From Planctomycetaceae bacterium (GTDB lineage Bacteria; Planctomycetota; Planctomycetia; Planctomycetales; Planctomycetaceae), in the NCBI GenBank assembly GCA_015485495.1, contig WFTL01000021.1, positions 1-61,623 on the forward strand: a stretch of 61,623 nt of DNA, written 5' to 3'. This document shows positions 1 through 61,623 of the stretch, piece after piece (position 1 is the first letter of the stretch; every line of letters starts with the position of its first letter). The notes beneath the pieces were generated by a model. It saw only the letters and a program-made list of their open reading frames with translations. It ran no database searches and was not told the DNA's origin. Position numbers and translations under genes: made by a program.

Positions 1-1670
1 GCCGCTGTTCCCAGAGCCGTGTCGCCGACGACCGTGGCTGCGGCTCCCCCGGCAAAATCCGTGGCCACGTGGATGACCGTTCCGGCGGCCGCATCGGCCA
101 CCAGGGGAGCGACGGCTTCGCCGGCCGGCCCGAATCCCAGGCTGAACAGCACCACGCTGGTCACCGGACGAATGGCCGCCGACACGTGATGAAGCTGGCG
201 ATACAGTTCGTACCGCTTCGGATCGTCTGCCCGGAAGTGCTCCATCTCTTCAGCCACCACCGCACTCAGTTCCGCCTGGAAATCGACCGTCTGGTGCTGC
301 CGTTTCAGTGCGGCCATCAGTTCGCTGCGGGAGGCTCCCTGGAGGATGGTTTCCACTCGCGGCCGAATCAGATCGTTTCCGGAATCGGCCAGAAGCTGCA
401 GCCGGCTGAACAGTTCTTCGATCGTCGTCAGGATGGCTGTCCATTCCCGTTCCTGATACTGAGTGAGGAGTTCGGGCGGTTCTCCCTGAATGGCCTGCCG
501 GGCTTTGCGCAGCGGCCACAGGAGCCCTCGGCTGACGGTGTCGTAAACCGAATTGATGCGGTGAGCCCAGCCGCTCTGGCGGGATCTCCACCAGGCACGG
601 ATTTCAGCGACGAAGGCGGCCGTCGGCGGTCCCGGCCAGTCGCGAACGCGAAAATCGATGTCGGACGACAGGAGCCTTGCAGCGGTGTTCAGATCGGCGC
701 CTCTTCGGCTGAGATCCTGCATCCAGCCCGGGATGCCGTGGTCCGGACGGAGCAGTTCTCGCAGGGAACCACGCAGAGAGCGCAGACGAATGTCACGGAA
801 TTTCAGACGCGACAGGTCGTCTTTCAGGCTGCGGGGCGGACTGTCGCAGGAGCGATGTTCGCCGGGGGCCGGCGGCCAGGGGCGTTCGTAAAACGGCAGA
901 CGCAGTTCTTCGGCCGCGGACCGGTCGTTCGGAGCCAGATACACGTGTTCCGGGTTCGTCCCGGTTTCCGAACAGAATGTGTCGATCCAGATCGGCCAGT
1001 ACGATTCGTCTTCCGGAAGCTCACACTGATTGAACACGACGATGACCGTCCTGTCTTCGGCGGCCGCTTTTCGGAAGAAATCCTTGACCGCCGCATCGTT
1101 GTATTTCTGCTGTGTCAGCACGGCGATGAGAACGTCGGCACTGCGGCGAATCGCATCGGCTCGAATCCAGTTGACACGGGCATCACTGTCGATGTCCGGG
1201 GTATCGAGTACCAGAAGGGTTGGCGGCAGTTCGGACGCGGTTTTCCAGAACAGTTCGTTGCCGGACGTTTCCTGCAGGGCCCGGTCGGCGTTCGTCCATT
1301 CGTGCAGTTCGAAATCGGGAAACAGCCGAGGCAGGTCGTGACGATCGGTGAATCCTTCCGGAACCAGACAGACCGGATGTTTCGTTCCCGATGCCAGGGG
1401 ACTTGTGGAACTGGCCCGGCATCCGGCCAGGTGGTTGAAGATGACACTCTTGCCGGTGTTCGTTCCTCCCACAACGGCTGCGACGAGCCAGGCATCCTGT
1501 CCGAGCTGCGGCAGGAGTTTCTGCCGCAGCAGTTCGTACCACTCATGAGAATCCAGCGGTGCCGGCTGCAGGACCTGAGCTGCCGTGTGCAGTTCCTGAA
1601 CGGCCTGCTGCAGTTCTGCTGCGGCTTCAGAAACGCCGGAAAAAGTCGATGAAGAAAGGGGGCCGGGCAT
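1..1670 (-). CDS. Dynamin-like / P-loop GTPase, 3' end cut by window edge
   Basis: Translation from the ATG at 1670 is open to the left edge (about 556 residues, no stop reached). After an N-terminal helical stretch there is a P-loop GGTNTGKS at residues 68-75. A G3-like DTPD lies at 156-159 after a hydrophobic strand (TLLVL), and a G4-like NQCE at 214-217 after VIVVF. Residues from about 290 on are helical and charged, and the last visible part is rich in Ala, Gly and Val and could insert into or lie on a membrane. This order (G domain, long helical stalk, hydrophobic tip) fits dynamin-like bacterial GTPases, but the subfamily is unknown. DTPD instead of DTPG and NQCE instead of NKxD are unusual, so guanine specificity is not certain. 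The start was chosen because it is the first in-frame Met and has a promoter-like site 42 bp upstream. Role inferred: membrane remodelling or stress-related membrane maintenance. Confidence 0.75.
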   Translation of the reverse strand, partial: MPGPLSSSTFSGVSEAAAELQQAVQELHTAAQVLQPAPLDSHEWYELLRQKLLPQLGQDAWLVAAVVGGTNTGKSVIFNHLAGCRASSTSPLASGTKHPVCLVPEGFTDRHDLPRLFPDFELHEWTNADRALQETSGNELFWKTASELPPTLLVLDTPDIDSDARVNWIRADAIRRSADVLIAVLTQQKYNDAAVKDFFRKAAAEDRTVIVVFNQCELPEDESYWPIWIDTFCSETGTNPEHVYLAPNDRSAAEELRLPFYERPWPPAPGEHRSCDSPPRSLKDDLSRLKFRDIRLRSLRGSLRELLRPDHGIPGWMQDLSRRGADLNTAARLLSSDIDFRVRDWPGPPTAAFVAEIRAWWRSRQSGWAHRINSVYDTVSRGLLWPLRKARQAIQGEPPELLTQYQEREWTAILTTIEELFSRLQLLADSGNDLIRPRVETILQGASRSELMAALKRQHQTVDFQAELSAVVAEEMEHFRADDPKRYELYRQLHHVSAAIRPVTSVVLFSLGFGPAGEAVAPLVADAAAGTVIHVATDFAGGAAATVVGDTALGTA

Positions 1671-1711
1671 GGGCGCAGGACGAAAAGAACGGCGAACGGC
1701 GGTGCAGGTGC

Positions 1712-1739
1712 ATTATCCGCATTCTGCTGTCGACGTCAC
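1712..1739 (-). promoter_or_regulatory. Candidate sigma70-type promoter of the GTPase gene
   Basis: On the minus strand a -35-like GTGACG (1739-1734) and a -10-like GATAAT (1717-1712) are separated by 16 bp. The -10 box ends about 42 bp before the GTPase start. This is a match by eye only; planctomycete promoter consensus may differ. Confidence 0.35.
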
Positions 1740-1820
1740 GTCCGTCCGACGATTCCTGAGGCTGTTCAGCGGTTTCCGGTGTGTGAAGCGTTTCGGAAGG
1801 TTTCCGAAGGCGCATAGAAA

Positions 1821-1851
1821 CGGGGTTCCGCGACAGCGTCGAAGAACCCCG
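1821..1851 (-). terminator. Hairpin downstream of the ferredoxin gene
   Basis: CGGGGTTC (1821-1828) pairs perfectly with GAACCCCG (1844-1851) around a 15-nt loop, about 105 bp past the ferredoxin stop. On the minus strand the stem is followed by GTTTCTA, only a weak T-rich stretch, so termination is plausible but not certain. Confidence 0.45.
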
Positions 1852-1955
1852 GAGGATTTCAGGCCCGCATCATCAGGCGAGTGCCAAAGCGCACTGCGAC
1901 AGCAGCCGACTTCAGGCGGATGCCGTCCTCGGCACGCGGCGGCCGACTGCGGACG

Positions 1956-2258
1956 TCAGCTGGCGGAAGGACACTGACCGCCGGTTTCTGCCAGCGAAGT
2001 TTTCTGTTCTGTGATGTTCGGCCACTGCGGCGCCATTTCCGCGTTGAGTTCCTTGTAGCCGGCCCACTCTTCGGGGAGGTTGTCTTCGTGGAAAATCGCT
2101 TCCACAGGACATTCCGGAACACAGGCTTCGCAGTCGATGCATTCATCCGGGTGAATCACCAGGATCGATTCTCCCTCGTAGAAACATTCCACCGGACAGA
2201 CGACGACGCAGTCGGTGTACTTGCAGTTGAAACATGGTTCGGCAACGACGTGGGTCAT
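1956..2258 (-). CDS. fdxA: 7Fe ferredoxin (FdxA type)
   Basis: A 100-residue soluble electron carrier. The N-terminus [17 protein letters not shown] and the following CFYEGES are very close to bacterial FdxA. Cysteines at 9, 12, 17 and 21 (the last followed by Pro) and a second set in the pattern [12 protein letters not shown] support one [3Fe-4S] and one [4Fe-4S] cluster. After the second cluster comes a 45-residue tail ([16 protein letters not shown]) usual for this family. An AAAGGG ribosome binding site lies 8 nt before the ATG. It is monocistronic, with a hairpin downstream and a gap of about 500 bp upstream shared with the divergent ECF sigma gene. The redox partner cannot be told from context. 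Confidence 0.93.
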
Positions 2259-2760
2259 TGTGGTGCCCTTTCTTCCCTTCTGAGATGTGTCGTGCCCGCG
2301 CGAGGTACATGTCGGGCAGGAATCAGCGTCCGGGTTCTTCCGGTTCCCCGTCCGGACCGGTGAAAACCGCGAGGGCCGCTGACATGAGCGGTTTGTATGA
2401 GAATTGTTTCGACTTTTTCCATGGGAGACGTCGGCCCAATGCTTTCGGAATCAAATTGAGACGCAATCTCGGAAACAGGTCGGCTGAATTCTGCCGGGTT
2501 TTTGGGCCGACTGAGCGGAGTGCGGGGCGGCATCTGCCAGGATGGTTTCCCCGCAGGGACGAGGACGATTTTCTGTTTCCCTGCACGCAGGAAAACGCCG
2601 GTTGCTTCGTTTCGGCCCGGAAGGCACAATATTCTCGAGTTTGAGTGAACTTTTTTTCATCCCGAATCGGGTCTTCCGGCGTAGTTTCTGCGGAGACTCC
2701 GGGTGTGACCAGCGAATCATCAGGGCCGCTGTTCGTTTGTTCCAGACTGGCGTGACCGCC
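2259..2760. other. Intergenic region between divergent fdxA and ECF sigma gene
   Basis: About 500 bp without a convincing gene. It must hold promoters for both divergent genes. A near-perfect inverted repeat lies at 2575-2596 (GTTTCCCTGC, AC, GCAGGAAAAC; one mismatch), and a T7 tract at about 2649-2655. The open frames crossing it have no family resemblance and overlap the sigma gene antisense. Confidence 0.5.
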
Positions 2761-3336
2761 ATGCCGCTGTCCGAAACCGACAGAAAACTGATTCGTGATC
2801 TCCTCAGCCGAACGGAGGGGGCGTGGGAAGTTTTCGTGGATCGTTTTGCCGGTCTGGTGATTCAGGTGATTCGGCACACGGCCGAAGCGCACAGTTACCG
2901 GCTGAGCGCGGACGACGAAGACGATCTGTGCGCGGATGTATTTGCGGCTCTGGTCGATCGTCGAATGGCCGCACTGCGACGGTTTCGGGGGCGGTCTTCG
3001 CTGGCGACGTGGCTGACAGTGATCGTTCGTCGCATCGTGCTCAGAAAACTGCGTCAGAAAAGGTATGCGGAAGCTCTGGGGCATGTGAACGCTCACAACA
3101 GCGCCATCGAGAAGGCGACGGAATCGAGAGATTCCAGGGATTCTTCCGTCGATGATCGCGACCAGGTGCGTTCGCTGATGGAGCGTCTTCCGCAGAGATC
3201 GCAGGATGTTCTGAAAATGTTCTACTGGGACGGTCTGAGCTACGAACAGATTGCAGAGCGGCTGGGACTGTCGGCTGCGGCTGTGGGGCCTCTTCTTTCC
3301 CGGATTCGGGGCCGGCTGAAGGCGGGCGCCCGCTGA
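2761..3336 (+). CDS. ECF-like RNA polymerase sigma factor
   Basis: A 191-residue sigma-70 family protein with only regions 2 and 4, as in extracytoplasmic-function sigma factors. Region 2: the helix DDLCADVFAALVDRR followed by ALRRFRGRSSLATWLTVIVRR, which matches the -10 binding and core-binding helix pattern. Region 4 spans about residues 140-190: the helix-turn-helix LSYEQIAERLGLSAAAVGPLLSRIRGRLK binds the -35 element. An upstream in-frame extension exists but has no conserved character, so the start was set at MPLSETDRK. No anti-sigma factor gene is next to it, so its control is unknown. The next gene (an exported His-rich lipoprotein) is 188 bp away and may or may not be a target. Confidence 0.85.
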   Translation: MPLSETDRKLIRDLLSRTEGAWEVFVDRFAGLVIQVIRHTAEAHSYRLSADDEDDLCADVFAALVDRRMAALRRFRGRSSLATWLTVIVRRIVLRKLRQKRYAEALGHVNAHNSAIEKATESRDSRDSSVDDRDQVRSLMERLPQRSQDVLKMFYWDGLSYEQIAERLGLSAAAVGPLLSRIRGRLKAGAR

Positions 3337-3524
3337 TGCGGTTCCGTTGATCGTCCGTTTTCCGGTTTCCGTGCCTGGGTGCCGGCTGTGGATGGAAATT
3401 CGCGGGGGGCGTCCTAGAATCGGCCCGCACAGCGATGCGACGTGTGGAAGAAGCGGATAGGTCGTGTCGCATGGTGGAAATCGAACCGCTCCCCGACGGA
3501 AACTCATTACGGAAAACGGATATT

Positions 3525-4127
3525 ATGCTGCGTCTGCTGGTGGCTGTTGTGGTCTGCCTTCCGGTTCTGCTGGCCGGATGTCAGTCGGGAAACGAATACG
3601 GCGAGTATGATCAGGCGCCGGAAAGCGATACATCGAATCCGTCTGCGGACTATCACGACCACACGGGGGTGCATGGCGGCACGATCATCGAATTCGATGC
3701 GGCGCATGCGCATCATGGAGAAGTCGTGTTCGACCCGCAGTCGCGTGACATCACCGTCTATTTTTACGGATCGAAAATCGGGGAGGCTCATGCGGCGTCC
3801 GATGTCGTGTTCGAACTGGAAGAAGGAGACGACGAAATTCACCTGGAAGTGACTCCGCGTCCGCTGGAAGGAGAAACGGAAGAAACCGCATCGTGTTTCG
3901 TGGTTTCCGGAAGCGGTCTTCCCGAAGGAACGACGTCTCTGGATGAACTGCATGGTCACTTCCACGTGACACTGGATGGTGAGGAATACAGCGGTCACTT
4001 TGGCCATGCCGGCCACGATCACGGCGGGGAAGATGGCCATGCGCATGATGACCATGAGCATGAGCATGACGACCATGATCACGAGGAGGCGGATCATGCG
4101 GCAGAAGAGACGTCGGCGGCCGAATAG
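3525..4127 (+). CDS. Histidine-rich lipoprotein, probable metal binding
   Basis: A 200-residue predicted lipoprotein. The N-terminus is a short signal peptide ending in the lipobox LAGC with the lipidated Cys at residue 19. The middle (about residues 45-160) is a beta-rich domain beginning DHTGVHGG and containing EFDAAHAHHGE and TVYFYGSKIG. The C-terminus is a low-complexity His/Asp/Glu tail (HAHDDHEHEHDDHDHEE), a likely Zn, Ni or Cu chelating segment. The start at 3525 is preferred over an in-frame ATG at 3435 because only the former begins a signal peptide. It lies 18 bp before the glutaminyl cyclase gene, so the two are probably co-transcribed. Substrate and partner are unknown; a periplasmic metal buffer is an inference. 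Confidence 0.75.
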   Translation: MLRLLVAVVVCLPVLLAGCQSGNEYGEYDQAPESDTSNPSADYHDHTGVHGGTIIEFDAAHAHHGEVVFDPQSRDITVYFYGSKIGEAHAASDVVFELEEGDDEIHLEVTPRPLEGETEETASCFVVSGSGLPEGTTSLDELHGHFHVTLDGEEYSGHFGHAGHDHGGEDGHAHDDHEHEHDDHDHEEADHAAEETSAAE

Positions 4128-4145
4128 TCCAGGCGGGAGACAGCC

Positions 4146-5021
4146 GTGAACTCAGCCGGTCCGCGGATGGATGCGGCGGGGTCGGCTGAGCGGCATCGGC
4201 GTGCCAGGTGGCGCCGCTGCGGGGCATTCGTCATTCTGCTGGCCGCCGGGTGTGCCGTTTTCGTGGTGTTTGCGGTGGAGTCTTCTCCGTCGTCCGCTGC
4301 GACGATCGAAGTGCGGTCCGTGGCGGAATATCCGCACGATCCGCGGGCATTCTGCCAGGGACTGGTGGTTCATGATGCGAAGCTGCTGGAAAGCACCGGT
4401 CAGCGCAGCCGGTCGACTCTGCGGGAGGTCGATCTGGAAACCGGAATGGTCCGCCGCATGCGGAAACTGTCCCGGGACGTGTTCGGAGAGGGGCTGACTG
4501 TCTGGAAGGATCAGGTCATTCAGCTCACCTGGAAGAACGGATATCTGATCATCTGGGATGCAGCGACTCTGGAACGGCTGGGAACCGTGGCGTATCGGCG
4601 CATCGACCGTTCTCTGAAGGAAGGCTGGGGGATCACTCACAACGGACGGCAGTTCATCATCAGCGACGGGTCGTCAGTGCTGCGTTTCGTCGATCCGTCC
4701 ACCTGGCGTGTGGTCCGCCGTCTGCGCGTGCACGCGGGCCTGCGGTCCGTTCGGAGACTGAACGAGCTGGAGTACGTCGACGGAGAAGTTCTGGCCAACG
4801 TGTGGCGTTCAACCAGGATCGCCCGCATCGATCCACAGACCGGAGCTGTCCGCGGATGGCTGGAACTGAAGCGGCTTGTTCCGGCTTCGGTGCGTCGCAG
4901 CCGCGACGCTGTCCTCAACGGAATCGCCTGGGATGCCGACAGCCGCCGGCTGTTCATCACCGGCAAGTACTGGCCGACTTTGTACGAAATCACGTACGAC
5001 GGTCTGTCCGGGGCCGAGTGA
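4146..5021 (+). CDS. Glutaminyl-peptide cyclotransferase (plant/bacterial type)
   Basis: A 291-residue protein of the Carica papaya type glutamine cyclotransferase family, a five-bladed beta-propeller that converts N-terminal glutamine of peptides to pyroglutamate. Visible family landmarks are the YPHDPRAFCQGL opening (usually FTQGL), FGEGLT, EGWGIT, the LNELEYVDG segment and LNGIAWD followed by FITGKYWPTLYEI at the end. An N-terminal hydrophobic helix (about residues 27-45) indicates export or membrane anchoring. It starts at GTG with GGGAG upstream. The gene follows the His-rich lipoprotein by 18 bp. Target peptides are unknown. Confidence 0.88.
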   Translation: MNSAGPRMDAAGSAERHRRARWRRCGAFVILLAAGCAVFVVFAVESSPSSAATIEVRSVAEYPHDPRAFCQGLVVHDAKLLESTGQRSRSTLREVDLETGMVRRMRKLSRDVFGEGLTVWKDQVIQLTWKNGYLIIWDAATLERLGTVAYRRIDRSLKEGWGITHNGRQFIISDGSSVLRFVDPSTWRVVRRLRVHAGLRSVRRLNELEYVDGEVLANVWRSTRIARIDPQTGAVRGWLELKRLVPASVRRSRDAVLNGIAWDADSRRLFITGKYWPTLYEITYDGLSGAE

Positions 5022-5197
5022 CCGGTCGGACAATCTGCTCGCCCTGCTCTGTCGGTTCGTCCTGTTCAGCTGGCCCGCCGGCCGGTGTCGGATTCCGGCG
5101 GGCTGCCGGGGCCGACGCGGTCGTCCGCAGGCGCCGGGGGATGGTTCAACGCTCAGCCTGCTGGTCGCCGTGCTGATCACCGTGGGGGGGCGCATGA

Positions 5198-5228
5198 CAA
5201 CGCGGACCGGAGAATCCGGTCCGCGTTG
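5198..5228. terminator. Perfect 13-bp hairpin between convergent genes
   Basis: CAACGCGGACCGG (5198-5210) is perfectly complementary to CCGGTCCGCGTTG (5216-5228) around the loop AGAAT. It sits between the glutaminyl cyclase (+) and the cytochrome (-) genes, 30 bp from the cytochrome stop. No T tract follows on either strand, so it may work as a bidirectional or Rho-assisted terminator. Confidence 0.6.
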
Positions 5229-5257
5229 CAGTGATTTCGGGGCACGAACGGCTCCGG

Positions 5258-5641
5258 TCAGTCGGCGGCCTTGTCTTCTCCGGGCAGTTTGCCTTCCCGG
5301 ATCAGATCGCCGAACGTTTTGCCTTCGACGTGACTTTTCTGGCTTTCGATGGCTTTGAGGGCTGCTGCGATCTTCTTCTTGTCCTTTTCCTTGGTGGTGC
5401 CGAGTTCTTCCTTCAGGGCGACTCCGTAGTTGTTGCGGTGTTTCTTTTTCTTGTTGTCTTTCGTGTTGTGGCAGACAGCGCAGTTGACTTTGACTTCCCT
5501 GCTTTTGGCCAGGTCCGGGTAGGTTTTCTTGAAGACCCCGACGAAATTCGGCCGGGCCGAAACAGAGCCGGACATCACGAAAAGGGCGAAAAACAGAGTA
5601 ACAGCGGTCACCAGCCGACCCGTGGTCCTGAACTTCAACAT
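5258..5641 (-). CDS. Small exported c-type cytochrome
   Basis: A 127-residue protein with an N-terminal signal sequence (RLVTAVTLFFALFVMSGSVSA) and one heme-binding CAVCH motif in the first half of the mature chain, followed by a very Lys-rich stretch (KDNKKKKHRNNYG). Heme would be attached covalently in the periplasm. No clear axial Met is assigned; several Met and His are absent from the C-terminal half, so the sixth ligand is unknown. The second ATG (5641) was chosen because TTGGAGG lies 5 nt before it; an in-frame ATG lies at 5656. It is monocistronic. It probably acts as a single-heme electron carrier or sensor subunit. Confidence 0.8.
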   Translation of the reverse strand: MLKFRTTGRLVTAVTLFFALFVMSGSVSARPNFVGVFKKTYPDLAKSREVKVNCAVCHNTKDNKKKKHRNNYGVALKEELGTTKEKDKKKIAAALKAIESQKSHVEGKTFGDLIREGKLPGEDKAAD

Positions 5642-6096
5642 CAACGCCTCCAACAAGTTAGGGTTCGAACATGGTTGTCGCGGGGCGACGGATCCATTTT
5701 CGGGCGAACGTCTGCGGAATCAACAGGGAATCCTGATTCCGGCAGATTGCCCATTTGGCAGGAAAGCGGCTGGCTGTCAAGCGGAGAATGTGGGGGAACT
5801 GGGGCGGAAATGCGGCTGTGGGCTTCCGCGGGGGGATTCTGGACACGCTGCAACAGACCATCGATCCGGGGAGCCGGCTGGTTTTGGCCGGGCGGTTTCG
5901 GCAGCCGGAGCGGACCGGGAACTCCGAAAGAGCACGTAATCCTGTGCTGGATTTTATTTTGCGTTGTCGGTATAACCCGCGATCCGATTTTTCGGAGTCG
6001 CGGATTTCACGGGGAAGTTCGCGTCATCACAATGGCCCTTCACTTGAGCTGTGCGGGACGGACTGTCCGTTCTGCGTCCTCCAGGCGGTTTTTTCC
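5642..6096. other. Intergenic region upstream of rpsA and the cytochrome gene
   Basis: About 455 bp with no supported gene. A -10-like TATAAC lies at 5971-5976, about 120 bp before rpsA, followed at about 5980-6001 by an imperfect hairpin (GCGATCCG, TTTTT, CGGAGTCGC). The leader could hold an S1 autoregulation site, as in other bacteria, but I see no proof. The cytochrome promoter must lie in the left half. Confidence 0.4.
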
Positions 6097-7875
6097 ATGG
6101 TCGATCGTCACCTCCTTCGTGAATTCTCTGTAGACGAACAGGAAATCGAATCTCTTTTCACCGAGCCGGAAGAACTTCTGTATGAGCACGAAGCGCAGAC
6201 GTACGACATCAATCAGCTTCTGACCGGCCGGGTCGTTCGTGTCGATGACGAAGAGGTGGTTGTCGACATCGGGTACAAGAGTGAAGGCATCATCCAGCGG
6301 GACGAATGGGAATCGGACGACGAGCTGCCTCAGCCGGGCGATGAAATCGAGGTGCTCCTCGAAGAGTTCGAGGATTCCATCGGTCTGATTCTGCTGTCAT
6401 GGCGCAAGGCGCGGCGGATTCGACAGTGGGAAGACGTCATTTCGCGGCACTCCGAAGGCGATGTCGTGCGCGGGACGGTGGAACGGAAGATCAAGGGCGG
6501 ACTGCTGGTCGACATTGGCGTGCACGTGTTCCTGCCGGCCAGTCAGGTGGACGTGCGGCGTCCTCAGGACATCGGGGACTACATCGGCCAGGAAATCGAG
6601 TGCATGATCCTGAAGATCGATGAGCAGCGGCGGAACATTGTCGTGTCGCGACGCCGACTCATCGAAGAAGCCCGCGAAAAGATGAAAAAGGAGCTGCTGG
6701 AAACGCTCCAGGTCGGCGACATTCGCAAGGGGGTTGTCAAGAACATTGCCGATTTCGGCGCCTTCGTGGACCTGGGCGGCATCGACGGTCTGCTGCACAT
6801 CACCGACATGAGCTGGGGGCGCATCAGTCATCCGACGGAAATGGTTCACATCGACGACGAACTCGAAGTGATGGTGCTGAACATCGACTACGAGAAGGAA
6901 AAGATTGCTCTGGGGCTGAAACAGAAGACTCCCAGTCCCTGGGAGAATATCGAAGAAAAGTATCCGGTCAACAGCGTGGTGCGCGGCGAAGTGGTCAATG
7001 TGCTGACCTACGGCGCCTTCGTGAAGCTGGAGGACGGTATCGAAGGACTCGTGCACATCAGCGAGATGTCGTGGACCCGGCGGGTGAGTCACCCGAGCGA
7101 ACTGGTCAGCATCGGCGACGAAGTGGATGTGATGGTTCTGGGGATCAACACCCAGAAGCAGGAAATCTCTCTCGGCATGAAGCAGACTCAGGACAATCCC
7201 TGGGACAACGTGGCCGAGAAGTATCCGGTGGGCACGAAAGTATCGGGGACCGTTCGCAATCTCACCAATTACGGGGCCTTTGTGGAACTGGAAGAAGGTG
7301 TCGATGGTCTGCTGCACATCAGCGATATGTCGTGGACCCGCAAGGTGTCTCACGCAAACGAACTGCTGAAAAAGGGAGATCCCATCGAATGCCAGATCCT
7401 GTCGGTCGACGAAGAGCGTCGACGGATCGCCCTGGGGCTCAAGCAGCTTTCAGAAGATCCGTGGGAAACCACGATTCCTGAGAAATACAGGCCGGGCAGT
7501 TCTGTGAAAGGAAAGGTCACGAAAATCACGAACTTCGGCGTGTTTGTGGAACTGGAGGACGACCTGGAAGGACTGCTGCACGTGTCGGAACTGGCTGACC
7601 ACAAAGTGGATCATCCGGAAGCCATGGTCAATGTGGGTGACGAACTGGAAGTGCGGGTTCTGCGGGTCGACACGGCAGACCGCAAGATCGGGCTGAGCTG
7701 CCGTTCGGATGAAGAGATTCGGGCAGAAGCGGCTCAGACAGGTGACAGCAGTGACGAATCCCGACCCCGCGAAGAACTCAAAGGTGGCATGGGAGGCAGC
7801 TCCGGCCCGCTGTTCAGTCTGGGAAGCCGTGAGGCGGATGCGGATCAGACGGATTCTTCCGACGCATCTGACTGA
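6097..7875 (+). CDS. rpsA: 30S ribosomal protein S1
   Basis: A 592-residue protein with six S1 (OB-fold) RNA-binding repeats, at roughly residues 45-110, 130-195, 210-280, 300-365, 385-450 and 472-540. The last four are nearest to each other, with the recurring core GAFVxL...DGLLHISDMSW. S1 binds mRNA on the small subunit and helps initiation. The N-terminus has an acidic leader (EQEIESLFTEPEELL) and the C-terminus a short Ser/Asp-rich tail. The ATG at 6097 fits the family; the frame stays open upstream to 5755 but that part has no S1 character. The length is slightly above the E. coli protein (557). A strong intrinsic terminator follows. Confidence 0.95.
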   Translation: MVDRHLLREFSVDEQEIESLFTEPEELLYEHEAQTYDINQLLTGRVVRVDDEEVVVDIGYKSEGIIQRDEWESDDELPQPGDEIEVLLEEFEDSIGLILLSWRKARRIRQWEDVISRHSEGDVVRGTVERKIKGGLLVDIGVHVFLPASQVDVRRPQDIGDYIGQEIECMILKIDEQRRNIVVSRRRLIEEAREKMKKELLETLQVGDIRKGVVKNIADFGAFVDLGGIDGLLHITDMSWGRISHPTEMVHIDDELEVMVLNIDYEKEKIALGLKQKTPSPWENIEEKYPVNSVVRGEVVNVLTYGAFVKLEDGIEGLVHISEMSWTRRVSHPSELVSIGDEVDVMVLGINTQKQEISLGMKQTQDNPWDNVAEKYPVGTKVSGTVRNLTNYGAFVELEEGVDGLLHISDMSWTRKVSHANELLKKGDPIECQILSVDEERRRIALGLKQLSEDPWETTIPEKYRPGSSVKGKVTKITNFGVFVELEDDLEGLLHVSELADHKVDHPEAMVNVGDELEVRVLRVDTADRKIGLSCRSDEEIRAEAAQTGDSSDESRPREELKGGMGGSSGPLFSLGSREADADQTDSSDASD

Positions 7876-7909
7876 CAACCGGAGCGGTTTTTCGACAGAC
7901 CGATTCCTG

Positions 7910-7939
7910 ATCCGCCGGCATTCGTCGGCGGATTTTTTT
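7910..7939 (+). terminator. Intrinsic terminator of rpsA
   Basis: ATCCGCCG (7910-7917) pairs with CGGCGGAT (7926-7933) around GCATTCGT and is followed directly by a run of seven T on the plus strand. It lies 35 bp after the rpsA stop codon. Confidence 0.9.
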
Positions 7940-7978
7940 GTCTCCGGTTTTCGGCCGTCTGATCACCCCTGCCGGGCC

Positions 7979-8040
7979 GAATTCGGGCTGCTTGACAGGG
8001 GACCTGGCGGAATTCGGGTTGTTGCCCAGGGGAGAAACGA
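7979..8040 (+). repeat. Imperfect 31-bp tandem duplication upstream of sigma factor gene
   Basis: GAATTCGGGCTGCTTGACAG at 7979 is repeated as GAATTCGGGTTGTTGCCCAG at 8010; 19 of the first 24 positions are identical. The spacing is 31 bp, about three DNA turns, as expected for paired binding sites on one face. It lies 150-210 bp before the FliA-type sigma gene. Confidence 0.5.
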
Positions 8041-8119
8041 GGGCTTTGTGGTGTCCGGGCGGCACGCGTGATTCCAGGGGGCATGTTTAGGAGATGGTGC
8101 GAAAACGCATCGAATGTGC

Positions 8120-8167
8120 AGATTTCAGAAATGCTCCGTTCGGGGCAGATTCGGGAATCTGAAATCT
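8120..8167 (+). promoter_or_regulatory. Inverted repeat / leader hairpin before the sigma factor gene
   Basis: AGATTTCAGA (8120-8129) is perfectly complementary to TCTGAAATCT (8158-8167) with 28 nt between the arms. The right arm ends 20 nt before the ATG and about 6 nt before the GGAAGAG-like ribosome binding site, so as RNA it would form a stem just upstream of the translation start; as DNA it could be an operator. Confidence 0.5.
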
Positions 8168-8187
8168 CCTGACGGAAGAGCGGGATC

Positions 8188-8898
8188 ATGACGACGACAT
8201 CCACCCGGCAAAACAGGGTTTCGGATCGGACAGAGGCAACGGACGAACTGATTCTCAGTCATCTGGGATACGTGCGGCACATTCTGAACCGGCTTCTGGC
8301 TCAGCTGCCGCCCCGTGTCGATGCGGAAAACCTCGAATCAGCCGGAGTTCTGGGGCTGATCGAAGCGGCCCGGCAGTTCGATGCCGATCGTGATGTGGAG
8401 TTCCGTACGTTCGCCTATCAGCGGATTCGCGGAGCCATTCTGGACGAGCTGCGCCGCAACTGTCCTCTTTCCCAGCAGATGCTGCAGCGCATCGCGCTTC
8501 TGCGCCGGGCTCGGGAGCAGGTCGGGCCGGGAGCCACGGTCGAACAGCTTGCTGAAGCGTCCGGACTTCCGGTGGAACAGGTGACCGACTGTCTGACAGC
8601 CGCGCGACTGACGCGGCCGGAGTCGTGGAACGAAGCGGTTCATTCTCAGGCGTCGGTTCCGGATGGCGGCGAACAGGAGACGGAACGGGCTGAGATGCAG
8701 CAGGTTCTGGCGGACGGAATCGAAACTCTGCCGGACACCATGCGGCTGGCCGTGTCGCTGCACTATCTGGAAGGCCTCAAACTGCGGGAAGTCGGTGCTG
8801 TTCTGGGCCTGTCGGAGTCCCGCGTCTGCCGCATCGTCAACAGTGCCCGCGATCGACTGAAGGACTACGTGCGGCATCGGATGTGCGGAGCGGCCTGA
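8188..8898 (+). CDS. FliA/WhiG-family RNA polymerase sigma factor
   Basis: A 236-residue group 3 sigma factor with regions 2, 3 and 4. Region 2: HLGYVRHILNRL through GLIEAARQFD and FRTFAYQRIRGAILDELRR, the last being the hallmark of FliA/SigB-like factors. Region 3 is the stretch around residues 95-150. Region 4 (about 185-230) has IETLPDTMRLAVSLHYLEGLKLREVGAVLGLSESRV, a helix-turn-helix for -35 recognition. It could direct flagellar genes (sigma-28) or a stress regulon; no flagellar or anti-sigma gene is visible nearby, so the regulon is open. It is preceded by a 31-bp tandem repeat and a leader hairpin. It ends 9 bp from the convergent tatD gene. Confidence 0.88.
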   Translation: MTTTSTRQNRVSDRTEATDELILSHLGYVRHILNRLLAQLPPRVDAENLESAGVLGLIEAARQFDADRDVEFRTFAYQRIRGAILDELRRNCPLSQQMLQRIALLRRAREQVGPGATVEQLAEASGLPVEQVTDCLTAARLTRPESWNEAVHSQASVPDGGEQETERAEMQQVLADGIETLPDTMRLAVSLHYLEGLKLREVGAVLGLSESRVCRIVNSARDRLKDYVRHRMCGAA

Positions 8899-8907
8899 GA
8901 CGGCCGG

Positions 8908-9714
8908 TCATGGAAGCGGCCGTTCCGGCAGACCGAACAGGCGCCGGGCGTTGCAGGTTGTCTGCCGTGCCATTTCCTCCAGATTCATCTGATGCAGGCC
9001 CGCGAGGCATTCCGCGGTATGGCGTACCCAGGCCGGTTCATTGCGTTTGCCTCGATGAGGATGAGGGGCCAGCCAGGGCGCGTCGGTCTCCACGAGCAGG
9101 CGATCTGCCGGAATTCCGGCGGCTGTTTTGCGGAGTTCTTCATTGCGGCGAAATGTCAGCATGCCGGCAAAGGAAATGTGCAGGCCCAGATCCAGACACT
9201 CACGGGCAATGTCAGGACTGCCGCAGAAAGAATGCATCACACCTCGGAACGGTGTCCCGTCGAATTCCTGTCTGAGCACCGCGACCACTTCCGCTTCCGC
9301 TTCCCGGCAGTGAACGACGAAGGGCAGACCGCTGCTCCGCGACAGCCGAATGTGTCGACGAAAGTATTCCGTCTGTAGGTCCGCCGGGGCGAAATCCCAG
9401 TAGTTGTCCAGGCCGGTTTCACCCACTCCCACGACGCGAGGGTGGTCCGTGAGAGCGACGATGCGGTCCCAGTCGCCGGGAGCGGCTTCGTGAACATAAT
9501 TGGGCTGAATTCCGACGACGGCGAAGACCTGAGGATACTGTTCCGACAGCTCCACAGCCGCCTGGCTGGTGGCCGCATCGATGCCGATGGTCAGCAGGGC
9601 GGAGACGCCGCTGTCCAGAGCGCGGCGGATGGTTTCGCGGCGATCCTGGGAGAAGGCATCGGCGTCGAGATGGCAGTGTGTGTCGACCAGAACACAGTCA
9701 TCTGAGTCTGTCAT
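8908..9714 (-). CDS. tatD: TatD-family metal-dependent deoxyribonuclease
   Basis: A 268-residue TIM-barrel hydrolase. Metal-binding landmarks are in order: DTHCHLD near residue 12, VGETGLDNYW (Glu ligand), FVVHCREAE, GVMHSFCG, and VETDAPWLAPHPHRGKRNEP near the C-terminus. The length is normal for TatD/YcfH. Known members degrade DNA and take part in DNA quality control. Its ATG overlaps the stop codon of the upstream glycosyltransferase gene (ATGA at 9711-9714), so the two are translationally coupled; a functional link is not obvious. Confidence 0.92.
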   Translation of the reverse strand: MTDSDDCVLVDTHCHLDADAFSQDRRETIRRALDSGVSALLTIGIDAATSQAAVELSEQYPQVFAVVGIQPNYVHEAAPGDWDRIVALTDHPRVVGVGETGLDNYWDFAPADLQTEYFRRHIRLSRSSGLPFVVHCREAEAEVVAVLRQEFDGTPFRGVMHSFCGSPDIARECLDLGLHISFAGMLTFRRNEELRKTAAGIPADRLLVETDAPWLAPHPHRGKRNEPAWVRHTAECLAGLHQMNLEEMARQTTCNARRLFGLPERPLP

Positions 9715-11588
9715 GGGGGCGGCAGTTCTTCGATAGAGAAGTTCTGAGGGTCGAATCGATAAAAGTGTCGATTCGGAAACCGGCGGCGCAGAATCGTCAT
9801 GTCCTCTGCTGAGGAGGGAAGACGGGCTGTGAGGACATCGGCGTTCCAGAGCGGGTCGTTGATGATGTAGCTGAGCTGGGGATCCTGGTTCCGTTCATCC
9901 ACCAGCACAAGAGCCGGGTGCCGAATGCGGTCGGAGTGCAGGATGTCTTCGAACAGGGCCAGCCGGCGGCGCGGCCAGGCCAGTTCACCGATCGCCGCGT
10001 CCACTTTGGACGTCCCCCACAGAACATCCGCGGTCACCCACCCCGGAAGCAGGGCGGCTGCAGCCAGAGCGGCCGTCCAGCCGATGCGGGGGACGGGACG
10101 CAGAGATCGGGAAAGCTGATGCGCTGCTTCGGACAGTCCGGCTGCCGTGAGAATCAGCAGCAGCGGGGCGGTTTCGAAAACGTAATGCCAGTGCATGATG
10201 CCGTCGAACCAGTAAGGAACATGAACGGCGTGCAGCGTGATGATGCTGCACAGCACCAGGGCTGTCATGCACCGTGGAAACATTTCGCCGGACGATTTCC
10301 TGGCGATGTGGCCTGCGGTCACAATGAGGCCAAAGACGATGGGGATGATTCCCAGTGACCACTGGACGCTGGCCAGAGCGCGCCGGGCGATGTTGCGCAG
10401 AGCCAGAGCCGGCGTCAGGTTTTCCGCCCACTGGTTGTACCGATGCAGAATGTGGGGCGAATCGCTGGCATCACCGCGGATTCCGTTGTTGAAGCCGTAC
10501 GTATGGCGCGGTGTGTACGTGTCGGTGTATTCCTGGTAAGCGGTGCGCATCGGCGACCCGGTGACGGCCTGATTCAGGATTCCCAGAATCACGAATCCGG
10601 CTGTCAGCGGCAGCAGCATGGCCGCGGCAGGCTGCCAGCACTTCGCGTCCCGGCACCGCCGGATCAGGAACCAGCCGAACGCCAGCCCCCATGGCAGAGC
10701 GAATCCGGCTGCGGTCATCGGACGGCCCAGCATGGCGGCTGACAGGGCCGTTCCGGACAGCAGCGACCAGCCGGTCCGGCCGGTCCGGAGCGTGCGGATC
10801 ATGGCCCATAGAAACACGCTCAGCGCCAGCATCGTCGGGTGGTGTGACAGCAGCAGATTGCTGAAAACAGCCAGGCCCGGGCTGAGGGCGATGAGGAGTC
10901 CGGCAGCGAGTGCCGCTCCGGGTCGGAGGAATTCTCCGGCGGCCAGCCAGAAGAACACGGCCGCCAGGCCTCCGGCCAGCCAGTGACCGACGATCGGATG
11001 ACACGTGGCCAGAAACAGGGCCGTCCAGGCTCCCGTGAGCGGAAAGTAGCGGCTGGCGGTCACCTTCTGATTCAGAACGTGGTACTGGTGGAACAGATCC
11101 GGAAGGACGGGAGCCGGCGGCCACGACAGGCGACCGGCCGCGAAGGTGCGGGCCTGCAGCAGATAACTGTATTCGTCGTGATAGGCGGGCGGCAGGCTGG
11201 CGAAGGCGGCCGTTCTGTCAGCAGAACCGAACTGATCGGCCACCGGAACCGGGTGCAGTCCCACCGTCAGGCTGGCACCGATTGATGTACCAAACACCAG
11301 CAGGCCGCTGAGCACCAGCCGGCTCCGTGACGGCGTCTGCTTCTGCGGCGGGGCCGTTCGGGGCGGCCGGGTCACGGCGACAAGAACCGGAAGCAGAATC
11401 AGGACAAACAGCGGCAGTGTCGTTTCCGGATCCCAGTGGATGAACCAGGTGAGCGGGCCGGCAGGCGTGTGCACTGCTGCCAGAAGACGCCGCACTTCGA
11501 AGAATACGGACAGTCCGGCGGCCGCCAGCCAGGCCGTTCGGATTCCGGGGGCGGCCAGGAAGCGTTTTTGTGGGGTCTGAGTATTCAA
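9711..11588 (-). CDS. Polytopic membrane glycosyltransferase-like protein (ArnT/PMT-like)
   Basis: A 625-residue integral membrane protein with about ten or more hydrophobic helices through residue 500 and a soluble C-terminal part of about 100 residues. After the first helices there is a loop with DEYSYLLQARTFAAGRL, which resembles the DExxY region of GT-C fold (ArnT/GT83, PMT) glycosyltransferases where the acidic residue contacts the lipid-sugar donor. A LSHHPTMLALSVFLW segment follows. The substrate is unknown; lipid-linked sugar transfer to lipid A or protein is an inference. It starts at a TTG with no clear ribosome binding site. It is coupled to tatD by a 4-bp overlap, and its 5' end lies 86 bp from the divergent small membrane protein. 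Confidence 0.7.
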   Translation of the reverse strand: MNTQTPQKRFLAAPGIRTAWLAAAGLSVFFEVRRLLAAVHTPAGPLTWFIHWDPETTLPLFVLILLPVLVAVTRPPRTAPPQKQTPSRSRLVLSGLLVFGTSIGASLTVGLHPVPVADQFGSADRTAAFASLPPAYHDEYSYLLQARTFAAGRLSWPPAPVLPDLFHQYHVLNQKVTASRYFPLTGAWTALFLATCHPIVGHWLAGGLAAVFFWLAAGEFLRPGAALAAGLLIALSPGLAVFSNLLLSHHPTMLALSVFLWAMIRTLRTGRTGWSLLSGTALSAAMLGRPMTAAGFALPWGLAFGWFLIRRCRDAKCWQPAAAMLLPLTAGFVILGILNQAVTGSPMRTAYQEYTDTYTPRHTYGFNNGIRGDASDSPHILHRYNQWAENLTPALALRNIARRALASVQWSLGIIPIVFGLIVTAGHIARKSSGEMFPRCMTALVLCSIITLHAVHVPYWFDGIMHWHYVFETAPLLLILTAAGLSEAAHQLSRSLRPVPRIGWTAALAAAALLPGWVTADVLWGTSKVDAAIGELAWPRRRLALFEDILHSDRIRHPALVLVDERNQDPQLSYIINDPLWNADVLTARLPSSAEDMTILRRRFPNRHFYRFDPQNFSIEELPPP

Positions 11589-11674
11589 GGAACCGTGTGC
11601 GGCTGCGGGAAATCGACTATAACCTGCCGTCTGCTGGTCAGAGGCTTTCTATCGTAGTGGCCGGTCCTGTTCTG

Positions 11675-12013
11675 ATGAAACGTTCTGGAACGTCTCCTGG
11701 AATCCTGTTTCGACTTGTTGTGCCGGTCTGCGCGGTGTTCATCATGACGATTCTGGCGCTGATTGCTTCGGTGTTCGGTAATCCTCAGGCACCGATTTCC
11801 GGCTGGCTGGATCGCCATGCAGGCGTGCTGCTGACGGGCGAGTTTCTGCTGACCATCGTGCTGATCGGACTGGCTATGGTGGTCGATCGCGTGCAGACGC
11901 TGCGTCAGCAGCGCCGTCTGCCGTCGGGTTCTCCGGACAGGGATACGAAGCCGGAGCCGGATTCCGGGCGGCCGGCGGGATCCGGAAACGAAGCGGAAGG
12001 GAAGCGGTCATGA
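11675..12013 (+). CDS. Small membrane protein with two transmembrane helices
   Basis: A 112-residue protein. Two hydrophobic segments (about residues 10-33, ILFRLVVPVCAVFIMTILAL, and about 48-68, LLTGEFLLTIVLIGLAMVV) are followed by a polar tail rich in Gln, Arg, Ser and Glu. No family recognised. The start at 11675 (MKRSGTSPG) was chosen over the longer open frame because the latter would overlap the divergent glycosyltransferase. Its stop overlaps the start of the carboxypeptidase gene (ATGA at 12010-12013), so the two are translated together; it might anchor or assist that enzyme, but this is only a guess. Confidence 0.65.
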   Translation: MKRSGTSPGILFRLVVPVCAVFIMTILALIASVFGNPQAPISGWLDRHAGVLLTGEFLLTIVLIGLAMVVDRVQTLRQQRRLPSGSPDRDTKPEPDSGRPAGSGNEAEGKRS

Positions 12014-13536
12014 CGCGTCCTGCGGAACTGTATGACGAACTGCTGTCGCTGTTCAGAAAGGCAGCGTTTCTGGAATCCGCGGCGTCCGTTCTGGGCTGGG
12101 ATCGCGAAACGTTCATGCCGCCGGGCGGTGCTGAGCATCGCGCGGGGCAGTTGAGTGTTCTTTCGGGGCTGCATCATCAGATGGCCACGGATCCCCGGAT
12201 CGAGGAACTGCTGGATGCTCTTCAGGACAGTGAGCTGACCGATTCGGCGGAGTCCGATTCGGCAGTGAATCTGCGGGAGATCCGCCGGGTTTACGATCGG
12301 CAGCGTCGTCTGCCGCAGCGTCTGGTGGAAGAACTGGCCCGCGTGACGGCTCTGGCGCAGCATCACTGGGTCGCGGCCCGCCGGGCCGATGATTTTTCTG
12401 CATTCGCCCCGTGGCTGACGCAGGTCGTCCGTCTGAAACAGGAAGAGGCTCAGGCGCTCCAGACGGAATCTCAAAACGACGCCTACGATGCCCTTCTGGA
12501 TGAGTATGAACCGGGAATGTCCGGTCACGACGTCGATGCGGTGTTCCGCAGGCTGCGGCAGAAGCTCGTGACGCTGCTGGATACGATTCGGGGAGCCCCG
12601 CGGCGGCCCGATGAAGGGATTCTCACACGGGATTATCCGACCGATGTTCAGGAACGTCTGGGCCGGCGGGCTGCGGAAGCCATCGGATTCGATTTTCATG
12701 CCGGCCGCCTGGATGTGGCCGCTCATCCGTTCTGCAGCGGGACCGGCCCCGGCGACTGTCGGATGACCACGCGGTACGACCCGCAGTGTTTCAGCACGTC
12801 TTTTTTCGGAACGCTGCATGAAACGGGACATGCTTTGTACGAACAGGGGCTTCCGGCGGATGCCTGGGGGACTCCTCTGGGGACGGCCGTGTCGCTGGGC
12901 ATTCATGAGTCGCAGTCGCGGCTGTGGGAAAATATCGTGGGCCGGTCACCCGCCTTCTGGGAGCACTTCTACCCGCTGGTGCAGGAAGCGTTTCCGGCGT
13001 CTCTGGGCGGCACGCCCATCGAAGACTTCGTTTTCGCGATCAATGCCGTTCGCCCGTCACTCATTCGTGTCGAAGCGGATGAAGTCACGTACAACCTGCA
13101 CATCATGATGCGTTTCGATCTGGAACGCGCTTTGATTCAGGACGCGCTTTCGGTGGAGGATCTGCCCGTGGCGTGGAACGAACGGTTCGAACGTGATTTC
13201 GGAATGCGTCCGCCGGGCGATGCCGACGGCTGCATGCAGGATGTGCACTGGAGCGCCGGGCTGTTCGGATACTTTCCCACCTATGCTCTGGGAAACATGT
13301 ATGCGGCTCAGTTTTTCGAGGCGGTCCTGGATGATCTGGGCGACCTGCACCGCCGTTTCGCTCAGGGAGAGTTTTCTGAGCTGCTTTCGTGGCTGCGCCA
13401 TCACATCCATTCACAGGGACAGCGTTTTCCGGCAGCGCGGCTGGTGGAGGCGGTGACGGGAAAACCACTCAGCGACGAGCCGCTGATGCGGCATCTGGAG
13501 GACCGCTTTCTGCCGCTGTATCAGCCGCAGGGATGA
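12010..13536 (+). CDS. Metallocarboxypeptidase Taq (family M32)
   Basis: A 508-residue zinc carboxypeptidase, the usual length for M32. The zinc motif HETGH sits in the segment FFGTLHETGHALYEQGLP, followed about 30 residues later by GIHESQSRLWEN (the conserved HESQ with the third ligand Glu). DxRMTTRYDPQCFSTSF before the zinc site and AINAVRPSLIRVEADEVTYNLHI after it are typical of the family. It removes C-terminal residues from peptides in the cytoplasm. It is translationally coupled to the two-helix membrane protein upstream. Confidence 0.94.
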   Translation: MTRPAELYDELLSLFRKAAFLESAASVLGWDRETFMPPGGAEHRAGQLSVLSGLHHQMATDPRIEELLDALQDSELTDSAESDSAVNLREIRRVYDRQRRLPQRLVEELARVTALAQHHWVAARRADDFSAFAPWLTQVVRLKQEEAQALQTESQNDAYDALLDEYEPGMSGHDVDAVFRRLRQKLVTLLDTIRGAPRRPDEGILTRDYPTDVQERLGRRAAEAIGFDFHAGRLDVAAHPFCSGTGPGDCRMTTRYDPQCFSTSFFGTLHETGHALYEQGLPADAWGTPLGTAVSLGIHESQSRLWENIVGRSPAFWEHFYPLVQEAFPASLGGTPIEDFVFAINAVRPSLIRVEADEVTYNLHIMMRFDLERALIQDALSVEDLPVAWNERFERDFGMRPPGDADGCMQDVHWSAGLFGYFPTYALGNMYAAQFFEAVLDDLGDLHRRFAQGEFSELLSWLRHHIHSQGQRFPAARLVEAVTGKPLSDEPLMRHLEDRFLPLYQPQG

Positions 13537-13596
13537 ACAGCGGAAAGGGAACGGTCCGACCGCAGGAACATGTCGGCTCTGGGTTCCCGGCTGTTT

Positions 13597-13617
13597 CCGC
13601 AGACGAGACTTCTGCGG
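13597..13617. terminator. Hairpin between convergent carboxypeptidase and frr genes
   Basis: CCGCAGA (13597-13603) pairs with TCTGCGG (13611-13617) around CGAGACT. It lies 61 bp after the carboxypeptidase stop and 10 bp after the frr stop on the other strand; it could serve both. No T tract. Confidence 0.4.
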
Positions 13618-13626
13618 CAGGTCGGG

Positions 13627-14187
13627 TCATTCGTCCAGAATTTCCTTTTCCCGGGTTTCTGCCTGACTGTTGACCTGACCTTCGAAGCGGCGGGTGAGAT
13701 CCTGGATTTTGTCTTTGGTCTGGTCGCGTTCGTCTTCGGTCATTTCTTTGTTTTTCTGAGCCTGGTCGGCGTGTTTGTTGGCATCGCGGCGGATGTTGCG
13801 GATGGAAACCCGCGCTTCTTCGGCCAGTTCGCGAATACGGGACACAAGCTGTTTGCGACGTTCACCGGACAGCGGAGGGATGTTGAGTCGAATGACGCGG
13901 CCGTCATTATTGGGCGCCAGCCCCAGATCACTCGCCTGGATGGCTTTGGCGATGTTGTCCAGACTGGATGTGTCGAACGGCCGGATCATGATCTGCTGAG
14001 GTTCCGGGACGCTGATGTTGGCGATCTGTTTCAGCGGAGTCGGTGTCCCGTAGTAGTCGACACGAACTGAATCGACCAGTCCGGCACTGGCCCGGCCGGT
14101 GCGAATGCCCGTCAGAGCGGACCGAAAATGCTCGACGGCTTTTTCCATGCGTTCTTCTGCATCCAGCAGGATTTCGTCCTGATCCAT
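13627..14187 (-). CDS. frr: Ribosome recycling factor
   Basis: A 186-residue RRF, the usual length. Landmarks are MEKAVEHFRSALTGIRTGRAS at the N-terminus, VDYYGTPTPLKQIANISVPEP, IRPFDTSSLDNIAKAI, and IPPLSGERRKQLV, with the long C-terminal helix ending in a VNSQAETREKEILDE tail. It splits the post-termination ribosome with EF-G. The ATG at 14187 has AGGAAGG 8 nt upstream; the longer open frame is not family-like. In many bacteria frr follows pyrH or tsf; here it follows lspA by 167 bp and has its own candidate promoter. Confidence 0.96.
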   Translation of the reverse strand: MDQDEILLDAEERMEKAVEHFRSALTGIRTGRASAGLVDSVRVDYYGTPTPLKQIANISVPEPQQIMIRPFDTSSLDNIAKAIQASDLGLAPNNDGRVIRLNIPPLSGERRKQLVSRIRELAEEARVSIRNIRRDANKHADQAQKNKEMTEDERDQTKDKIQDLTRRFEGQVNSQAETREKEILDE

Positions 14188-14245
14188 TGAAACCTTCCTG
14201 GGGGGGCCTGAGACAGACAGCGGCACGCGACTGTGGCGAAACGGC

Positions 14246-14273
14246 ATCGTATCGCACGGACGTCGGGCGTCAA
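14246..14273 (-). promoter_or_regulatory. Candidate promoter of frr
   Basis: On the minus strand TTGACG (14273-14268) and TACGAT (14251-14246) are separated by 16 bp; five and four of six positions match the sigma70 consensus. The -10 box is 58 bp before the frr ATG. Just upstream (about 14301-14325) a GC-rich imperfect hairpin could end lspA transcription. Confidence 0.5.
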
Positions 14274-14354
14274 ATAATCGGCCCGGTGCCGGGATGGACG
14301 CACGGCGGGCGGAATCCGCCGCGTGAAGAATTTCGTGGCTGCGCGGCGGCTGTG

Positions 14355-14900
14355 TCATTCCGCGGCGGCCAGGGACGAGTTCGACCGCGGTGTGCGCAGC
14401 GACTGCAGCAGAAGCATGACAGCTCCGCTGACCAGGCACACGTCAGCCACATTGAAAATCGCCCATTCGAAGCTGCCCAGGCGGACATCAAAAAAATCCC
14501 GGACGGCCCGCACGGGATGTCCCTGGACATCCGTGATTCCCGGGATCCCCAGGCGATCATACAGATTTCCCAGCGTGCCGCCGGATACCAGACTCAGGGC
14601 CACCGTGAGCCAGAGGCTGCGGCTGCCTCCGTGCCAGAACAGCCAGTAGACGATCCCGATCAGCGCCACGGCACTCAGGGCGGCAAACACGAGAGACAGT
14701 CCCTGGCCGACTCCCCACAGAGCACCCTGGTTGAGACTGGTGAACAGGCGAAAGCGAAACCAGCCGGTGAGCAGCCATTCGCTGCCGCTGTGGATTCCAT
14801 AGCGGCGGAAGACCAGTTCCTTGGAGATCAGGTCCGCGGCCGCACAGGAAAACGTCAGGGCGGTGTACAGCGCGATACGATTTCTCGGAACGTGTGTCAT
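14355..14900 (-). CDS. lspA: Lipoprotein signal peptidase (signal peptidase II)
   Basis: A 181-residue inner-membrane aspartyl protease that cleaves prolipoproteins after lipidation. Four hydrophobic helices are visible. The two catalytic aspartates are in GTLGNLYDRL and FNVADVCL. The start at 14900 (MTHVPRNR) gives a normal-length protein and overlaps the stop of the dksA-like gene by 4 bp (14897-14900), so the genes are coupled. Substrates would include the His-rich and PQQ-like lipoproteins in this same window. A C-terminal extension (TPRSNSSLAAAE) is variable. Confidence 0.93.
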   Translation of the reverse strand: MTHVPRNRIALYTALTFSCAAADLISKELVFRRYGIHSGSEWLLTGWFRFRLFTSLNQGALWGVGQGLSLVFAALSAVALIGIVYWLFWHGGSRSLWLTVALSLVSGGTLGNLYDRLGIPGITDVQGHPVRAVRDFFDVRLGSFEWAIFNVADVCLVSGAVMLLLQSLRTPRSNSSLAAAE

Positions 14901-15295
14901 GTGTCCGCGTTTCGCTGTTCTCTGCGTCGTTCGCAGTCGATGCAGTTGCGGGCATAGGGAATCGCCTTCAGCCGGGATTTGGGAATGGCGGCCTTCTTTT
15001 CTTCGACGCCCGATTCCAGACACATCTGGCACAGACCAAACGTACCGCTGTCGATGCGATTGATGGCTTCGGCGATTTCCGTCAGCAGCATTTCATCGTT
15101 TTCCACGATGCGCATGGAAAAGTCGACTTCCCAGGCATCGGATCCCAGTTCGGCCAGATGGTTGGGCGATCCGTGGTCGCCGCATTCCGAAGTGGAAAAC
15201 GCTTCTTCTTCGACCTGTTCCACGTCTCCCTGAATGCGTGCCTGAAGCATCAGGAGTGTCTGACGGAATCGCTGCAGTTCTTCGGGTGTGAGCAT
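14897..15295 (-). CDS. DksA/TraR-family zinc finger protein
   Basis: A 132-residue protein. An N-terminal coiled-coil hairpin (LTPEELQRFRQTLLMLQARIQGDVEQV and MRIVENDEMLLTEIAEAINRI) is followed by a C4 zinc finger of pattern C-x2-C-x17-20-C-x2-C (CQMC ... CIDC). In E. coli DksA the coiled coil enters the RNA polymerase secondary channel and acts with ppGpp. GTFGLCQMCLE and AIPYARNCIDCE match the family well. The acidic coiled-coil tip (DxxD) is not clear here, so RNA polymerase regulation is likely but not proven. No ribosome binding site is visible before the ATG; the upstream open frame is not family-like. It is coupled to lspA, with a promoter-like site 59 bp upstream. Confidence 0.85.
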   Translation of the reverse strand: MLTPEELQRFRQTLLMLQARIQGDVEQVEEEAFSTSECGDHGSPNHLAELGSDAWEVDFSMRIVENDEMLLTEIAEAINRIDSGTFGLCQMCLESGVEEKKAAIPKSRLKAIPYARNCIDCERRREQRNADT

Positions 15296-15353
15296 ATCGG
15301 GAGGAGGATTCGGCGGACCGGAAAAGAGGGTGATCAGAAAGCGCGTGACGGAA

Positions 15354-15382
15354 GTTGTACCGCACAGCGGGGATTCTGTCGA
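15354..15382 (-). promoter_or_regulatory. Candidate promoter of the dksA-like-lspA operon
   Basis: Minus-strand TCGACA (15382-15377) and TACAAC (15359-15354) with a 17-bp spacer, 59 bp before the ATG. It lies between the end of the lpxA-coupled oxidoreductase and the dksA-like gene, so this pair need not be read from the skp operon. Confidence 0.5.
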
Positions 15383-15458
15383 AGAAGCAGTCCGGCAAAG
15401 AAGCGGCCGCTGTTTTTTTCGGGCCGATGCCGTTGTGCTGTCGTGCCCGGTCGTCCGG

Positions 15459-16499
15459 TCAGGCGGCCCGGACGCGGCTGTCGTGCTCATCCTGCCAGGA
15501 CCAGCAATGCAGGGCCTGCAGCACCTGATCGGCCACTTCCATGGCTCGGACCGCTTCCCGACCGGAAACGCGGGGAACCGTCCGGCCGCGGACGGCGTCC
15601 GTGAATTCCCGGAGTTCGGCTGTGAGTGCATCGCGTTCGGACGCCTGTTCCACCCCTTTTTCAATCCATTCGCCGAACACCCGGTCTTTCAGTGCCAGAG
15701 GGTTCGGCGAAGCGGCTGCGATGGAGGCGATGAGGCCGGGGTGGGCTGCCACGGCGGCGGATGCCGTCCAGGATGTGACCGTGCGGGCCTGCAGATCCAC
15801 AGAAATGCAGCCGGTGCTTCCCCAGATCTGCAGCGTTCGTTCGGCCTGAGGAGCCACACGGCTGGCCGTGAGGTCAACAATCGTTCGTCCTGGCATGCGA
15901 AGCCTGGCAACGACACTGTCTTCGTACGGGCCGATCAGAACCGCTCCGAACGATTCGACAGATTCCGGCATGGTGCCTGTCAGAGCGAGAGCCAGGTCGA
16001 TGTCATGGATCATCAGGTCATGCACGGCTCCGATATCGGTCGACCGGAAGGAATACGGGCTGACCCGCTGGCAGCGCAGGTATCGAACGGTGCCGCACTG
16101 CTGCAAAGCTTTTTCGAACGCCGGATTGAAACGTTCCACATGCCCCACCTGCAGCACGGCCCCGGATTTCTGAGCGAGTTCGTGCAGGCGGCGGGCGTCC
16201 TGTACGGTGGCTGCCAGCGGTTTTTCGATGAGAGCGGCGGTGCCCGCTTTCAGAAACCGTTCCGCAGCCGCCACGTGATGAACGGTGGGGGTGGCGATGA
16301 CCACGGCATCGATGTCGTCCGGAAGGTCTTCCGCCCGGGGGTGCCACACCGACCCGAACTGATCTGCAATCTGCCGTCCCTGCGATTCGCGGGGATCCAC
16401 AACACCGGCCAGCCGTACGCCGTCCATTTCGGACAGAATACGCGCATGATGCTGTCCGAGGGATCCGACTCCGATCACAGCCATCTTCAGAACCGTCAT
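15459..16499 (-). CDS. Gfo/Idh/MocA-family oxidoreductase, possibly GnnA-like (UDP-GlcNAc 3-dehydrogenase)
   Basis: A 346-residue NAD(P)-dependent sugar oxidoreductase. The N-terminal Rossmann fold has AVIGVGSLGQHHARILSEM, and the catalytic-type motif EKPLA (Lys) occurs in AALIEKPLAATVQD near residue 95. A DLMIHDIDLALAL segment follows, typical of the family. The ATG overlaps the lpxA stop (ATGA at 16496-16499). In Acidithiobacillus and Leptospira a Gfo/Idh/MocA enzyme, GnnA, next to lpxA, oxidises UDP-GlcNAc at C3 for lipid A with an amide-linked acyl chain. The position here supports this role, but the aminotransferase GnnB is not in the window, so this is inference. Confidence 0.75.
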   Translation of the reverse strand: MTVLKMAVIGVGSLGQHHARILSEMDGVRLAGVVDPRESQGRQIADQFGSVWHPRAEDLPDDIDAVVIATPTVHHVAAAERFLKAGTAALIEKPLAATVQDARRLHELAQKSGAVLQVGHVERFNPAFEKALQQCGTVRYLRCQRVSPYSFRSTDIGAVHDLMIHDIDLALALTGTMPESVESFGAVLIGPYEDSVVARLRMPGRTIVDLTASRVAPQAERTLQIWGSTGCISVDLQARTVTSWTASAAVAAHPGLIASIAAASPNPLALKDRVFGEWIEKGVEQASERDALTAELREFTDAVRGRTVPRVSGREAVRAMEVADQVLQALHCWSWQDEHDSRVRAA

Positions 16500-17353
16500 G
16501 CCGCTCTGCTTTCCTGCCTGGAGCTGTCGCCGCTGTCTGTCTGCTGACGGAGGGCTTCCCGCTGCCGGCCCAGGCGTCCGGCCCGCTGTCTGTGAACGAA
16601 CTGCAGCAGTTCGGCCACTTCCAGAGGCACCGCTCCATTTCGTTCGGATTCGAAGTACGCACGAACATCTTCCGGTCTGCGGCGTTTTCGGAAGAGCATC
16701 CGGAAAGCCTCCCGCACGCAGTCGATGGCATCGCTGCTCAGACCGGCCCGCTTCATACCCACCACATTGATGGTTTTCAGCTGGGGATTGTCATTTCCCG
16801 CTGCCAGCATGAACGGGGGAATATCGTGAGGGACGCGGCATCCGCCGCTGACGAAACTCAGACGCCCCAGCGTGGAAAAATGGTGGACCACCGTGTTGCC
16901 GGATACGATGGCTCCATCGTGAACGTGTACGTGACCGCCCAGCAGGACTCCATTGACCAGAATGACGCGGTCGAACACGTGGCAGTTGTGGGCCACATGG
17001 CTGTTGGCCATGAACATGTTGCCGCTGCCGATTCGCGTGCACCCGTCTTCTTTTTCCGCACCGCGGCTGACCGTGACGCCCTCGCGAAAGATATTGTCGT
17101 TTCCGATGAGAACCCGGGTGTTGCTGTCTTTGTAGCTGATGTCCTGAGGTTCCCCGCCGATCACACAGCCGGGAAAGAAGCGGTTGCGCTGGCCGATTTC
17201 CGTGCGCCCGGTCAGCACCACATGGCTTTGCAGTTCCGTTTCGTCGCCGATGACCACATCCGGTCCCACGACACAGAACGGGCCGATTCGAACATGCCGG
17301 CCGATCTGTGCGGACGGGTGGATGTCGGACAGTCGGGAAATCTGAGTCGACAT
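16496..17353 (-). CDS. lpxA: Acyl-ACP--UDP-N-acetylglucosamine O-acyltransferase (LpxA)
   Basis: A 285-residue left-handed beta-helix transferase that starts lipid A synthesis by moving a 3-hydroxyacyl chain from ACP to UDP-GlcNAc. Hexapeptide repeats run through residues 10-185. The catalytic His is in NSHVAHNCHVFDRV. FMLAAGNDNPQLKTINVVGMKRAGLS marks the end of the helix and start of the C-terminal helical domain. A variable Arg/Gln/Ser tail (about 30 residues) extends past the usual end. The ATG at 17353 has AGGAT upstream; the open frame extends further but without family sequence. It lies 29 bp after lpxC. Its 3' end overlaps the oxidoreductase gene. Confidence 0.95.
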   Translation of the reverse strand: MSTQISRLSDIHPSAQIGRHVRIGPFCVVGPDVVIGDETELQSHVVLTGRTEIGQRNRFFPGCVIGGEPQDISYKDSNTRVLIGNDNIFREGVTVSRGAEKEDGCTRIGSGNMFMANSHVAHNCHVFDRVILVNGVLLGGHVHVHDGAIVSGNTVVHHFSTLGRLSFVSGGCRVPHDIPPFMLAAGNDNPQLKTINVVGMKRAGLSSDAIDCVREAFRMLFRKRRRPEDVRAYFESERNGAVPLEVAELLQFVHRQRAGRLGRQREALRQQTDSGDSSRQESRAA

Positions 17354-17382
17354 GGGGAGATCCTGATCGGGGAGTCTCCAGG

Positions 17383-18276
17383 TCAGGCCGCCTGAGACCG
17401 TGACGGAGAATCCTTTTGAGAGAGTCGGGCGACGGCAGCAGCGAGCTGATGATTCAGCGCATGGCCGCTGCGGACGGCGGTGAGATGGCCGCTGATGGAG
17501 ATCCCGCTGAGTGCCAGGTCTCCGAGACAGTCCAGAAGCTTGTGGCGAACGCATTCATCGGGCCAGTGCAGCGGCCGGTTCCACTGACCGCTGCTGCGAC
17601 AGACGAGCAGATCGGCATCGGTCAGGTGATGGCCGTATCCGGCCTGTTTCAGGGCCCGGATTTCTGATTCCAGCACGAAGGTACGGGCCGCGGCGATTTC
17701 GTTCACGAATGTGTCGGGTGTGATGTCGGCGGAATATTCCTGAACAGGAATCGGCGCCTGAGGACCGTAATCCAGATGCCAGGAAATCGTCAGCCGCGAT
17801 CGGTCAGCAGGACGCAGAATCAAAGACGCATCGTTGTCACCGCGAACGGTCACGGGAGAGCGAACATCGAAACACGCGGCAGGACGCGTCTGCTGTGTCA
17901 GTCCCGTTTCCAGAATGGCGCTGCAGAAAACGCGGCTGGAACCGTCGAATGCGGGAATTTCCGGAGCGTCGAGTTCAACCAGACAGTTGTCGACGTTCAG
18001 ACCGGACAGAGCCGCCAGGAGATGTTCGGTGGTTTCCACCAGAGGAGTGCTGCCGGTTCCCAGCACGGTGCGCCGGACGGCCGACAGAACGAAGTCATGC
18101 CGCGCCGGAATGTCAGGAGTGTGTGCCAGATCGGTCCGGCGAAAACAGATGCCGAAATCTTCGGCCGCGGGCAGCAGACGCACGGTGGCGGTGATGCCGT
18201 GAAACAGACCGGGACCCGTCAGGGTGACAGGATCGCGGAGGGTCTGCTGCGGTCGCTGATTCGTGGCAGAAGTCAC
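17383..18276 (-). CDS. lpxC: UDP-3-O-acyl-N-acetylglucosamine deacetylase (LpxC)
   Basis: A 297-residue zinc hydrolase performing the committed step of lipid A synthesis. Zinc and catalytic motifs are visible: VETTEHLLAALSGL (His of THE/TVEH type), FVNEIAAARTF, and DECVRHKLLDCLGDL (His and Asp zinc ligands), then SGHALNHQLAA. It is not fused to FabZ, unlike some Bacteroidetes and other bacteria. The GTG at 18276 was chosen because AGAGG lies 5 nt before it; an in-frame ATG at 18363 would add a 29-residue non-conserved leader. It sits between skp and lpxA and is part of the envelope operon. Confidence 0.94.
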   Translation of the reverse strand: MTSATNQRPQQTLRDPVTLTGPGLFHGITATVRLLPAAEDFGICFRRTDLAHTPDIPARHDFVLSAVRRTVLGTGSTPLVETTEHLLAALSGLNVDNCLVELDAPEIPAFDGSSRVFCSAILETGLTQQTRPAACFDVRSPVTVRGDNDASLILRPADRSRLTISWHLDYGPQAPIPVQEYSADITPDTFVNEIAAARTFVLESEIRALKQAGYGHHLTDADLLVCRSSGQWNRPLHWPDECVRHKLLDCLGDLALSGISISGHLTAVRSGHALNHQLAAAVARLSQKDSPSRSQAA

Positions 18277-18395
18277 GATGTCCTCTGGAAAAGGCGGGAC
18301 GGTCGGGATCCGGAGTGCCGGCAGCTGACCGGGTGTCAGCTGCCGGAAACCGGCGGGAAACACGGACAGGCGCTGCGGCCTGTCGACAGAAACCC

Positions 18396-19046
18396 CTATT
18401 CCACGGTGCGGCGATCACTCGCCTGCCGTGCCGGAACGCGGCCCGACTTGTTGTACTCCTTGTTCAGCTGGGCCAGAACGGGATCGGTGATGTCGTTGGC
18501 CGTCTGATGATAGATCACGTTCTTGTTCATCAGCTGAATGGCTTCCTGGGGCTGCATGTCCGCGGAAATGTCCTTGCGGTTGAACCGCAGAACCATCGTG
18601 TATTCGCGGTAGCGGGCGTACTTGTTCACCATGCTGCTGACATCGCTGTAAATCGTTCGCAGCATGTCGGATTCTTCCCGGGCCAGTTTGAGCTGAGTGG
18701 ATTTCTTGAAGGACTGGAACTGTCCCTGGGCGTCCAGAATCTGTTTTTCAAGCTGTTCCACCTGAGGGCTGCTGGCATTGAATTCCTTTTTCGCTTCGGC
18801 GAGCTGCTGCTGGAGCCGCTGGATTTCCTGAACCATCTTCTTGGCCTGCTCATCGCTCTGAGCGATCTTCGCCTGCAGGGCATCGCGCATGTCGACGAAC
18901 TTTTCGTATTTCTGGAAGACATAGGCCATGTCGATCAGGCCGATGCTGGACGGGGGAGCCGGGTTGGTTCTCCGCTGTGCCTGCGCCAGGCTGCCGGTTG
19001 CCAGAACGGCAAGAGCGGTGAGGAGAGAGAGGCTGAGACGTTTCAC
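18396..19046 (-). CDS. skp: OmpH/Skp-family periplasmic chaperone
   Basis: A 216-residue exported protein. A signal peptide (KRLSLSLLTALAVLATGSLAQAQ) is followed by SSIGLIDMAYVFQKYEKF, the beta strand and start of the long coiled coil seen in Skp/OmpH. Residues about 60-160 form the coiled-coil arms (QQQLAEAKKEFNASSPQVEQLEKQILDAQ) and the chain returns with ISADMQPQEAIQLMNK near the end. It prevents aggregation of unfolded outer-membrane proteins. It starts with GTG and has AAGGAG 11 nt upstream. Neighbouring lpxC and lpxA place it in the classic outer-membrane biogenesis cluster. Confidence 0.9.
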   Translation of the reverse strand: MKRLSLSLLTALAVLATGSLAQAQRRTNPAPPSSIGLIDMAYVFQKYEKFVDMRDALQAKIAQSDEQAKKMVQEIQRLQQQLAEAKKEFNASSPQVEQLEKQILDAQGQFQSFKKSTQLKLAREESDMLRTIYSDVSSMVNKYARYREYTMVLRFNRKDISADMQPQEAIQLMNKNVIYHQTANDITDPVLAQLNKEYNKSGRVPARQASDRRTVE

Positions 19047-19071
19047 GGTAGAGACACTCCTTTGCCGGTGT

Positions 19072-19093
19072 CTGCCCCGGGTCCCTGGGGCAG
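19072..19093 (-). other. Leader hairpin before skp
   Basis: CTGCCCC (19072-19078) and GGGGCAG (19087-19093) form a perfect 7-bp stem with an 8-nt loop, 26 bp before the skp GTG. It could be a leader structure of the operon. A weak promoter-like pair (TTGACC 19158-19153, GAGATT 19135-19130) lies upstream. Confidence 0.35.
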
Positions 19094-19294
19094 CCTGTGT
19101 CGTGGGAGGGAAATGTTGAGACAGCCGGAAATCTCTCAGACCGCCGCCGAATGGTCAAGATGAGTGCTCGGTGAGACCGCCGAAATCCTGTCCGGACAGG
19201 GGGTTCCGGGAACGCTTTGGCGGCGATATCGGCGAATCCTGCTGGAGTGGCATTCGTCTCCCCGGATCTTCGGCGATGTGGTAAGAGACGGCCT

Positions 19295-22200
19295 ATGGAT
19301 GGGTTCCGGTTGCGGGATGCAGAACGGTTTTTTCGGTCGGCGGTGCGCCGTGTGACGCATCGGACAGGAATGTGGTGTGCGGCGGTTGCTGCGGTCTGCA
19401 TCCCGTCGGCTGCCGGCGACGACGCCATGGCGCTGCTGCCGGCCGAATCGCTGCCCCCCCCCTTTTTCTGCGGTCCGGTGCCCCGTGTGGCGGAAATTGT
19501 CGACGATGCGGCACTGAACGATGTCTGCTGTGTGGGGACATTCTGCTGGGCGGTGGGTGAACGCGGTGTTGTTCTGCGATCGACCGATGCCGGACGTCAC
19601 TGGCAGGCCGGGATTGTGCCTTTGGATGCCAGTCTGCAGAGTGTCTGTTTCCTGACCGACCGAACCGGTTTCGTCGCTGGTTTTCAGCCAGGACCGGTGC
19701 CCGGCAGCACGCGGGGAGTTCTGCTGGCCACGCGCGATGGCGGCCGGCACTGGGTATCCGTCCGTCCGACCGAGCCGCTGCCGGGAATCCGATCGATCCG
19801 GTTTTTCGACCGGAAAAACGGTTATGCGGTGACAGGATCCCGCGGACAGCGCGGCGGCCGGCTGCTGCGTACTGATGACGGAGGACGTTCCTGGGTGCCG
19901 GTGACGGGCGATGACGACAATGCGGACTGGGCGTTTCTGACGTTTTCCGGACCGCTTCGCGGGATTGTGACCGGATATCGGGGATCCTGGGGACTGGTCA
20001 ACGACGGACAGATGGTCGTGCAGTCGTTCCCTCGGCGCACCATGCGATCGGTGCGGGCGGCAGCGCTGTCGCCGACAGGCCAGGCGTGGCTGGCCGGTGA
20101 CGGAGCCTTTGTCCTGCACAGCACGAACGGGGGAGTCACCTGGAGTCAGCCGGTCGGTCAGTTTCCCCGAACCATTCGGGACGTCTTCGATTTTCGGACT
20201 GTCGTCTGTGATGGTCCCAGAGTGTGCGTGGCCGGAACTCCGGGATGCTGCATTCTGCGCAGTGCCGATGCCGGGTCGTCCTGGGACGTCATTCCGTGCC
20301 CCGGAAACGGCACGATTCGGCGGCTGCTGCAGATCGGGCCGCAGACACTGCTGGCTGTGGGATCCTGGGGCCTTGTGCTGCGATCGGAAGACTTTGGACA
20401 GTCCTGGCGGGCCGTCCGCAGTGGCTCTCATCGCGCAGCTCTCATGTATGTCCTGACGGATCCTCACGATGCTTCGGCCGTTCTGCTGGGAACAGTTTCC
20501 GGAGACCAGGGGTATCGGGTGGTCGCCGTTCAGCCATCCGCACGGTACGAATCGGCGAACCGTTCGGATCATCTCCAGGCGGCTCTGGCGGGTCTGGGAG
20601 TCGGTGAGCTGGCCGTCGACTGGCGGCTGGTACGGTTTCGCCTGCTTCAGGAACGTTCGCGCGAAGGACTGCTGCAGGAATGGAATCGTGTGACGGACGG
20701 CCGTGCCGAGTGGCTGCTGCCTGCGCGTCTGGCTGTGCAGATTCGAACATGGCGGCCGGATGTGATCTGTGTCGAATCGTCCGGGCCGGGCGATCGCGCG
20801 GCCGATCTCTGGTGCACGGTTCTGTCTGAAGCCGGCCGTCTGGCATCCGGGCAGCATCCGCGGTCCGTGGAGCTGGACGAAGCGGGGCTTCCCCGCTGGC
20901 AGGTTCATCGAATCGTGCGAAGGGTTTCTGATCAACGAACCACACTGAGTTTCGATCCGGATGCGCTGCTGCCGCATCTGAGAACGACGGCCGGACTGCT
21001 GGCCGATGCCTGGGAACAGAGAACAGCCGGCGCGAACGGTCGGGCCCGTCGGCCGGCCTACGACAACGTGGAATCCGGTGGCGGTTCCCTGGGCCGCAGC
21101 CTGTTCGAAGGACTGAGCATTCCGCCGGGCGGTCCGGCCCGGCGATCGGTTGCACCGGTGGAGGAATCTGACGACCTGGCGGCCGTCGTCAGACGGCACA
21201 GGAACCAGCAGTCCGCTCTGACCGCTCAGGTGTTCCGCAGTCCGCTGGGAACGGAACTGATTGCCGATCTGCAGCGTCTGGGTGATCGCCTGCCGCCGTC
21301 TCTGGGGCTGGCTCAGGTCAGGAACCTGCTGCGCCTGTACGGTCGCAGTGAGAATCTCAACGGCCGCATTGCCGTTCTGAAGGAGATTCTCCGTCGTTCT
21401 CCGGAGTCGCCCGATGCGGCTGCTGCGGCCGCGGAGCTGCATCTGATCTACAGTTCGCTTGAACTGCGGCTGCTGCGTCAGCACGAACGATACGGAGTTC
21501 CGGAAATCCGGCTGACCGCCGGAACGATGTCCGACGAGTCCCGGCCGGAGCCTGTTCGGCATGCGGTGGGATCTTCGGGCCTGTCTGCGCTGTCCGTGGA
21601 ACCCTGGCGGCTGCCGGCATCCGGGACGTCTCTGGGCCGCCTGAAGCCTTCCCGTGGATCTGCTGCGGTGGCTCTGGAAAACCTCTGGAATCGGCAGGCG
21701 GAACGGGCATGGACGGTGCTGAATCAAATGGCGCCCGCAGCTGCTCATTCGGCTGAGCATCTGCTGATTCGAGCGGCTCGGTATCGGCGGGCAGGTCAGA
21801 CCGGGGAAGAACAGACCACGCTGGCGGCGGCCGCTGCTGCTGCGGACCATCGACGGATTCTTGCCGCCAATGAAATGCAGGCGACGTTTTCTGCCGCCAC
21901 ACCGGCGCTGCCCGTGTTCAATCTGCCTCGGGCCGCCCGCCGACCGAAACTGGACGGCATGCTGAGCGATGAATGCTGGGCGGCGGCGCCGGAAATTCGG
22001 CTGCAGGAACCGCACCAGACCTCGTCGTCCGCACAGACTCTGCTGCTGGTGACCTGGGATGAACAGTTCGTGTTCCTTGCCGGCCGCATGCCGGCCGTCG
22101 GGGGACAGCCGCCTGGTGCGGAGGCCTTCGATCGCACGCACGACGAAGCCGACACCGCACAGGATCACATCCGTCTGATTCTGGATGTCGATCGGGATTA

Positions 22201-22510
22201 CGCGACCGCATGGGAATTCGTCATCGACAGCAGCGGACGCACGGCCGATCGCTGCTGGGAACTGAGCCGCTGGAATCCCGAGTGGTACGTGGCCACCTGG
22301 CGGGATGAGACCGAATGGCACTTCGAAGCGGCCGTTCCGGTGGCCCAGATATCCGATCGTCCGCTGAAGGCGGGTCGGCTGTGGGCCCTGTCTGCCCGGC
22401 GCATCGTACCGGGATATGCCGATCAGAGGATGGCGGGGTCCGGCATGTCCGGCAGTTCGGATACCGACTACAGTATGCTGCGGTTCATTCGCAATCGACG
22501 GCAGAAGTAG
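19295..22510 (+). CDS. Large exported beta-propeller protein with C-terminal CBM9-like domain
   Basis: A 1071-residue protein. Near the N-terminus is a signal-like stretch (GMWCAAVAAVCIPSAAG). Residues about 60-420 hold several Ycf48/BNR-type repeats with the pattern STDAGRHW, TRDGGRHW, TDDGGRSW, STNGGVTW, SADAGSSW and SEDFGQSW. A middle region (420-870) is mainly helical with no family recognised. The C-terminus (about 890-1065) resembles CBM9/DOMON-like domains: RPKLDGMLSDECWAAAP, then LLVTWDEQFVFLAGRM and DHIRLILDVDRDYATAWEFVIDSSGRTAD. The start at 19295 is the Met nearest the signal region; others (19217) are possible. It lies 17 bp before the RNase H gene. Function unknown; secreted carbohydrate-binding or surface role is inference. 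A run of nine C lies early in the gene. Confidence 0.75.
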   Translation: MDGFRLRDAERFFRSAVRRVTHRTGMWCAAVAAVCIPSAAGDDAMALLPAESLPPPFFCGPVPRVAEIVDDAALNDVCCVGTFCWAVGERGVVLRSTDAGRHWQAGIVPLDASLQSVCFLTDRTGFVAGFQPGPVPGSTRGVLLATRDGGRHWVSVRPTEPLPGIRSIRFFDRKNGYAVTGSRGQRGGRLLRTDDGGRSWVPVTGDDDNADWAFLTFSGPLRGIVTGYRGSWGLVNDGQMVVQSFPRRTMRSVRAAALSPTGQAWLAGDGAFVLHSTNGGVTWSQPVGQFPRTIRDVFDFRTVVCDGPRVCVAGTPGCCILRSADAGSSWDVIPCPGNGTIRRLLQIGPQTLLAVGSWGLVLRSEDFGQSWRAVRSGSHRAALMYVLTDPHDASAVLLGTVSGDQGYRVVAVQPSARYESANRSDHLQAALAGLGVGELAVDWRLVRFRLLQERSREGLLQEWNRVTDGRAEWLLPARLAVQIRTWRPDVICVESSGPGDRAADLWCTVLSEAGRLASGQHPRSVELDEAGLPRWQVHRIVRRVSDQRTTLSFDPDALLPHLRTTAGLLADAWEQRTAGANGRARRPAYDNVESGGGSLGRSLFEGLSIPPGGPARRSVAPVEESDDLAAVVRRHRNQQSALTAQVFRSPLGTELIADLQRLGDRLPPSLGLAQVRNLLRLYGRSENLNGRIAVLKEILRRSPESPDAAAAAAELHLIYSSLELRLLRQHERYGVPEIRLTAGTMSDESRPEPVRHAVGSSGLSALSVEPWRLPASGTSLGRLKPSRGSAAVALENLWNRQAERAWTVLNQMAPAAAHSAEHLLIRAARYRRAGQTGEEQTTLAAAAAAADHRRILAANEMQATFSAATPALPVFNLPRAARRPKLDGMLSDECWAAAPEIRLQEPHQTSSSAQTLLLVTWDEQFVFLAGRMPAVGGQPPGAEAFDRTHDEADTAQDHIRLILDVDRDYATAWEFVIDSSGRTADRCWELSRWNPEWYVATWRDETEWHFEAAVPVAQISDRPLKAGRLWALSARRIVPGYADQRMAGSGMSGSSDTDYSMLRFIRNRRQK
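19454..19467 (+). repeat. Homopolymer tract (C9 followed by T5) inside a coding region
   Basis: Nine C (19454-19462) then five T (19463-19467) lie at about codon 54 of the propeller protein gene, just past the signal region. Such tracts slip easily. The current length keeps the frame open. Confidence 0.7.
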
Positions 22511-22526
22511 GCGGTATGCAGGCGGT

Positions 22527-23477
22527 ATGACGGTTCTGATCGGTACGGATGAAGCCGGTTACGGTCCGAACCTGGGACCGCTGGTGATCACGGCGACCGC
22601 CTGGCGGCTGCCGGCGGGGTGCCGTCCGAGCGATATCGGCGCGCTGCTCGCTGACGGCATCACATCGGAACGCGATTCCACCGGCAATCGGCTGCAGATT
22701 GCGGATTCGAAGCGGGTTTATGCATCCGGTGGTTCGCTGGAACGGCTGGAATGCCCCGTACTGGCCATTCTGAGAGTGCTTGGTCAGACGCCGCGGACTG
22801 CGGAAGACCTGGGAAGTGTTCTGGCGGGGCTGGATTTTCTGACCGGTTACCGTGAAGAATGCTGCCGGTGCGAAGAACGGCTGCGGCTGCCATGCGATGC
22901 GCAGGACAGCGACGTGGCGGCCGCGGCCGGTCGGCTGCAGCAGATTCTGGACGCGTCCGGTGTCCGGCTGCTGGCGGTTCGGTCCTGTGTGCTTTTTCCG
23001 CCTGAATTCAATCGGCGCATTGCGGCGGAAGAGTCCAAAGGACGGGTTCTATCGGTGGCGACGCTGCAGCTTGTGGACACGATTCTGCAGGGCATCGGCA
23101 CGGATGAGGCCACGGTGATCTGCGACAGACACGGCGGCCGCAGGCGGTACGACGGGCTGCTGCGGGACGTTTTCGGCGATCAGTTCGTGTTCCGGATGGA
23201 AGAAGGCCGTGCCCTGTCCCGTTACCGGCTGGGCCGCAGAGAATTCTGGTTTCAGACGAAGGCCGAACAGCATCTTCCGGTGGCTCTGGCTTCCATGGTG
23301 TCTAAGTATGTCCGGGAAATCGCCATGCGGGAATTCAATGCCTTCTGGAAGGCCCATCTTCCGGAACTGAAACCCACAATGGGATATCCGGTCGATGCCG
23401 TTCGTTTCATGAACGACATCGAATCCGTCCGGACTGCTCTGGGAATCGAACGCAGCGTTCTGTGGCGTTCCCGGTAA
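22527..23477 (+). CDS. Type 2 ribonuclease H-like protein (RNase HII/HIII family, divergent)
   Basis: A 316-residue protein with the type 2 RNase H fold signatures. GTDEAGYGPNLGPLVITA at the N-terminus gives the catalytic Asp8-Glu9 pair, ICDRHGG gives Asp200, and SMVSKYVREIAMREF near residue 256-270 matches the ASIxAKVxRD motif of RNase HII, except that Glu264 replaces the final Asp. A PELKPTMGYPVDAVRF segment resembles the family's GYPT end. It is longer than E. coli RnhB (198 residues), with an extra insertion of about 100 residues between the first two motifs. It would cut RNA in RNA:DNA hybrids. The start at 22527 was chosen from the conserved first strand. It is co-directional with and 16 bp after the propeller gene. 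Confidence 0.75.
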   Translation: MTVLIGTDEAGYGPNLGPLVITATAWRLPAGCRPSDIGALLADGITSERDSTGNRLQIADSKRVYASGGSLERLECPVLAILRVLGQTPRTAEDLGSVLAGLDFLTGYREECCRCEERLRLPCDAQDSDVAAAAGRLQQILDASGVRLLAVRSCVLFPPEFNRRIAAEESKGRVLSVATLQLVDTILQGIGTDEATVICDRHGGRRRYDGLLRDVFGDQFVFRMEEGRALSRYRLGRREFWFQTKAEQHLPVALASMVSKYVREIAMREFNAFWKAHLPELKPTMGYPVDAVRFMNDIESVRTALGIERSVLWRSR

Positions 23478-23532
23478 CTGTCCCTCCAGACCGGTTCGAC
23501 CGTTCTTTCTGACGGGGCGGAAGACAGGCCGG

Positions 23533-26028
23533 TCAGGCAGAAGGGCTGCCGAAAAGTATGAGGCGGTGCCAGGCGCGGCGCTGTTCCGGTCTGTCCGGCG
23601 CGGTCTGTCCGGCAGCGGGAACGAAACGGACGTCGGCATTCGGAAGATTCCGAAGCACGGTGTCGAAATATCGTTTCAGCCGGTGTGTGTGCAGCAGCCG
23701 GTGATTTCGATGCGACAGAGGTGCCAGGAACTCCACCAGCGGGTGTTCGTCGGTGTTGAGCCGATGAGGGTGTCGTATCAGCCAGCGTCCGGCCAGCCTT
23801 TCGATAAGGTGCCGCGCGGTGCGAATCTGATCATCAGCGGCTGATCCGCTACGGCGGATCTTTTCCAGACGGCGATTCACTGCGTCAGCCGACACATCGA
23901 TCGGGCCGGCGGTGCCGATGAGTGCCAGGATCGGCTGCCGCAGATTCAGGTCGCCCCACCACAGCGTGGTCTGAGGGAAGACAGTTGCGAAACTGTCCGC
24001 AATGAGTTCCAGTTCTTCCGGACCCAGTTGATAAACCGGCAGCCACTGGCAGAAAAGCCCGCCAGGTTCGAGTCGTTTTCGGGCCAGCCGGTAATGGTCC
24101 ACCGTGTACAGATAACCGGTTTCACTTTCCCAGGGTACGAACAGGTCGGAAATGATGACGTCGAACTGTTCCGATGCAGTCCGCAGAGCATGACGGGCGT
24201 CGTCAACAGTGACGGTGACGCGCGGATCATCCACGATGCCGAAATTGTGGTCCTTCAGCAGTCGGGCGGCATCGACGACTTCCGGGATGAGTTCGATGAT
24301 GGTGATCTTCCGGACCTTCTCATGCGGGACGGCTCCGGCGGCCGTCAGGCCGGTTCCCAGTCCCAGAAACGCCACACGACGGGGGTCCGGATGGAGCAGC
24401 AGCGGCAGGCGTGCCTGGCGATATTCGCGTGAAGCACCCGGTCCGGTGGCTCCGAAACGGTAGTGCAGATTCTGACGGATCTTCAGAACACCGGAAGACG
24501 GTACGCGGACGACATCGATCCATCCGTACGCGGAATTCCAGCGGTGCACAACCTGTTCCCGTTCCCCGTTCCGGGAGGATGGAGCCGCCTGTGCTGTGTC
24601 GGTCGGGATGGTCATTATCGCCAGGGCGCCCCAGGAAAGCCCCGACAGCACCGCCAGGCCCGGACGGCGGCGGCACACTATCAGGGCTGTTGTGGTCAGG
24701 CAGAACAGCACGGAAACAGCGACAAAGGAATTCCACAGTCCCAGTCCGGGAATCAGCACGAAACCGGCTCCGGCGGCTCCGGCGGCTCCGGCCAGTGTAT
24801 TGACCATCGTCAGATGTCCCACGATGCGGCTGTCCGGATCCTGCTGACGGGCTTCCTCGGCCCACAGTGCCGGAAGCAGGGTACCGGAAATCGACACAGG
24901 CGGCAGAACGATGCACACCACCAGAGCGAACACACCGGCGAAGTACGCGGTTCCGCTGTGTCCAAAGGTGAAGTACTGCAGGCCTGTGAGAACGACGAAC
25001 AGCCACATGGACAGCAGGATCAGCAGGGCGGCGGCCCAGGAGCCTGCTTCGGCGATCTGTGCAGCCGGCCATCGTTCCAGCAGCACCGATGAAAGAAACG
25101 ATCCGCCTGCCAGAGCCAGAAGACACACGGCCACGACCATGCCGAACGTGTACGTGCTGTTGTGGAGGACAAGCGAAAACAATCGCGTATACAGAATTTC
25201 GAGTGCCATCACACCGAATCCGGCAATGGCTGCGGTCACGATCGATCGCGGTCTGACCGGCTTCGGCTGTCCCCGCGGACCGGCTGCGTCGACAGATTCC
25301 TCCACAGACTCGGCGGACGCAGCGTCTTCGTGATTGGCTGCCCGGTTCTGTTCTGCCGCTTCATTCGGTATCGGCCGACCGGGACTGTGACGGGCGATCT
25401 GCCAGGCTGCCAGACCGCACAGGGCCGACAGGCCGGCAGCAGCCAGACTGCTGCCGCGGACGCCCAGCGTGATCAGAAGGACGGCCGTTGTGGCGGTGAC
25501 TCCCAGAAAGCCGCCCAGTGTATTCAGACTCCACGCAACGATGATGCGACGTCCGGCAGCATTGTGCGGTCCGCGGAGGCAGGCAGTCATCAGCGGCAGC
25601 GTGAGTCCAAAGGCCGTGGTGGCCGGCAGCAGCAGAAGGAAGCAGACGACACTGCGGCTGACGATTCGAATCCATGCCGTTTCAGTGGAAAACAGCATCA
25701 TGATGGACGAATGTTCCAGCACGTTCAGCAGGATCGGCACCAGACAGGTCCACGCGGCTGCCGCCAGTTCTGCCAGAGCCCAGGCTTTCCATGCATGGAC
25801 ATGGCCGGCCAGCCGGCCGCCCGCTGCGTATCCGATGGCCATTCCCGCGAAATACGTGCACAGAACAACGGCCGACGCCTGAGCGGTGTGTCCAAACAGC
25901 AGGCCGATCTGCCGCGACCAGGAAATTTCGCAGATCAGTGCAGCGCACCCGGACAGCAGAAAAATCGGGAGAATCCAGGGCGATTCGGAAAGGAGCCTCC
26001 GGCGGGATGCAGGGGGGGAACAGTCCAT
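23533..26028 (-). CDS. Fused membrane (MFS-like)/spermidine synthase-like protein
   Basis: An 831-residue protein. Residues about 18-500 contain about twelve hydrophobic helices with the GCAALICEISWSRQIGLLFG opening typical of the planctomycete and other bacterial fused spermidine-synthase membrane family. The C-terminal 300 residues form a SAM-dependent methyltransferase-like, spermidine-synthase-type domain: VAFLGLGTGLTAA (nucleotide loop), ITIIELIPEVVDAA, VDDARHAL, VIISDLFVPW and LEPGGLFCQWLPVYQL. The catalytic pair of true spermidine synthases (Asp near DDARH, and Tyr in GYLYTVDHY) may be present, but product specificity is not certain. It may transfer aminopropyl or another group near the membrane. 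It is transcribed away from the RNase H gene and 131 bp downstream of the P1B-4 ATPase gene. Confidence 0.85.
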   Translation of the reverse strand: MDCSPPASRRRLLSESPWILPIFLLSGCAALICEISWSRQIGLLFGHTAQASAVVLCTYFAGMAIGYAAGGRLAGHVHAWKAWALAELAAAAWTCLVPILLNVLEHSSIMMLFSTETAWIRIVSRSVVCFLLLLPATTAFGLTLPLMTACLRGPHNAAGRRIIVAWSLNTLGGFLGVTATTAVLLITLGVRGSSLAAAGLSALCGLAAWQIARHSPGRPIPNEAAEQNRAANHEDAASAESVEESVDAAGPRGQPKPVRPRSIVTAAIAGFGVMALEILYTRLFSLVLHNSTYTFGMVVAVCLLALAGGSFLSSVLLERWPAAQIAEAGSWAAALLILLSMWLFVVLTGLQYFTFGHSGTAYFAGVFALVVCIVLPPVSISGTLLPALWAEEARQQDPDSRIVGHLTMVNTLAGAAGAAGAGFVLIPGLGLWNSFVAVSVLFCLTTTALIVCRRRPGLAVLSGLSWGALAIMTIPTDTAQAAPSSRNGEREQVVHRWNSAYGWIDVVRVPSSGVLKIRQNLHYRFGATGPGASREYRQARLPLLLHPDPRRVAFLGLGTGLTAAGAVPHEKVRKITIIELIPEVVDAARLLKDHNFGIVDDPRVTVTVDDARHALRTASEQFDVIISDLFVPWESETGYLYTVDHYRLARKRLEPGGLFCQWLPVYQLGPEELELIADSFATVFPQTTLWWGDLNLRQPILALIGTAGPIDVSADAVNRRLEKIRRSGSAADDQIRTARHLIERLAGRWLIRHPHRLNTDEHPLVEFLAPLSHRNHRLLHTHRLKRYFDTVLRNLPNADVRFVPAAGQTAPDRPEQRRAWHRLILFGSPSA

Positions 26029-26159
26029 GACAGGTGATAGGCGAAGGTTGTGTCGGATCCGCAGCAGAGGCAGTCCGTTCTGGCAGCGGGGGATTCCTGG
26101 GATTTCCGTTCGGAAGAAAGGGGAGCTGTCCGGATCAGGACGGTCTGCGACTGCCGGGT

Positions 26160-28199
26160 TCAGACTGCCGGCCTGGAGTTCGCAGAACCGGCGGCTGCAG
26201 CAGGGGAGACCGCAGACTGCGAAGAATGTATCGGAGGAGTGTACTTCAGAAGTCGCAGAGCGTTGAACACGACTATCAGAGTGGACCCTTCATGCAGGAC
26301 GACGGCAGGGCCCATCTGCAGACCGCTCAAAGTCGCGGGGATCAGGACGGCCACCATGCCGAGACTGATCCACAGATTCTGTCGAATGATGCGGCCGGTA
26401 CGGCGGCTGAGTCCGACTGCCAGTACGAGACTGTCCAGGTTGTCTGCCATGAGGGCCACGTCAGCGGTTTCCAGAGCCACATCCGATCCGGCTGCTCCCA
26501 TGGCGATTCCAACCGACGCAGCGGTCATGGCTGGCGCATCATTCACGCCGTCGCCCACCATGGCGACTCCGCCCTGATCATGAAGCTGACGGACAAGGGC
26601 GACCTTGTCTTCCGGCATGAGGTCTCCCCGTGCTTCATCCAGCCCGACTTCCGCGGCGACCGCGTCGACGACCCGCTGGTTGTCTCCGGACAGCATGGTC
26701 ATCTTCCGAATTCCCAGTTCTCGCAGTCGGCGGATGGCCGGAGCGGCCGTTTTCCGTGGTGTATCCATCAGTCCCAGGACTCCCAGATACCGTTCGTCTG
26801 CCCGAACGACCACCGTTGTTCGGCCGGTGCGTTCCAGCCGGTCACTGATCTGGCGCAGCTCGCCCGGCAGTGTGACGCCGCCGATTTCTGAAAACAGAAC
26901 CGTCTTGCCGATGACAACCGAACGCCCGTCGACGGTGGCACGCAGGCCGCGTCCAGTCAGGCTCTCCAGACTGCTCGCATCGGGAATGTCGGACGCTGCC
27001 AGACGCTGCTGGCCGCCGCGCACGACAGCGGCGGCCAGCGGATGATCACTCAGCCGTTCCACTGCCACGGCGATTCGCAGCAGCTCCGTTTCCGTCGACC
27101 CGGCTGCCGGGACGACGTCTGTGAGTTCGGGGCGGCCTTCGGTCAGGGTGCCCGTTTTGTCGAAGGCGACGGCGGTCACCCGGCCCAGAGTCTCCAGGGG
27201 GCCGCCTCCCTTGACGAGCACGCCCCCGCGTGCGGCACGCGCCACGCCGCTGAGAACGGCACTGGGAGTGGCAATGGCCAGAGCACAGGGGCTGGCGGCG
27301 ACAAGAACCGCCATCGCCCGATAAAAGGACCGGCCGAACGGTTCTTCAGAAACCAGGGGAACCAGCAGGAGCAGGCCGACAAACAGCAGAACTGCCGGGA
27401 CGAACCGTCTTTCGAAGGACGATGTGAACTGCTGCGTCGGTGACGTGCGTTCAGCCGCTTCGCTCACCAGGCGAATGACACGGGCCAGTGTGTTGTCGGC
27501 AGCCGGACGTGTTACTTCCAGTTCGAGAACACCGCTGTCGTTGAGGGTTCCGGCGAAGACCCGATGAACGGCAGGAATGCGGTCCGGACGGGCCGCGGCC
27601 GCCGCACGGTCCGGAACGGGGATCTTGTCTGCCGGAACACTTTCGCCCGTGACGGGGGCCTGATTGACGCTGCTTTCTCCGGATATCACGAATCCGTCAG
27701 CGGGAATCCGTTCATGCGGCCGCACAATGACGATCTCGCCGGGCTGCACCTGTTCGACCGGGACTTCCACCGATTCGCCGTCGCGACGCACCAGTGCCGT
27801 CCGTGGGGCGAGGTCGGCCAGAGAACGGATGGCCTGTCGAGCCCGTCCCATGGCGAAATGTTCCAGAGCGTGCCCCAGACTGAACAGAAACAGCAGCAGC
27901 GTTCCTTCGGCCCATTCTCCCAGCAGAGCGGCTCCTGCAGCAGCAGCCAGCATCAGGACATCGATCTCGAACCGGCCAGCGCGAATTCTGGCGAGAGTTT
28001 CTCGCAGTGTCGGCAGGGCACCGAGAGCGAATGCGATGATCAGCAGCAACTGAGCAGACCAGGGCGGCCAGGAGGCAAATGAAACCAGCCAGCCGACCAG
28101 CAGAAACGATCCGCACAAAAGTGCCAGAACAAGTTCCCTGCTCCGCCCGGCAGAACTTTCGTGCGCTGCATGGGAATGATCAGCAGAGGTTTCGGCCAT
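26160..28199 (-). CDS. Heavy-metal P-type ATPase, P1B-4 subtype (Co/Zn/Cd/Fe efflux)
   Basis: A 679-residue P-type ATPase. Landmarks in order are an N-terminal His-containing leader (DHSHAAHES) with no CxxC metal-binding domain, the actuator motif VTGESVPADK, the transmembrane metal-binding SPCALAIATP, the phosphorylation site DKTGTLTEG, the LSDHPLAAAVV nucleotide-binding His, GDGVNDAPAMTAAS, and HEGST near the last helix. SPC together with HEGxT is the P1B-4 signature; these pumps expel Co, Zn, Cd or Fe, whereas CPC marks copper pumps. The ATG at 28199 was chosen as the family-like start; the frame is open to 28418. It is preceded by an operator-like repeat. No regulator gene is adjacent. 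Confidence 0.92.
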   Translation of the reverse strand: MAETSADHSHAAHESSAGRSRELVLALLCGSFLLVGWLVSFASWPPWSAQLLLIIAFALGALPTLRETLARIRAGRFEIDVLMLAAAAGAALLGEWAEGTLLLFLFSLGHALEHFAMGRARQAIRSLADLAPRTALVRRDGESVEVPVEQVQPGEIVIVRPHERIPADGFVISGESSVNQAPVTGESVPADKIPVPDRAAAAARPDRIPAVHRVFAGTLNDSGVLELEVTRPAADNTLARVIRLVSEAAERTSPTQQFTSSFERRFVPAVLLFVGLLLLVPLVSEEPFGRSFYRAMAVLVAASPCALAIATPSAVLSGVARAARGGVLVKGGGPLETLGRVTAVAFDKTGTLTEGRPELTDVVPAAGSTETELLRIAVAVERLSDHPLAAAVVRGGQQRLAASDIPDASSLESLTGRGLRATVDGRSVVIGKTVLFSEIGGVTLPGELRQISDRLERTGRTTVVVRADERYLGVLGLMDTPRKTAAPAIRRLRELGIRKMTMLSGDNQRVVDAVAAEVGLDEARGDLMPEDKVALVRQLHDQGGVAMVGDGVNDAPAMTAASVGIAMGAAGSDVALETADVALMADNLDSLVLAVGLSRRTGRIIRQNLWISLGMVAVLIPATLSGLQMGPAVVLHEGSTLIVVFNALRLLKYTPPIHSSQSAVSPAAAAGSANSRPAV

Positions 28200-28243
28200 G
28201 ATGTCTGTGCCGCGCAGGCCCTGAAAAGGAGAACAGAGAATCG

Positions 28244-28301
28244 AGAACCGGTCGGTTCTGTGATGGTCACAGAACCGCAGCATGCTAATCGTGTTCTGTG
28301 A
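28244..28301 (-). promoter_or_regulatory. Operator-like repeats upstream of the metal ATPase
   Basis: Half-sites AGAACCG (28244-28250), CGGTTCT (28253-28259) and AGAACCG (28271-28277) alternate in orientation, making two overlapping dyads. The second is a perfect 11-bp palindrome around TGG (28253-28277). A further TTCTGTGA half-site lies at 28294-28301. The block is 45-102 bp before the ATPase start, where a metal-sensing repressor would bind. The remaining part of the 338-bp gap to def holds no supported gene. Confidence 0.6.
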
Positions 28302-28537
28302 GGATTTCGAATGACGGGGAAACCGCCGCTGGCTGTGGTCATCGCGGGGAACTGCGAAACGACGCCGTCCGTCATTGGGACAGTCGGAGTGCCGGTGACC
28401 GAATACCGCTTCGAACACACGCGCGGCGAAGGAGATTCAGCCCGCTGAAACGGCCTGAGATCGGACGCGGCCTGCTGCCTGTTTCTGTCGCTTCAGCGTC
28501 GAACCGTCTGTTTCTGTCTGCGGTCGGGAGAAGCGTC

Positions 28538-29131
28538 TCAGCCGGCCCGTTCGGTTTCAAGCTGCTTCAGACGCTGCTGAAGCTGTTCGTTGTCGGGGAT
28601 TGTGCCGGCCTGCTGCGCCTGACGAAACCGGCGGGTGAAATCGTCCAGCAGCGGCTGCAGTTCCCGGAGCGTATCGGCGGAAACGCGATCCGTGAACAGA
28701 ATGCCGTCCAGATGGTCGGATTCGTGCTGCACCACGCGGGCCGCCAGACCTTCCAGTTCCATCTGCAGCGACTGACCGTTCAGGTCGAACGTTTCCACCA
28801 CGATCCGTTCCGCCCGGGTGACCGGTCCGAAGACTTCGGGAAGACTCAGACAGCCTTCTTCGGCTTCGGCACTGCCGTTGCGGCGGATGATCTCCGGATT
28901 GATGAACACCTGTTCGTGTTCCGGCTGGTCCGGGTCGCCGGTCGGATTGATGACGAACAGCCGGTAGGGCAGCGCCACCTGATTGGCCGCCAGTCCGATT
29001 CCTTTGGCTTCGTACATGAGTCGAAACATGTCGGCCACCCACTGACGCAGCTGAGCATCAATGCGCGTGACGTCCCGGGATTTCCATTTCAGGGCCGGAT
29101 GCGGGTACAGCACGATCTGCAGATCAGACAT
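28538..29131 (-). CDS. def: Peptide deformylase
   Basis: A 197-residue iron hydrolase that removes the formyl group from N-terminal Met. Motifs: GIGLAANQV (motif 1), EEGCLSLP (motif 2, Cys ligand) and QHESDHLDG (motif 3, two His and catalytic Glu). The C-terminus has an additional helix of about 35 residues (IPDNEQLQQRLKQLE) beyond E. coli Def. It is not paired with fmt here, which is common outside proteobacteria. It is transcribed alone, toward the metal ATPase promoter region. Confidence 0.96.
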   Translation of the reverse strand: MSDLQIVLYPHPALKWKSRDVTRIDAQLRQWVADMFRLMYEAKGIGLAANQVALPYRLFVINPTGDPDQPEHEQVFINPEIIRRNGSAEAEEGCLSLPEVFGPVTRAERIVVETFDLNGQSLQMELEGLAARVVQHESDHLDGILFTDRVSADTLRELQPLLDDFTRRFRQAQQAGTIPDNEQLQQRLKQLETERAG

Positions 29132-29365
29132 GAAAAGCTTTCAGGTGAAGGAAGGAATCGGCTGATGCGGAAGTATCCTGTCCATGGGGCTGTGATCAAG
29201 GCCCCGGCTGTATCCTGTGCCGGTTCCCGGTCAGGACGGTCCCGGCAGAGGCCCGCGACCGGGCATCCGGGACCGGACTGGCCCGGCATCCTCAGTGCCG
29301 ATCAGTTGACCCCCGCATGGTGGCGGCTGAACAATGGCACAGCTGAAGACGGACCGCCCGGCCGG

Positions 29366-29434
29366 GCCGTTCGATCTGTACCGCCATTCGATCCGTTGTC
29401 CCATTCGATTCGCTGCCCTGTTCGAATCTGTTTC
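29366..29434 (+). repeat. Four 17-bp-spaced TTCGA(T/A) repeats upstream of the giant TPR gene
   Basis: The cores TTCGAT at 29370, 29387 and 29404 and TTCGAA at 29421 recur at exactly 17-bp intervals. Flanking bases are also alike (CCATTCGATCCG, CCATTCGATTCG). The block ends 33 bp before the ATG at 29467, in a 335-bp gap that holds no other supported feature. It fits a row of binding sites or a local duplication. Confidence 0.55.
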
Positions 29435-29466
29435 TGAGTGCCGTTTCCTCGGACTTCCCCTGTTTC

Positions 29467-32400
29467 ATGCCCATCCGTCTGCTTTTGCTTCTGACGATCT
29501 TCCTGTCGGTTCTGCCGGTTCCGGCTGCCGGATCGGGTGATCCGGAACATGCCGGAAACAGCCGCCCGGGCCGGCACGATGCTGATTTCGAGACGCTGCG
29601 GCAGGCCCGGCGTTACCTGCGCGTGCTTCGGCGGCGGCCGGCGTTCGGGACGGCGCTGAAGCGGATGAACGACATTCTGGCGGACCGTGATGCGTTCGAT
29701 GCGTTCATCGACGAACTGGTTTCCGATGAAACCGATTCCACGAATCATCTCATCGCAGCCATGCTGCAGGTGCAGCGAGGCGATGCGGCGGCGGCACTGC
29801 GGAACCTTCGGCGTGTGGAGCAGGAGCGGCCGGAAGATCCGGTTGTTCTGCAGGTGCGGGGGCGGGCCTGCCGAGATGCCGGGAATGTTCAGGAAGCGAT
29901 TGCGGCCCTGGAAAAAGCTCTGGCAGCCCGGCCGGATCCGGTGATGACCCGATCCATCCATGAGGATCTGGCGCGGCTGTACGAACAGAACGGAGAAGCC
30001 GATCAGGCGCTGCGTGTCTGGCAGCATCTGGAAGCTGCGTTTCCGAAGGATCGTTCCGTTCAGGAGGATGTGGCTCGTCTGCTGCAGCAGGGGGGACGGT
30101 TCGACGAAGCTTTGGAGCGCTGGAAGAAGCTGGCGGAGGCGGCGAACGCTCCGGAAGAGCGTGTGCGCTGCCATCTGGCCATGGCCGACGTGTATCTGCA
30201 GAGCGGGCGGCCGCAGGAGGCCGAAAGAATCCTTCAGGACCAGTTGCCGCAGCTGCGCCCCGGGAGCTGGCTCAGCCGCGTTGTCAGTGAACGGATCGAG
30301 CGGCTTCTTCTGGCATCTGACGGGTCGGCGGCGGTGGTGGCGTGGTACGAACAAAGACACCTCCAGAATCCCGATGACCACGCGGTGATTCACCGACTGG
30401 CGGATCTGTACTGCGGGCAGGGAGACACCGATGCCGCGGACGCACTGTACGCGAAAGCCATTGCCCGCCATCCCGCGTCGGCTGCACTGCGCGGCGCCCG
30501 CATGCGGATGCTGGCAGACAGCGGCCGGAAGGCCGCCGCGGCCCGGGTGGCCGACGAACTGCTGACGATGCCGTCGGTCAGCTCCGCGGATCTGGAATTC
30601 ATCGGGCATCTTCGCCTGCACGATGAACGATATGGTCCGGACGAAAGACATGCCCGGGCCTCGGAAGTGTGGATGCGTCTGAGGCAGGATCCAAAGAGTG
30701 TGGAGCAGACCGCGCAGGTGGCCCGCCTGCACCGTGACAGCGGCATGACGGATCGGGCCGCGAGTCTCTACGAGGAACTGACCAGGCTGCAGCCGGATCA
30801 TACGACGTGGCATGAGGAGCTGGGGCGCTGTCTGTACCGGGACGGACGGCGCGAAGAGGCTTTGGCGGTCTGGTTTCGGCTGGCCAGAAAGCCGCATCGC
30901 AGCTTCGATTCCCTGATGCGCCTTTCTGAAATTCTCGAATCGGTCGGAGAACAGGAACGGGCTGTTCAGGTCATCCGCGATGCCTGTTCCATGTGGCCGA
31001 CTGTCGACGGGCACCTGCGGCTGGCGCGGCTGCTGAAGGAGTCCGGGCAGATGGATGCGAGCTGTGCTCAGCTCGAGAAGGCCGCGAAGCTCTGCACCAC
31101 GGCGGCCGAACGGCAGCGTGTCCGGGAACAGCAGCGGGAAACCTGGGAAAGTGATCCGCGTCTGGCCGGGCGGGCAGCCCGTGCGGCTGCTGAGGCTGAA
31201 CAGGATGACAGTCGGCAATGCCTGAAAGTGGCTCGGATGTATCACGTGCTTCAGCAGTATCCGACTGCCGTGGAATGGGTGGAACGGGCTGTGGCGGCCG
31301 ATGGACAGAATGCCGATGTGTACGACGTCGCGGCCGAGATCTTTCGATCGGCCGGTCTGCCGGAACGAGCGGCTCAGGCCTGCCGGCGGCTGGCGGAACG
31401 GGATCCATCGCGGCGGGCGGCCGCGCTGCGGCGGCTCGTTGAACTGGAACAGCAGATGGGACGGACAGAAGCGGCTTTGGATGCCGCCGGACGGCTGGCT
31501 GCAGAACGTCCCGCCAGCGCAGAGGCCTGCCGGCTGTATGCTCAGTTGTGTTTCGAATCGGGCCGCGATGCCGACGGGATTCAGGTCCTGCGCGGATGCC
31601 TGCGCCGGAATCCGCAGGATGACGTTCTGGCAGTGGATGTCGCCTGGGCGCTGGCCGAACGGTTTCAGTCTGGCGAAGCGATCGGGATCCTGTGGCGCTG
31701 TTTTCGTGATGTGGAACAGAGGCAGAGCCGGCAGCGTCTTCTGGAATCGCTGCTGAAAATCCATCAGTCGCAGCAGACGACCGAAGAACTGTTCAATCGG
31801 CTGCAGACGGTGCCGTTTCTGACTGCGGAGGAACGTGTTCTCGCGGAAGTTCACATTCTGCAGATGATGAATCGGCTTTCGGAAGCACGTACGGTTGTGG
31901 AAAACGGGATCCGGAAGCTGGGACGGCGGGAGCGGTTGTTGAGGGCTCTGGTGGAAGTGGCCGAAGCTCAGCAGGACTTCGATGCGGCCGCCGCCGTTCA
32001 GAAGGAACTGGCAGAAGCAGGGACCGATTCGGAAGACATCATCCGGCTGGCTCAGCTCCGTTTCCGCAGTGGCCGAATCGATGAAGTCGAGCTGGCGTGG
32101 GTGCGTGATGCCCGCGAGGGGCAGAACAGTTCCGCCGCTCTTCGGAGCATCGATCGCTTCCTGGCCATGGGGCGTCTGGAGGCAGCGGAGCTGATGAGCA
32201 GCCGTCTGGCAGCCGGCCGTCCGGATGACTGGCGGGTGTTGTACCGGCTGGCTCTCATTCAGTGGAAACTGGGTCATCGGAAACAGGCGGTGTCCACACT
32301 GCGGCGCATCGTGGCGCTCGATCTTCCCCTGCCGCATCGGCCGAAGGACGGATCGTTGTCGGCATCATCCGGCCGTGATCAGCCGGGATCTCAGGAACGC

Positions 32401-35400
32401 AGTCCGGCCGGGCGCCGGATCCGGCAGGTGACCGCTGCCCTGAGCTGGATTCGGTCGAATCCGGGAAACGAACACTGGGCGGAATCGTTCGTGCGTCCTC
32501 CGGATTACGGTGCGGCCCGCTGTTCGGCCTGTGCCCTGCTCTGGCTGGCCGGTGACACGGACATTCTGCGCATGTCTCAGAATCCGTCCGAAGATTCGCC
32601 GCGAAATCCGTCGCTGAGAGAATTGACAGACCGGTGTGCCGTGACGGTTGCCGCCGGTCACTTTTCGGACCGGACACCGCCGGATGCTGCCGGCCTGCTG
32701 GAAGATCTGGAACGCCACGGAGAATCGTCTGCTGCTCTGCTGGCCGTCGGCCTGATCACGCGGGCCGGCGCTTTTGCTGTGCCGGAGAAACGGGGGGCTC
32801 CGGCTGCACTGCCTGCCGATCGACTGCGGAAACTGGTTCTGACGTTCGTATCCGATCATCCTGACTGGACGCATGATGTCGGCGGCTGGTCGGCCATCAT
32901 ACGCCGGGTGCCTGTCGATGATCGTCCGCGGTTCGTTCAGACGGTCTGGAGGAATCTGCTGGACGGGGCATCGGCGGAATCCCTGCGCTGCGGCGTCCGG
33001 CTGGCTGCAGCGGCTGGTGATGTTCCGATGCTGTCGCAGGCCGTTCGCCATCTTCGGAAAGGAGCCGAAAGCGGAACGATGTTGCCGGGCGATCTGTCGG
33101 ATGTGGCGGAACGACTGCTGCGGTTCGGAATCCAGGCGGTGACGGACGGGCGTGTCCAGGACGTGCTGCAGACGATGGATCTGTGTCTGGAGCTGCATGC
33201 GGTTCGTTACGTGTCGGCAGCCGATGCCGATGACAGTGAAAAAAACGGAAGTGGCCGATATCGGTTGCGGCCGGAGTATGCGGCCGGTTTCCGGACGGAC
33301 AGCCGTGGCGTGGAAGCGGCCGGAGAGAAAGAGGAGGAAACGGAACGGATTTCCGGCCGCCCGGCCGGGCGGCCGGTGATCGAAGTCCGGGACGGCATGC
33401 TGCGGTTCATCACCGGACGGCAGCAGCTGAGCATCCGGGAAACGCCGCATCTCGATCGTGCCGTGTTCACCATGCTTTTCCTCGCAGCCGTTCGTCAGGA
33501 CCCGGCGGTTCCCGAAGCGGTGCTCATCGACCATCTGCGTCGACGGGCTGCTGAGCGGCACGGGCCGGAATGGATCGGTGCGGCGACCACGCTGGGACTG
33601 TTCCGCATTGCGACCGGTGAAACGGATGCAGGAATGCAGGATCTGGTGGCTGCTGTGGAGCAGCTTCAGGGGGCAGACGACCTGACGCTGATGCTGGTGC
33701 GCCATCTGCACGACGGAAACGCCGAAGCCGAGGCGATGCGCCTGCTGGACAGTGTGTCGGAATCGCGGGATCGTCGCACGATGATCGAACGCGAACGTCT
33801 GGCTCTGGAGATCAGCAGCCGCCTGCCGGACAGAGATCGGATGCAGGTCGCGGTGTCCCGGCTGAGAAATCTCGCTCTGGACCGCGAAACATCCGATGCG
33901 ATCGCAGAACAGCTCGAACGACTGGGACGGTATGCCGATGCGGAACCGTTTCGCCGTCGCGGCAGTCCGACGGTTCCGGGACGTGCGGCTGCTCTGGGCC
34001 GAATGATGGAGTCGTATCACGACCAGGGGAATGATGCGGCGGCGGCGCGGATTGCGGAACAGATCCTGCTGCGGCCTGCAGTGTTCGTGGATACGACCAG
34101 CGTGGCGGAATTCGTGGAACTGCGTCGTCGAGCGGTGCGGCTGCTGCAGGAAACCGGTTATCTGGATGCCGTCATTCGCCGCCTGAAGCAGCCGGTGCGC
34201 ATGTCCGGGACGATCTCTCACGACCGGTTCACTCTGGTCGAACTGCTGCAGACGGCCGGCAGAGAATCGGAAGCAGAACGTCTGGCATCATCTTTGCGTG
34301 AAGAACTGCTTCGGCGAGATGCGGAGGGGCTGCGGCTGGTCCGGCAGCTCGAACGTCAGGGGCAGCTCGAATCGGCCGCGACGGTGTGCCGCTATCTGCT
34401 GGAAGCGGACACGCAGTTGTTTTATCGCGATTACTACCGCTTCATTCGGCTGTTCGAATACACCGGGCGGCTGGCAGAGCTGGCAGGACTGATCGATCGG
34501 TCGGCATTTCCCGACGCGGCTTCCGGGCACTGGGGCATTCAGCAGCTTGTGGAACGGCTGCTTCTGGACCCGGACAGCCGGGCGGCGGGCCTGTCCCTGT
34601 TTCGCCGGGCCTGGACGACGTGGCCGGGCAGCCGCGAAGCACTGCTGGCGAATGTCGGGCACGATGCTGTGTGGTCGCTGGAGGAGGTTTTTTATCACTA
34701 TCTGCAGCAGGCGGTTCCCGACGGACAGAGGGCTCCGGATCCGTGGTCGGCCGTGTCGGGCTTTGTTCGGATCGACGGGCGCGGACGGGCGTCCGGATCC
34801 CTGACACGTCTGCTGCGCTGGCCGGTCAGCCGGCAGGATGTCTCCGTGCTGCAGGATGCCGTCCGGCGGGGACTGGAACGGGATCCGGACTGGCCGGCCG
34901 GCGGAATTCTGATGGCTCTGGCCGATATCCATGCCGGGCGGCTGCCGGCAGGCATGGATCGGCTGCAGGGGCTGCTGCCGTCTGTTGCAGCCGACATGCC
35001 GGCGGAAGCCGCATGGATCACGGGGACGGAGCTGGTTCGGACCGGGCGGCCGGAAGTGAATCCGATCGTTGTGCGGCTGCTGGAATATGTTGTGCACCGG
35101 CAGCAGGAAGGCCGGGCGCTGCTGAAATCCGATGCTGCCTGGCATGCCGGTCCGGAATATCTGCTGCTGGACGTTCTGGCCGATTCGGCGGACAGCGATC
35201 GTGTCATGGCGCTGACGCAGGCGATGCTGAAGCGTGACAGACCGTCTGTTCCTGATCCTGCCGCCGATCGGGATGCGCGGCAGCATCTGCTGGAAAGACT
35301 GACGCCGAAGCACCCGCGGGCGGCCGCGGCACTGCGGTCGGCCCGATCTTCCGTTGCGGTGGCGGCAGAAAGCAGCGATGCTGCCGGTCGGGTGTCCGGA

Positions 35401-35457
35401 CAGACCGTATCCGACCGGCTGCTGGAAGCTGTCCGGAAACGTCTGCTGGATGATTGA
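29467..35457 (+). CDS. Very large exported TPR-repeat protein
   Basis: A 1996-residue protein. The signal peptide is MPIRLLLLLTIFLSVLPVPAAGSG. The rest is nearly all helix, with many degenerate tetratricopeptide repeats: for example AMLQVQRGDAAAALRNLRRVEQERPEDP, IAALEKALAARPDP, and EDLARLYEQNGEADQALRVWQHLEAAFP in the first 250 residues, and further ones at about 300-1000. A charged linker rich in Glu, Arg and Gly lies near residues 1255-1300 (DSEKNGSGRYR, EKEEETERISG). A second helical solenoid follows to the C-terminus. TPR proteins act as scaffolds for protein complexes; the partner is unknown, probably periplasmic. Four 17-bp-spaced repeats precede it. A hydrolase gene follows 87 bp downstream on the same strand. 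No catalytic motif recognised. Confidence 0.85.
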   Translation: MPIRLLLLLTIFLSVLPVPAAGSGDPEHAGNSRPGRHDADFETLRQARRYLRVLRRRPAFGTALKRMNDILADRDAFDAFIDELVSDETDSTNHLIAAMLQVQRGDAAAALRNLRRVEQERPEDPVVLQVRGRACRDAGNVQEAIAALEKALAARPDPVMTRSIHEDLARLYEQNGEADQALRVWQHLEAAFPKDRSVQEDVARLLQQGGRFDEALERWKKLAEAANAPEERVRCHLAMADVYLQSGRPQEAERILQDQLPQLRPGSWLSRVVSERIERLLLASDGSAAVVAWYEQRHLQNPDDHAVIHRLADLYCGQGDTDAADALYAKAIARHPASAALRGARMRMLADSGRKAAAARVADELLTMPSVSSADLEFIGHLRLHDERYGPDERHARASEVWMRLRQDPKSVEQTAQVARLHRDSGMTDRAASLYEELTRLQPDHTTWHEELGRCLYRDGRREEALAVWFRLARKPHRSFDSLMRLSEILESVGEQERAVQVIRDACSMWPTVDGHLRLARLLKESGQMDASCAQLEKAAKLCTTAAERQRVREQQRETWESDPRLAGRAARAAAEAEQDDSRQCLKVARMYHVLQQYPTAVEWVERAVAADGQNADVYDVAAEIFRSAGLPERAAQACRRLAERDPSRRAAALRRLVELEQQMGRTEAALDAAGRLAAERPASAEACRLYAQLCFESGRDADGIQVLRGCLRRNPQDDVLAVDVAWALAERFQSGEAIGILWRCFRDVEQRQSRQRLLESLLKIHQSQQTTEELFNRLQTVPFLTAEERVLAEVHILQMMNRLSEARTVVENGIRKLGRRERLLRALVEVAEAQQDFDAAAAVQKELAEAGTDSEDIIRLAQLRFRSGRIDEVELAWVRDAREGQNSSAALRSIDRFLAMGRLEAAELMSSRLAAGRPDDWRVLYRLALIQWKLGHRKQAVSTLRRIVALDLPLPHRPKDGSLSASSGRDQPGSQERSPAGRRIRQVTAALSWIRSNPGNEHWAESFVRPPDYGAARCSACALLWLAGDTDILRMSQNPSEDSPRNPSLRELTDRCAVTVAAGHFSDRTPPDAAGLLEDLERHGESSAALLAVGLITRAGAFAVPEKRGAPAALPADRLRKLVLTFVSDHPDWTHDVGGWSAIIRRVPVDDRPRFVQTVWRNLLDGASAESLRCGVRLAAAAGDVPMLSQAVRHLRKGAESGTMLPGDLSDVAERLLRFGIQAVTDGRVQDVLQTMDLCLELHAVRYVSAADADDSEKNGSGRYRLRPEYAAGFRTDSRGVEAAGEKEEETERISGRPAGRPVIEVRDGMLRFITGRQQLSIRETPHLDRAVFTMLFLAAVRQDPAVPEAVLIDHLRRRAAERHGPEWIGAATTLGLFRIATGETDAGMQDLVAAVEQLQGADDLTLMLVRHLHDGNAEAEAMRLLDSVSESRDRRTMIERERLALEISSRLPDRDRMQVAVSRLRNLALDRETSDAIAEQLERLGRYADAEPFRRRGSPTVPGRAAALGRMMESYHDQGNDAAAARIAEQILLRPAVFVDTTSVAEFVELRRRAVRLLQETGYLDAVIRRLKQPVRMSGTISHDRFTLVELLQTAGRESEAERLASSLREELLRRDAEGLRLVRQLERQGQLESAATVCRYLLEADTQLFYRDYYRFIRLFEYTGRLAELAGLIDRSAFPDAASGHWGIQQLVERLLLDPDSRAAGLSLFRRAWTTWPGSREALLANVGHDAVWSLEEVFYHYLQQAVPDGQRAPDPWSAVSGFVRIDGRGRASGSLTRLLRWPVSRQDVSVLQDAVRRGLERDPDWPAGGILMALADIHAGRLPAGMDRLQGLLPSVAADMPAEAAWITGTELVRTGRPEVNPIVVRLLEYVVHRQQEGRALLKSDAAWHAGPEYLLLDVLADSADSDRVMALTQAMLKRDRPSVPDPAADRDARQHLLERLTPKHPRAAAALRSARSSVAVAAESSDAAGRVSGQTVSDRLLEAVRKRLLDD

Positions 35458-35544
35458 CGCGGCAGCGGCCGGTGCCGAACTGCCGCTGTGCGGGAAACTG
35501 GTGTCGGAACGGTTCGTACGTGCTGATCTGCGAACGGGTGTCCT

Positions 35545-36492
35545 ATGCTGACAGCGGGGTCGATTCTGGTGGCCGTGGTTTTCGTCCTGGCGCTCGTCGT
35601 GGTGGCGGCTGCGTGGCTGATCGGCAGCCGTCTGGTCGTTCCCGAGCGTGTTCCGGTGGGGGATCCGCCGGTCGACCTGAATGCCGAACGGATCGAACTG
35701 CCCAGCGCATCCGGAAGTGTTCTTGTCGGCTGGCACGCGGCGGCTGCCGGCGGCCGGGGGGTGATTGTGCTGGCGCATCCCTACCGCGGATCGCGGCTGT
35801 CCATGATCAACCGGGCGCGTCTGCTGTATGACGCCGGGTATTCCATCGTGATGGTGGACCTGCAGGCGCACGGGGAAAGTCCGGGAAAACGCATCACAAT
35901 CGGCCATCTGGAACGGCACGACGTGCGTGCGGCCGTGGATTATGCACGGCGAGCACATCCCGGAGAACCACTTGGTGTGATCGGTTTTTCGATGGGCGGG
36001 GCCGCTGCCCTGCTGGCCGGCCTGACGGGCATCCAGGCACTGATCCTGGAAGCTGTGTATCCCACGATTCGGGCTGCCGTGGGCAATCGGGCACGCGTTC
36101 GGCTGGGGAAACTGTCGCGGCTGGCAGCGGAACTGATGCTGCTGCAGTTTCGGCCGCGTCTGGGCGTGTCGCCGTCTCAGCTTCGTCCCATCGACTGTCT
36201 GGCGACGATCGGATGTCCGGTGCTGATCATGTCCGGAACCGCCGATGCGCATACCACCGCGGAAGACACGCGGGCCATGTACGCGGCCGCTCAGGAACCG
36301 CGCGAACTGTGGATGGTGGAAGGAGCCGATCACGAAGATCTGCACGATTTCGCACCGGACGAATACCGTCCACGGGTTCTGCGATTTTTTGAACAGCATC
36401 TGCGCCGAAATCGGGTCGAACAGAATGCGGCGTCGGAAACTGCTGAGGTGCAGGCCTGTGAATCGGGGCGGCACACACCGGATTCGTTCTGA
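35545..36492 (+). CDS. Membrane-anchored alpha/beta hydrolase
   Basis: A 315-residue protein. An N-terminal hydrophobic helix (about residues 5-30) anchors it. The alpha/beta hydrolase core follows: VIVLAHPYRGSR (oxyanion strand), VMVDLQAHGES, and the nucleophile elbow GFSMGG with Ser at about residue 150. CPVLIMSGTADAHTT (catalytic Asp) and EGADHEDLH (catalytic His) complete the triad. The family resembles DUF1749/serine aminopeptidase-like hydrolases. It ends 13 bp before the dehydratase gene, so both are probably one transcript; the substrate could be an ester or lactone, but this is inference. Confidence 0.85.
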   Translation: MLTAGSILVAVVFVLALVVVAAAWLIGSRLVVPERVPVGDPPVDLNAERIELPSASGSVLVGWHAAAAGGRGVIVLAHPYRGSRLSMINRARLLYDAGYSIVMVDLQAHGESPGKRITIGHLERHDVRAAVDYARRAHPGEPLGVIGFSMGGAAALLAGLTGIQALILEAVYPTIRAAVGNRARVRLGKLSRLAAELMLLQFRPRLGVSPSQLRPIDCLATIGCPVLIMSGTADAHTTAEDTRAMYAAAQEPRELWMVEGADHEDLHDFAPDEYRPRVLRFFEQHLRRNRVEQNAASETAEVQACESGRHTPDSF

Positions 36493-36505
36493 AAAAAAGA
36501 AAACC

Positions 36506-38239
36506 ATGCTGTCGCGACCACGCCGCCGCCCGGATCAGCTCCGCAGTTCCCGTTTCTTCGCACCGGACGATCTGCGTTCCTTCGGCCACCGATCGCGGCA
36601 GAAGCAGTCCGGCTTTGCAACAGAAGAGTTTTCGGGGCGGCCGGTCGTGGCCATTCTGAACACCGGCAATGATCTGATCAGCTGTCACGCTCATTTCCGT
36701 CAGCGGGTCGACGACATTCGACGCGGCATCTGGCAGGCCGGAGGGTTTCCCGTGGAAGTGCCCGTTCTGGGGCTGTCGGAAACGTTCATGAAGCCCACGT
36801 CGATGTTCTACCGAAACCTGCTGGCGATGGAGACGGAAGAAGTGCTGCGGGCGCATCCTGTCGATGCGGCCGTTCTGATGGGAGGCTGTGACAAGACGGT
36901 GCCGGCGCTGCTGATGGGCGCGCTGAGTGCCGATGTGCCGAGCATTGTCATGCCCGGAGGCCCCATGAATCGTTCCCGCTGGCGCGGCCGCACACTGGGC
37001 AGCGGCAGCGACGTGTGGCGCTGCTGGGCGGATCGGCAGGCCGGACGCCTGTCCTGTGCCGACTGGAGCGATCTGGAAGATCACATCGCGCCGTCGGCCG
37101 GTCACTGCATGACCATGGGAACAGCGTCCACGATGACATCGCTGGCGGAAGCGATGGGAATGTGCCTGCCGGGGGCCGCGTCGATTCCGGCGGTCCATGC
37201 GGCGCATGCCCGCATGGCGGCGGCCACTGGACGACAGGCCGTGGAACTGGCATGGCACGATGTCCGTCCTTCGCAGATTCTCACCGAAGCGGCGTTCGAC
37301 AACGCCATCGCGGTTCTGATGGCTCTGGGAGGATCCACGAATGCGATCGTCCATCTGCTGGCACTGGCCGGTCGGGCCGGAGTGCCGCTGCCACTGGAAA
37401 AGTTCGATGCGGTGTCTCACGACATACCCGTGCTGGCGAACCTGCAGCCGGCCGGAACATACGTGATGGAGGATTTTTTCGAGGCCGGTGGTCTTCCAGG
37501 GCTGATGGCTCGGATTCGCGACCGTCTGCATACGGACGCCGTCACCGTGGCGGGACAGTCACTGGGGCAGGCTGTGGCGGAAGCACCGGTGTACGATGAA
37601 GACGTGATTCGGCTTCCGGATTCTCCCGTGGCACGGCACAGTCTGGCGGTGCTGCGGGGAAATCTGTGTCCTGACGGAGCGATCATCAAGACGGCGGCAG
37701 CCAGTGACCATCTGCTGCAGCACACCGGGCCGGCGATCGTGTTTTCCGACTACGCTGACCTGAAAAAACGTCTGGACGATCCCCGTACGCAGATCACACC
37801 CGACCACGTGATGGTTCTGCAGAATGCCGGTCCGGTGGGAGGACCCGGGTTTCCCGAATGGGGCATGCTGCCGCTGCCGAAATCTCTGCTGGAACAGGGA
37901 ATCCGGGACCTGGTGCGCATCAGCGATGCACGGATGAGCGGTACCAGCTTCGGCACGTGCGTTCTGCATGTCGCTCCGGAAGCAGCGGTCGGAGGTCCGC
38001 TGGCGCTGGTTCGGGACGGGGATCGGATCTGTCTGGATGTGCCTGCCCGCCGGCTCGATGTGCAGGTGGACGAAGCCGAACTGACGCGGCGGCGACACGC
38101 CTGGCAGCCTCCGCCAAAACGGTTTTCCCGGGGATACGGCCGGCTGCTGGAAACCGAAATCACTCAGGCATGCGATGGCTGTGATTTCCGGTTTCTGGAA
38201 GCGGACGGTTCCGTCACGCCGGACCCGGACATTTTCTGA
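36506..38239 (+). CDS. IlvD/Edd-family dehydratase, sugar-acid (pentonate-like) branch
   Basis: A 577-residue iron-sulfur dehydratase. RSSRFFAPDDLRSFGHRS and NTGNDLISCHAHF at the N-terminus, MGGCDKTVPALLMGA, and AGHCMTMGTASTM give the cysteines that bind the cluster. GGSTNAIVHLLA and GPVGGPGFPEWG, then RISDARMSGTSFG, form the C-terminal domain. The sequence follows L-arabinonate/D-xylonate-type dehydratases (RSxxWF..DD, SAGHCMTMGTAST) more than IlvD, so the substrate is probably a pentonate or hexonate; dihydroxy-acid dehydratase for Ile/Val/Leu is the less likely alternative. ATG at 36506; the frame is open upstream inside the hydrolase gene but in another frame than it. It follows the hydrolase gene by 13 bp. 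Confidence 0.88.
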   Translation: MLSRPRRRPDQLRSSRFFAPDDLRSFGHRSRQKQSGFATEEFSGRPVVAILNTGNDLISCHAHFRQRVDDIRRGIWQAGGFPVEVPVLGLSETFMKPTSMFYRNLLAMETEEVLRAHPVDAAVLMGGCDKTVPALLMGALSADVPSIVMPGGPMNRSRWRGRTLGSGSDVWRCWADRQAGRLSCADWSDLEDHIAPSAGHCMTMGTASTMTSLAEAMGMCLPGAASIPAVHAAHARMAAATGRQAVELAWHDVRPSQILTEAAFDNAIAVLMALGGSTNAIVHLLALAGRAGVPLPLEKFDAVSHDIPVLANLQPAGTYVMEDFFEAGGLPGLMARIRDRLHTDAVTVAGQSLGQAVAEAPVYDEDVIRLPDSPVARHSLAVLRGNLCPDGAIIKTAAASDHLLQHTGPAIVFSDYADLKKRLDDPRTQITPDHVMVLQNAGPVGGPGFPEWGMLPLPKSLLEQGIRDLVRISDARMSGTSFGTCVLHVAPEAAVGGPLALVRDGDRICLDVPARRLDVQVDEAELTRRRHAWQPPPKRFSRGYGRLLETEITQACDGCDFRFLEADGSVTPDPDIF

Positions 38240-38274
38240 ACAGGCCGGGATCGGCACAGACGGCGGCTGATTGT

Positions 38275-39672
38275 TCAGCGGTCCGCTGCGGCATCTGCTG
38301 CGGTCAGACGGTCGCGCCACCAGTGGATGCGTTCCTGAACCGGCTGCTCGCCTCCGGAACCGAAGCTGATCAGGGCCTGCATGGCCTTCTGTGTTCCCAG
38401 AACATCGAACACATCCGGCTGAATCCGGTCGCAGGCGGCCTGCAGTTCTTCGAGTGTCAGATCGGCCAGACGGCAGGACCGGGATTCGCACTGCGCCACC
38501 AGGCGGCCGACGGTTTCGTGTCCGGTCCGCATGGGGACTCCCTGGCGGATGAGGTATTCCATCAGAGCGGTGGCATCGAGAAATCCGTCTTCCAGGCGGG
38601 CGGCGATGCGGTCGCGCTGCAGTTCCGCACCGGCGATGATGGCCGGTGCCAGTTCCAGGCAGGACCGGATCGTGTCGCTGGCATCGAACACGGCCGGTTT
38701 GTCTTCCTGCAGATCCCGGTTGTAGGCCATCGGCAGGTTCCTGATGAGCATCAGAAGCTGCGGCACGGCCGCCATGACGCGGGCCGTTTTTCCTCGGATC
38801 AGTTCCAGCACGTCGGGGTTGCGTTTCTGCGGCATGATGGACGATCCGGTCGTGTAGGCATCCGGCAGCTTCAGAAAACCGAACTCCGTGGTGAACCAGA
38901 TGATCCATTCTTCGCACCATGTGCTCAGGTGGGCGGCAATCAGAGACAGGGCAAAGACGAATTCCGCGAGAAAGTCGCGATCGCTGCTCACATCCAGGCT
39001 GTTGGCGGCGACACTGTCGAATCCCAGCTCCCGGGCCGTGAATTCCCGATCGATCGGCAGGCTGGTTCCGGCCAGCGCGGCTGCACCCAGCGGGCACACA
39101 TTCACGCGGGAACGGCAGTCCTGCAGCCTGTCCCGGTCGCGCTGCAGCTTTTCGCAGTAGGCGAGCCAGTAATGAGCGGCGGCAACCGGCTGGGCGCGCT
39201 GCAGGTGCGTATATCCCGGAAGGATGACGTCGGCATCCTGTTCGCAGCGATCCAGGAAGGCCTTCTGGCAGTCCTGCAGCAAAGCGTCGAATTCATCGAT
39301 CGTTTCACGGACATACAGCCGCAGATCCGTGGAAATCTGATCGTTGCGGCTGCGACCGGTGTGCAGGCGCCGTCCCACATCGCCGATTCGGTCGATCAGG
39401 GCCCGTTCGATGTGCATGTGGATGTCTTCCAGATCCGTTCGGTATTCGAACGTTCCGGATTCGATCTCCGTTCGAATGGCATCCAGCGACTGCACAATCT
39501 GTCGGCAGTCGTCTTCGGAAATCAGCCCGACATGAGCCAGCATGCGCGCGTGGGCCTGAGACCCGCGGATATCGACATCGTACAGCCGCCGATCGAAACT
39601 GATCGATTCGGTAAATGCCTCCACCCGCGGGTCCGTTTCCTGACGGAACCGACCGCCCCATGCCTTGCCCAT
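38275..39672 (-). CDS. argH: Argininosuccinate lyase
   Basis: A 465-residue enzyme, last step of arginine synthesis, splitting argininosuccinate into arginine and fumarate. The N-terminus [20 protein letters not shown], the TGRSRNDQ segment, the fumarase-superfamily signature [12 protein letters not shown], and [18 protein letters not shown] are all present. The length is normal. It lies 26 bp after queF on the same strand, so queF-argH form an operon. Its stop codon lies within 40 bp of the convergent dehydratase stop. Confidence 0.97.
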
Positions 39673-39698
39673 GATGTGTTCCCGATGATGAAAGTCCG

Positions 39699-40070
39699 TC
39701 AGAACGTTTCCGTCGGCGCCTGCCCGTGTTCGGCGGTGACCGACGTGCGAATGCCTCCCCGCGGCGTGAATGCCGCCTGGATGCGCATCCAGTGCGGCTG
39801 CGTGACCTGAACCAGATGATCCAGTATCAGATTCGTGACATGTTCGTAGAATGCACCGTGATTCCGATACTGCTGCAGGTACAGTTTCAGGGATTTCAGT
39901 TCAAAACATTTCCTGTCGGCAATGTAGGTGATGGTGATCGTTCCGAAGTCCGGCTGGCCGGTGATCGGACAGACGGACGTGAATTCCGGCGCCACGGTTT
40001 CGATGATGTAGCGGCGGTCCGGACAGGGATTGTCGAAGGTTTCGAGAATGTCGGACGAAGGGGCTGTCAT
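39699..40070 (-). CDS. queF: 7-cyano-7-deazaguanine reductase (QueF, type I)
   Basis: A 123-residue T-fold enzyme that reduces preQ0 to preQ1 in queuosine synthesis with NADPH. The active-site Cys lies in [14 protein letters not shown], and the substrate-binding Glu in [26 protein letters not shown]. The length fits unimodular (YkvM/Bacillus-like) QueF. It heads the queF-argH operon, divergent from glnE with a short gap. No preQ1 riboswitch was seen in the gap, and other queuosine genes are not in the window. Confidence 0.95.
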
Positions 40071-40165
40071 GCTGCAGGTTCCGCGGACTCAGGTGGATGA
40101 AACACCGCGTCTGTTCTTATGGTCATCAGCCGACGCGATCACAACAGCGTGAACACGGTTCCCGA

Positions 40166-43100
40166 ATGTTTCCTCGATTTGAAAACCTGGAACCGCATGC
40201 CGTCGACTCGCTGACGGCCCTGCTGGCGGACAGAGGCTGGGAAGATGCCGGCCGCTGCGCACAGACGCTGCAGGAACTGCGGGAATACTGGCGGGCGGTC
40301 CAGGGCGACAGTCAGGACACGCCGGACTGGTATGAAATTCTGGCCCGTCTTCTGCAGACGGCCATGAATCCTGCTGCGACTCTGGACGCCGTGCGCGATC
40401 TGATCCGGGCTTCTCCGTCTCCGCAGCATGCCTTCGATCTGTTCAGCCAGGCTCCGCGGTCTCTGGAGATTCTCAGTCGCTTCGCCGGCAGCAGCCCCTT
40501 TCTGACACACGTGCTGGTGTCTGATCCGGATGCCCTGCCCTTTCTGAGTGTTCACCGAAGGGTGTCCGAACTGAAATCCGACCGGCAGTTCACCGACGAA
40601 GCCGCTGCGTTCATCGCCCAGTCCCCGGAACCGCCTCTGACGGCCCTGCGGCAGTACCAGCGCCGGGAACAGCTTCGAATCGGCATGTGCGATGTGTTCG
40701 GTCTGTTCAGCCTGCAGCATGTGACGCTGCAGCTGTCTCTGCTGGCCGATGCCATGGTGCGGACGTGTCTGGAACTGGCCGAAACCGAGACCACGCGAGC
40801 ACCGTTTGCCGTGCTGGCCCTGGGGAAACTGGGCGGAGAAGAACTCAACTACAGTTCCGACATCGACCTGGTGCTCGTTGCAGATCACTGCGACAGCCAG
40901 GGGCTGACGGCGGCTCGCCGCATGATCGACAGTCTGAGCGAACATTCCGGAGGCGGCTTTCTGTATCGCGTGGATCTGCGGCTGCGGCCGTGGGGCAGCG
41001 CCGGTCCCCTGGTGACCACCCCCGATGCCTGGACGGAATACCTGGCCGGCCCGGCGCAGCTCTGGGAAAAACAGGCCCTGCTGAAGGCCCGCTGCATCGC
41101 AGGGAAAATCGAAACGGGCCGCAGGTTTCTCAGCCGCCTTCCCGAAGTGCTGTTCACGGAATCGAAACAGACGATTCGGGATTCGATTCGCCGCATGAAG
41201 GATGTCATCGAGGCGAATCTGGTCCGCACCGGAAGGCAGGACCGTGAAGTCAAACTGGGAATCGGTTCCATTCGTGACATCGAATTTCTCACTCAGTCGC
41301 TGCAGTTGATGCACTGCGGCCGCGAACCGCGGCTGGCCAGTGCCAACACGCTGCATGCTCTGCTGCGGCTGGCGGATTTCGGTCTGCTCGACGCTGCCAC
41401 CTATCAGCAGCTGAGGGAAGGCTATGTGTTTCTGCGGGCCGTGGAACACGCTCTGCAGCTTCAGCACAACCGGCAGACGCACGAGGTGCCCCGCGATGCC
41501 CGTCTGCAGCGCTGGCTGGCTTTGCGGCTCGACTATCCGGACGAAGCGACCTTCATGAATCGCTTTGAGGAACACCGACGCACGGTCCGCCGAATTTTCG
41601 AACGGCATTTCGGTTCGCATGCATCGGCCGGGGCCGCTGTCGCCCGGACAGATGCCGGATGGGAACCGCCAGGGGCCGCAGGACCGGATGCCGGCGGGCA
41701 GAAAACGGACAGCCGATTCGGTCCCGAACTGCAGCGGCTTCTGAAAGACGCTGCCGAATCGAAACGCGTGCAGGCCGAACTTCTGCCCGTGTCAGAAGAT
41801 CGGGGGGTGCTGCTGCTGGCAGCCGAAGACCGTCCGGAACTGCTGACGCTGATCAGCGGCCGACTGTTCGCCCTGGGAGTGGACATTCGCGATGGACGCG
41901 TATCGACCGGGCCGGGGGCTGCAGACGAAACAGATGTTCCTTCAGGAATGTTCGTCTGCCGAATGACGGTCGAATCGCAGACTGACGGCCGTTTGCCGGA
42001 TGCCCTGGCGGCCCGGCTGTGCGACGGGATTCAGCAAAGTCTGAAGACGATGCGCACGGACGGCCCGGATGTCGTCCGGGAACAGCTCATCGACGGGTTC
42101 TGCGAACGGATGCAGAGGCAGGACGGCAGCCGCCGGGGCAGCGGCCGACTGCGTCTGACGGACCGGGTTTCTCCGGACAGGAAGGCGACCATCGTTTCCA
42201 TTCATGTGACCGACAGTCCCGGGTTTCTGTTCGAACTGTCCAATGCGCTGAACGTGTGCGGCTTTCGCATCCGGCAGGCTCAGATCGAAGTGCACGACGG
42301 ATGCGTCGAAGATGAACTGTTCGTTACGGAATCGGACCGGCAGGAACCGCTGAGACCGGAACGGATTCGCGACGTACACACGGCGGTCGCCCTGATTCAG
42401 CAGTTCACTCTGTGGCTGCCGGACAGCGCCGATCCTGCGGCGGCTTTGCTGAGGTTCCGGAGGCTGCTGCAGGCGGTGCTGAACGACGTCCGCCACGACG
42501 AACGGGCACGGACGCTGCGCGATCCCGATGTCCTGCAGCGGGCGGCCCGGGTCCTGGGACTCAGCCGCCATCTCTGGGAAGACGCCCTGCGGCTGCAGGA
42601 ATCGGCGATGACTCTGCTGAGTGATCCGGAACCGCTGCGGACAGCGGTGACTCAGGACATCCTGCGGCATCAGGCACGGCAGATACTGCGGGAGCAGCCC
42701 GCTGCCGGTGATCCCGGTGGGGCCGATGCCACGGTTCGGCTGAACCGGTTCAAGGACGAGCATCTGTTTCGCATTGAACTGCGGCACGTGCTGGGACACA
42801 GCCGGGAATTCGGTGTATTCAGCCGCGAAATCTGCGAACTGGTAGAAGTGGTTCTGGAAACGGCTGCACAACTGGCCTGGCAGGAACTGGCCGTTCAGTC
42901 CGGGCAGGATGTTCCCCGGGTTCCCTGGACGCTGGCCGGACTGGGAAAACTGGGCGGCCGCGAAATGGGCTACGGGTCGGATGTCGAAGTGCTTCTGATT
43001 TATGACGGGGACGGCGATCGGAAAACCGCCCGCTGGTTCGATCGTCTGCTGCACCGCACGGTGGACCGGATTTCGTCGCGGCACGACGGGATTTTTCATG

Positions 43101-43780
43101 TCGATCTGAGAATGCGTCCGTGGGGACAGGCCGGAACAGCGGCCGTGTCACTCAGCCAGTTCCGCACCTATTACGGGGCCGGAGGCACCGCGTGGGCCTT
43201 CGAACGTCAGTCGATGATTCGTCTGAGGCCGTTTGGTTCGGATGAATCGTTTGCACAGCGGGTGCGCCGTGTCCGGGACGAAGTGATTTTCGACGGCCGG
43301 CCGTTCGATTTCGTGGCCATGCAGGGACTCCGGGAAGAACAGATCCGTCAGCATGTCGTTCCCGGGACAGTAAACGTCAAGCTCAGTCAGGGGGGGCTGG
43401 TTGATCTGGAGTATTCGGTCCAGGCGGTGCAGCTCACCTTCGGTCATCGTTTTGCAGAGCTGCGGACCACCGGCACCGCGACGGCTCTGGAAGCGGCGTT
43501 CGATCTGGGGCTGCTGCCGCAGAACATGCGTCGACCGGCACAGCAGGCCTGCTGGTATCTGCGCCGCGTGATCGACGGGCTGCGAATGGTGCGCGGCAAT
43601 GCCCGCGATCTGACCATGCCGCCGGCCGATTCTGCGGAAGGAATTCAGCTGGGAAGGCGGCTGGAACAGCTTTACGGCCCGGACACCTCGCCGGCGGATC
43701 TGAGCCGTCATCGGGATACGGTCAGCCGCCTGGCAGAAATCGTGACGGAACTCTGCGGGCGTCCGTCAGAAAATCCCTAA
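40166..43780 (+). CDS. glnE: Glutamine synthetase adenylyltransferase/adenylyl-removing enzyme with ACT-like insert
   Basis: A 1204-residue protein (E. coli GlnE is 946). The N-terminal nucleotidyltransferase half has LALGKLGGEELNYSSDIDLVLVADH near residues 218-245. The C-terminal half has LAGLGKLGGREMGYGSDVEVLLIYD near residues 921-945. The region between the halves carries two ACT-like segments: VLLLAAEDRPELLTLISGRL (about 548) and IVSIHVTDSPGFLFELSNAL (about 675), both followed by the strand-helix-strand pattern of ACT domains. In the C-terminal pair the second Asp is Glu (Asp-Val-Glu). GlnE adds and removes AMP on glutamine synthetase; control is usually by PII. The start at 40166 (MFPRFENLEP) is preferred; 40097 is an alternative. 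It overlaps the convergent DUF59 gene by 15 bp. Confidence 0.85.
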   Translation: MFPRFENLEPHAVDSLTALLADRGWEDAGRCAQTLQELREYWRAVQGDSQDTPDWYEILARLLQTAMNPAATLDAVRDLIRASPSPQHAFDLFSQAPRSLEILSRFAGSSPFLTHVLVSDPDALPFLSVHRRVSELKSDRQFTDEAAAFIAQSPEPPLTALRQYQRREQLRIGMCDVFGLFSLQHVTLQLSLLADAMVRTCLELAETETTRAPFAVLALGKLGGEELNYSSDIDLVLVADHCDSQGLTAARRMIDSLSEHSGGGFLYRVDLRLRPWGSAGPLVTTPDAWTEYLAGPAQLWEKQALLKARCIAGKIETGRRFLSRLPEVLFTESKQTIRDSIRRMKDVIEANLVRTGRQDREVKLGIGSIRDIEFLTQSLQLMHCGREPRLASANTLHALLRLADFGLLDAATYQQLREGYVFLRAVEHALQLQHNRQTHEVPRDARLQRWLALRLDYPDEATFMNRFEEHRRTVRRIFERHFGSHASAGAAVARTDAGWEPPGAAGPDAGGQKTDSRFGPELQRLLKDAAESKRVQAELLPVSEDRGVLLLAAEDRPELLTLISGRLFALGVDIRDGRVSTGPGAADETDVPSGMFVCRMTVESQTDGRLPDALAARLCDGIQQSLKTMRTDGPDVVREQLIDGFCERMQRQDGSRRGSGRLRLTDRVSPDRKATIVSIHVTDSPGFLFELSNALNVCGFRIRQAQIEVHDGCVEDELFVTESDRQEPLRPERIRDVHTAVALIQQFTLWLPDSADPAAALLRFRRLLQAVLNDVRHDERARTLRDPDVLQRAARVLGLSRHLWEDALRLQESAMTLLSDPEPLRTAVTQDILRHQARQILREQPAAGDPGGADATVRLNRFKDEHLFRIELRHVLGHSREFGVFSREICELVEVVLETAAQLAWQELAVQSGQDVPRVPWTLAGLGKLGGREMGYGSDVEVLLIYDGDGDRKTARWFDRLLHRTVDRISSRHDGIFHVDLRMRPWGQAGTAAVSLSQFRTYYGAGGTAWAFERQSMIRLRPFGSDESFAQRVRRVRDEVIFDGRPFDFVAMQGLREEQIRQHVVPGTVNVKLSQGGLVDLEYSVQAVQLTFGHRFAELRTTGTATALEAAFDLGLLPQNMRRPAQQACWYLRRVIDGLRMVRGNARDLTMPPADSAEGIQLGRRLEQLYGPDTSPADLSRHRDTVSRLAEIVTELCGRPSENP

Positions 43781-44242
43781 CTGATCGCGCGCTTCATCCG
43801 TCATGCGTTCCGGAGTCCAGGGCGGCGTCATGGTCAGCGTGATCTTCGCCACGTTGACATCCCGCAGACGTTCCAGAGCCATCTTCGCCTGCTGGATGAT
43901 CTGCGGTCCGGCCGGACAGGCCGGACTGGTCAGCGTCATTTCCACGGCCAGAGCATGGTCTTCTTCTTCATCCGGTGCCACCGAGTACACCAGACCCAGA
44001 TCGACGATGTTGACCATCAGTTCCGGGTCGACGACCTGACGCAGGGCGTTGAGCCAGTCTTCTTCGGTTGTCGGCGGAGGTGTTCCGGCATCAGCGCTGT
44101 GTTCTGCGCCGGCGTTTTCTTCGGGGGCGGGGGAATCGGCAGGGACGGATTCCGATGCGGAAGCCCCGCTGGAGACGGGATCCGCAGAGACGGATTCGGT
44201 GGAATGTCCGGCCGCATCGGCAGATCGGTTGTCGGTCATCAT
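43766..44242 (-). CDS. MIP18/DUF59-family protein (Fe-S cluster maturation type)
   Basis: A 158-residue protein. Residues 1-58 are disordered and rich in Ser, Ala, Glu and Pro, with no signal peptide. The C-terminal domain (about 60-158) is of the MIP18/PaaD/SufT type: ALRQVVDPELMVNIVDLGLVYSV, then MTLTSPACPAGPQIIQQAKMAL with the conserved Cys, and ITLTMTPPWTPERMTDEAR. Relatives take part in Fe-S cluster assembly or delivery. Its end overlaps the 3' end of glnE by 15 bp on the opposite strand. It lies 201 bp after the PQQ-like gene. No other Fe-S assembly gene is nearby. Confidence 0.85.
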   Translation of the reverse strand: MMTDNRSADAAGHSTESVSADPVSSGASASESVPADSPAPEENAGAEHSADAGTPPPTTEEDWLNALRQVVDPELMVNIVDLGLVYSVAPDEEEDHALAVEMTLTSPACPAGPQIIQQAKMALERLRDVNVAKITLTMTPPWTPERMTDEARDQLGIF

Positions 44243-44443
44243 TCAGTTCCGGGACGACTGAGAAAAGGGGGAATGCCTGAAAGAAACACGCTGTCGAAAC
44301 GCAGAGGACAGCTTCCGCGATGAAGCGGTCCGTGTGGATTGTATCCGGGAGACGGCCGGATGGTCAGGGGCGTTCGCCGCCGGTGTGCGGCAATTCTGCA
44401 GAAAGGCCGCCGGCCGGGATCGCCGAACGCCGCCGGAAACAGA

Positions 44444-45742
44444 TCATGGCACACGGTCTTCTGATGAAGACCTGTCGGTCGGAGTGTGCTTTGGCGAACG
44501 TTCTGATCTTCCCAGACAGTACAGGTATTCCTGACGCTGTCCGTCTTCCTGGTGAGCGATCCGATTGAAAATGCGGTCGTCACAGAAAACGGGAGTGGCG
44601 AACACTTCGTCACCGAGCTGATTGCGGGCGAGAAGACGGAACCGCTCGGTGGAGGCTGCGTACACGTAAGTCGTCCCGCTTTCGCTGGTGACGTAGATGC
44701 GGCCGCCCGCCAGAACGGGTGAACTGCTGAAATTTCCGGACAGCCGGTGTTTCCACACGGTTTTTCCCGTGGCCGTTTCGCGGCAGACGGCGATGCCCGA
44801 ATCGAGCACGGCGAACAGATGATTGTCGTGAATGAGCATGGACGGGACATACAGGCGAACGTTGTCCCGCCAGATGAGCGTTCCCGATCCGTCGGCCGAA
44901 ACGGCCGAGATGTGATTTTCGGGGTAGCCGCCGCTGGTGAAAATGCGCTGTCCATCGGTGACCGCCGATGTCACGCACTCCGTCGTGGCTCCGGGCACTT
45001 CCCACAGAACAGTCCCGCTTCGCGGATCGATGCCGGTGATCAGGTCGCAGCCGGTGAGAATCACCTGATCGCGGCCGGAAAGTGTCATGATGACAGGAGA
45101 CGGGTAGTTGGGTTTTTCGGGCCGCTGATGAATCCATTCCAGATCCCCCGTGTCCGCCTGAAAGGCGGCCACAGCGCCGCCGCCTTTGTTGTCGGCTGAA
45201 ACGATCACCAGTCCGTCGTACACCGCGGGCGAACTGCCGTAGCCCTGATGCACGACGTAGTCGCAGACTTTCTTCTGCCACACGATTCGTCCGGAAAGAT
45301 CCACCGCCGTTGTCCACACGGCTCCGCTGTTCAGAAAATTCACGTAGACGTGTTTTCCGTCGCACGCCGGGGTCGTGGATGCCAGAGTGGCTTTGCGATT
45401 GCCCTCCTTCCGCAGGCCGCCCTGGTGAATCACCGTTCGCCAGTGTTCACGTCCTGTGGTTCGGTCGAAGCACAGCAGCATCTGCTGCTGAACCGATTCA
45501 TCTGCTGCGGTGAGCCACACATGGTTTCCGACGACGATGGGGGATCCGTGTCCGCGGCCGGGAACTTCCGACCTCCACACGACATGGTGGTCGGCATCCC
45601 AGGTGAGCGGTGGATTCTGATCGCCGTCGGCGACTCCGTTTCGAAACGGTCCCCGCCACCAGGGCCAGTCGCTTCCCTGCAGTGGCGAACACGCAGAAAT
45701 CAGTAACAGGACCGTCAGGCAGACAGACAGCATTCGGAGCAT
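44444..45742 (-). CDS. PQQ-like beta-propeller lipoprotein
   Basis: A 432-residue exported protein. The signal LSVCLTVLLLISAC ends in a lipobox-like cysteine at residue 18. Then DWPWWRGPFRNGVADGD, a start typical of planctomycete outer-membrane/periplasmic PQQ-like propeller proteins, and repeated blades with the DxxTG(R/K)xxW pattern: FDRTTGREHW, FQADTGDLEW, IDPRSGTVLW and CRETATGKTVW. True PQQ dehydrogenase active-site residues are not evident, so a structural or BamB-like binding role is more likely. The ATG at 45742 was chosen as the start of the signal peptide; the open frame runs to 45937. It is separated by 160 bp from the exported-protein gene upstream. Confidence 0.85.
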   Translation of the reverse strand: MLRMLSVCLTVLLLISACSPLQGSDWPWWRGPFRNGVADGDQNPPLTWDADHHVVWRSEVPGRGHGSPIVVGNHVWLTAADESVQQQMLLCFDRTTGREHWRTVIHQGGLRKEGNRKATLASTTPACDGKHVYVNFLNSGAVWTTAVDLSGRIVWQKKVCDYVVHQGYGSSPAVYDGLVIVSADNKGGGAVAAFQADTGDLEWIHQRPEKPNYPSPVIMTLSGRDQVILTGCDLITGIDPRSGTVLWEVPGATTECVTSAVTDGQRIFTSGGYPENHISAVSADGSGTLIWRDNVRLYVPSMLIHDNHLFAVLDSGIAVCRETATGKTVWKHRLSGNFSSSPVLAGGRIYVTSESGTTYVYAASTERFRLLARNQLGDEVFATPVFCDDRIFNRIAHQEDGQRQEYLYCLGRSERSPKHTPTDRSSSEDRVP

Positions 45743-45902
45743 CCGGATGGTCAGGATGAGGGAATCAGGCACGCTGGACAGATCATTCGGAAGGGAATCG
45801 CGGCAGACACCGGGAACCGGAAAGGACAACGACGAATACGGATTCCACCACGCGCCCCCGCTGCACGTCCAGGTGGAATTCCTGGAGACCGCCCCGGTGG
45901 TG

Positions 45903-46412
45903 TCAGTTGGCCGGTTCACGGAAATTGAAACCGGCAATGCGCACGATATTCAGAGGAACCGCCGCTCCGCGGCCCCGCGGCTGCTGAAATCCGTAAGCCA
46001 GGACCGCTCCGGAATTTTTTTCCGCAATATAGATCGCTCCCAGCGCCGGCTGGTTGCCGCTGCCCCGAAGCTGAGCGGCTCCGGAAACCAGGGCCCAGGC
46101 CGGATTGCGGTCACCGGCGGGAATCTGGAAATCGGCTCCCACATTGCGGACGAACTGGTGGGAGAAGGTGCCGGTGTTGGTGTTCAGCCAGCCGCCGGTG
46201 AGGATACCGGTGAGGTGATCGAGTACAAAAACCGCTTCCGTGTCGCCGATGCCACCCACACCAGTCACCGGGACGGTCACCATGGAAAATTTGTCGTTCC
46301 CGCTGGCTGTTCCCGCTGTCAGATGCCGAGGCCCCTGGAATCCGCTGATGATCAATCCGGCAGCAAGTCCCAGAATGGCCGTGACGACAGGGTTTCTGAA
46401 CAGTGTTTTCAT
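45903..46412 (-). CDS. Small exported protein of unknown function
   Basis: A 169-residue protein with an N-terminal signal or anchor (LFRNPVVTAILGLAAGLIISGF). The rest is beta-rich with no cysteines: DKFSMVTVPVTGVGGIGDTEAVFVLDHLTG, then QIPAGDRNPAWALVSGAA and GAIYIAEKNSGAVLAYGF. I do not recognise the family; it looks like planctomycete-type exported hypotheticals. An AGGA ribosome binding site lies 8 nt before the ATG, and a -10-like TAAAAT (46488-46483 on the minus strand) about 70 bp upstream. The gene upstream on the plus strand is divergent cysE. It lies next to the PQQ-like lipoprotein, so a shared periplasmic role is possible. Confidence 0.75.
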   Translation of the reverse strand: MKTLFRNPVVTAILGLAAGLIISGFQGPRHLTAGTASGNDKFSMVTVPVTGVGGIGDTEAVFVLDHLTGILTGGWLNTNTGTFSHQFVRNVGADFQIPAGDRNPAWALVSGAAQLRGSGNQPALGAIYIAEKNSGAVLAYGFQQPRGRGAAVPLNIVRIAGFNFREPAN

Positions 46413-46825
46413 CGTGAAGTCCTTTGAATCGGGAAGAACTGAGATCGGCCGGCATCAGCAGCCCGTCCGATCCGGTGAAGCCATTTTACGTGTCTGCTGC
46501 GGAATCCTCCATGAACCGGCCCGGGAAGGATGTCGGTTTTCATCCCCGGTCCGGCAGAATCCCCTTCATTTGGATACAAACCGGCTGTCCAGCTTGTGAG
46601 TTTCCGGGGATCGGTCAAACTGAATCCGTCCGTCCGGCAGACGATTCCGTATTCAGGAACGATGCCGATGGAGCCTGATTTCCAGGACGCACCTGTCAGA
46701 ATGCACGGGATGCCGGACCCGACGGAACACGACGAAACCGGGATCTTCCGGTAAATCGTCCGCGGATGGATTTCCGTCAGTGTCCAGGCAGATTGAACGC
46801 ACACAGACATATTGAACGTAAAACA
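46413..46825. other. Intergenic region between the exported-protein gene and cysE
   Basis: About 410 bp without a gene, holding the divergent promoters. A TAAAAT box faces the exported-protein gene (46483-46488). Directly before cysE an ATTGAACG octamer occurs twice (46792-46799 and 46811-46818), 19 bp apart, a possible operator. Confidence 0.45.
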
Positions 46826-47656
46826 GTGAACAGGATCGTGAGCGAAACGTCGAAAAACACACCGGTGGCGACAGAATGTTCCGAAGAAGACGTCTGGCAG
46901 TCCATTCGGGAAACAGCCCGTCTGCAGGTCCGGTCGGAACCGATGCTGGCCAGCTATCTGCACGCTACTGTTCTGAATCACGACAGCCTGTGCGATGCAG
47001 TCAGTTTTCATCTGGCCGGCAAACTGAAATCACAGACGCTTTCCGGCATGCAGGTGCGGGAGATGATGGAAACGGCCATGAAGTCCGATCCTGGCATCCG
47101 GAAAGCCATCGAAGCCGACATTCTGGCGGCACGCGATCGGGATCCGGCTGTGAACTGCTGCCTGGTGCCGCTGCTGTATCTCAAAGGAATTCACGCTCTG
47201 TCCGCCTACCGGACGGCCCACTGGCTGTGGAACGATGGCCGGACTCTGCTGGCTGTGCATCTGCAGAACCGCATTTCCGAAGTGTTCGGGGTCGACATCC
47301 ATCCGGCGGCCCGCATCGGCAAAGGGATTCTGATGGATCATGCCACATCGGTGGTCATTGGCGAAACCGCCGTCGTCGGTGACAACGTGTCGATGCTGCA
47401 TGAAGTGACGCTGGGCGGCACCGGCAAAACGGGCGGCGACCGCCATCCCAAAGTGCGTACCGGCGTTCTGATCGGTGCGGGGGCCAAGATCCTGGGCAAT
47501 GTGGAAGTCGGGGAAGGCGCCAAAATCGGTGCGGGAAGTGTTGTCCTGACGGATGTGCCGCCCCATTCCACCTTCGCCGGTGTGCCGGCTCAGGCCGTTG
47601 GCCGCCCGGAAACCGATCAGCCGTCCCTGTACATGAATCACGGAATCGACATCTGA
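46826..47656 (+). CDS. cysE: Serine O-acetyltransferase
   Basis: A 276-residue enzyme, first step of cysteine synthesis from serine. The sequence from VWQSIRETARLQVRSEPMLASYLHATVLNHDSL on is close to E. coli CysE, including LLYLKGIHALSAYRTAHWLW and the left-handed beta-helix: GVDIHPAARIGKGILMDHATSVVIGETAVVGDNV, with catalytic His and Asp in the DHATSVVIGE region. ASVVLTDVPPHSTFAGVPA forms the end of the helix. The start is uncertain: GTG at 46826, GTG at 46838 or ATG at 46766; none has a good ribosome binding site. It is followed 76 bp later by a cystathionine gamma-synthase, so the genes form a sulfur-amino-acid pair. Confidence 0.93.
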   Translation: MNRIVSETSKNTPVATECSEEDVWQSIRETARLQVRSEPMLASYLHATVLNHDSLCDAVSFHLAGKLKSQTLSGMQVREMMETAMKSDPGIRKAIEADILAARDRDPAVNCCLVPLLYLKGIHALSAYRTAHWLWNDGRTLLAVHLQNRISEVFGVDIHPAARIGKGILMDHATSVVIGETAVVGDNVSMLHEVTLGGTGKTGGDRHPKVRTGVLIGAGAKILGNVEVGEGAKIGAGSVVLTDVPPHSTFAGVPAQAVGRPETDQPSLYMNHGIDI

Positions 47657-47732
47657 ACGAATCCGGTGATTCCGATTTCTCTGCATTCCTCTCTCTGTCC
47701 GATTCCGCAACCTGTGGCTGCCTGGGCAGCCG

Positions 47733-49217
47733 GTGATGCGTTTCATGCCCGTCGATCTGACCACCTCGCCTCGCTGGCAGGCCGAACATCTCGGACTGCC
47801 CCTGCCGGATGATCGGGATGCCGTGTCGGCCTGTCTGCCCCGCTGGCAGGACAACATCGCCTACGAAGAAGGCGATGAACACGTCGTCGGCCGGCTTCAG
47901 GCGGCGTACCCTCGGTTCTGCATCCATCCCGACGTGCGTCGGCTTTGTGAACGCCTGTTCGCCGACGGTGCCGGCCTGCCGTTCGCGTCGGAAGCGGCTG
48001 CGGAGCGGGCTGTGGAGTATGTGCGGCATGCGGGAGGAACATCGGCCGTTATTCAGGAGATCGCCGGCCAGCCGTGTGCCGGAGTGTCCGTGTCGCCGGA
48101 GGAAATGCCGCTGCTGCGGCAGTACTGGCAGCATGCCGGAGAAATCGTGTCGTCGCGAATGGCACGCGACATTCTGGATGGTCGCCAGGTGACGTTTTCC
48201 GAAACCGAGGCCCGCCGTGAGATTCGTCGGCGTGTGGCCGATCGGCATGGTGTGCCGTCCGACTGCGTCTGTCTGTGGGCATCCGGGATGGCGGCCGTGG
48301 CGGCCGTGTGGCGTGCCGTCCGGCGACGATCCCCCGGACAGCCCACGTGCCAGTTCGGTTTTCCCTATGTCGATTCCCTGAAGATTCAGCAGAGATTTCC
48401 CGGGGCGCAGGCCGTGTTTCTTCCGGCCGGAAACGACCGTGATCTGGAAGTTCTGCGCGACCGGTTCGCTGCCCGGTCCGTGTCGGCGGTGTTCTGTGAG
48501 TCTCCCGCGAATCCCCTGCTGACCACTCCCGATCTGGACAGCCTGCATCGGCTGTGCGATGAACACGATGCCGTGTTCATCGTGGACGACACCCTGCGGG
48601 CCTGCAGCCGCCGGTCGGTTCTGCCGCGATGCGATGTGGTTGTGACGAGCCTGACCAAGTACTTCAGCGGCACAGGAAACGTTCTGGCCGGTGCCCTGAT
48701 TCTGAACCCGGGCAGTTCCCGCTTTCGTTCTCTGAAGCAGGTCGTCGATGCCGGGTTTCAGGAAACACTCAGCGACACCGACGCCGATGTTCTGGAACAG
48801 AATTCCCGGGATCTGGACAACCGTGTGCGGAAGTGTGTGCGCGGTGCCCAGGAACTGGTGGCCCGGCTCAGGGCCCATCCGGCGGTGGCGGACGTGTTTT
48901 ATCCTTCCGAAGAGGAAGAAGAGGAAGACGACACGAGCCGCGGTGCTCTGTTTTCCATCGTGCTGCGCGATGCGGCCCGCGTGACTCCCGCATTTTTCGA
49001 CCGGCTGGAATTCTGCAAGGGACCAAATCTGGGAACCCGTTTTTCCCTGTGCTGTCCGTACACCATTCTGGCTCACTACCACGAACTGGAATTCGCCGAA
49101 CAGTGTGGGGTGTCCCGGTGGCTGCTGCGATTCAGCGTGGGAACCGAACCGGCCGATCTTCTGTGGGACCGCATTGAACGGGCTCTGGATTCTGCGACGA
49201 GGGCGACGGGGGGATGA
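47733..49217 (+). CDS. Cystathionine gamma-synthase, fungal-type (PLP enzyme)
   Basis: A 494-residue Cys/Met metabolism PLP-dependent enzyme. The N-terminal block CLPRWQDNIAYEEGDEHVV followed by GRLQAAYPRFCIHPDV is the pattern of the longer fungal-type cystathionine gamma-synthases, not of E. coli MetB. GFPYVDSLKIQQRFPGAQAVFLPAG and FCESPANPLLTTPDLDSLHRLC are also fungal-type. The PLP lysine is in VVTSLTKYFSGTGNVLAG, and the Asp ring ligand in FIVDDTLRAC. It joins cysteine and an activated homoserine into cystathionine; the exact substrate (O-succinyl or O-acetyl) is unknown. CysE upstream supplies the cysteine side. An acidic Glu run (about 390-400) is a lineage feature. It is separated from the next gene by 1 bp. 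Confidence 0.85.
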   Translation: MMRFMPVDLTTSPRWQAEHLGLPLPDDRDAVSACLPRWQDNIAYEEGDEHVVGRLQAAYPRFCIHPDVRRLCERLFADGAGLPFASEAAAERAVEYVRHAGGTSAVIQEIAGQPCAGVSVSPEEMPLLRQYWQHAGEIVSSRMARDILDGRQVTFSETEARREIRRRVADRHGVPSDCVCLWASGMAAVAAVWRAVRRRSPGQPTCQFGFPYVDSLKIQQRFPGAQAVFLPAGNDRDLEVLRDRFAARSVSAVFCESPANPLLTTPDLDSLHRLCDEHDAVFIVDDTLRACSRRSVLPRCDVVVTSLTKYFSGTGNVLAGALILNPGSSRFRSLKQVVDAGFQETLSDTDADVLEQNSRDLDNRVRKCVRGAQELVARLRAHPAVADVFYPSEEEEEEDDTSRGALFSIVLRDAARVTPAFFDRLEFCKGPNLGTRFSLCCPYTILAHYHELEFAEQCGVSRWLLRFSVGTEPADLLWDRIERALDSATRATGG

Positions 49218-49218
49218 G

Positions 49219-50148
49219 ATGACGACCAGACGACCGGAAATGGCCGCGGCAGCGGCGGTGTGGCTGGTGTGGACCGCCGTGTCGGCATGGGCAGCCGGTC
49301 CGGATGCCGGCGGTGTGCTCGATGCGGAATGGACGGGCTGCGCGGTGAATCCCGTGTTCGAAGGCCGGCCCGGACAGTGGGATGCCCGGATTCGCGAACG
49401 CGGCTGGATCATGAAGGACGGAGATCTCTGGAAACTGTGGTACACCGGATACAACACAGATGATGTGCCGCTTCAGATGAAGCTGGGATACGCCACGTCG
49501 GAAGACGGCATCACATGGACGCGCTGGTCCGACAATCCGATTTACGATGACGTCTGGACAGAAGACGTGATGGTGCTGAAACACCGGGGACGGTACATCA
49601 TGGTGGCCGAGGGCGCCCGCGATCAGCCGCATATGCTCGAATCGGACGACGGCATTCGGTGGACCCGCATCGGAGGGCTGGATGTACGCCGTCAGAACGG
49701 AACGCCGGTGGATCCGGGGCCGCTGGGAACGCCCGTTCTGCTGAGGCACCAGGATCTGTGGTACCTGTTTTACGAACGATATGACGCGGGTGTCTGGGTG
49801 GCCACGTCCCCGGACCGCCGTGTCTGGACCAATGTGACGGACGACCCGGTGCTCCGCCCGGGGCCGGCGGACTGGGACGCCCGCATGATCGCCATGAATC
49901 AGATCGTGCACATCGGTGACCGATTCGTCGCCGTGATGCACGGAACCGGAAGCCCCGCGAAACCACGCGACTGGTGCACGTACCTGGCCGTGTCGCGAGA
50001 CCTGAAACGGTGGTCGAAACTTCGCCGCGGACCGCTGCTTCCGGTCGAAGAGAACAAATCCAGCGGTCTGCTCCTTCACGACGGCCGGCAGTGGCGGCTG
50101 TACACCATGCATGCTCAGGTCGATCTCTGGCTGCCCCGGGCGGACTGA
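49219..50148 (+). CDS. Exported five-bladed-propeller glycosidase-like protein
   Basis: A 309-residue protein with a signal peptide (MAAAAAVWLVWTAVSAWAAG). The rest resembles the GH43/GH130-like five-bladed beta-propeller: VNPVFEGRPGQWD near the start, DLWKLWYTGYNTD, LGYATSEDGITWTRWSDNPIYD, DVMVLKHRGRYIMVAEG, and VLLRHQDLWYLFYERYD. Acidic residues of each blade (Asp, Glu) could form a glycosidase site, but the catalytic pair is not assigned. Function: probably glycan binding or hydrolysis outside the cytoplasm. The GGATGAG before its ATG overlaps the end of the cystathionine synthase gene, so it is in the same transcript. Confidence 0.75.
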   Translation: MTTRRPEMAAAAAVWLVWTAVSAWAAGPDAGGVLDAEWTGCAVNPVFEGRPGQWDARIRERGWIMKDGDLWKLWYTGYNTDDVPLQMKLGYATSEDGITWTRWSDNPIYDDVWTEDVMVLKHRGRYIMVAEGARDQPHMLESDDGIRWTRIGGLDVRRQNGTPVDPGPLGTPVLLRHQDLWYLFYERYDAGVWVATSPDRRVWTNVTDDPVLRPGPADWDARMIAMNQIVHIGDRFVAVMHGTGSPAKPRDWCTYLAVSRDLKRWSKLRRGPLLPVEENKSSGLLLHDGRQWRLYTMHAQVDLWLPRAD

Positions 50149-50359
50149 TCGGCCGGATGGGGCCGGAGACGTGGAGGATCCCCATCAGGGCCGGGCAGTT
50201 CGATCCGGGCGGCAGCGGATGCAGATCCGAGAACGGCCGCGGGGAACTGGAATTTCCCTGTGGATTTTCCAGAATGCCGTTTCGCAATGGCCGCGGCTGT
50301 GCCGCTGGTGCTGTCTGGCATTCTGTCCGCTCCATCATCTTTCACGAAAGTTCCAGGAC

Positions 50360-52468
50360 ATGCTGCGTACTGTTTCTGTCGCCGCCGGGGTTCTCAGCGG
50401 TCTGTTCGCGTCGTCTGCCTTCTGTGCTGAGCAGGTGACGGTGCATCGCGATGCCTGGGGGGTGCCCCATGTGTTCGCCGATGATCCGGCATGTGGAGCG
50501 TACGGGCTGGGATATGCTCAGGCCGAAGACCGGCTGTCGGACATCTATACGGCCGTCCGCACCGGAATGGGCACGATGGCGGAAGCGTTCGGGCCGAAAT
50601 TCGTGGAACAGGATTACATGATGCGTCTGTGCCGCAACACGCAGATGGCACAGAAATCCTGGGACGGCCTGCCGGATCACCTGAAACGCATCATGACTCG
50701 CTTCACGGCGGGGATCAACGCGTGGGTGGCGGAACATCCGGACGATGTTCCCGAACACGCTGTGAAACTGGAACCCTGGATGCCTCTGACCATCAGCCGT
50801 GCCATGGTGCTGCGCTGGCCTCTGGGGGCCATCATGGACGATCTGAACAATCGCCGGTCTCGGCCGCCGATGCAGTCCAACGAATGGGCCGTGGCGCCAT
50901 CACGGTCTGCGGACGGCACGGCCATTCTGCTGGCCGATCCGCATCTGACCTGGGAAGGTCTGGCCGTGATGTACGAAGCCCGCGTCCATGCTCAGGAACT
51001 GCAGATGAATGGGTATTTTCTGATCGGGACTCCGCTGCTGGGCATCGGGCACAGCCGTTATGTGGGCTGGGCTCTGACAACCGGTGGACCGGACTGCGGA
51101 GACGCCTACGAAATGACGATTCACCGGGGAGAACGTCCGGAATACCTGTACGACGGCACGTGGCGGCCGATGGACGTCGAGCAGTTCACGATTCCCGTCA
51201 AAGGAGCGGACCCGGTCGTGAAAACGGCTCTGTACACGCATCTGGGGCCGGTGATCCGGATGGCCGAAGACGATGACAGTCTGGCCTGGGTGGGAGCGGC
51301 CCCGCTGCTGAACGCCACGAAGATCATGCAGCAGAGCTGGAAGATGGTGACCGCCAGGAACGTGTATGAGTTTTACGACGCCATCGGTATGGGAGAATTC
51401 AACGAACAGAACGTGATGTTCGCTGATGTCGAAGGAAACATCGGGTATGTTCGGGCCGGAATGACGCCCATTCGCCCGTCCGGATACGACTGGACGGCTC
51501 CCGTTCCGGGACACACATCGGCCACCGCATGGAAAGGCATTCATCATGTGGACGATCTGGTGCACATCATCAATCCGCCCCAGGGATTCATGCAGAACTG
51601 CAATGTCACTCCGGAGGTGATGATGCCGGATTCTCCTCTGATTCGAGACCGCTACCTGCCGCACATCTTCAATGCGGCCGACTGGGAGAAAAACAATCCC
51701 CGCAGCATCCGGGCCCGTCAGCTCCTGGACGGCGACACGTCGATCACACGTGAAGAAGCCATCGCGATGGCGCTGGATGTGCATGACATCCAGGCGGAAC
51801 GGTGGCAGAACGAACTGCGGTCCATGGTGGAATCGGCCGGAACGGAAAAGATGAAGGATGCCGAGTTTGCCGCGGTCGTGGAGGCGATTCTGTCCTGGGA
51901 CGGACAGTTCACTCCGGAAGCCACCGCGACGTGTGTTTACAAGTTCTGGCGTCTGAAGTGCGGGAACGCCCTGGATGTGTCTCCGCTCGCTCACGGCGGC
52001 CATCTTTCCAGACCCGATCAGGCAGCGGCTCTGGATCTGCTGCAGGCCACCATCGCCGAACTCAAGCAGAAGTACGGTCGCTGGGATGTCCCCTGGGGAG
52101 ATGTGCACCGTGTGGGACGCGAGGGTCGGTTTTTTCCGGTAGGCGGAGCCGAATTTCGCAGCGGCAGTAAGGAAGCCAACTTTTCTGAAACCCTGTTCGA
52201 TGTGCGCTGCGATCCGGATCCCGAGATCCCGGGGCAGTACACGGCCCGCAACGGCACGATGGCTCTGATCCTGATGTTCTTCCGCGAAGACGGTATCGAA
52301 TCGCTGACCTGCACCCCGTGGGGGCAGAGCGGTCATCCGGATTCTCCTCATTTTCTCGATCAGGGAGAGAAGCTCTATTCGCGGCGCGGACTCAAGCCGA
52401 CATGGTGGAATCCGGACGACCTGAAGCCTCACATCCGCACAAGTTCCGTGCTGACGGTGGTTCCCTGA
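50360..52468 (+). CDS. Penicillin-acylase-family Ntn hydrolase (S45)
   Basis: A 702-residue exported precursor. The signal is RTVSVAAGVLSGLFASSAFCA. The alpha chain would run from about residue 23 to 172. The beta chain begins at Ser173 in MQSNEWAV, the conserved self-cleavage site of the family (usually Gly-Ser; here Gln-Ser). The rest has the family features: HLTWEGLAVMYEARVHAQELQMNGY (His near the active site), GHSRYVGWALTTGG, and WGDVHRVGREGRF. The spacer peptide seen in many acylases is short or absent. It removes acyl groups from amides such as acyl-homoserine lactones or lipopeptides, but the substrate is unknown. It is 211 bp after the glycosidase-like gene. Confidence 0.88.
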   Translation: MLRTVSVAAGVLSGLFASSAFCAEQVTVHRDAWGVPHVFADDPACGAYGLGYAQAEDRLSDIYTAVRTGMGTMAEAFGPKFVEQDYMMRLCRNTQMAQKSWDGLPDHLKRIMTRFTAGINAWVAEHPDDVPEHAVKLEPWMPLTISRAMVLRWPLGAIMDDLNNRRSRPPMQSNEWAVAPSRSADGTAILLADPHLTWEGLAVMYEARVHAQELQMNGYFLIGTPLLGIGHSRYVGWALTTGGPDCGDAYEMTIHRGERPEYLYDGTWRPMDVEQFTIPVKGADPVVKTALYTHLGPVIRMAEDDDSLAWVGAAPLLNATKIMQQSWKMVTARNVYEFYDAIGMGEFNEQNVMFADVEGNIGYVRAGMTPIRPSGYDWTAPVPGHTSATAWKGIHHVDDLVHIINPPQGFMQNCNVTPEVMMPDSPLIRDRYLPHIFNAADWEKNNPRSIRARQLLDGDTSITREEAIAMALDVHDIQAERWQNELRSMVESAGTEKMKDAEFAAVVEAILSWDGQFTPEATATCVYKFWRLKCGNALDVSPLAHGGHLSRPDQAAALDLLQATIAELKQKYGRWDVPWGDVHRVGREGRFFPVGGAEFRSGSKEANFSETLFDVRCDPDPEIPGQYTARNGTMALILMFFREDGIESLTCTPWGQSGHPDSPHFLDQGEKLYSRRGLKPTWWNPDDLKPHIRTSSVLTVVP

Positions 52469-52635
52469 TCCGGTTTTCGCATTCGGTCCCGGATGGCCTT
52501 CTGTGAGGTTTTCGGGGCCTCCGGCAGGGACCGTTCTGATTCCCGACCGTGCGAACGGCCATTCGACGGTGGGGAACAGCACGCACAGACCGTAAGATAG
52601 AAGACGTTTCCCTGGTCTTCAGCAGGTTCGGTTCC

Positions 52636-53532
52636 GTGGAACTGCTGCTTCGCGTGCAATTGTCCTGTTTTCTGCTCAGCTACCTTGTGGCGCTGACGGC
52701 AGAAATCGCCCGGTTTTTCGGCCGGCGGACCCGTGTCGTGGACGGCACGATTGTCGTCATGCTGGCAGCCGGCCTGGTGGCGCACACGGCCTACCTGGTG
52801 GCCCGTTTTCAGGCATCCGGACTGCCTCCGCTGGTCGGCAGCAGCCACGACTGGCTGCTGGTCGTGGCCTGGCTGGCTGCGGCGGCGAGTCTGTGGCTGC
52901 AGTTTTCCACCAAATCGTATCAGGGACTGTTTCTGCTTCCGGCCGTTGTGGGGCTCATTCTGCTGGCCGTGTCCGTCGATGCCGGCCCCTCCGATGTGGT
53001 GCGTTCCGGAGCCGGACGCTGGTGGGCCATCGTGCATGCGGCTTCCCTGGCGATCGGCATCGGCTGCATCGCCGCTGCCAGCCTGTCCGCTTTGATGTAC
53101 CTGCTGCAGTACCGCCGGCTGCACGGGAGATGGCAGTGGGTTCGGCGACTGAAGCTGCCGAGCCTGGAAAGGCTGTTTCGCATCAACTACTGGCTGGTGC
53201 TGGGCAGTCTGCCTCTGCTGACGGTGGGACTGTTCAGCGGCTTTTTGCTGGCTGATGCCGAATCGGGCGGGCGGACCGGACTGTGGAAGGATCCGATTGT
53301 CTGGGCCACCATCGGTTCCTGGGCCGTGATGTCCGTGAATCTGGCTCTGCTGTTTCGCCGAAAGGATCAGACCGGCCGGCTGGTGGCCCGACGGACGCTG
53401 CAGGCCGGAATCTGTCTGCTGCTGGCGATTTTCGGTCTGACGTTCGTGACCGGAGGCATTCACCAGGGAGGCCGGGCGGATCCCGATGTGCCCTCTTCCG
53501 TTTCCGATTCGGCCGGGCTGTCTGAAGAATGA
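52636..53532 (+). CDS. CcsA/HemX-like cytochrome c assembly membrane protein
   Basis: A 298-residue integral membrane protein with about eight helices. SSHDWLLVVAWLAAAASLWLQF, RWWAIVHAASLAIGIGCIAAASL (with the conserved His), and GSLPLLTVGLFSGFLLAD, then DPIVWATIGSWAVMSVNLALLF follow the CcsA/HemX (PF01578) pattern. In Bacillus HemX lies next to hemA and affects HemA level. Here the hemA ATG overlaps its stop (53529-53532), so it is a HemX-like protein by context. GTG at 52636 was chosen; a -10-like TAAGAT (52593-52598) lies just upstream. Confidence 0.8.
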   Translation: MELLLRVQLSCFLLSYLVALTAEIARFFGRRTRVVDGTIVVMLAAGLVAHTAYLVARFQASGLPPLVGSSHDWLLVVAWLAAAASLWLQFSTKSYQGLFLLPAVVGLILLAVSVDAGPSDVVRSGAGRWWAIVHAASLAIGIGCIAAASLSALMYLLQYRRLHGRWQWVRRLKLPSLERLFRINYWLVLGSLPLLTVGLFSGFLLADAESGGRTGLWKDPIVWATIGSWAVMSVNLALLFRRKDQTGRLVARRTLQAGICLLLAIFGLTFVTGGIHQGGRADPDVPSSVSDSAGLSEE

Positions 53533-54818
53533 ACGTGCTGGTTCTGAGCTGCAGTCATCGCACGGCGGATCTGAGTCTCCGCGAAAAACTGGCGTTCACC
53601 GATGAACGCCAGCTGCAGACGGCATACGCCCGCTGGCGGCACCGATACCCGGCTTCGGAACTGGTGGTTCTGTCCACCTGCAATCGGGTGGAAATGTACG
53701 CCGCGGAAGATGATCCGGACAGCCCGCTGTCTCCAGGACAACTGGCGGAATTCGTGTCCGAATTTCACGACATTCCATCCGACGAACTGACCGACAGTGT
53801 GCTGTTTCACCACGGACGCGATGCCGTTCTGCACCTGTTCGAAGTGGTCTGCAGTCTGGACAGCATGGTCCTGGGGGAACCGCAGATCGTCACGCAGGTC
53901 CGCGAAGCCTACCGCATTGCCGGGGAATACGAATCGTGCGGCCCGCTGACCAATCATCTGTTTCAGCAGGCTTTGAAAGTGTCGTCCCGGGTGCGGACGG
54001 AAACGCGGCTGGCGGAAGGACGGGTGTCCGTGGCCAGTGTGGCTGTGGGGGAGTTCGCCCGGTCCATTTTCGACCGCTTCGATAACAAGCAGATCCTGGT
54101 GATCGGTGCCGGGGAAATGGCGGAAGAAACGCTCCGCTATCTGCATGATGCGGGGGGACGGCAGTTCGTCATCATCAATCGCAGCCCGCAGCGGGCCTTT
54201 GAACTGGCCGAACAGTTCGGAGGCCGGACGGATGTTCCGGAAAACCTGGATCGCCGGATGCAGCAGGCCGACCTGATCATCGGCGCGACAGGCGCACCGC
54301 AGCCGATCGTCTCACGCGAACGTCTGGAAAAACTCCGGGCGGCCGGCGACCGCCATCCCCTGCTGATTCTCGATCTGGGAGCTCCGCGTGATTTCGATCC
54401 GCAGATCGCAGACATCGATGACAACGTGTTTCTGTACGACATCGATGCGCTGAAAACTGTCTGCGAAGCCAACCGGCAGGCGCGGCAGGCGGAAGTCGTT
54501 CAGGCCCGGCGCATCATCGAACAGCAGGCCGATCTGTTCCTGCAGGAAGTGTACCACCGGGCCACCGGTCCGGTGGTGCGGCGGCTGCGGGAACGGTCCG
54601 AAGAGATTCGGGATGCGGAGCTGGCGGCCCTGTATCGGAAACTGCCGCATCTGAGCGATGCGGATCGGGCGGCCGTCGATCGAACGGTCCATCGCATCGT
54701 GAGCAAACTGCTGCATCCGCCTCTGGAAACGCTGCGAGACGAAGCGCGTACCGGACCGCCGCACGGTCTGCTGGAAGCACTGCGGCGCCTGTTCCATCTG
54801 GATGGTCCGGACGACTGA
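53529..54818 (+). CDS. hemA: Glutamyl-tRNA reductase
   Basis: A 429-residue enzyme, first step of the C5 pathway to heme and other tetrapyrroles, reducing glutamyl-tRNA to glutamate-1-semialdehyde with NADPH. The catalytic Cys lies in LSTCNRVEMYA, and GEPQIVTQVREAY is the family signature. The NADPH-binding Rossmann motif is VIGAGEMAEETLRYL. The C-terminal dimerisation helix (about 310-420) is complete. Its start overlaps the stop of the HemX-like gene. The gene is 129 bp before the convergent dtd; other heme genes are not in the window. Confidence 0.97.
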   Translation: MNVLVLSCSHRTADLSLREKLAFTDERQLQTAYARWRHRYPASELVVLSTCNRVEMYAAEDDPDSPLSPGQLAEFVSEFHDIPSDELTDSVLFHHGRDAVLHLFEVVCSLDSMVLGEPQIVTQVREAYRIAGEYESCGPLTNHLFQQALKVSSRVRTETRLAEGRVSVASVAVGEFARSIFDRFDNKQILVIGAGEMAEETLRYLHDAGGRQFVIINRSPQRAFELAEQFGGRTDVPENLDRRMQQADLIIGATGAPQPIVSRERLEKLRAAGDRHPLLILDLGAPRDFDPQIADIDDNVFLYDIDALKTVCEANRQARQAEVVQARRIIEQQADLFLQEVYHRATGPVVRRLRERSEEIRDAELAALYRKLPHLSDADRAAVDRTVHRIVSKLLHPPLETLRDEARTGPPHGLLEALRRLFHLDGPDD

Positions 54819-54947
54819 TCGGCCTTCAGCATGTCTGACGGCTGTTTCCGAGAGCGATTTCCGAGGGATGGGGCGAGCTGAGCGAACAGGCTCTGTGTTC
54901 CGTCCGGATGCGGTTGTGTCCAGGACAATCGAAGCGGATCCGGCCGG

Positions 54948-55394
54948 TCAGCGGTCGCGGCTGTCGATCAGCAGGGTGACGGGACCGTCGTTGACCAGCC
55001 GAACCTGCATGGCCGCCCGGAATGTTCCGGTTTCCACCTGCAGCCCGTAACCCCGCAGTTCGGCCACAAAGCTGCGGTACAGACGGTCGGCCAGCTCAGG
55101 CGGCGCTGCTGCCGCGAAACCGGGCCGGCGGCCTTTTCGGCAGTCGCCCAGCAGCGTGAACTGGCTGACCACCAGAACCGACCCGCCGACATCTTCCAGA
55201 GCCAGGTTCATGCGTCCGTCGGCATCGTCGAACACCCGCAGTCCCCGCACCTTGCCGGCGGTCCAGATGACGTCTTCCTGAGTGTCGCCGTCTGCCACAC
55301 CCAGAAGAACCAGAAAGCCGTGTCCGATCTGTCCGACGATCTGTTCGTCCACGGACACAGAGGCTTCCAGGACACGCTGGATAACGGCCCGCAT
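54948..55394 (-). CDS. dtd: D-aminoacyl-tRNA deacylase
   Basis: A 148-residue enzyme that removes D-amino acids from tRNA. The family signatures [15 protein letters not shown] and NDGPVT near the C-terminus (the NxGPVT pattern) are present. The length is normal (E. coli 145). It lies 4 bp after dapB and is the last gene of gltA-dapB-dtd. A gap of 129 bp to hemA contains no clear terminator. Confidence 0.96.
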
Positions 55395-55398
55395 GATG

Positions 55399-56220
55399 TC
55401 AGTCGTCCTGATCGTTCAGGCCGAGCACATCGGCCATGGAGTAACGGCCGGCTCCCTGCCCGATGATGAAACGGGCTGCCTGCAGGGCTCCCCAGGCATA
55501 GCTGTCCCGCGTGTGGCCGCGTACCGTGATGTCGATGGTTTCTCCCATCATGCCGAAGACGATCGTGTGTTCGCCGACGTTATCGCCCGTGCGGAGCGCA
55601 TGGTACCCGATTTCTCCCCGGGGCCGCTGACCCGTGCGGCCGTGCCGGCCGTGCACATGGTCTGTCTGGCCCATGCGGTCTGCGATGATCCGTCCGAAAT
55701 GCAGAGCCGTCCCGCTGGGGGCATCTTCCTTGAACCGGTGGTGCCGTTCAATGATTTCCACGTCCACTCCGGACGGGTTGTCCTTCAGCACGGCCGCCGC
55801 ATCGCCGACGAGTTTCATGATCAGATTGACGGCCATCGACATACTGGGCGATTTCACCACAGGAATGGTCAGAGCCGCTTCGTCGATGCGGGTCCGCTGG
55901 GCCTTCGACAGGCCGGTTGTGGCGATGACCAGGGGGATGCGGCGTTCTTCGCACAGGTCCACGATCCGTTCCACGCCTTCCGGGGTGGAAAAATCGATGA
56001 CCACATCGACAGAGTGATCCAGCGTGGCCGTCAGGGGGACACCGCACGATCCGGCACCGCAGAGTTCGCCCGCATCGCGTCCCAGGTCGGGGTGCCGGTC
56101 ACTTTCCAGGGCCGCGACGAGTTCAAGCTGCTCATCCTGAAGCGTCAGCGCGGCGACGCGTTTTCCCATGCGGCCGGCCGCCCCGTTGACGGCCACGCGA
56201 ATGGACAGTGGATCCGACAT
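55399..56220 (-). CDS. dapB: 4-hydroxy-tetrahydrodipicolinate reductase
   Basis: A 273-residue NAD(P)H-dependent reductase of the lysine and diaminopimelate pathway. NGAAGRMG at the N-terminus binds the cofactor. The substrate-binding motif [16 protein letters not shown] gives the His pair, Lys and SGT loop. DFSTPEG and VIATTGLS are also family segments. It lies 15 bp after gltA and 4 bp before dtd, so the three are one operon. The product feeds peptidoglycan (diaminopimelate) and lysine. Confidence 0.96.
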
Positions 56221-56235
56221 GAAAGTCTGTCCTGA

Positions 56236-57507
56236 TCAGCGGGATTCGATCGGCTGGTACGTGCGTTCTGTGTATCCGGTGTAAATCTGTCGTGGCCGGT
56301 AAATCCGGCTGCTGTCGTCTTCCCGCAGTTCCTTCCAGTGGGCCAGCCAGCCGGGCAGACGTCCGATGGCGAACATGACGGTGAACATGTTGGTGGGAAT
56401 TCCCATGGCCCGGTACAGGATGCCGCTGTAGAAATCGACGTTGGGATACAGATTCCGTTCCACGAAGTATTCGTCTTCCAGAGCCACGCGTTCCAGATCG
56501 CGGGCGATGTCCAGAAGCGGATCGCTGACTCCCAGTTCATCGAGCACGTCGGCTGCCATTTTCCGCAGAATCGTGGCCCGGGGATCGTAATTCTTGTAGA
56601 CCCGGTGGCCAAACCCCATCAGACGGAAACTGTCGTCTTTGTCCTTGGCCCGGTCGATCCATTTCTGATATCCGCTGCCGTCGTCGGCGATCATCTGGAG
56701 CATTTCCAGAACCGCCTGGTTGGCTCCGCCGTGCAGCGGTCCCCACAAAGCACAGATGCCGGAAGAAATGGATGCAAAAATGTTGGCCCGGCTGCTGCCG
56801 ACCATTCGTACCGTCGATGTGCTGCAGTTCTGTTCGTGATCGGCGTGCAGAATGAGCAGCATGTTCAGGGCACGGACCAGGACCGGATTGATCACGTATT
56901 CTTCCGCCGGAACCGCGAACATCATGTGCAGGAAATTCGCGCAGTAGGACAGGTCGTTGCGCGGATAGATCGTGGGCTGGCCGATGGATTTCTTGTAGGC
57001 GTAGGCCGCCAGGGTCCGGACTTTGGCGATGAGCCGCACAAAATTGATTTCGTTGCTTTCTTCTTCGGTACCCGGGTAGTAGGTCGACAGCGACGCCACC
57101 ATGGCCGACAGAATGGCCATGGGATGAGCGTTGGGCGGAAATCCCTCGAAGAACTTCTTCATGTCTTCGTGGATCATGCTGTGGTAGGTCAGGTCGGCCC
57201 GAAATGCGGCCGACTGTTCCTGTGTGGGCAGTTCCCCGTACAGCAGCAGATAGGCGACCTCGGCGAAGTCTGAATGTTCCGCAAGCTGTTCAATGGGATA
57301 ACCGCGGTAACGCAGAATCCCTTTGGCGCCGTCGATGAACGTGATGGCACTGCGGCAGGCGCCCGTGCTGGTGAAACCGGGGTCCAGAGTGATGGCTCCG
57401 CTGCTGCTGCGAAGCTGATCGATGACAATACCCGTTTCCCCTTCGCTTCCGCGTACCACGGGCAGTTCATAGTCCTTGCCGTCCAGATGCAGTCTGGCAG
57501 ATGTCAT
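56236..57507 (-). CDS. gltA: Citrate synthase
   Basis: A 423-residue enzyme, first TCA-cycle step. Catalytic landmarks are GPLHGGAN (His), [14 protein letters not shown] (His) and NVDFYSGIL (Asp). The length matches E. coli GltA (427), and an N-terminal beta domain ([19 protein letters not shown]) is present as in the hexameric type. ATG at 57507 with AAGGA 8 nt upstream; the open frame extends to 57660. It heads gltA-dapB-dtd. Confidence 0.97.
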
Positions 57508-57835
57508 CAATGAATTCCTTGCAGGAGATTGCAGCACAGCGGCCGGTGGCACAGGTTCACAGTCGCTCGCCATGCGAACAGCGAGAGACTGTCGACGGGC
57601 CGGCGTGAGAAAACGCCGAACAGCACCGGATCGACTTTCCCGGCACACGTCCCGAAACACCGGATGGGTGGTCGTCGACAGGTGCCGGTGAAATGCCCTG
57701 AGGGAGGTCCGGGCAGGACCGAACGGGGTTCGTCCCGTCCGAAACCTACCGTACCAGCACGTCCTGAAAAGTAAACTCAGCGCGCCGGCCGGACGATGAA
57801 TTCCTGCGGGTGAGCAGCCGTAGGCGGTGTTCCTG
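57508..57835. other. Intergenic region between fabD and gltA
   Basis: About 330 bp with no gene. It holds two small tandem hairpins (GGTCC-GGGCA-GGACC at 57706-57720 and CGAAC-GGG-GTTCG at 57720-57732) and, on the minus strand, a weak promoter-like pair for gltA (TTTACT, 16 bp, TACGGT, at about 57749-57776). No tRNA fold found by eye. Confidence 0.4.
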
Positions 57836-58753
57836 TCACGATTCGAACGAATCGTTGACCGTTGTGCATGGTGTGCGGCGGCTGATACGACGCAGGAGTC
57901 CCCTGAGGACCTTTCCGGGGCCGATTTCGTAGAATTCCGTGCACCCGGCTTCCATCATCGCCCGCAGGCATTCTTCCCACCGCACCGGCTGCACCACCTG
58001 TCGAACGAGAATGTCGCGAATGTCGTCCGGATCGGTGTGGGCCTGAGCATCCACATTGGAGATCACCGGCAGATCGGGAGACTTCAGGGACACTTCTGAC
58101 AGTGCTTCCGACAGCCGGTCATCAGCGGGTTTCATGATTTCCGTATGGAACGCTCCGGCAACCGCCAGGGGCACCGCCCGGCCGCCGGCCGCTTCCGCCA
58201 GTTCGGCCGCCCGCTCGCACGCCGCATTGACGCCGCTGACAACCAGATTGCCGGGACACAGATAGTTGGCGATGCGGATGAGCCCCTGGCCGGACGCTTC
58301 CTGACAGATGGCATTCACGCGTTCAACGTCCAGCAGCAGAATACTGACCATTCCGGACGGTGTCGCATCGGCCGCTGCCTGCATCGCCTGTCCGCGGCGC
58401 TGAACCAGACGCAGTCCGTCTTCAAACGACAGAGCACCGGCGAATACGAGAGCCGTGTACTCGCCCAGACTCAGCCCGGCCGCCATTTCGCAGCCCAGAA
58501 CCACATCCGGCCGGTCGGCCCGCAGTTTTTCCAGAGCCGCCAGGCTGGTGACGAAAAGAGCCGGCTGACTGACGATCGTGGAATCGAGTTCTTCAGCCGG
58601 GCCGTCGAAACACAGCTTCGCCAGGTCGTAACCCAGAATGTCCGCAGCCCGGTCGTACAGTTCACGAGCCCGAGGATACTGGTCGGCCAGATGCCGGCCC
58701 ATGCCGACATGCTGAGCGCCCTGGCCGGGAAACAGAAATGCGATTTTCGACAT
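57836..58753 (-). CDS. fabD: Malonyl CoA-acyl carrier protein transacylase
   Basis: A 305-residue enzyme that moves malonyl from CoA to ACP for fatty acid synthesis. [12 protein letters not shown] at the N-terminus and the nucleophile motif [22 protein letters not shown] are visible. The nucleophile Ser is near residue 92, and AGAFHTEIM gives the catalytic His. The residue before the nucleophile is Leu (GLSLG), as in plant-type enzymes, instead of the GHSLG of E. coli. It is the last gene of rpmF-plsX-fabD and is not followed by fabG-acpP as usual. Confidence 0.96.
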
Positions 58754-58829
58754 GGTCCGTCGCCGATGGAGGCCCTTTTTTCAGACGCCGGCCGCAGTCG
58801 GATGGCCGGAGCATCCTGCTGTGTCGGTT

Positions 58830-59834
58830 TCAGGCATCCGCTGTCTGCGCCGCCAGCTTTTCAACGATCTGCGAGTTGATGTGATGGGCATCCATGTCCA
58901 CCGTCATTCTCAGAGCATTGCGAATCGAATCCGCATCGCTGGAACCATGACAGATGATGCAGGTGCCGTCGATGCCCAGCAGAGGAGCCCCGCCGGATTC
59001 CTGATACCGGTAGCGGCGCGACACCGTCTGCAGCACGGCTCCGGCCCGGTCCCGTTCGTCGCTCAGTTCCGCGAGAAGGGCTTCTCCCACAGACTGCATC
59101 ATGAACGCTGCCATGCCTTCGCTGACTTTCAGCACGATGTTGCCGACAAATCCCTCACAGACCAGAACATCGGCTTCGCCCTGATACAGACCGCGGCCTT
59201 CCACATTGCCCACGTAGCGATCCGCCAGGCCGGAAGCGGCCAGACGCTGATGGGTTTCCCGATACAGATCATTTCCCTTGCCGTCTTCACTGCCGATGTT
59301 CATCAGTCCGATCCGAGGCTGTTCGATTCCCAGAATCTCGCGGGCATAAATGCTGCCCATCACCCCGTACTGCACCAGATGATCCGGACGGGCATCGGGA
59401 TTGGCCCCCACATCGATCAGAACACTGGCTCCCTTCATGGTGGGCAGCGTGACGGCGATTCCAGGACGCCGCACCCCTTTGAGGAACAGGCGGGTCCTGA
59501 GACCGGCGGCCACCACGGCGCCCGTATTGCCCGCACTGACGACAGCATCCACGTCGCCGCCGGCCATGAGTTTCCAGCAGCGGGCGATGGAACAGTCCGG
59601 CTTTTCCCGCAATGCCACCGTCGGCTTTTCGTGCATGCCGACCACGCCGTCGGATGCTTCGATGGAAATCCGGTCGGCTGCGGATCCGGCTTCGGTCAGA
59701 GCCTGCTCCAGAATCGGGCGGTCGCCGACGAGCACGACTTCCAGTTCTTCCATGCAGGCAACCGCCTGAAGCGCTCCCTGAACGTTGGGGGCGGGGGCGA
59801 AATCGCCTCCCATGGCGTCCAGTGCGACTCGCAT
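58830..59834 (-). CDS. plsX: Phosphate acyltransferase PlsX
   Basis: A 334-residue enzyme converting acyl-ACP to acyl-phosphate, the first step of phospholipid synthesis with PlsY. MRVALDAMGGDFAP at the N-terminus, VSAGNTGAVVAAG, LIDVGANPDARPDHLVQYG, and FVGNIVLKVSEG are the family landmarks. The C-terminus ends normally (DGTCIICHGSSDADSIRNALR). The start at 59834 fits the family; the frame is open further upstream into rpmF. It lies 4 bp after rpmF and 76 bp before fabD. Confidence 0.96.
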   Translation of the reverse strand: MRVALDAMGGDFAPAPNVQGALQAVACMEELEVVLVGDRPILEQALTEAGSAADRISIEASDGVVGMHEKPTVALREKPDCSIARCWKLMAGGDVDAVVSAGNTGAVVAAGLRTRLFLKGVRRPGIAVTLPTMKGASVLIDVGANPDARPDHLVQYGVMGSIYAREILGIEQPRIGLMNIGSEDGKGNDLYRETHQRLAASGLADRYVGNVEGRGLYQGEADVLVCEGFVGNIVLKVSEGMAAFMMQSVGEALLAELSDERDRAGAVLQTVSRRYRYQESGGAPLLGIDGTCIICHGSSDADSIRNALRMTVDMDAHHINSQIVEKLAAQTADA

Positions 59835-59838
59835 CGAT

Positions 59839-60021
59839 TCAGTCCTCGTCTTCTTCGACGAGTGTCCGGCCCTGGTAGTATCCGCATGTGGGACAGACCA
59901 CATGCGTGGGAACGGCCGTGCCGCACTGTGGACACCGCGCCAGCTGCATGGGCCTGACGCCGTCGTGGCTTCGCCGTTTTCGTGATCGTGACTTCGACTG
60001 CCGTCGCTTGGGAACTGCCAT
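59839..60021 (-). CDS. rpmF: 50S ribosomal protein L32
   Basis: A 60-residue ribosomal protein. The N-terminus AVPKRRQSKSRSRKRRSHDG is basic and conserved. The C-terminal half holds a zinc ribbon with CPQC and CPTC (C-x2-C pairs). GAGGTG lies 5 nt before the ATG at 60021; a GTG two codons upstream is possible. It is placed at the head of plsX-fabD, a very common bacterial order linking ribosome and fatty acid synthesis. Confidence 0.97.
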   Translation of the reverse strand: MAVPKRRQSKSRSRKRRSHDGVRPMQLARCPQCGTAVPTHVVCPTCGYYQGRTLVEEDED

Positions 60022-60402
60022 CACCACACCTCAGGAACTTCCGCCAGGCCAGGCCTGAACGGGTCATGGAACCACTGATCCTGCTGACTCATCGGATCCC
60101 ACGGACACTACCGCATCCACGGAAACGGCCGCCAGGACGGCGGCACCGAAAGAGCCCCGCTTTCACCACACGCGCCGTACGGATCAACTCCGCCACCGGA
60201 TCCCGTCTCCAGACGGCCGTCGGTCAGGGGGGCAGCAGGGACGCGGTCTGTCATGCACCGCCCCGCTCTGCTTCCGTTCTGCACGCCGCGGCAGAACGCG
60301 GCATCCTGTCAGGATCAGCAGGTCCTGTCAAGCAGAGCCCGCCGGCAGAAATCCGAATTCTCCGCTTCCTGAATGACGCGAAGATGCATCTGCGACAGGA
60401 GG
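60022..60402. other. Intergenic region upstream of rpmF
   Basis: About 380 bp with no supported gene. It holds the candidate rpmF operon promoter (60303-60331) and the 3' flank of the exported-protein gene. GC-rich inverted segments such as GCCGCGGCAGAACGCGGC near 60285 could be terminator stems. No tRNA-like fold seen. Confidence 0.4.
60303..60331 (-). promoter_or_regulatory. Candidate promoter of rpmF-plsX-fabD
   Basis: Minus-strand TTGACA (60331-60326), a perfect -35 consensus, is followed after 17 bp by a -10-like CAGGAT (60308-60303). The leader to rpmF would be about 275 nt. The weak -10 box lowers certainty. Confidence 0.35.
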
Positions 60403-61434
60403 TTACGTTGATGGGCCGCTGTTTCCCGAGGCGGCCTGGGGAGGTTCGGCCTTTGGTTCGTCCGGCAGCAGGGTTTCCACCATTTTCGCGGTACTCGTCA
60501 ACAGGGTCTGCGGCCCCCAGGCCCCGAAGACCGTCCGGTCGTGCCGCACGAAGCGCTCTGTCATGCGCCCCGAATTCAGATCCAGCAGGACGTGTCCTTT
60601 CGGCAGCGCCTCGATCAGCAGAGCCTGCACACTCGGCAGCCGGACCCGGCTGACCGCTGTGGTCTGAAAACGGATTTCCGCCACCCCGTCCGTCACCTGC
60701 CACAGACGGCAGATGGTCACCAGCCGGATTCTGCGGAAAATGTCTTCTTCGCGGTCCGGGTCTTTACCCACACGGACGCGCACCGTGTTGTAGTACTTCC
60801 ATGTATCGCCGATGGCCACCGCGTGTTCCGGAAGCGGCAGCATGAGGCGGGTTTCCGGTGGCAGTCGGTCTCCGTCCTGGGTTTCGGATTCTGATGGGCC
60901 GATCAGATCGCCCGACTCGCTGATCGGCGCGCCTGTCGGGTGAACGACGAAGACGGGCCGCATGTCACGAAGCTGTGCCGCGATCGGCCGGAAGCACGGG
61001 GGAACCTGTTCCAGAGGCGTTGTGCTGTCGAAAATCTGAGGAGGACGGTCGGCGGTCTGCAGCGACATGTTCACGGATTCGAAACGCATGTCCAGTTCCG
61101 CGCTGCCGGCCGGGTCGACGCGGACCACATCGAACCGGCGAATCTGCCGGACGCGGGTGATGTCTGTCTGAGTCCGGCCTCCGCGGACAGTCGTGAGGGT
61201 GCGGGTTTTCGTGGATTCATAGCGCAGGGATTGTCCCGTCTGAAACCGATACCGCAGCAGCCAGGTGCGCTGCTGGCCGTCCGGATCGGGTGCGGGCGGA
61301 GGTTCCTGCCCTTCCAGGTCCGGAAGCACCAGGGTGTCCAGAAAGTCCGCGTCGGCGGCGGGAGACGGTGGAATCCACAGGGCGGCCGCTGCGGTGACGG
61401 ACAGAGCGCCCGGAACGAAACGCATCATTCGCAT
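60403..61434 (-). CDS. Exported protein of unknown function
   Basis: A 343-residue protein with a signal peptide (MRMMRFVPGALSVTAAAALWIPPSPAADA). The mature part is beta-rich with alternating polar residues: LLRYRFQTGQSLRYESTKTRTLTTVRGG, then VDPAGSAELDMRFESVNMSL, and MLPLPEHAVAIGDTWKYYNTVRV. I do not recognise the family with certainty; such proteins are common exported planctomycete hypotheticals that measure or bind a polymer. The start at 61434 begins the signal; a longer frame reaches 61581. It lies 381 bp upstream of rpmF on the same strand. Confidence 0.7.
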   Translation of the reverse strand: MRMMRFVPGALSVTAAAALWIPPSPAADADFLDTLVLPDLEGQEPPPAPDPDGQQRTWLLRYRFQTGQSLRYESTKTRTLTTVRGGRTQTDITRVRQIRRFDVVRVDPAGSAELDMRFESVNMSLQTADRPPQIFDSTTPLEQVPPCFRPIAAQLRDMRPVFVVHPTGAPISESGDLIGPSESETQDGDRLPPETRLMLPLPEHAVAIGDTWKYYNTVRVRVGKDPDREEDIFRRIRLVTICRLWQVTDGVAEIRFQTTAVSRVRLPSVQALLIEALPKGHVLLDLNSGRMTERFVRHDRTVFGAWGPQTLLTSTAKMVETLLPDEPKAEPPQAASGNSGPST

Positions 61435-61623
61435 TGCAGGCAGGTTTTTCAAAAACAGGGAACGGAAAGCCGCCGGGGAAGGGAGCCGCGATTCGGTACC
61501 GCTGCTTCGAACGGACAGTTTCGAACGAACAGCGGCTGTCGCGATCGGGTGGTGTCTGCAGGCGACCGTCTGCAGCGGCACGGTACTGCAGCAAAGATGA
61601 GAACGGCGAGGGGGATTCGGGAC

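Follow-up and report, generated by a model that had tools for sequence, protein, structure and literature searches.

In the textbook bicyclic cascade that controls glutamine synthetase (GS) by adenylylation, glutamine is read mainly by GlnD and relayed through PII. The question raised by the present locus, a glnE-type gene in a 61,623-nucleotide stretch of planctomycete DNA (contig WFTL01000021.1, hereafter the window), is whether GlnE can carry such a sensor itself. An earlier note, made from the sequence alone, had described a tandem ACT-like insert between the two nucleotidyltransferase halves of the encoded protein, and had suggested that it could sense glutamine directly. The observation is confirmed; the protein is a GlnE with a built-in ACT pair (Table 1). 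The interpretation is partly supported: a GlnE-type GS adenylyltransferase/deadenylylase in which a GlnD-type ACT pair acts as a glutamine switch is, on balance, the probable reading.

Table 1. Positions of the gene and of the protein features discussed in the text.
Feature	Residues	Position in window	Strand	Basis
glnE-type gene: AR-like half, ACT-ACT, AT-like half	1204 aa	40166..43780	+	PF03710, PF08335 twice each
N-terminal nucleotidyltransferase half, AR type	96-479	40451..41602	+	profile envelope, tree
N-half catalytic motif GKLGGEELNYSSDID (D-x-D)		40823..40867	+	coordinates checked
Tandem ACT module	519-753	41720..42424	+	TIGR01693 positions 671-832; AF2 pLDDT 87.8; insert profile matches 18/18 GlnDs
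ACT1	546-632	41801..42061	+	AF2 model, insert alignment
ACT2	663-753	42152..42424	+	AF2 model, insert alignment
C-terminal nucleotidyltransferase half, AT type, distinct ACT-linked lineage	791-1195	42536..43750	+	profile envelope, trees
C-half catalytic motif GKLGGREMGYGSDVE (D-x-E, not D-x-D)		42944..42988	+	coordinates checked

The gene lies in a single continuous frame, open since position 40097 and closed by the stop at 43780; its start codon is supported by the same 'MFPxF' opening, aligned in the two closest relatives. No other gene of the genome matches the protein. Pfam GlnE (PF03710, 1.8e-77) and GlnD_UR_UTase (PF08335, 4.2e-35) each match two stretches above the gathering score. The scores against the NCBIfam GlnE equivalog models fall below their cut-offs (400.3 against 625, 398 against 487 and 331.9 against 724 bits), and the protein is therefore filed as a divergent GlnE variant, not as an equivalog. 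Like E. coli GlnE (PDB 1v4a, 3k7d), it has two homologous nucleotidyltransferase halves, adenylyl-removing (AR) followed by adenylyltransferase (AT). The difference lies between them: the halves are 79 residues apart in the E. coli protein, and 94-149 apart in 18 planctomycete GlnEs of ordinary type, whereas the 307 residues found here are filled by the ACT pair. Some 205-230 residues are thus extra; the large additional region is real, but smaller than the approximately 260 residues first estimated.

Could this region be an artefact, whether a frame error, an assembly chimera or merely a long version of the ordinary GlnE linker? Apart from the uninterrupted frame, the long form is found in all 31 genomes of the window's family that have a GlnE match, several of which are single-contig assemblies; the conservation of the insert in relatives, which had been proposed as a check, is thereby established. 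A DNA scan with a C-half DNA pattern, from which 80 loci were kept, showed that the ACT-bearing form also occurs in Chloroflexota and in a small number of further phyla. An insert match directly precedes the C half at every one of these loci (partial in four); 66 of them encode, in a single frame, a whole or partial AR half followed by the insert and C half, and the other 14 have the insert and C half. A profile built from the inserts matches none of 19 ordinary GlnEs. Nothing was found in favour of an artefact, a reading that is hardly credible and is considered refuted.

Catalytic carboxylates are present in both halves, as SSDID and VDLRL in the N half and as GSDVE and VDLRM, with Asp980 as the third carboxylate, in the C half. 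The aspartate of the N-half motif is found in 33/33 insert-bearing and 19/19 ordinary GlnEs. At the corresponding C-half position, glutamate occurs in 31 of the 33 insert-bearing proteins (one has aspartate, one is unresolved), versus aspartate in 17 of the 19 ordinary ones (two unresolved). In trees, the N half clusters with the AR half of E. coli GlnE; the full model of the protein superimposes on 1v4a through this half with Z 39.9 and an rmsd of 2.7 over 406 residues. Rooting on the AR halves places the C half among AT halves (99% SH-aLRT), in a clade of its own and on a long branch (0.97-0.98). This separate AT lineage with D-x-E is unlike that of E. coli GlnE. In the scanned loci, the ACT pair precedes one distinct AT-half lineage, mostly D-x-E, and the unit of ACT-ACT and AT is either fused behind an AR half or stands alone, as in Planctomycetes bacterium Pan216. 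A swapped order, with AT first, had been considered since in one NCBIfam GlnE model it is the AT part to which the N half aligns; the swap is rejected by the trees.

The insert itself comprises two ACT domains in tandem and shares its ancestry with the sensor end of GlnD. An AF2 model of the insert (in which protein residue = insert residue + 495) contains two ACT domains with confident scores (pLDDT 87.8, pTM 0.86). Their first strands span approximately residues 546-554 and 675-682, in agreement with the ACT-like segments first noticed at about 548 and 675. Kinship with GlnD is indicated by the NCBIfam GlnD model TIGR01693, whose match to the protein (9.2e-14) consists of two separate stretches, on profile positions 18-282, in the N-terminal transferase part of the model, and 671-832. 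The best stretch, residues 549-727, falls on the ACT-ACT region of that model; by itself it scores 28 bits, with an E of 9.1e-7 in a whole-genome search. In the reverse direction, the insert profile matches the C-terminal ACT region in 18/18 GlnDs (E. coli GlnD at 6e-12), and the alignment is co-linear across ACT1, the intervening helix and ACT2. Taken together, these matches go well beyond coincidence. The module thus survives both objections that had been set against it, namely that no ACT fold would be predicted or that an ordinary linker would look the same. GlnD differs in layout, with a nucleotidyltransferase, HD and ACT-ACT order that is not found in the window protein; its ACT domains are C-terminal, while those of the window protein are internal and have an extra stretch in the second hairpin of ACT1.

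The ACT pair is invisible to Pfam alone, and emerges from the NCBIfam GlnD models, the predicted fold and the family profile. Against the cut-off of 27 bits for Pfam ACT (PF01842), the whole protein reaches 12.5 bits and the insert 16.4; one relative, L038, scores 27.6. A sequence search over the insert matched no solved chain. Foldseek alone gave a mixed top list, with large glutamate dehydrogenase and meganucleases at low probability; when the same candidates were re-ranked with VIA-align, ACT tandems came first. The best of these is the aspartate kinase tandem 3l76 (Z 11.0, rmsd 3.0 over 145), followed by those of threonine deaminase, 8y1j and 9d2r (Z 9.2 and 9.1).

These are unrelated enzymes in which the same paired ACT fold is ligand-regulated, and the ligand cannot be deduced from the fold. 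ACT domains of solved structures have many ligands; for aspartate kinase they are lysine and threonine. Isoleucine is named in the title of 9d2r. The ACT pair might accordingly respond to another amino acid (for example alanine, histidine or serine) or to a nucleotide. This is rather unlikely, as the insert groups in sequence with the GlnD pair, for which glutamine is the proposed ligand (PMC3173338, citing Zhang 2010), and as the substrate of the enzyme is glutamine synthetase.

Residue conservation bears on two further alternatives. The loop glycine and the acidic positions, which are characteristic of ACT loops that bind ligands, are kept in 72-80 of the 80 aligned inserts; Asp683 and Asp716 of ACT2 are identical in all 80. 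This argues against a pure docking or oligomerisation module, which would hold PII, GS or a second GlnE copy without any small-molecule ligand. ACT domains do often pair between chains, and PII is available in all 22 family genomes tested, with weak PII-like proteins in some Anaerolineae; the inter-half region of E. coli GlnE is, moreover, called a central regulatory domain (PMC12409994). Docking of canonical PII cannot, however, explain why the module is maintained in Chloroflexota that have no strong PII match, and this alternative is judged improbable.

In the window protein, ACT1 has Glu558 (41837-41839) where 73/80 aligned inserts keep the loop glycine, and Arg566 in place of the usual leucine. 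Together with the long C-half branch, this would fit a partly decayed remnant, in this lineage only, with GlnD and PII doing the sensing. Against such decay, which is unlikely though not far-fetched, ACT2 retains Gly686 (42221-42223) and both conserved aspartates, the two ACT units are well folded in the model, and the ACT1 glycine is present in the nearest relatives, L007 and L048. Since the window ACT1 is without that glycine, the relatives in general make the better case for a sensor.

If GlnE-ACT replaced the upstream cascade, GlnD or PII might be missing from its genomes, as the earlier note proposed to check. For the window genome this expectation is wrong; it has a full-length GlnD elsewhere (561 bits over TIGR01693 7-847) and two PII genes, and GlnD and PII occur together in 22/22 tested genomes of the family, this one included. 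The ACT module is therefore not needed as a replacement in the window organism. The expectation holds in Anaerolineae, fully for GlnD and in part for PII. GlnD was detected in none of 28 Anaerolineae genomes with GlnE-ACT, and a strong PII match is missing in 24 of them. The GlnD search was positive in 5/14 control genomes, GlnD being missing from many bacteria anyway. The idea that PII absence tracks GlnE-ACT was rejected: strong PII matches are also rare in Anaerolineae without GlnE-ACT (8/73, versus 4/28 with it), so their lack is class-wide background. Weak PII-superfamily matches, most of them above the Pfam cut-off, occur in nine of the 28, so that a PII-like partner is conceivable there. 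G321, the only genome in which such matches were inspected, has two of them: a cyclic-di-AMP receptor (PF06153, 5e-25) and a PII-like protein that barely exceeds the Pfam cut-off. Neither of the two resembles GlnB. In a set of 11 scanned genomes whose locus is cut or has just one half, nine have a strong PII match and eight at least part of GlnD.

By homology, the N half would remove AMP from GS and the C half would add it. An amino acid is the most likely ligand of the ACT pair, with glutamine as the prime candidate through descent from GlnD; once occupied, the pair would shift the balance between the two halves. High glutamine would be expected to favour adenylylation and so turn GS down. 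In the window organism such a switch would act beside PII and GlnD, whereas in many Anaerolineae GlnE may receive no other nitrogen signal; direct glutamine sensing agrees, at the level of gene content, with the genomes that have no GlnD and for the most part no strong PII match. There is about an even chance that in much of Anaerolineae, perhaps also in other lineages, the GlnD-PII-GlnE cascade has collapsed into a GlnE-ACT that reads glutamine directly, without PII or uridylylation. The grafted unit would then be ACT-ACT plus the AT half, which also occurs free-standing, without the removing half.

A GlnE bearing the GlnD sensor pair would condense the bicyclic cascade into a single protein, and would be a compact system for studying how the balance of two opposing active sites is shifted by a ligand. 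It would offer a natural explanation for bacteria that have an adenylylatable GS but neither GlnD nor canonical PII, and it hints at the way in which sensor modules pass from one to the other of the two related nucleotidyltransferases in nitrogen control. Even E. coli GlnE has a response of its own to glutamine, in addition to that to PII (PMC6490700). The plant proteins ACR11 and ACR12 have a GlnD-like double ACT tied to nitrogen assimilation and GS (PMC3173338); they differ in being free-standing ACT proteins with no nucleotidyltransferase. No GlnE with ACT domains appeared among the literature matches listed, which comprised titles and abstract openings, with subscription journals and preprints mostly outside. 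A passage of PMC3710099 names GlnE only among HEPN-linked families, and a term search of PMC4285133 gave neither 'ACT' nor 'GlnE'.

The proposed target co-occurs with the fused enzyme. A GS fragment of the window genome (L052) reads DRDLYDLDPQ, aligned to the tyrosine loop of E. coli, and a GS with DLY[DE]LP is present in 9/9 fused-form Chloroflexota genomes searched for it, eight of which have no strong PII match. In two genomes with an ACT-linked half (G228 and G323), the synthetases examined have no E. coli-like target tyrosine loop. A GS gene lies within 10 kb of GlnE-ACT in 8 of 22 genomes. At the locus of Anaerolinea thermolimosa no glnK was seen; glnE-ACT there adjoins an exchanger, an ammonium transporter and glnA.

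The window protein, a GlnE-type product, contains two matches each to PF03710 (GlnE) and PF08335 (GlnD_UR_UTase) in Pfam, and its 4.67 Mb assembly (180 contigs, 98% complete) holds no second match to it. Its two nucleotidyltransferase halves are of the adenylyl-removing (AR) type at the N-terminus and the adenylyltransferase (AT) type at the C-terminus. They are 307 residues apart. The corresponding distance is 79 in E. coli and 94-149 in a set of 18 ordinary GlnEs, i.e. those without an insert, from planctomycetes; in 33 insert-bearing proteins (GlnE-ACT), it is 294 to 354. A model of the full-length protein (1154 residues, pLDDT 87.1, pTM 0.62) has an N half that superimposes on 1v4a, the AR domain of E. 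coli, with Z 39.9 and an rmsd of 2.7 over 406.

Coordinates of the GlnE-type gene and of the two catalytic halves of its product
Feature	Position	Strand	Remark
Open frame	40097-43780	+	uninterrupted
GlnE-type protein	start 40166	+	1204 residues
N half (AR type)	residues 96-479		profile envelope
C half (AT type)	residues 791-1195		profile envelope

The earlier note had described a tandem ACT-like insert between the halves, and this description is accurate; on homology and modelling, the insert is a GlnD-type ACT pair. Two stretches of the protein match the NCBIfam GlnD model (9.2e-14), and the better one aligns residues 549-727 with model positions 671-832; alone, this stretch scores 28 bits (E 9.1e-7) in a whole-genome search. 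The AlphaFold model of the insert, with 80 aligned inserts from the window and fetched loci as input, has a mean pLDDT of 87.8 and a pTM of 0.86. Its top structural matches are tandem ACT regulatory domains: that of aspartate kinase leads (3l76, Z 11.0, rmsd 3.0 over 145), followed by two of threonine deaminase (8y1j, Z 9.2; 9d2r, Z 9.1). CASTOR1, an arginine sensor, scores lower at Z 5.7, inside the range of chance arrangements. The ACT tandem of the full-length model matches 3l76 with Z 13.0. An insert-only profile recovered the C-terminal ACT region of 18/18 GlnD proteins, that of E. coli at 6e-12. The alternative that the region is an ordinary GlnE linker is contradicted by the same profile, which gave no match in 19 ordinary GlnEs (that of E. 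coli and 18 from planctomycetes); beyond the GlnDs, it matched only two proteins of this sequence set, both already known as insert-bearing. Aligned with GlnD, the insert is co-linear through ACT1, the intervening helix and ACT2, although the second hairpin of ACT1 is longer in the GlnE insert.

Among the 80 aligned inserts, Gly565, Asp683 and Asp716 are identical throughout, and the loop following the first strand carries a glycine in 73 (ACT1) and 72 (ACT2). PMC3173338 describes this loop glycine as nearly invariant and as coinciding with the site where an ACT domain binds its ligand. In the window protein the residue is Glu558 in ACT1 and Gly686 in ACT2; therefore ACT2 looks intact and ACT1 altered in this single protein.

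The C half belongs to a distinct lineage. In a tree of 94 halves, the N half groups with E. coli AR. Insert-bearing proteins and single-half relatives have C halves that together form one clade (100/100), and those of ordinary planctomycete GlnEs stand apart from it (98/96). In a second tree (86 halves, rooted on AR halves) this clade falls among AT halves (99% SH-aLRT), and its stem is long (1.13). Glu is the second catalytic carboxylate in 31/33 insert-bearing C halves (one Asp, one unresolved) and in 7/7 single rows (six distinct proteins); this residue is Asp in 17/19 ordinary C halves (two unresolved) and in all 52 N halves.

The window protein is a new variant of GlnE and a member of a wide lineage. 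In a sample of the phylum, 101 of 294 genomes have a match. The insert is conserved in the window's own family, where 31 of 32 listed genomes (own included) match, every frame is long (1202-1386 aa) and 28 align through the insert. In other families of the class, 19 of 20 listed genomes match; the insert is absent from all seven examined by profile, and the remaining 12 were judged by frame length. A scan of a genome collection with one C-half pattern gave 417 stretches and 390 relatives; it is biased toward the GlnE-ACT type, since the pattern demands D-[IV]-E and ACT2 counts toward the ranking. The best 80 of the 390, at least three of which duplicate genomes of the phylum sample, come, by record title, from Planctomycetota, Chloroflexota, two 'Deltaproteobacteria' MAGs, one Spirochaetales MAG and one Abditibacteriales MAG. 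All 80 have an insert match immediately ahead of the C half, partial in four (L078 and L089, truncated at a contig end; L080, ACT2 only, and L109, both uncut). An AR half is present, at least in part, in 66; the other 14 have one half only, four being truncated where the contig ends. At locus L134 of the Abditibacteriales MAG, the contig end cuts an AR-type frame (3-512); 18 bases after it, an ACT-ACT-AT frame in another phase (530-2758) begins, an arrangement that may represent two genes or a frameshift. Among the matches listed in a literature search, mostly without subscription journals, no description of such a GlnE was found.

Some relatives are standalone ACT-ACT-AT proteins. In five planctomycetes (G027, G057, G228, G249, G273) the sole match is a single C-type half, and in G082 the listed one of two matches is one half. 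An ACT pair precedes this half in five of the six; G273 is cut by a contig end. The re-searched loci of the first five have no AR half in the vicinity, as the N-half query matched the C-half region only. In G027, G057, G228 and G249 the standalone protein is the sole GlnE-like match, which raises the question of how adenylylation could be reversed. Standalone forms with no AR half in the same frame occur at L036, L038, L039, L040, L065, L075-L077, L079, L081, L085 and L086.

The earlier note had proposed to check whether homologs with the insert occur in genomes lacking glnD or glnB. Such an absence does not hold for the window's genome, which encodes a full-length GlnD (561 bits) and two PII proteins with strong matches (E below 1e-20), nor for its family: among 80 further genomes searched, GlnD and PII are both found in 21/21 family members (GlnD of G210 slightly below the family cut-off). 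Both are also present in G095 and G003, of the fused form with two halves and insert. The ordinary-GlnE set (17 genomes, 13 examined by profile) has full-length GlnD in 12 (G067 slightly below cut-off) and PII above the Pfam cut-off in 16, 13 of them with a strong match. Three genomes of two sister families of the class with frames of ordinary length (G226, G246, G290) have GlnE and PII, with no full GlnD found. Planctomycete singles have GlnD in 0/6 and strong PII in 4/6; the 11 scanned genomes with single or cut loci have GlnD, at least partial, in eight and strong PII in nine, and the Spirochaetales MAG has PII and a GlnD-like gene. The absence of GlnD does hold in fused-form Chloroflexota, with GlnD in 0/22; PII is strong in three of these, weak in seven (E 1e-4 to 1e-6, mostly over Pfam's cut-off) and not found in 12. 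In 14 control genomes, the PII search was positive in 13 and the GlnD search in five.

In a sample of 101 genomes (completeness not given) from the class around Anaerolinea thermolimosa, 29 have a match, and the ACT stretch is visible in 28; G329 shows no more than a fragment that could be of either type. GlnD was found in none of the 29: the search gave just their own GlnE together with partial matches. PII is strong in four, weak in nine and not found in 15 of the 28; eight of the other 73 genomes have strong PII. Five genomes belong to both samples, and many are MAGs; Leptolinea sp. HRD-7 (G325), with a record titled as a complete genome, lacks GlnD, and its sole PII match is weak. As PII is rare across the class with or without GlnE, its absence is background; the telling point is that GlnE-ACT is retained in genomes without PII. 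Of two weak matches inspected in A. thermolimosa, one is a cyclic-di-AMP receptor and the other a PII-like protein (L232, G321:C1:2336600-2337500; 30 bits against a cut-off of 25). The frame next to the PII-like one, read by eye, resembles a membrane transporter; the PII-like protein might be a partner of GlnE-ACT or serve a transporter.

Type-I glutamine synthetase whose adenylylation loop resembles that of E. coli and contains a tyrosine occurs in 20 of 22 genomes searched; the sequences inspected from G228 and G323 have no such loop. All nine fused-form Chloroflexota among these 22 carry DLY[DE]LP, eight of them without a strong PII match. The glutamine synthetase gene lies less than 10 kb from that for GlnE-ACT in eight (G321, G308, G057, G326, G319, G325, G249, G294), and in most others the two are on separate contigs. 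A. thermolimosa has glnE-ACT followed in order by a sodium/hydrogen exchanger, an ammonium transporter and glnA, with no intervening glnK-sized frame among those listed.

In E. coli, a central regulatory domain joins the GlnE halves (PMC12409994), their balance is set by PII and PII-UMP, and glutamine itself stimulates adenylylation (PMC6490700); glutamine sensing by GlnD is attributed to its ACT pair (PMC3173338). In the window-type GlnE, a pair of this GlnD type sits in the central position. The simplest mechanism would be direct: the ACT pair would bind glutamine and thereby favour the AT half. What the analysis establishes is architecture, homology, conservation and genomic context; binding, ligand and direction of the switch we infer. 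The idea in the earlier note, of GlnE-type catalysis joined to GlnD-type sensing, is largely right in outline, with its strongest support in Chloroflexota, not in the window's own organism.

In the window, glnE is flanked by argininosuccinate lyase, a QueF-like gene and an iron-sulfur assembly gene, and therefore does not lie in a nitrogen locus. The glutamine synthetase loop of this genome reads DRDLYDLDPQ; its type-I gene is split over L052 and L053 (G000:C52 and G000:C128), which share a coding stretch, probably at an assembly break. The iron-sulfur assembly gene (PF01883, minus strand) is convergent with glnE (plus strand), their 3' ends overlapping by 15 bases at 43766-43780.
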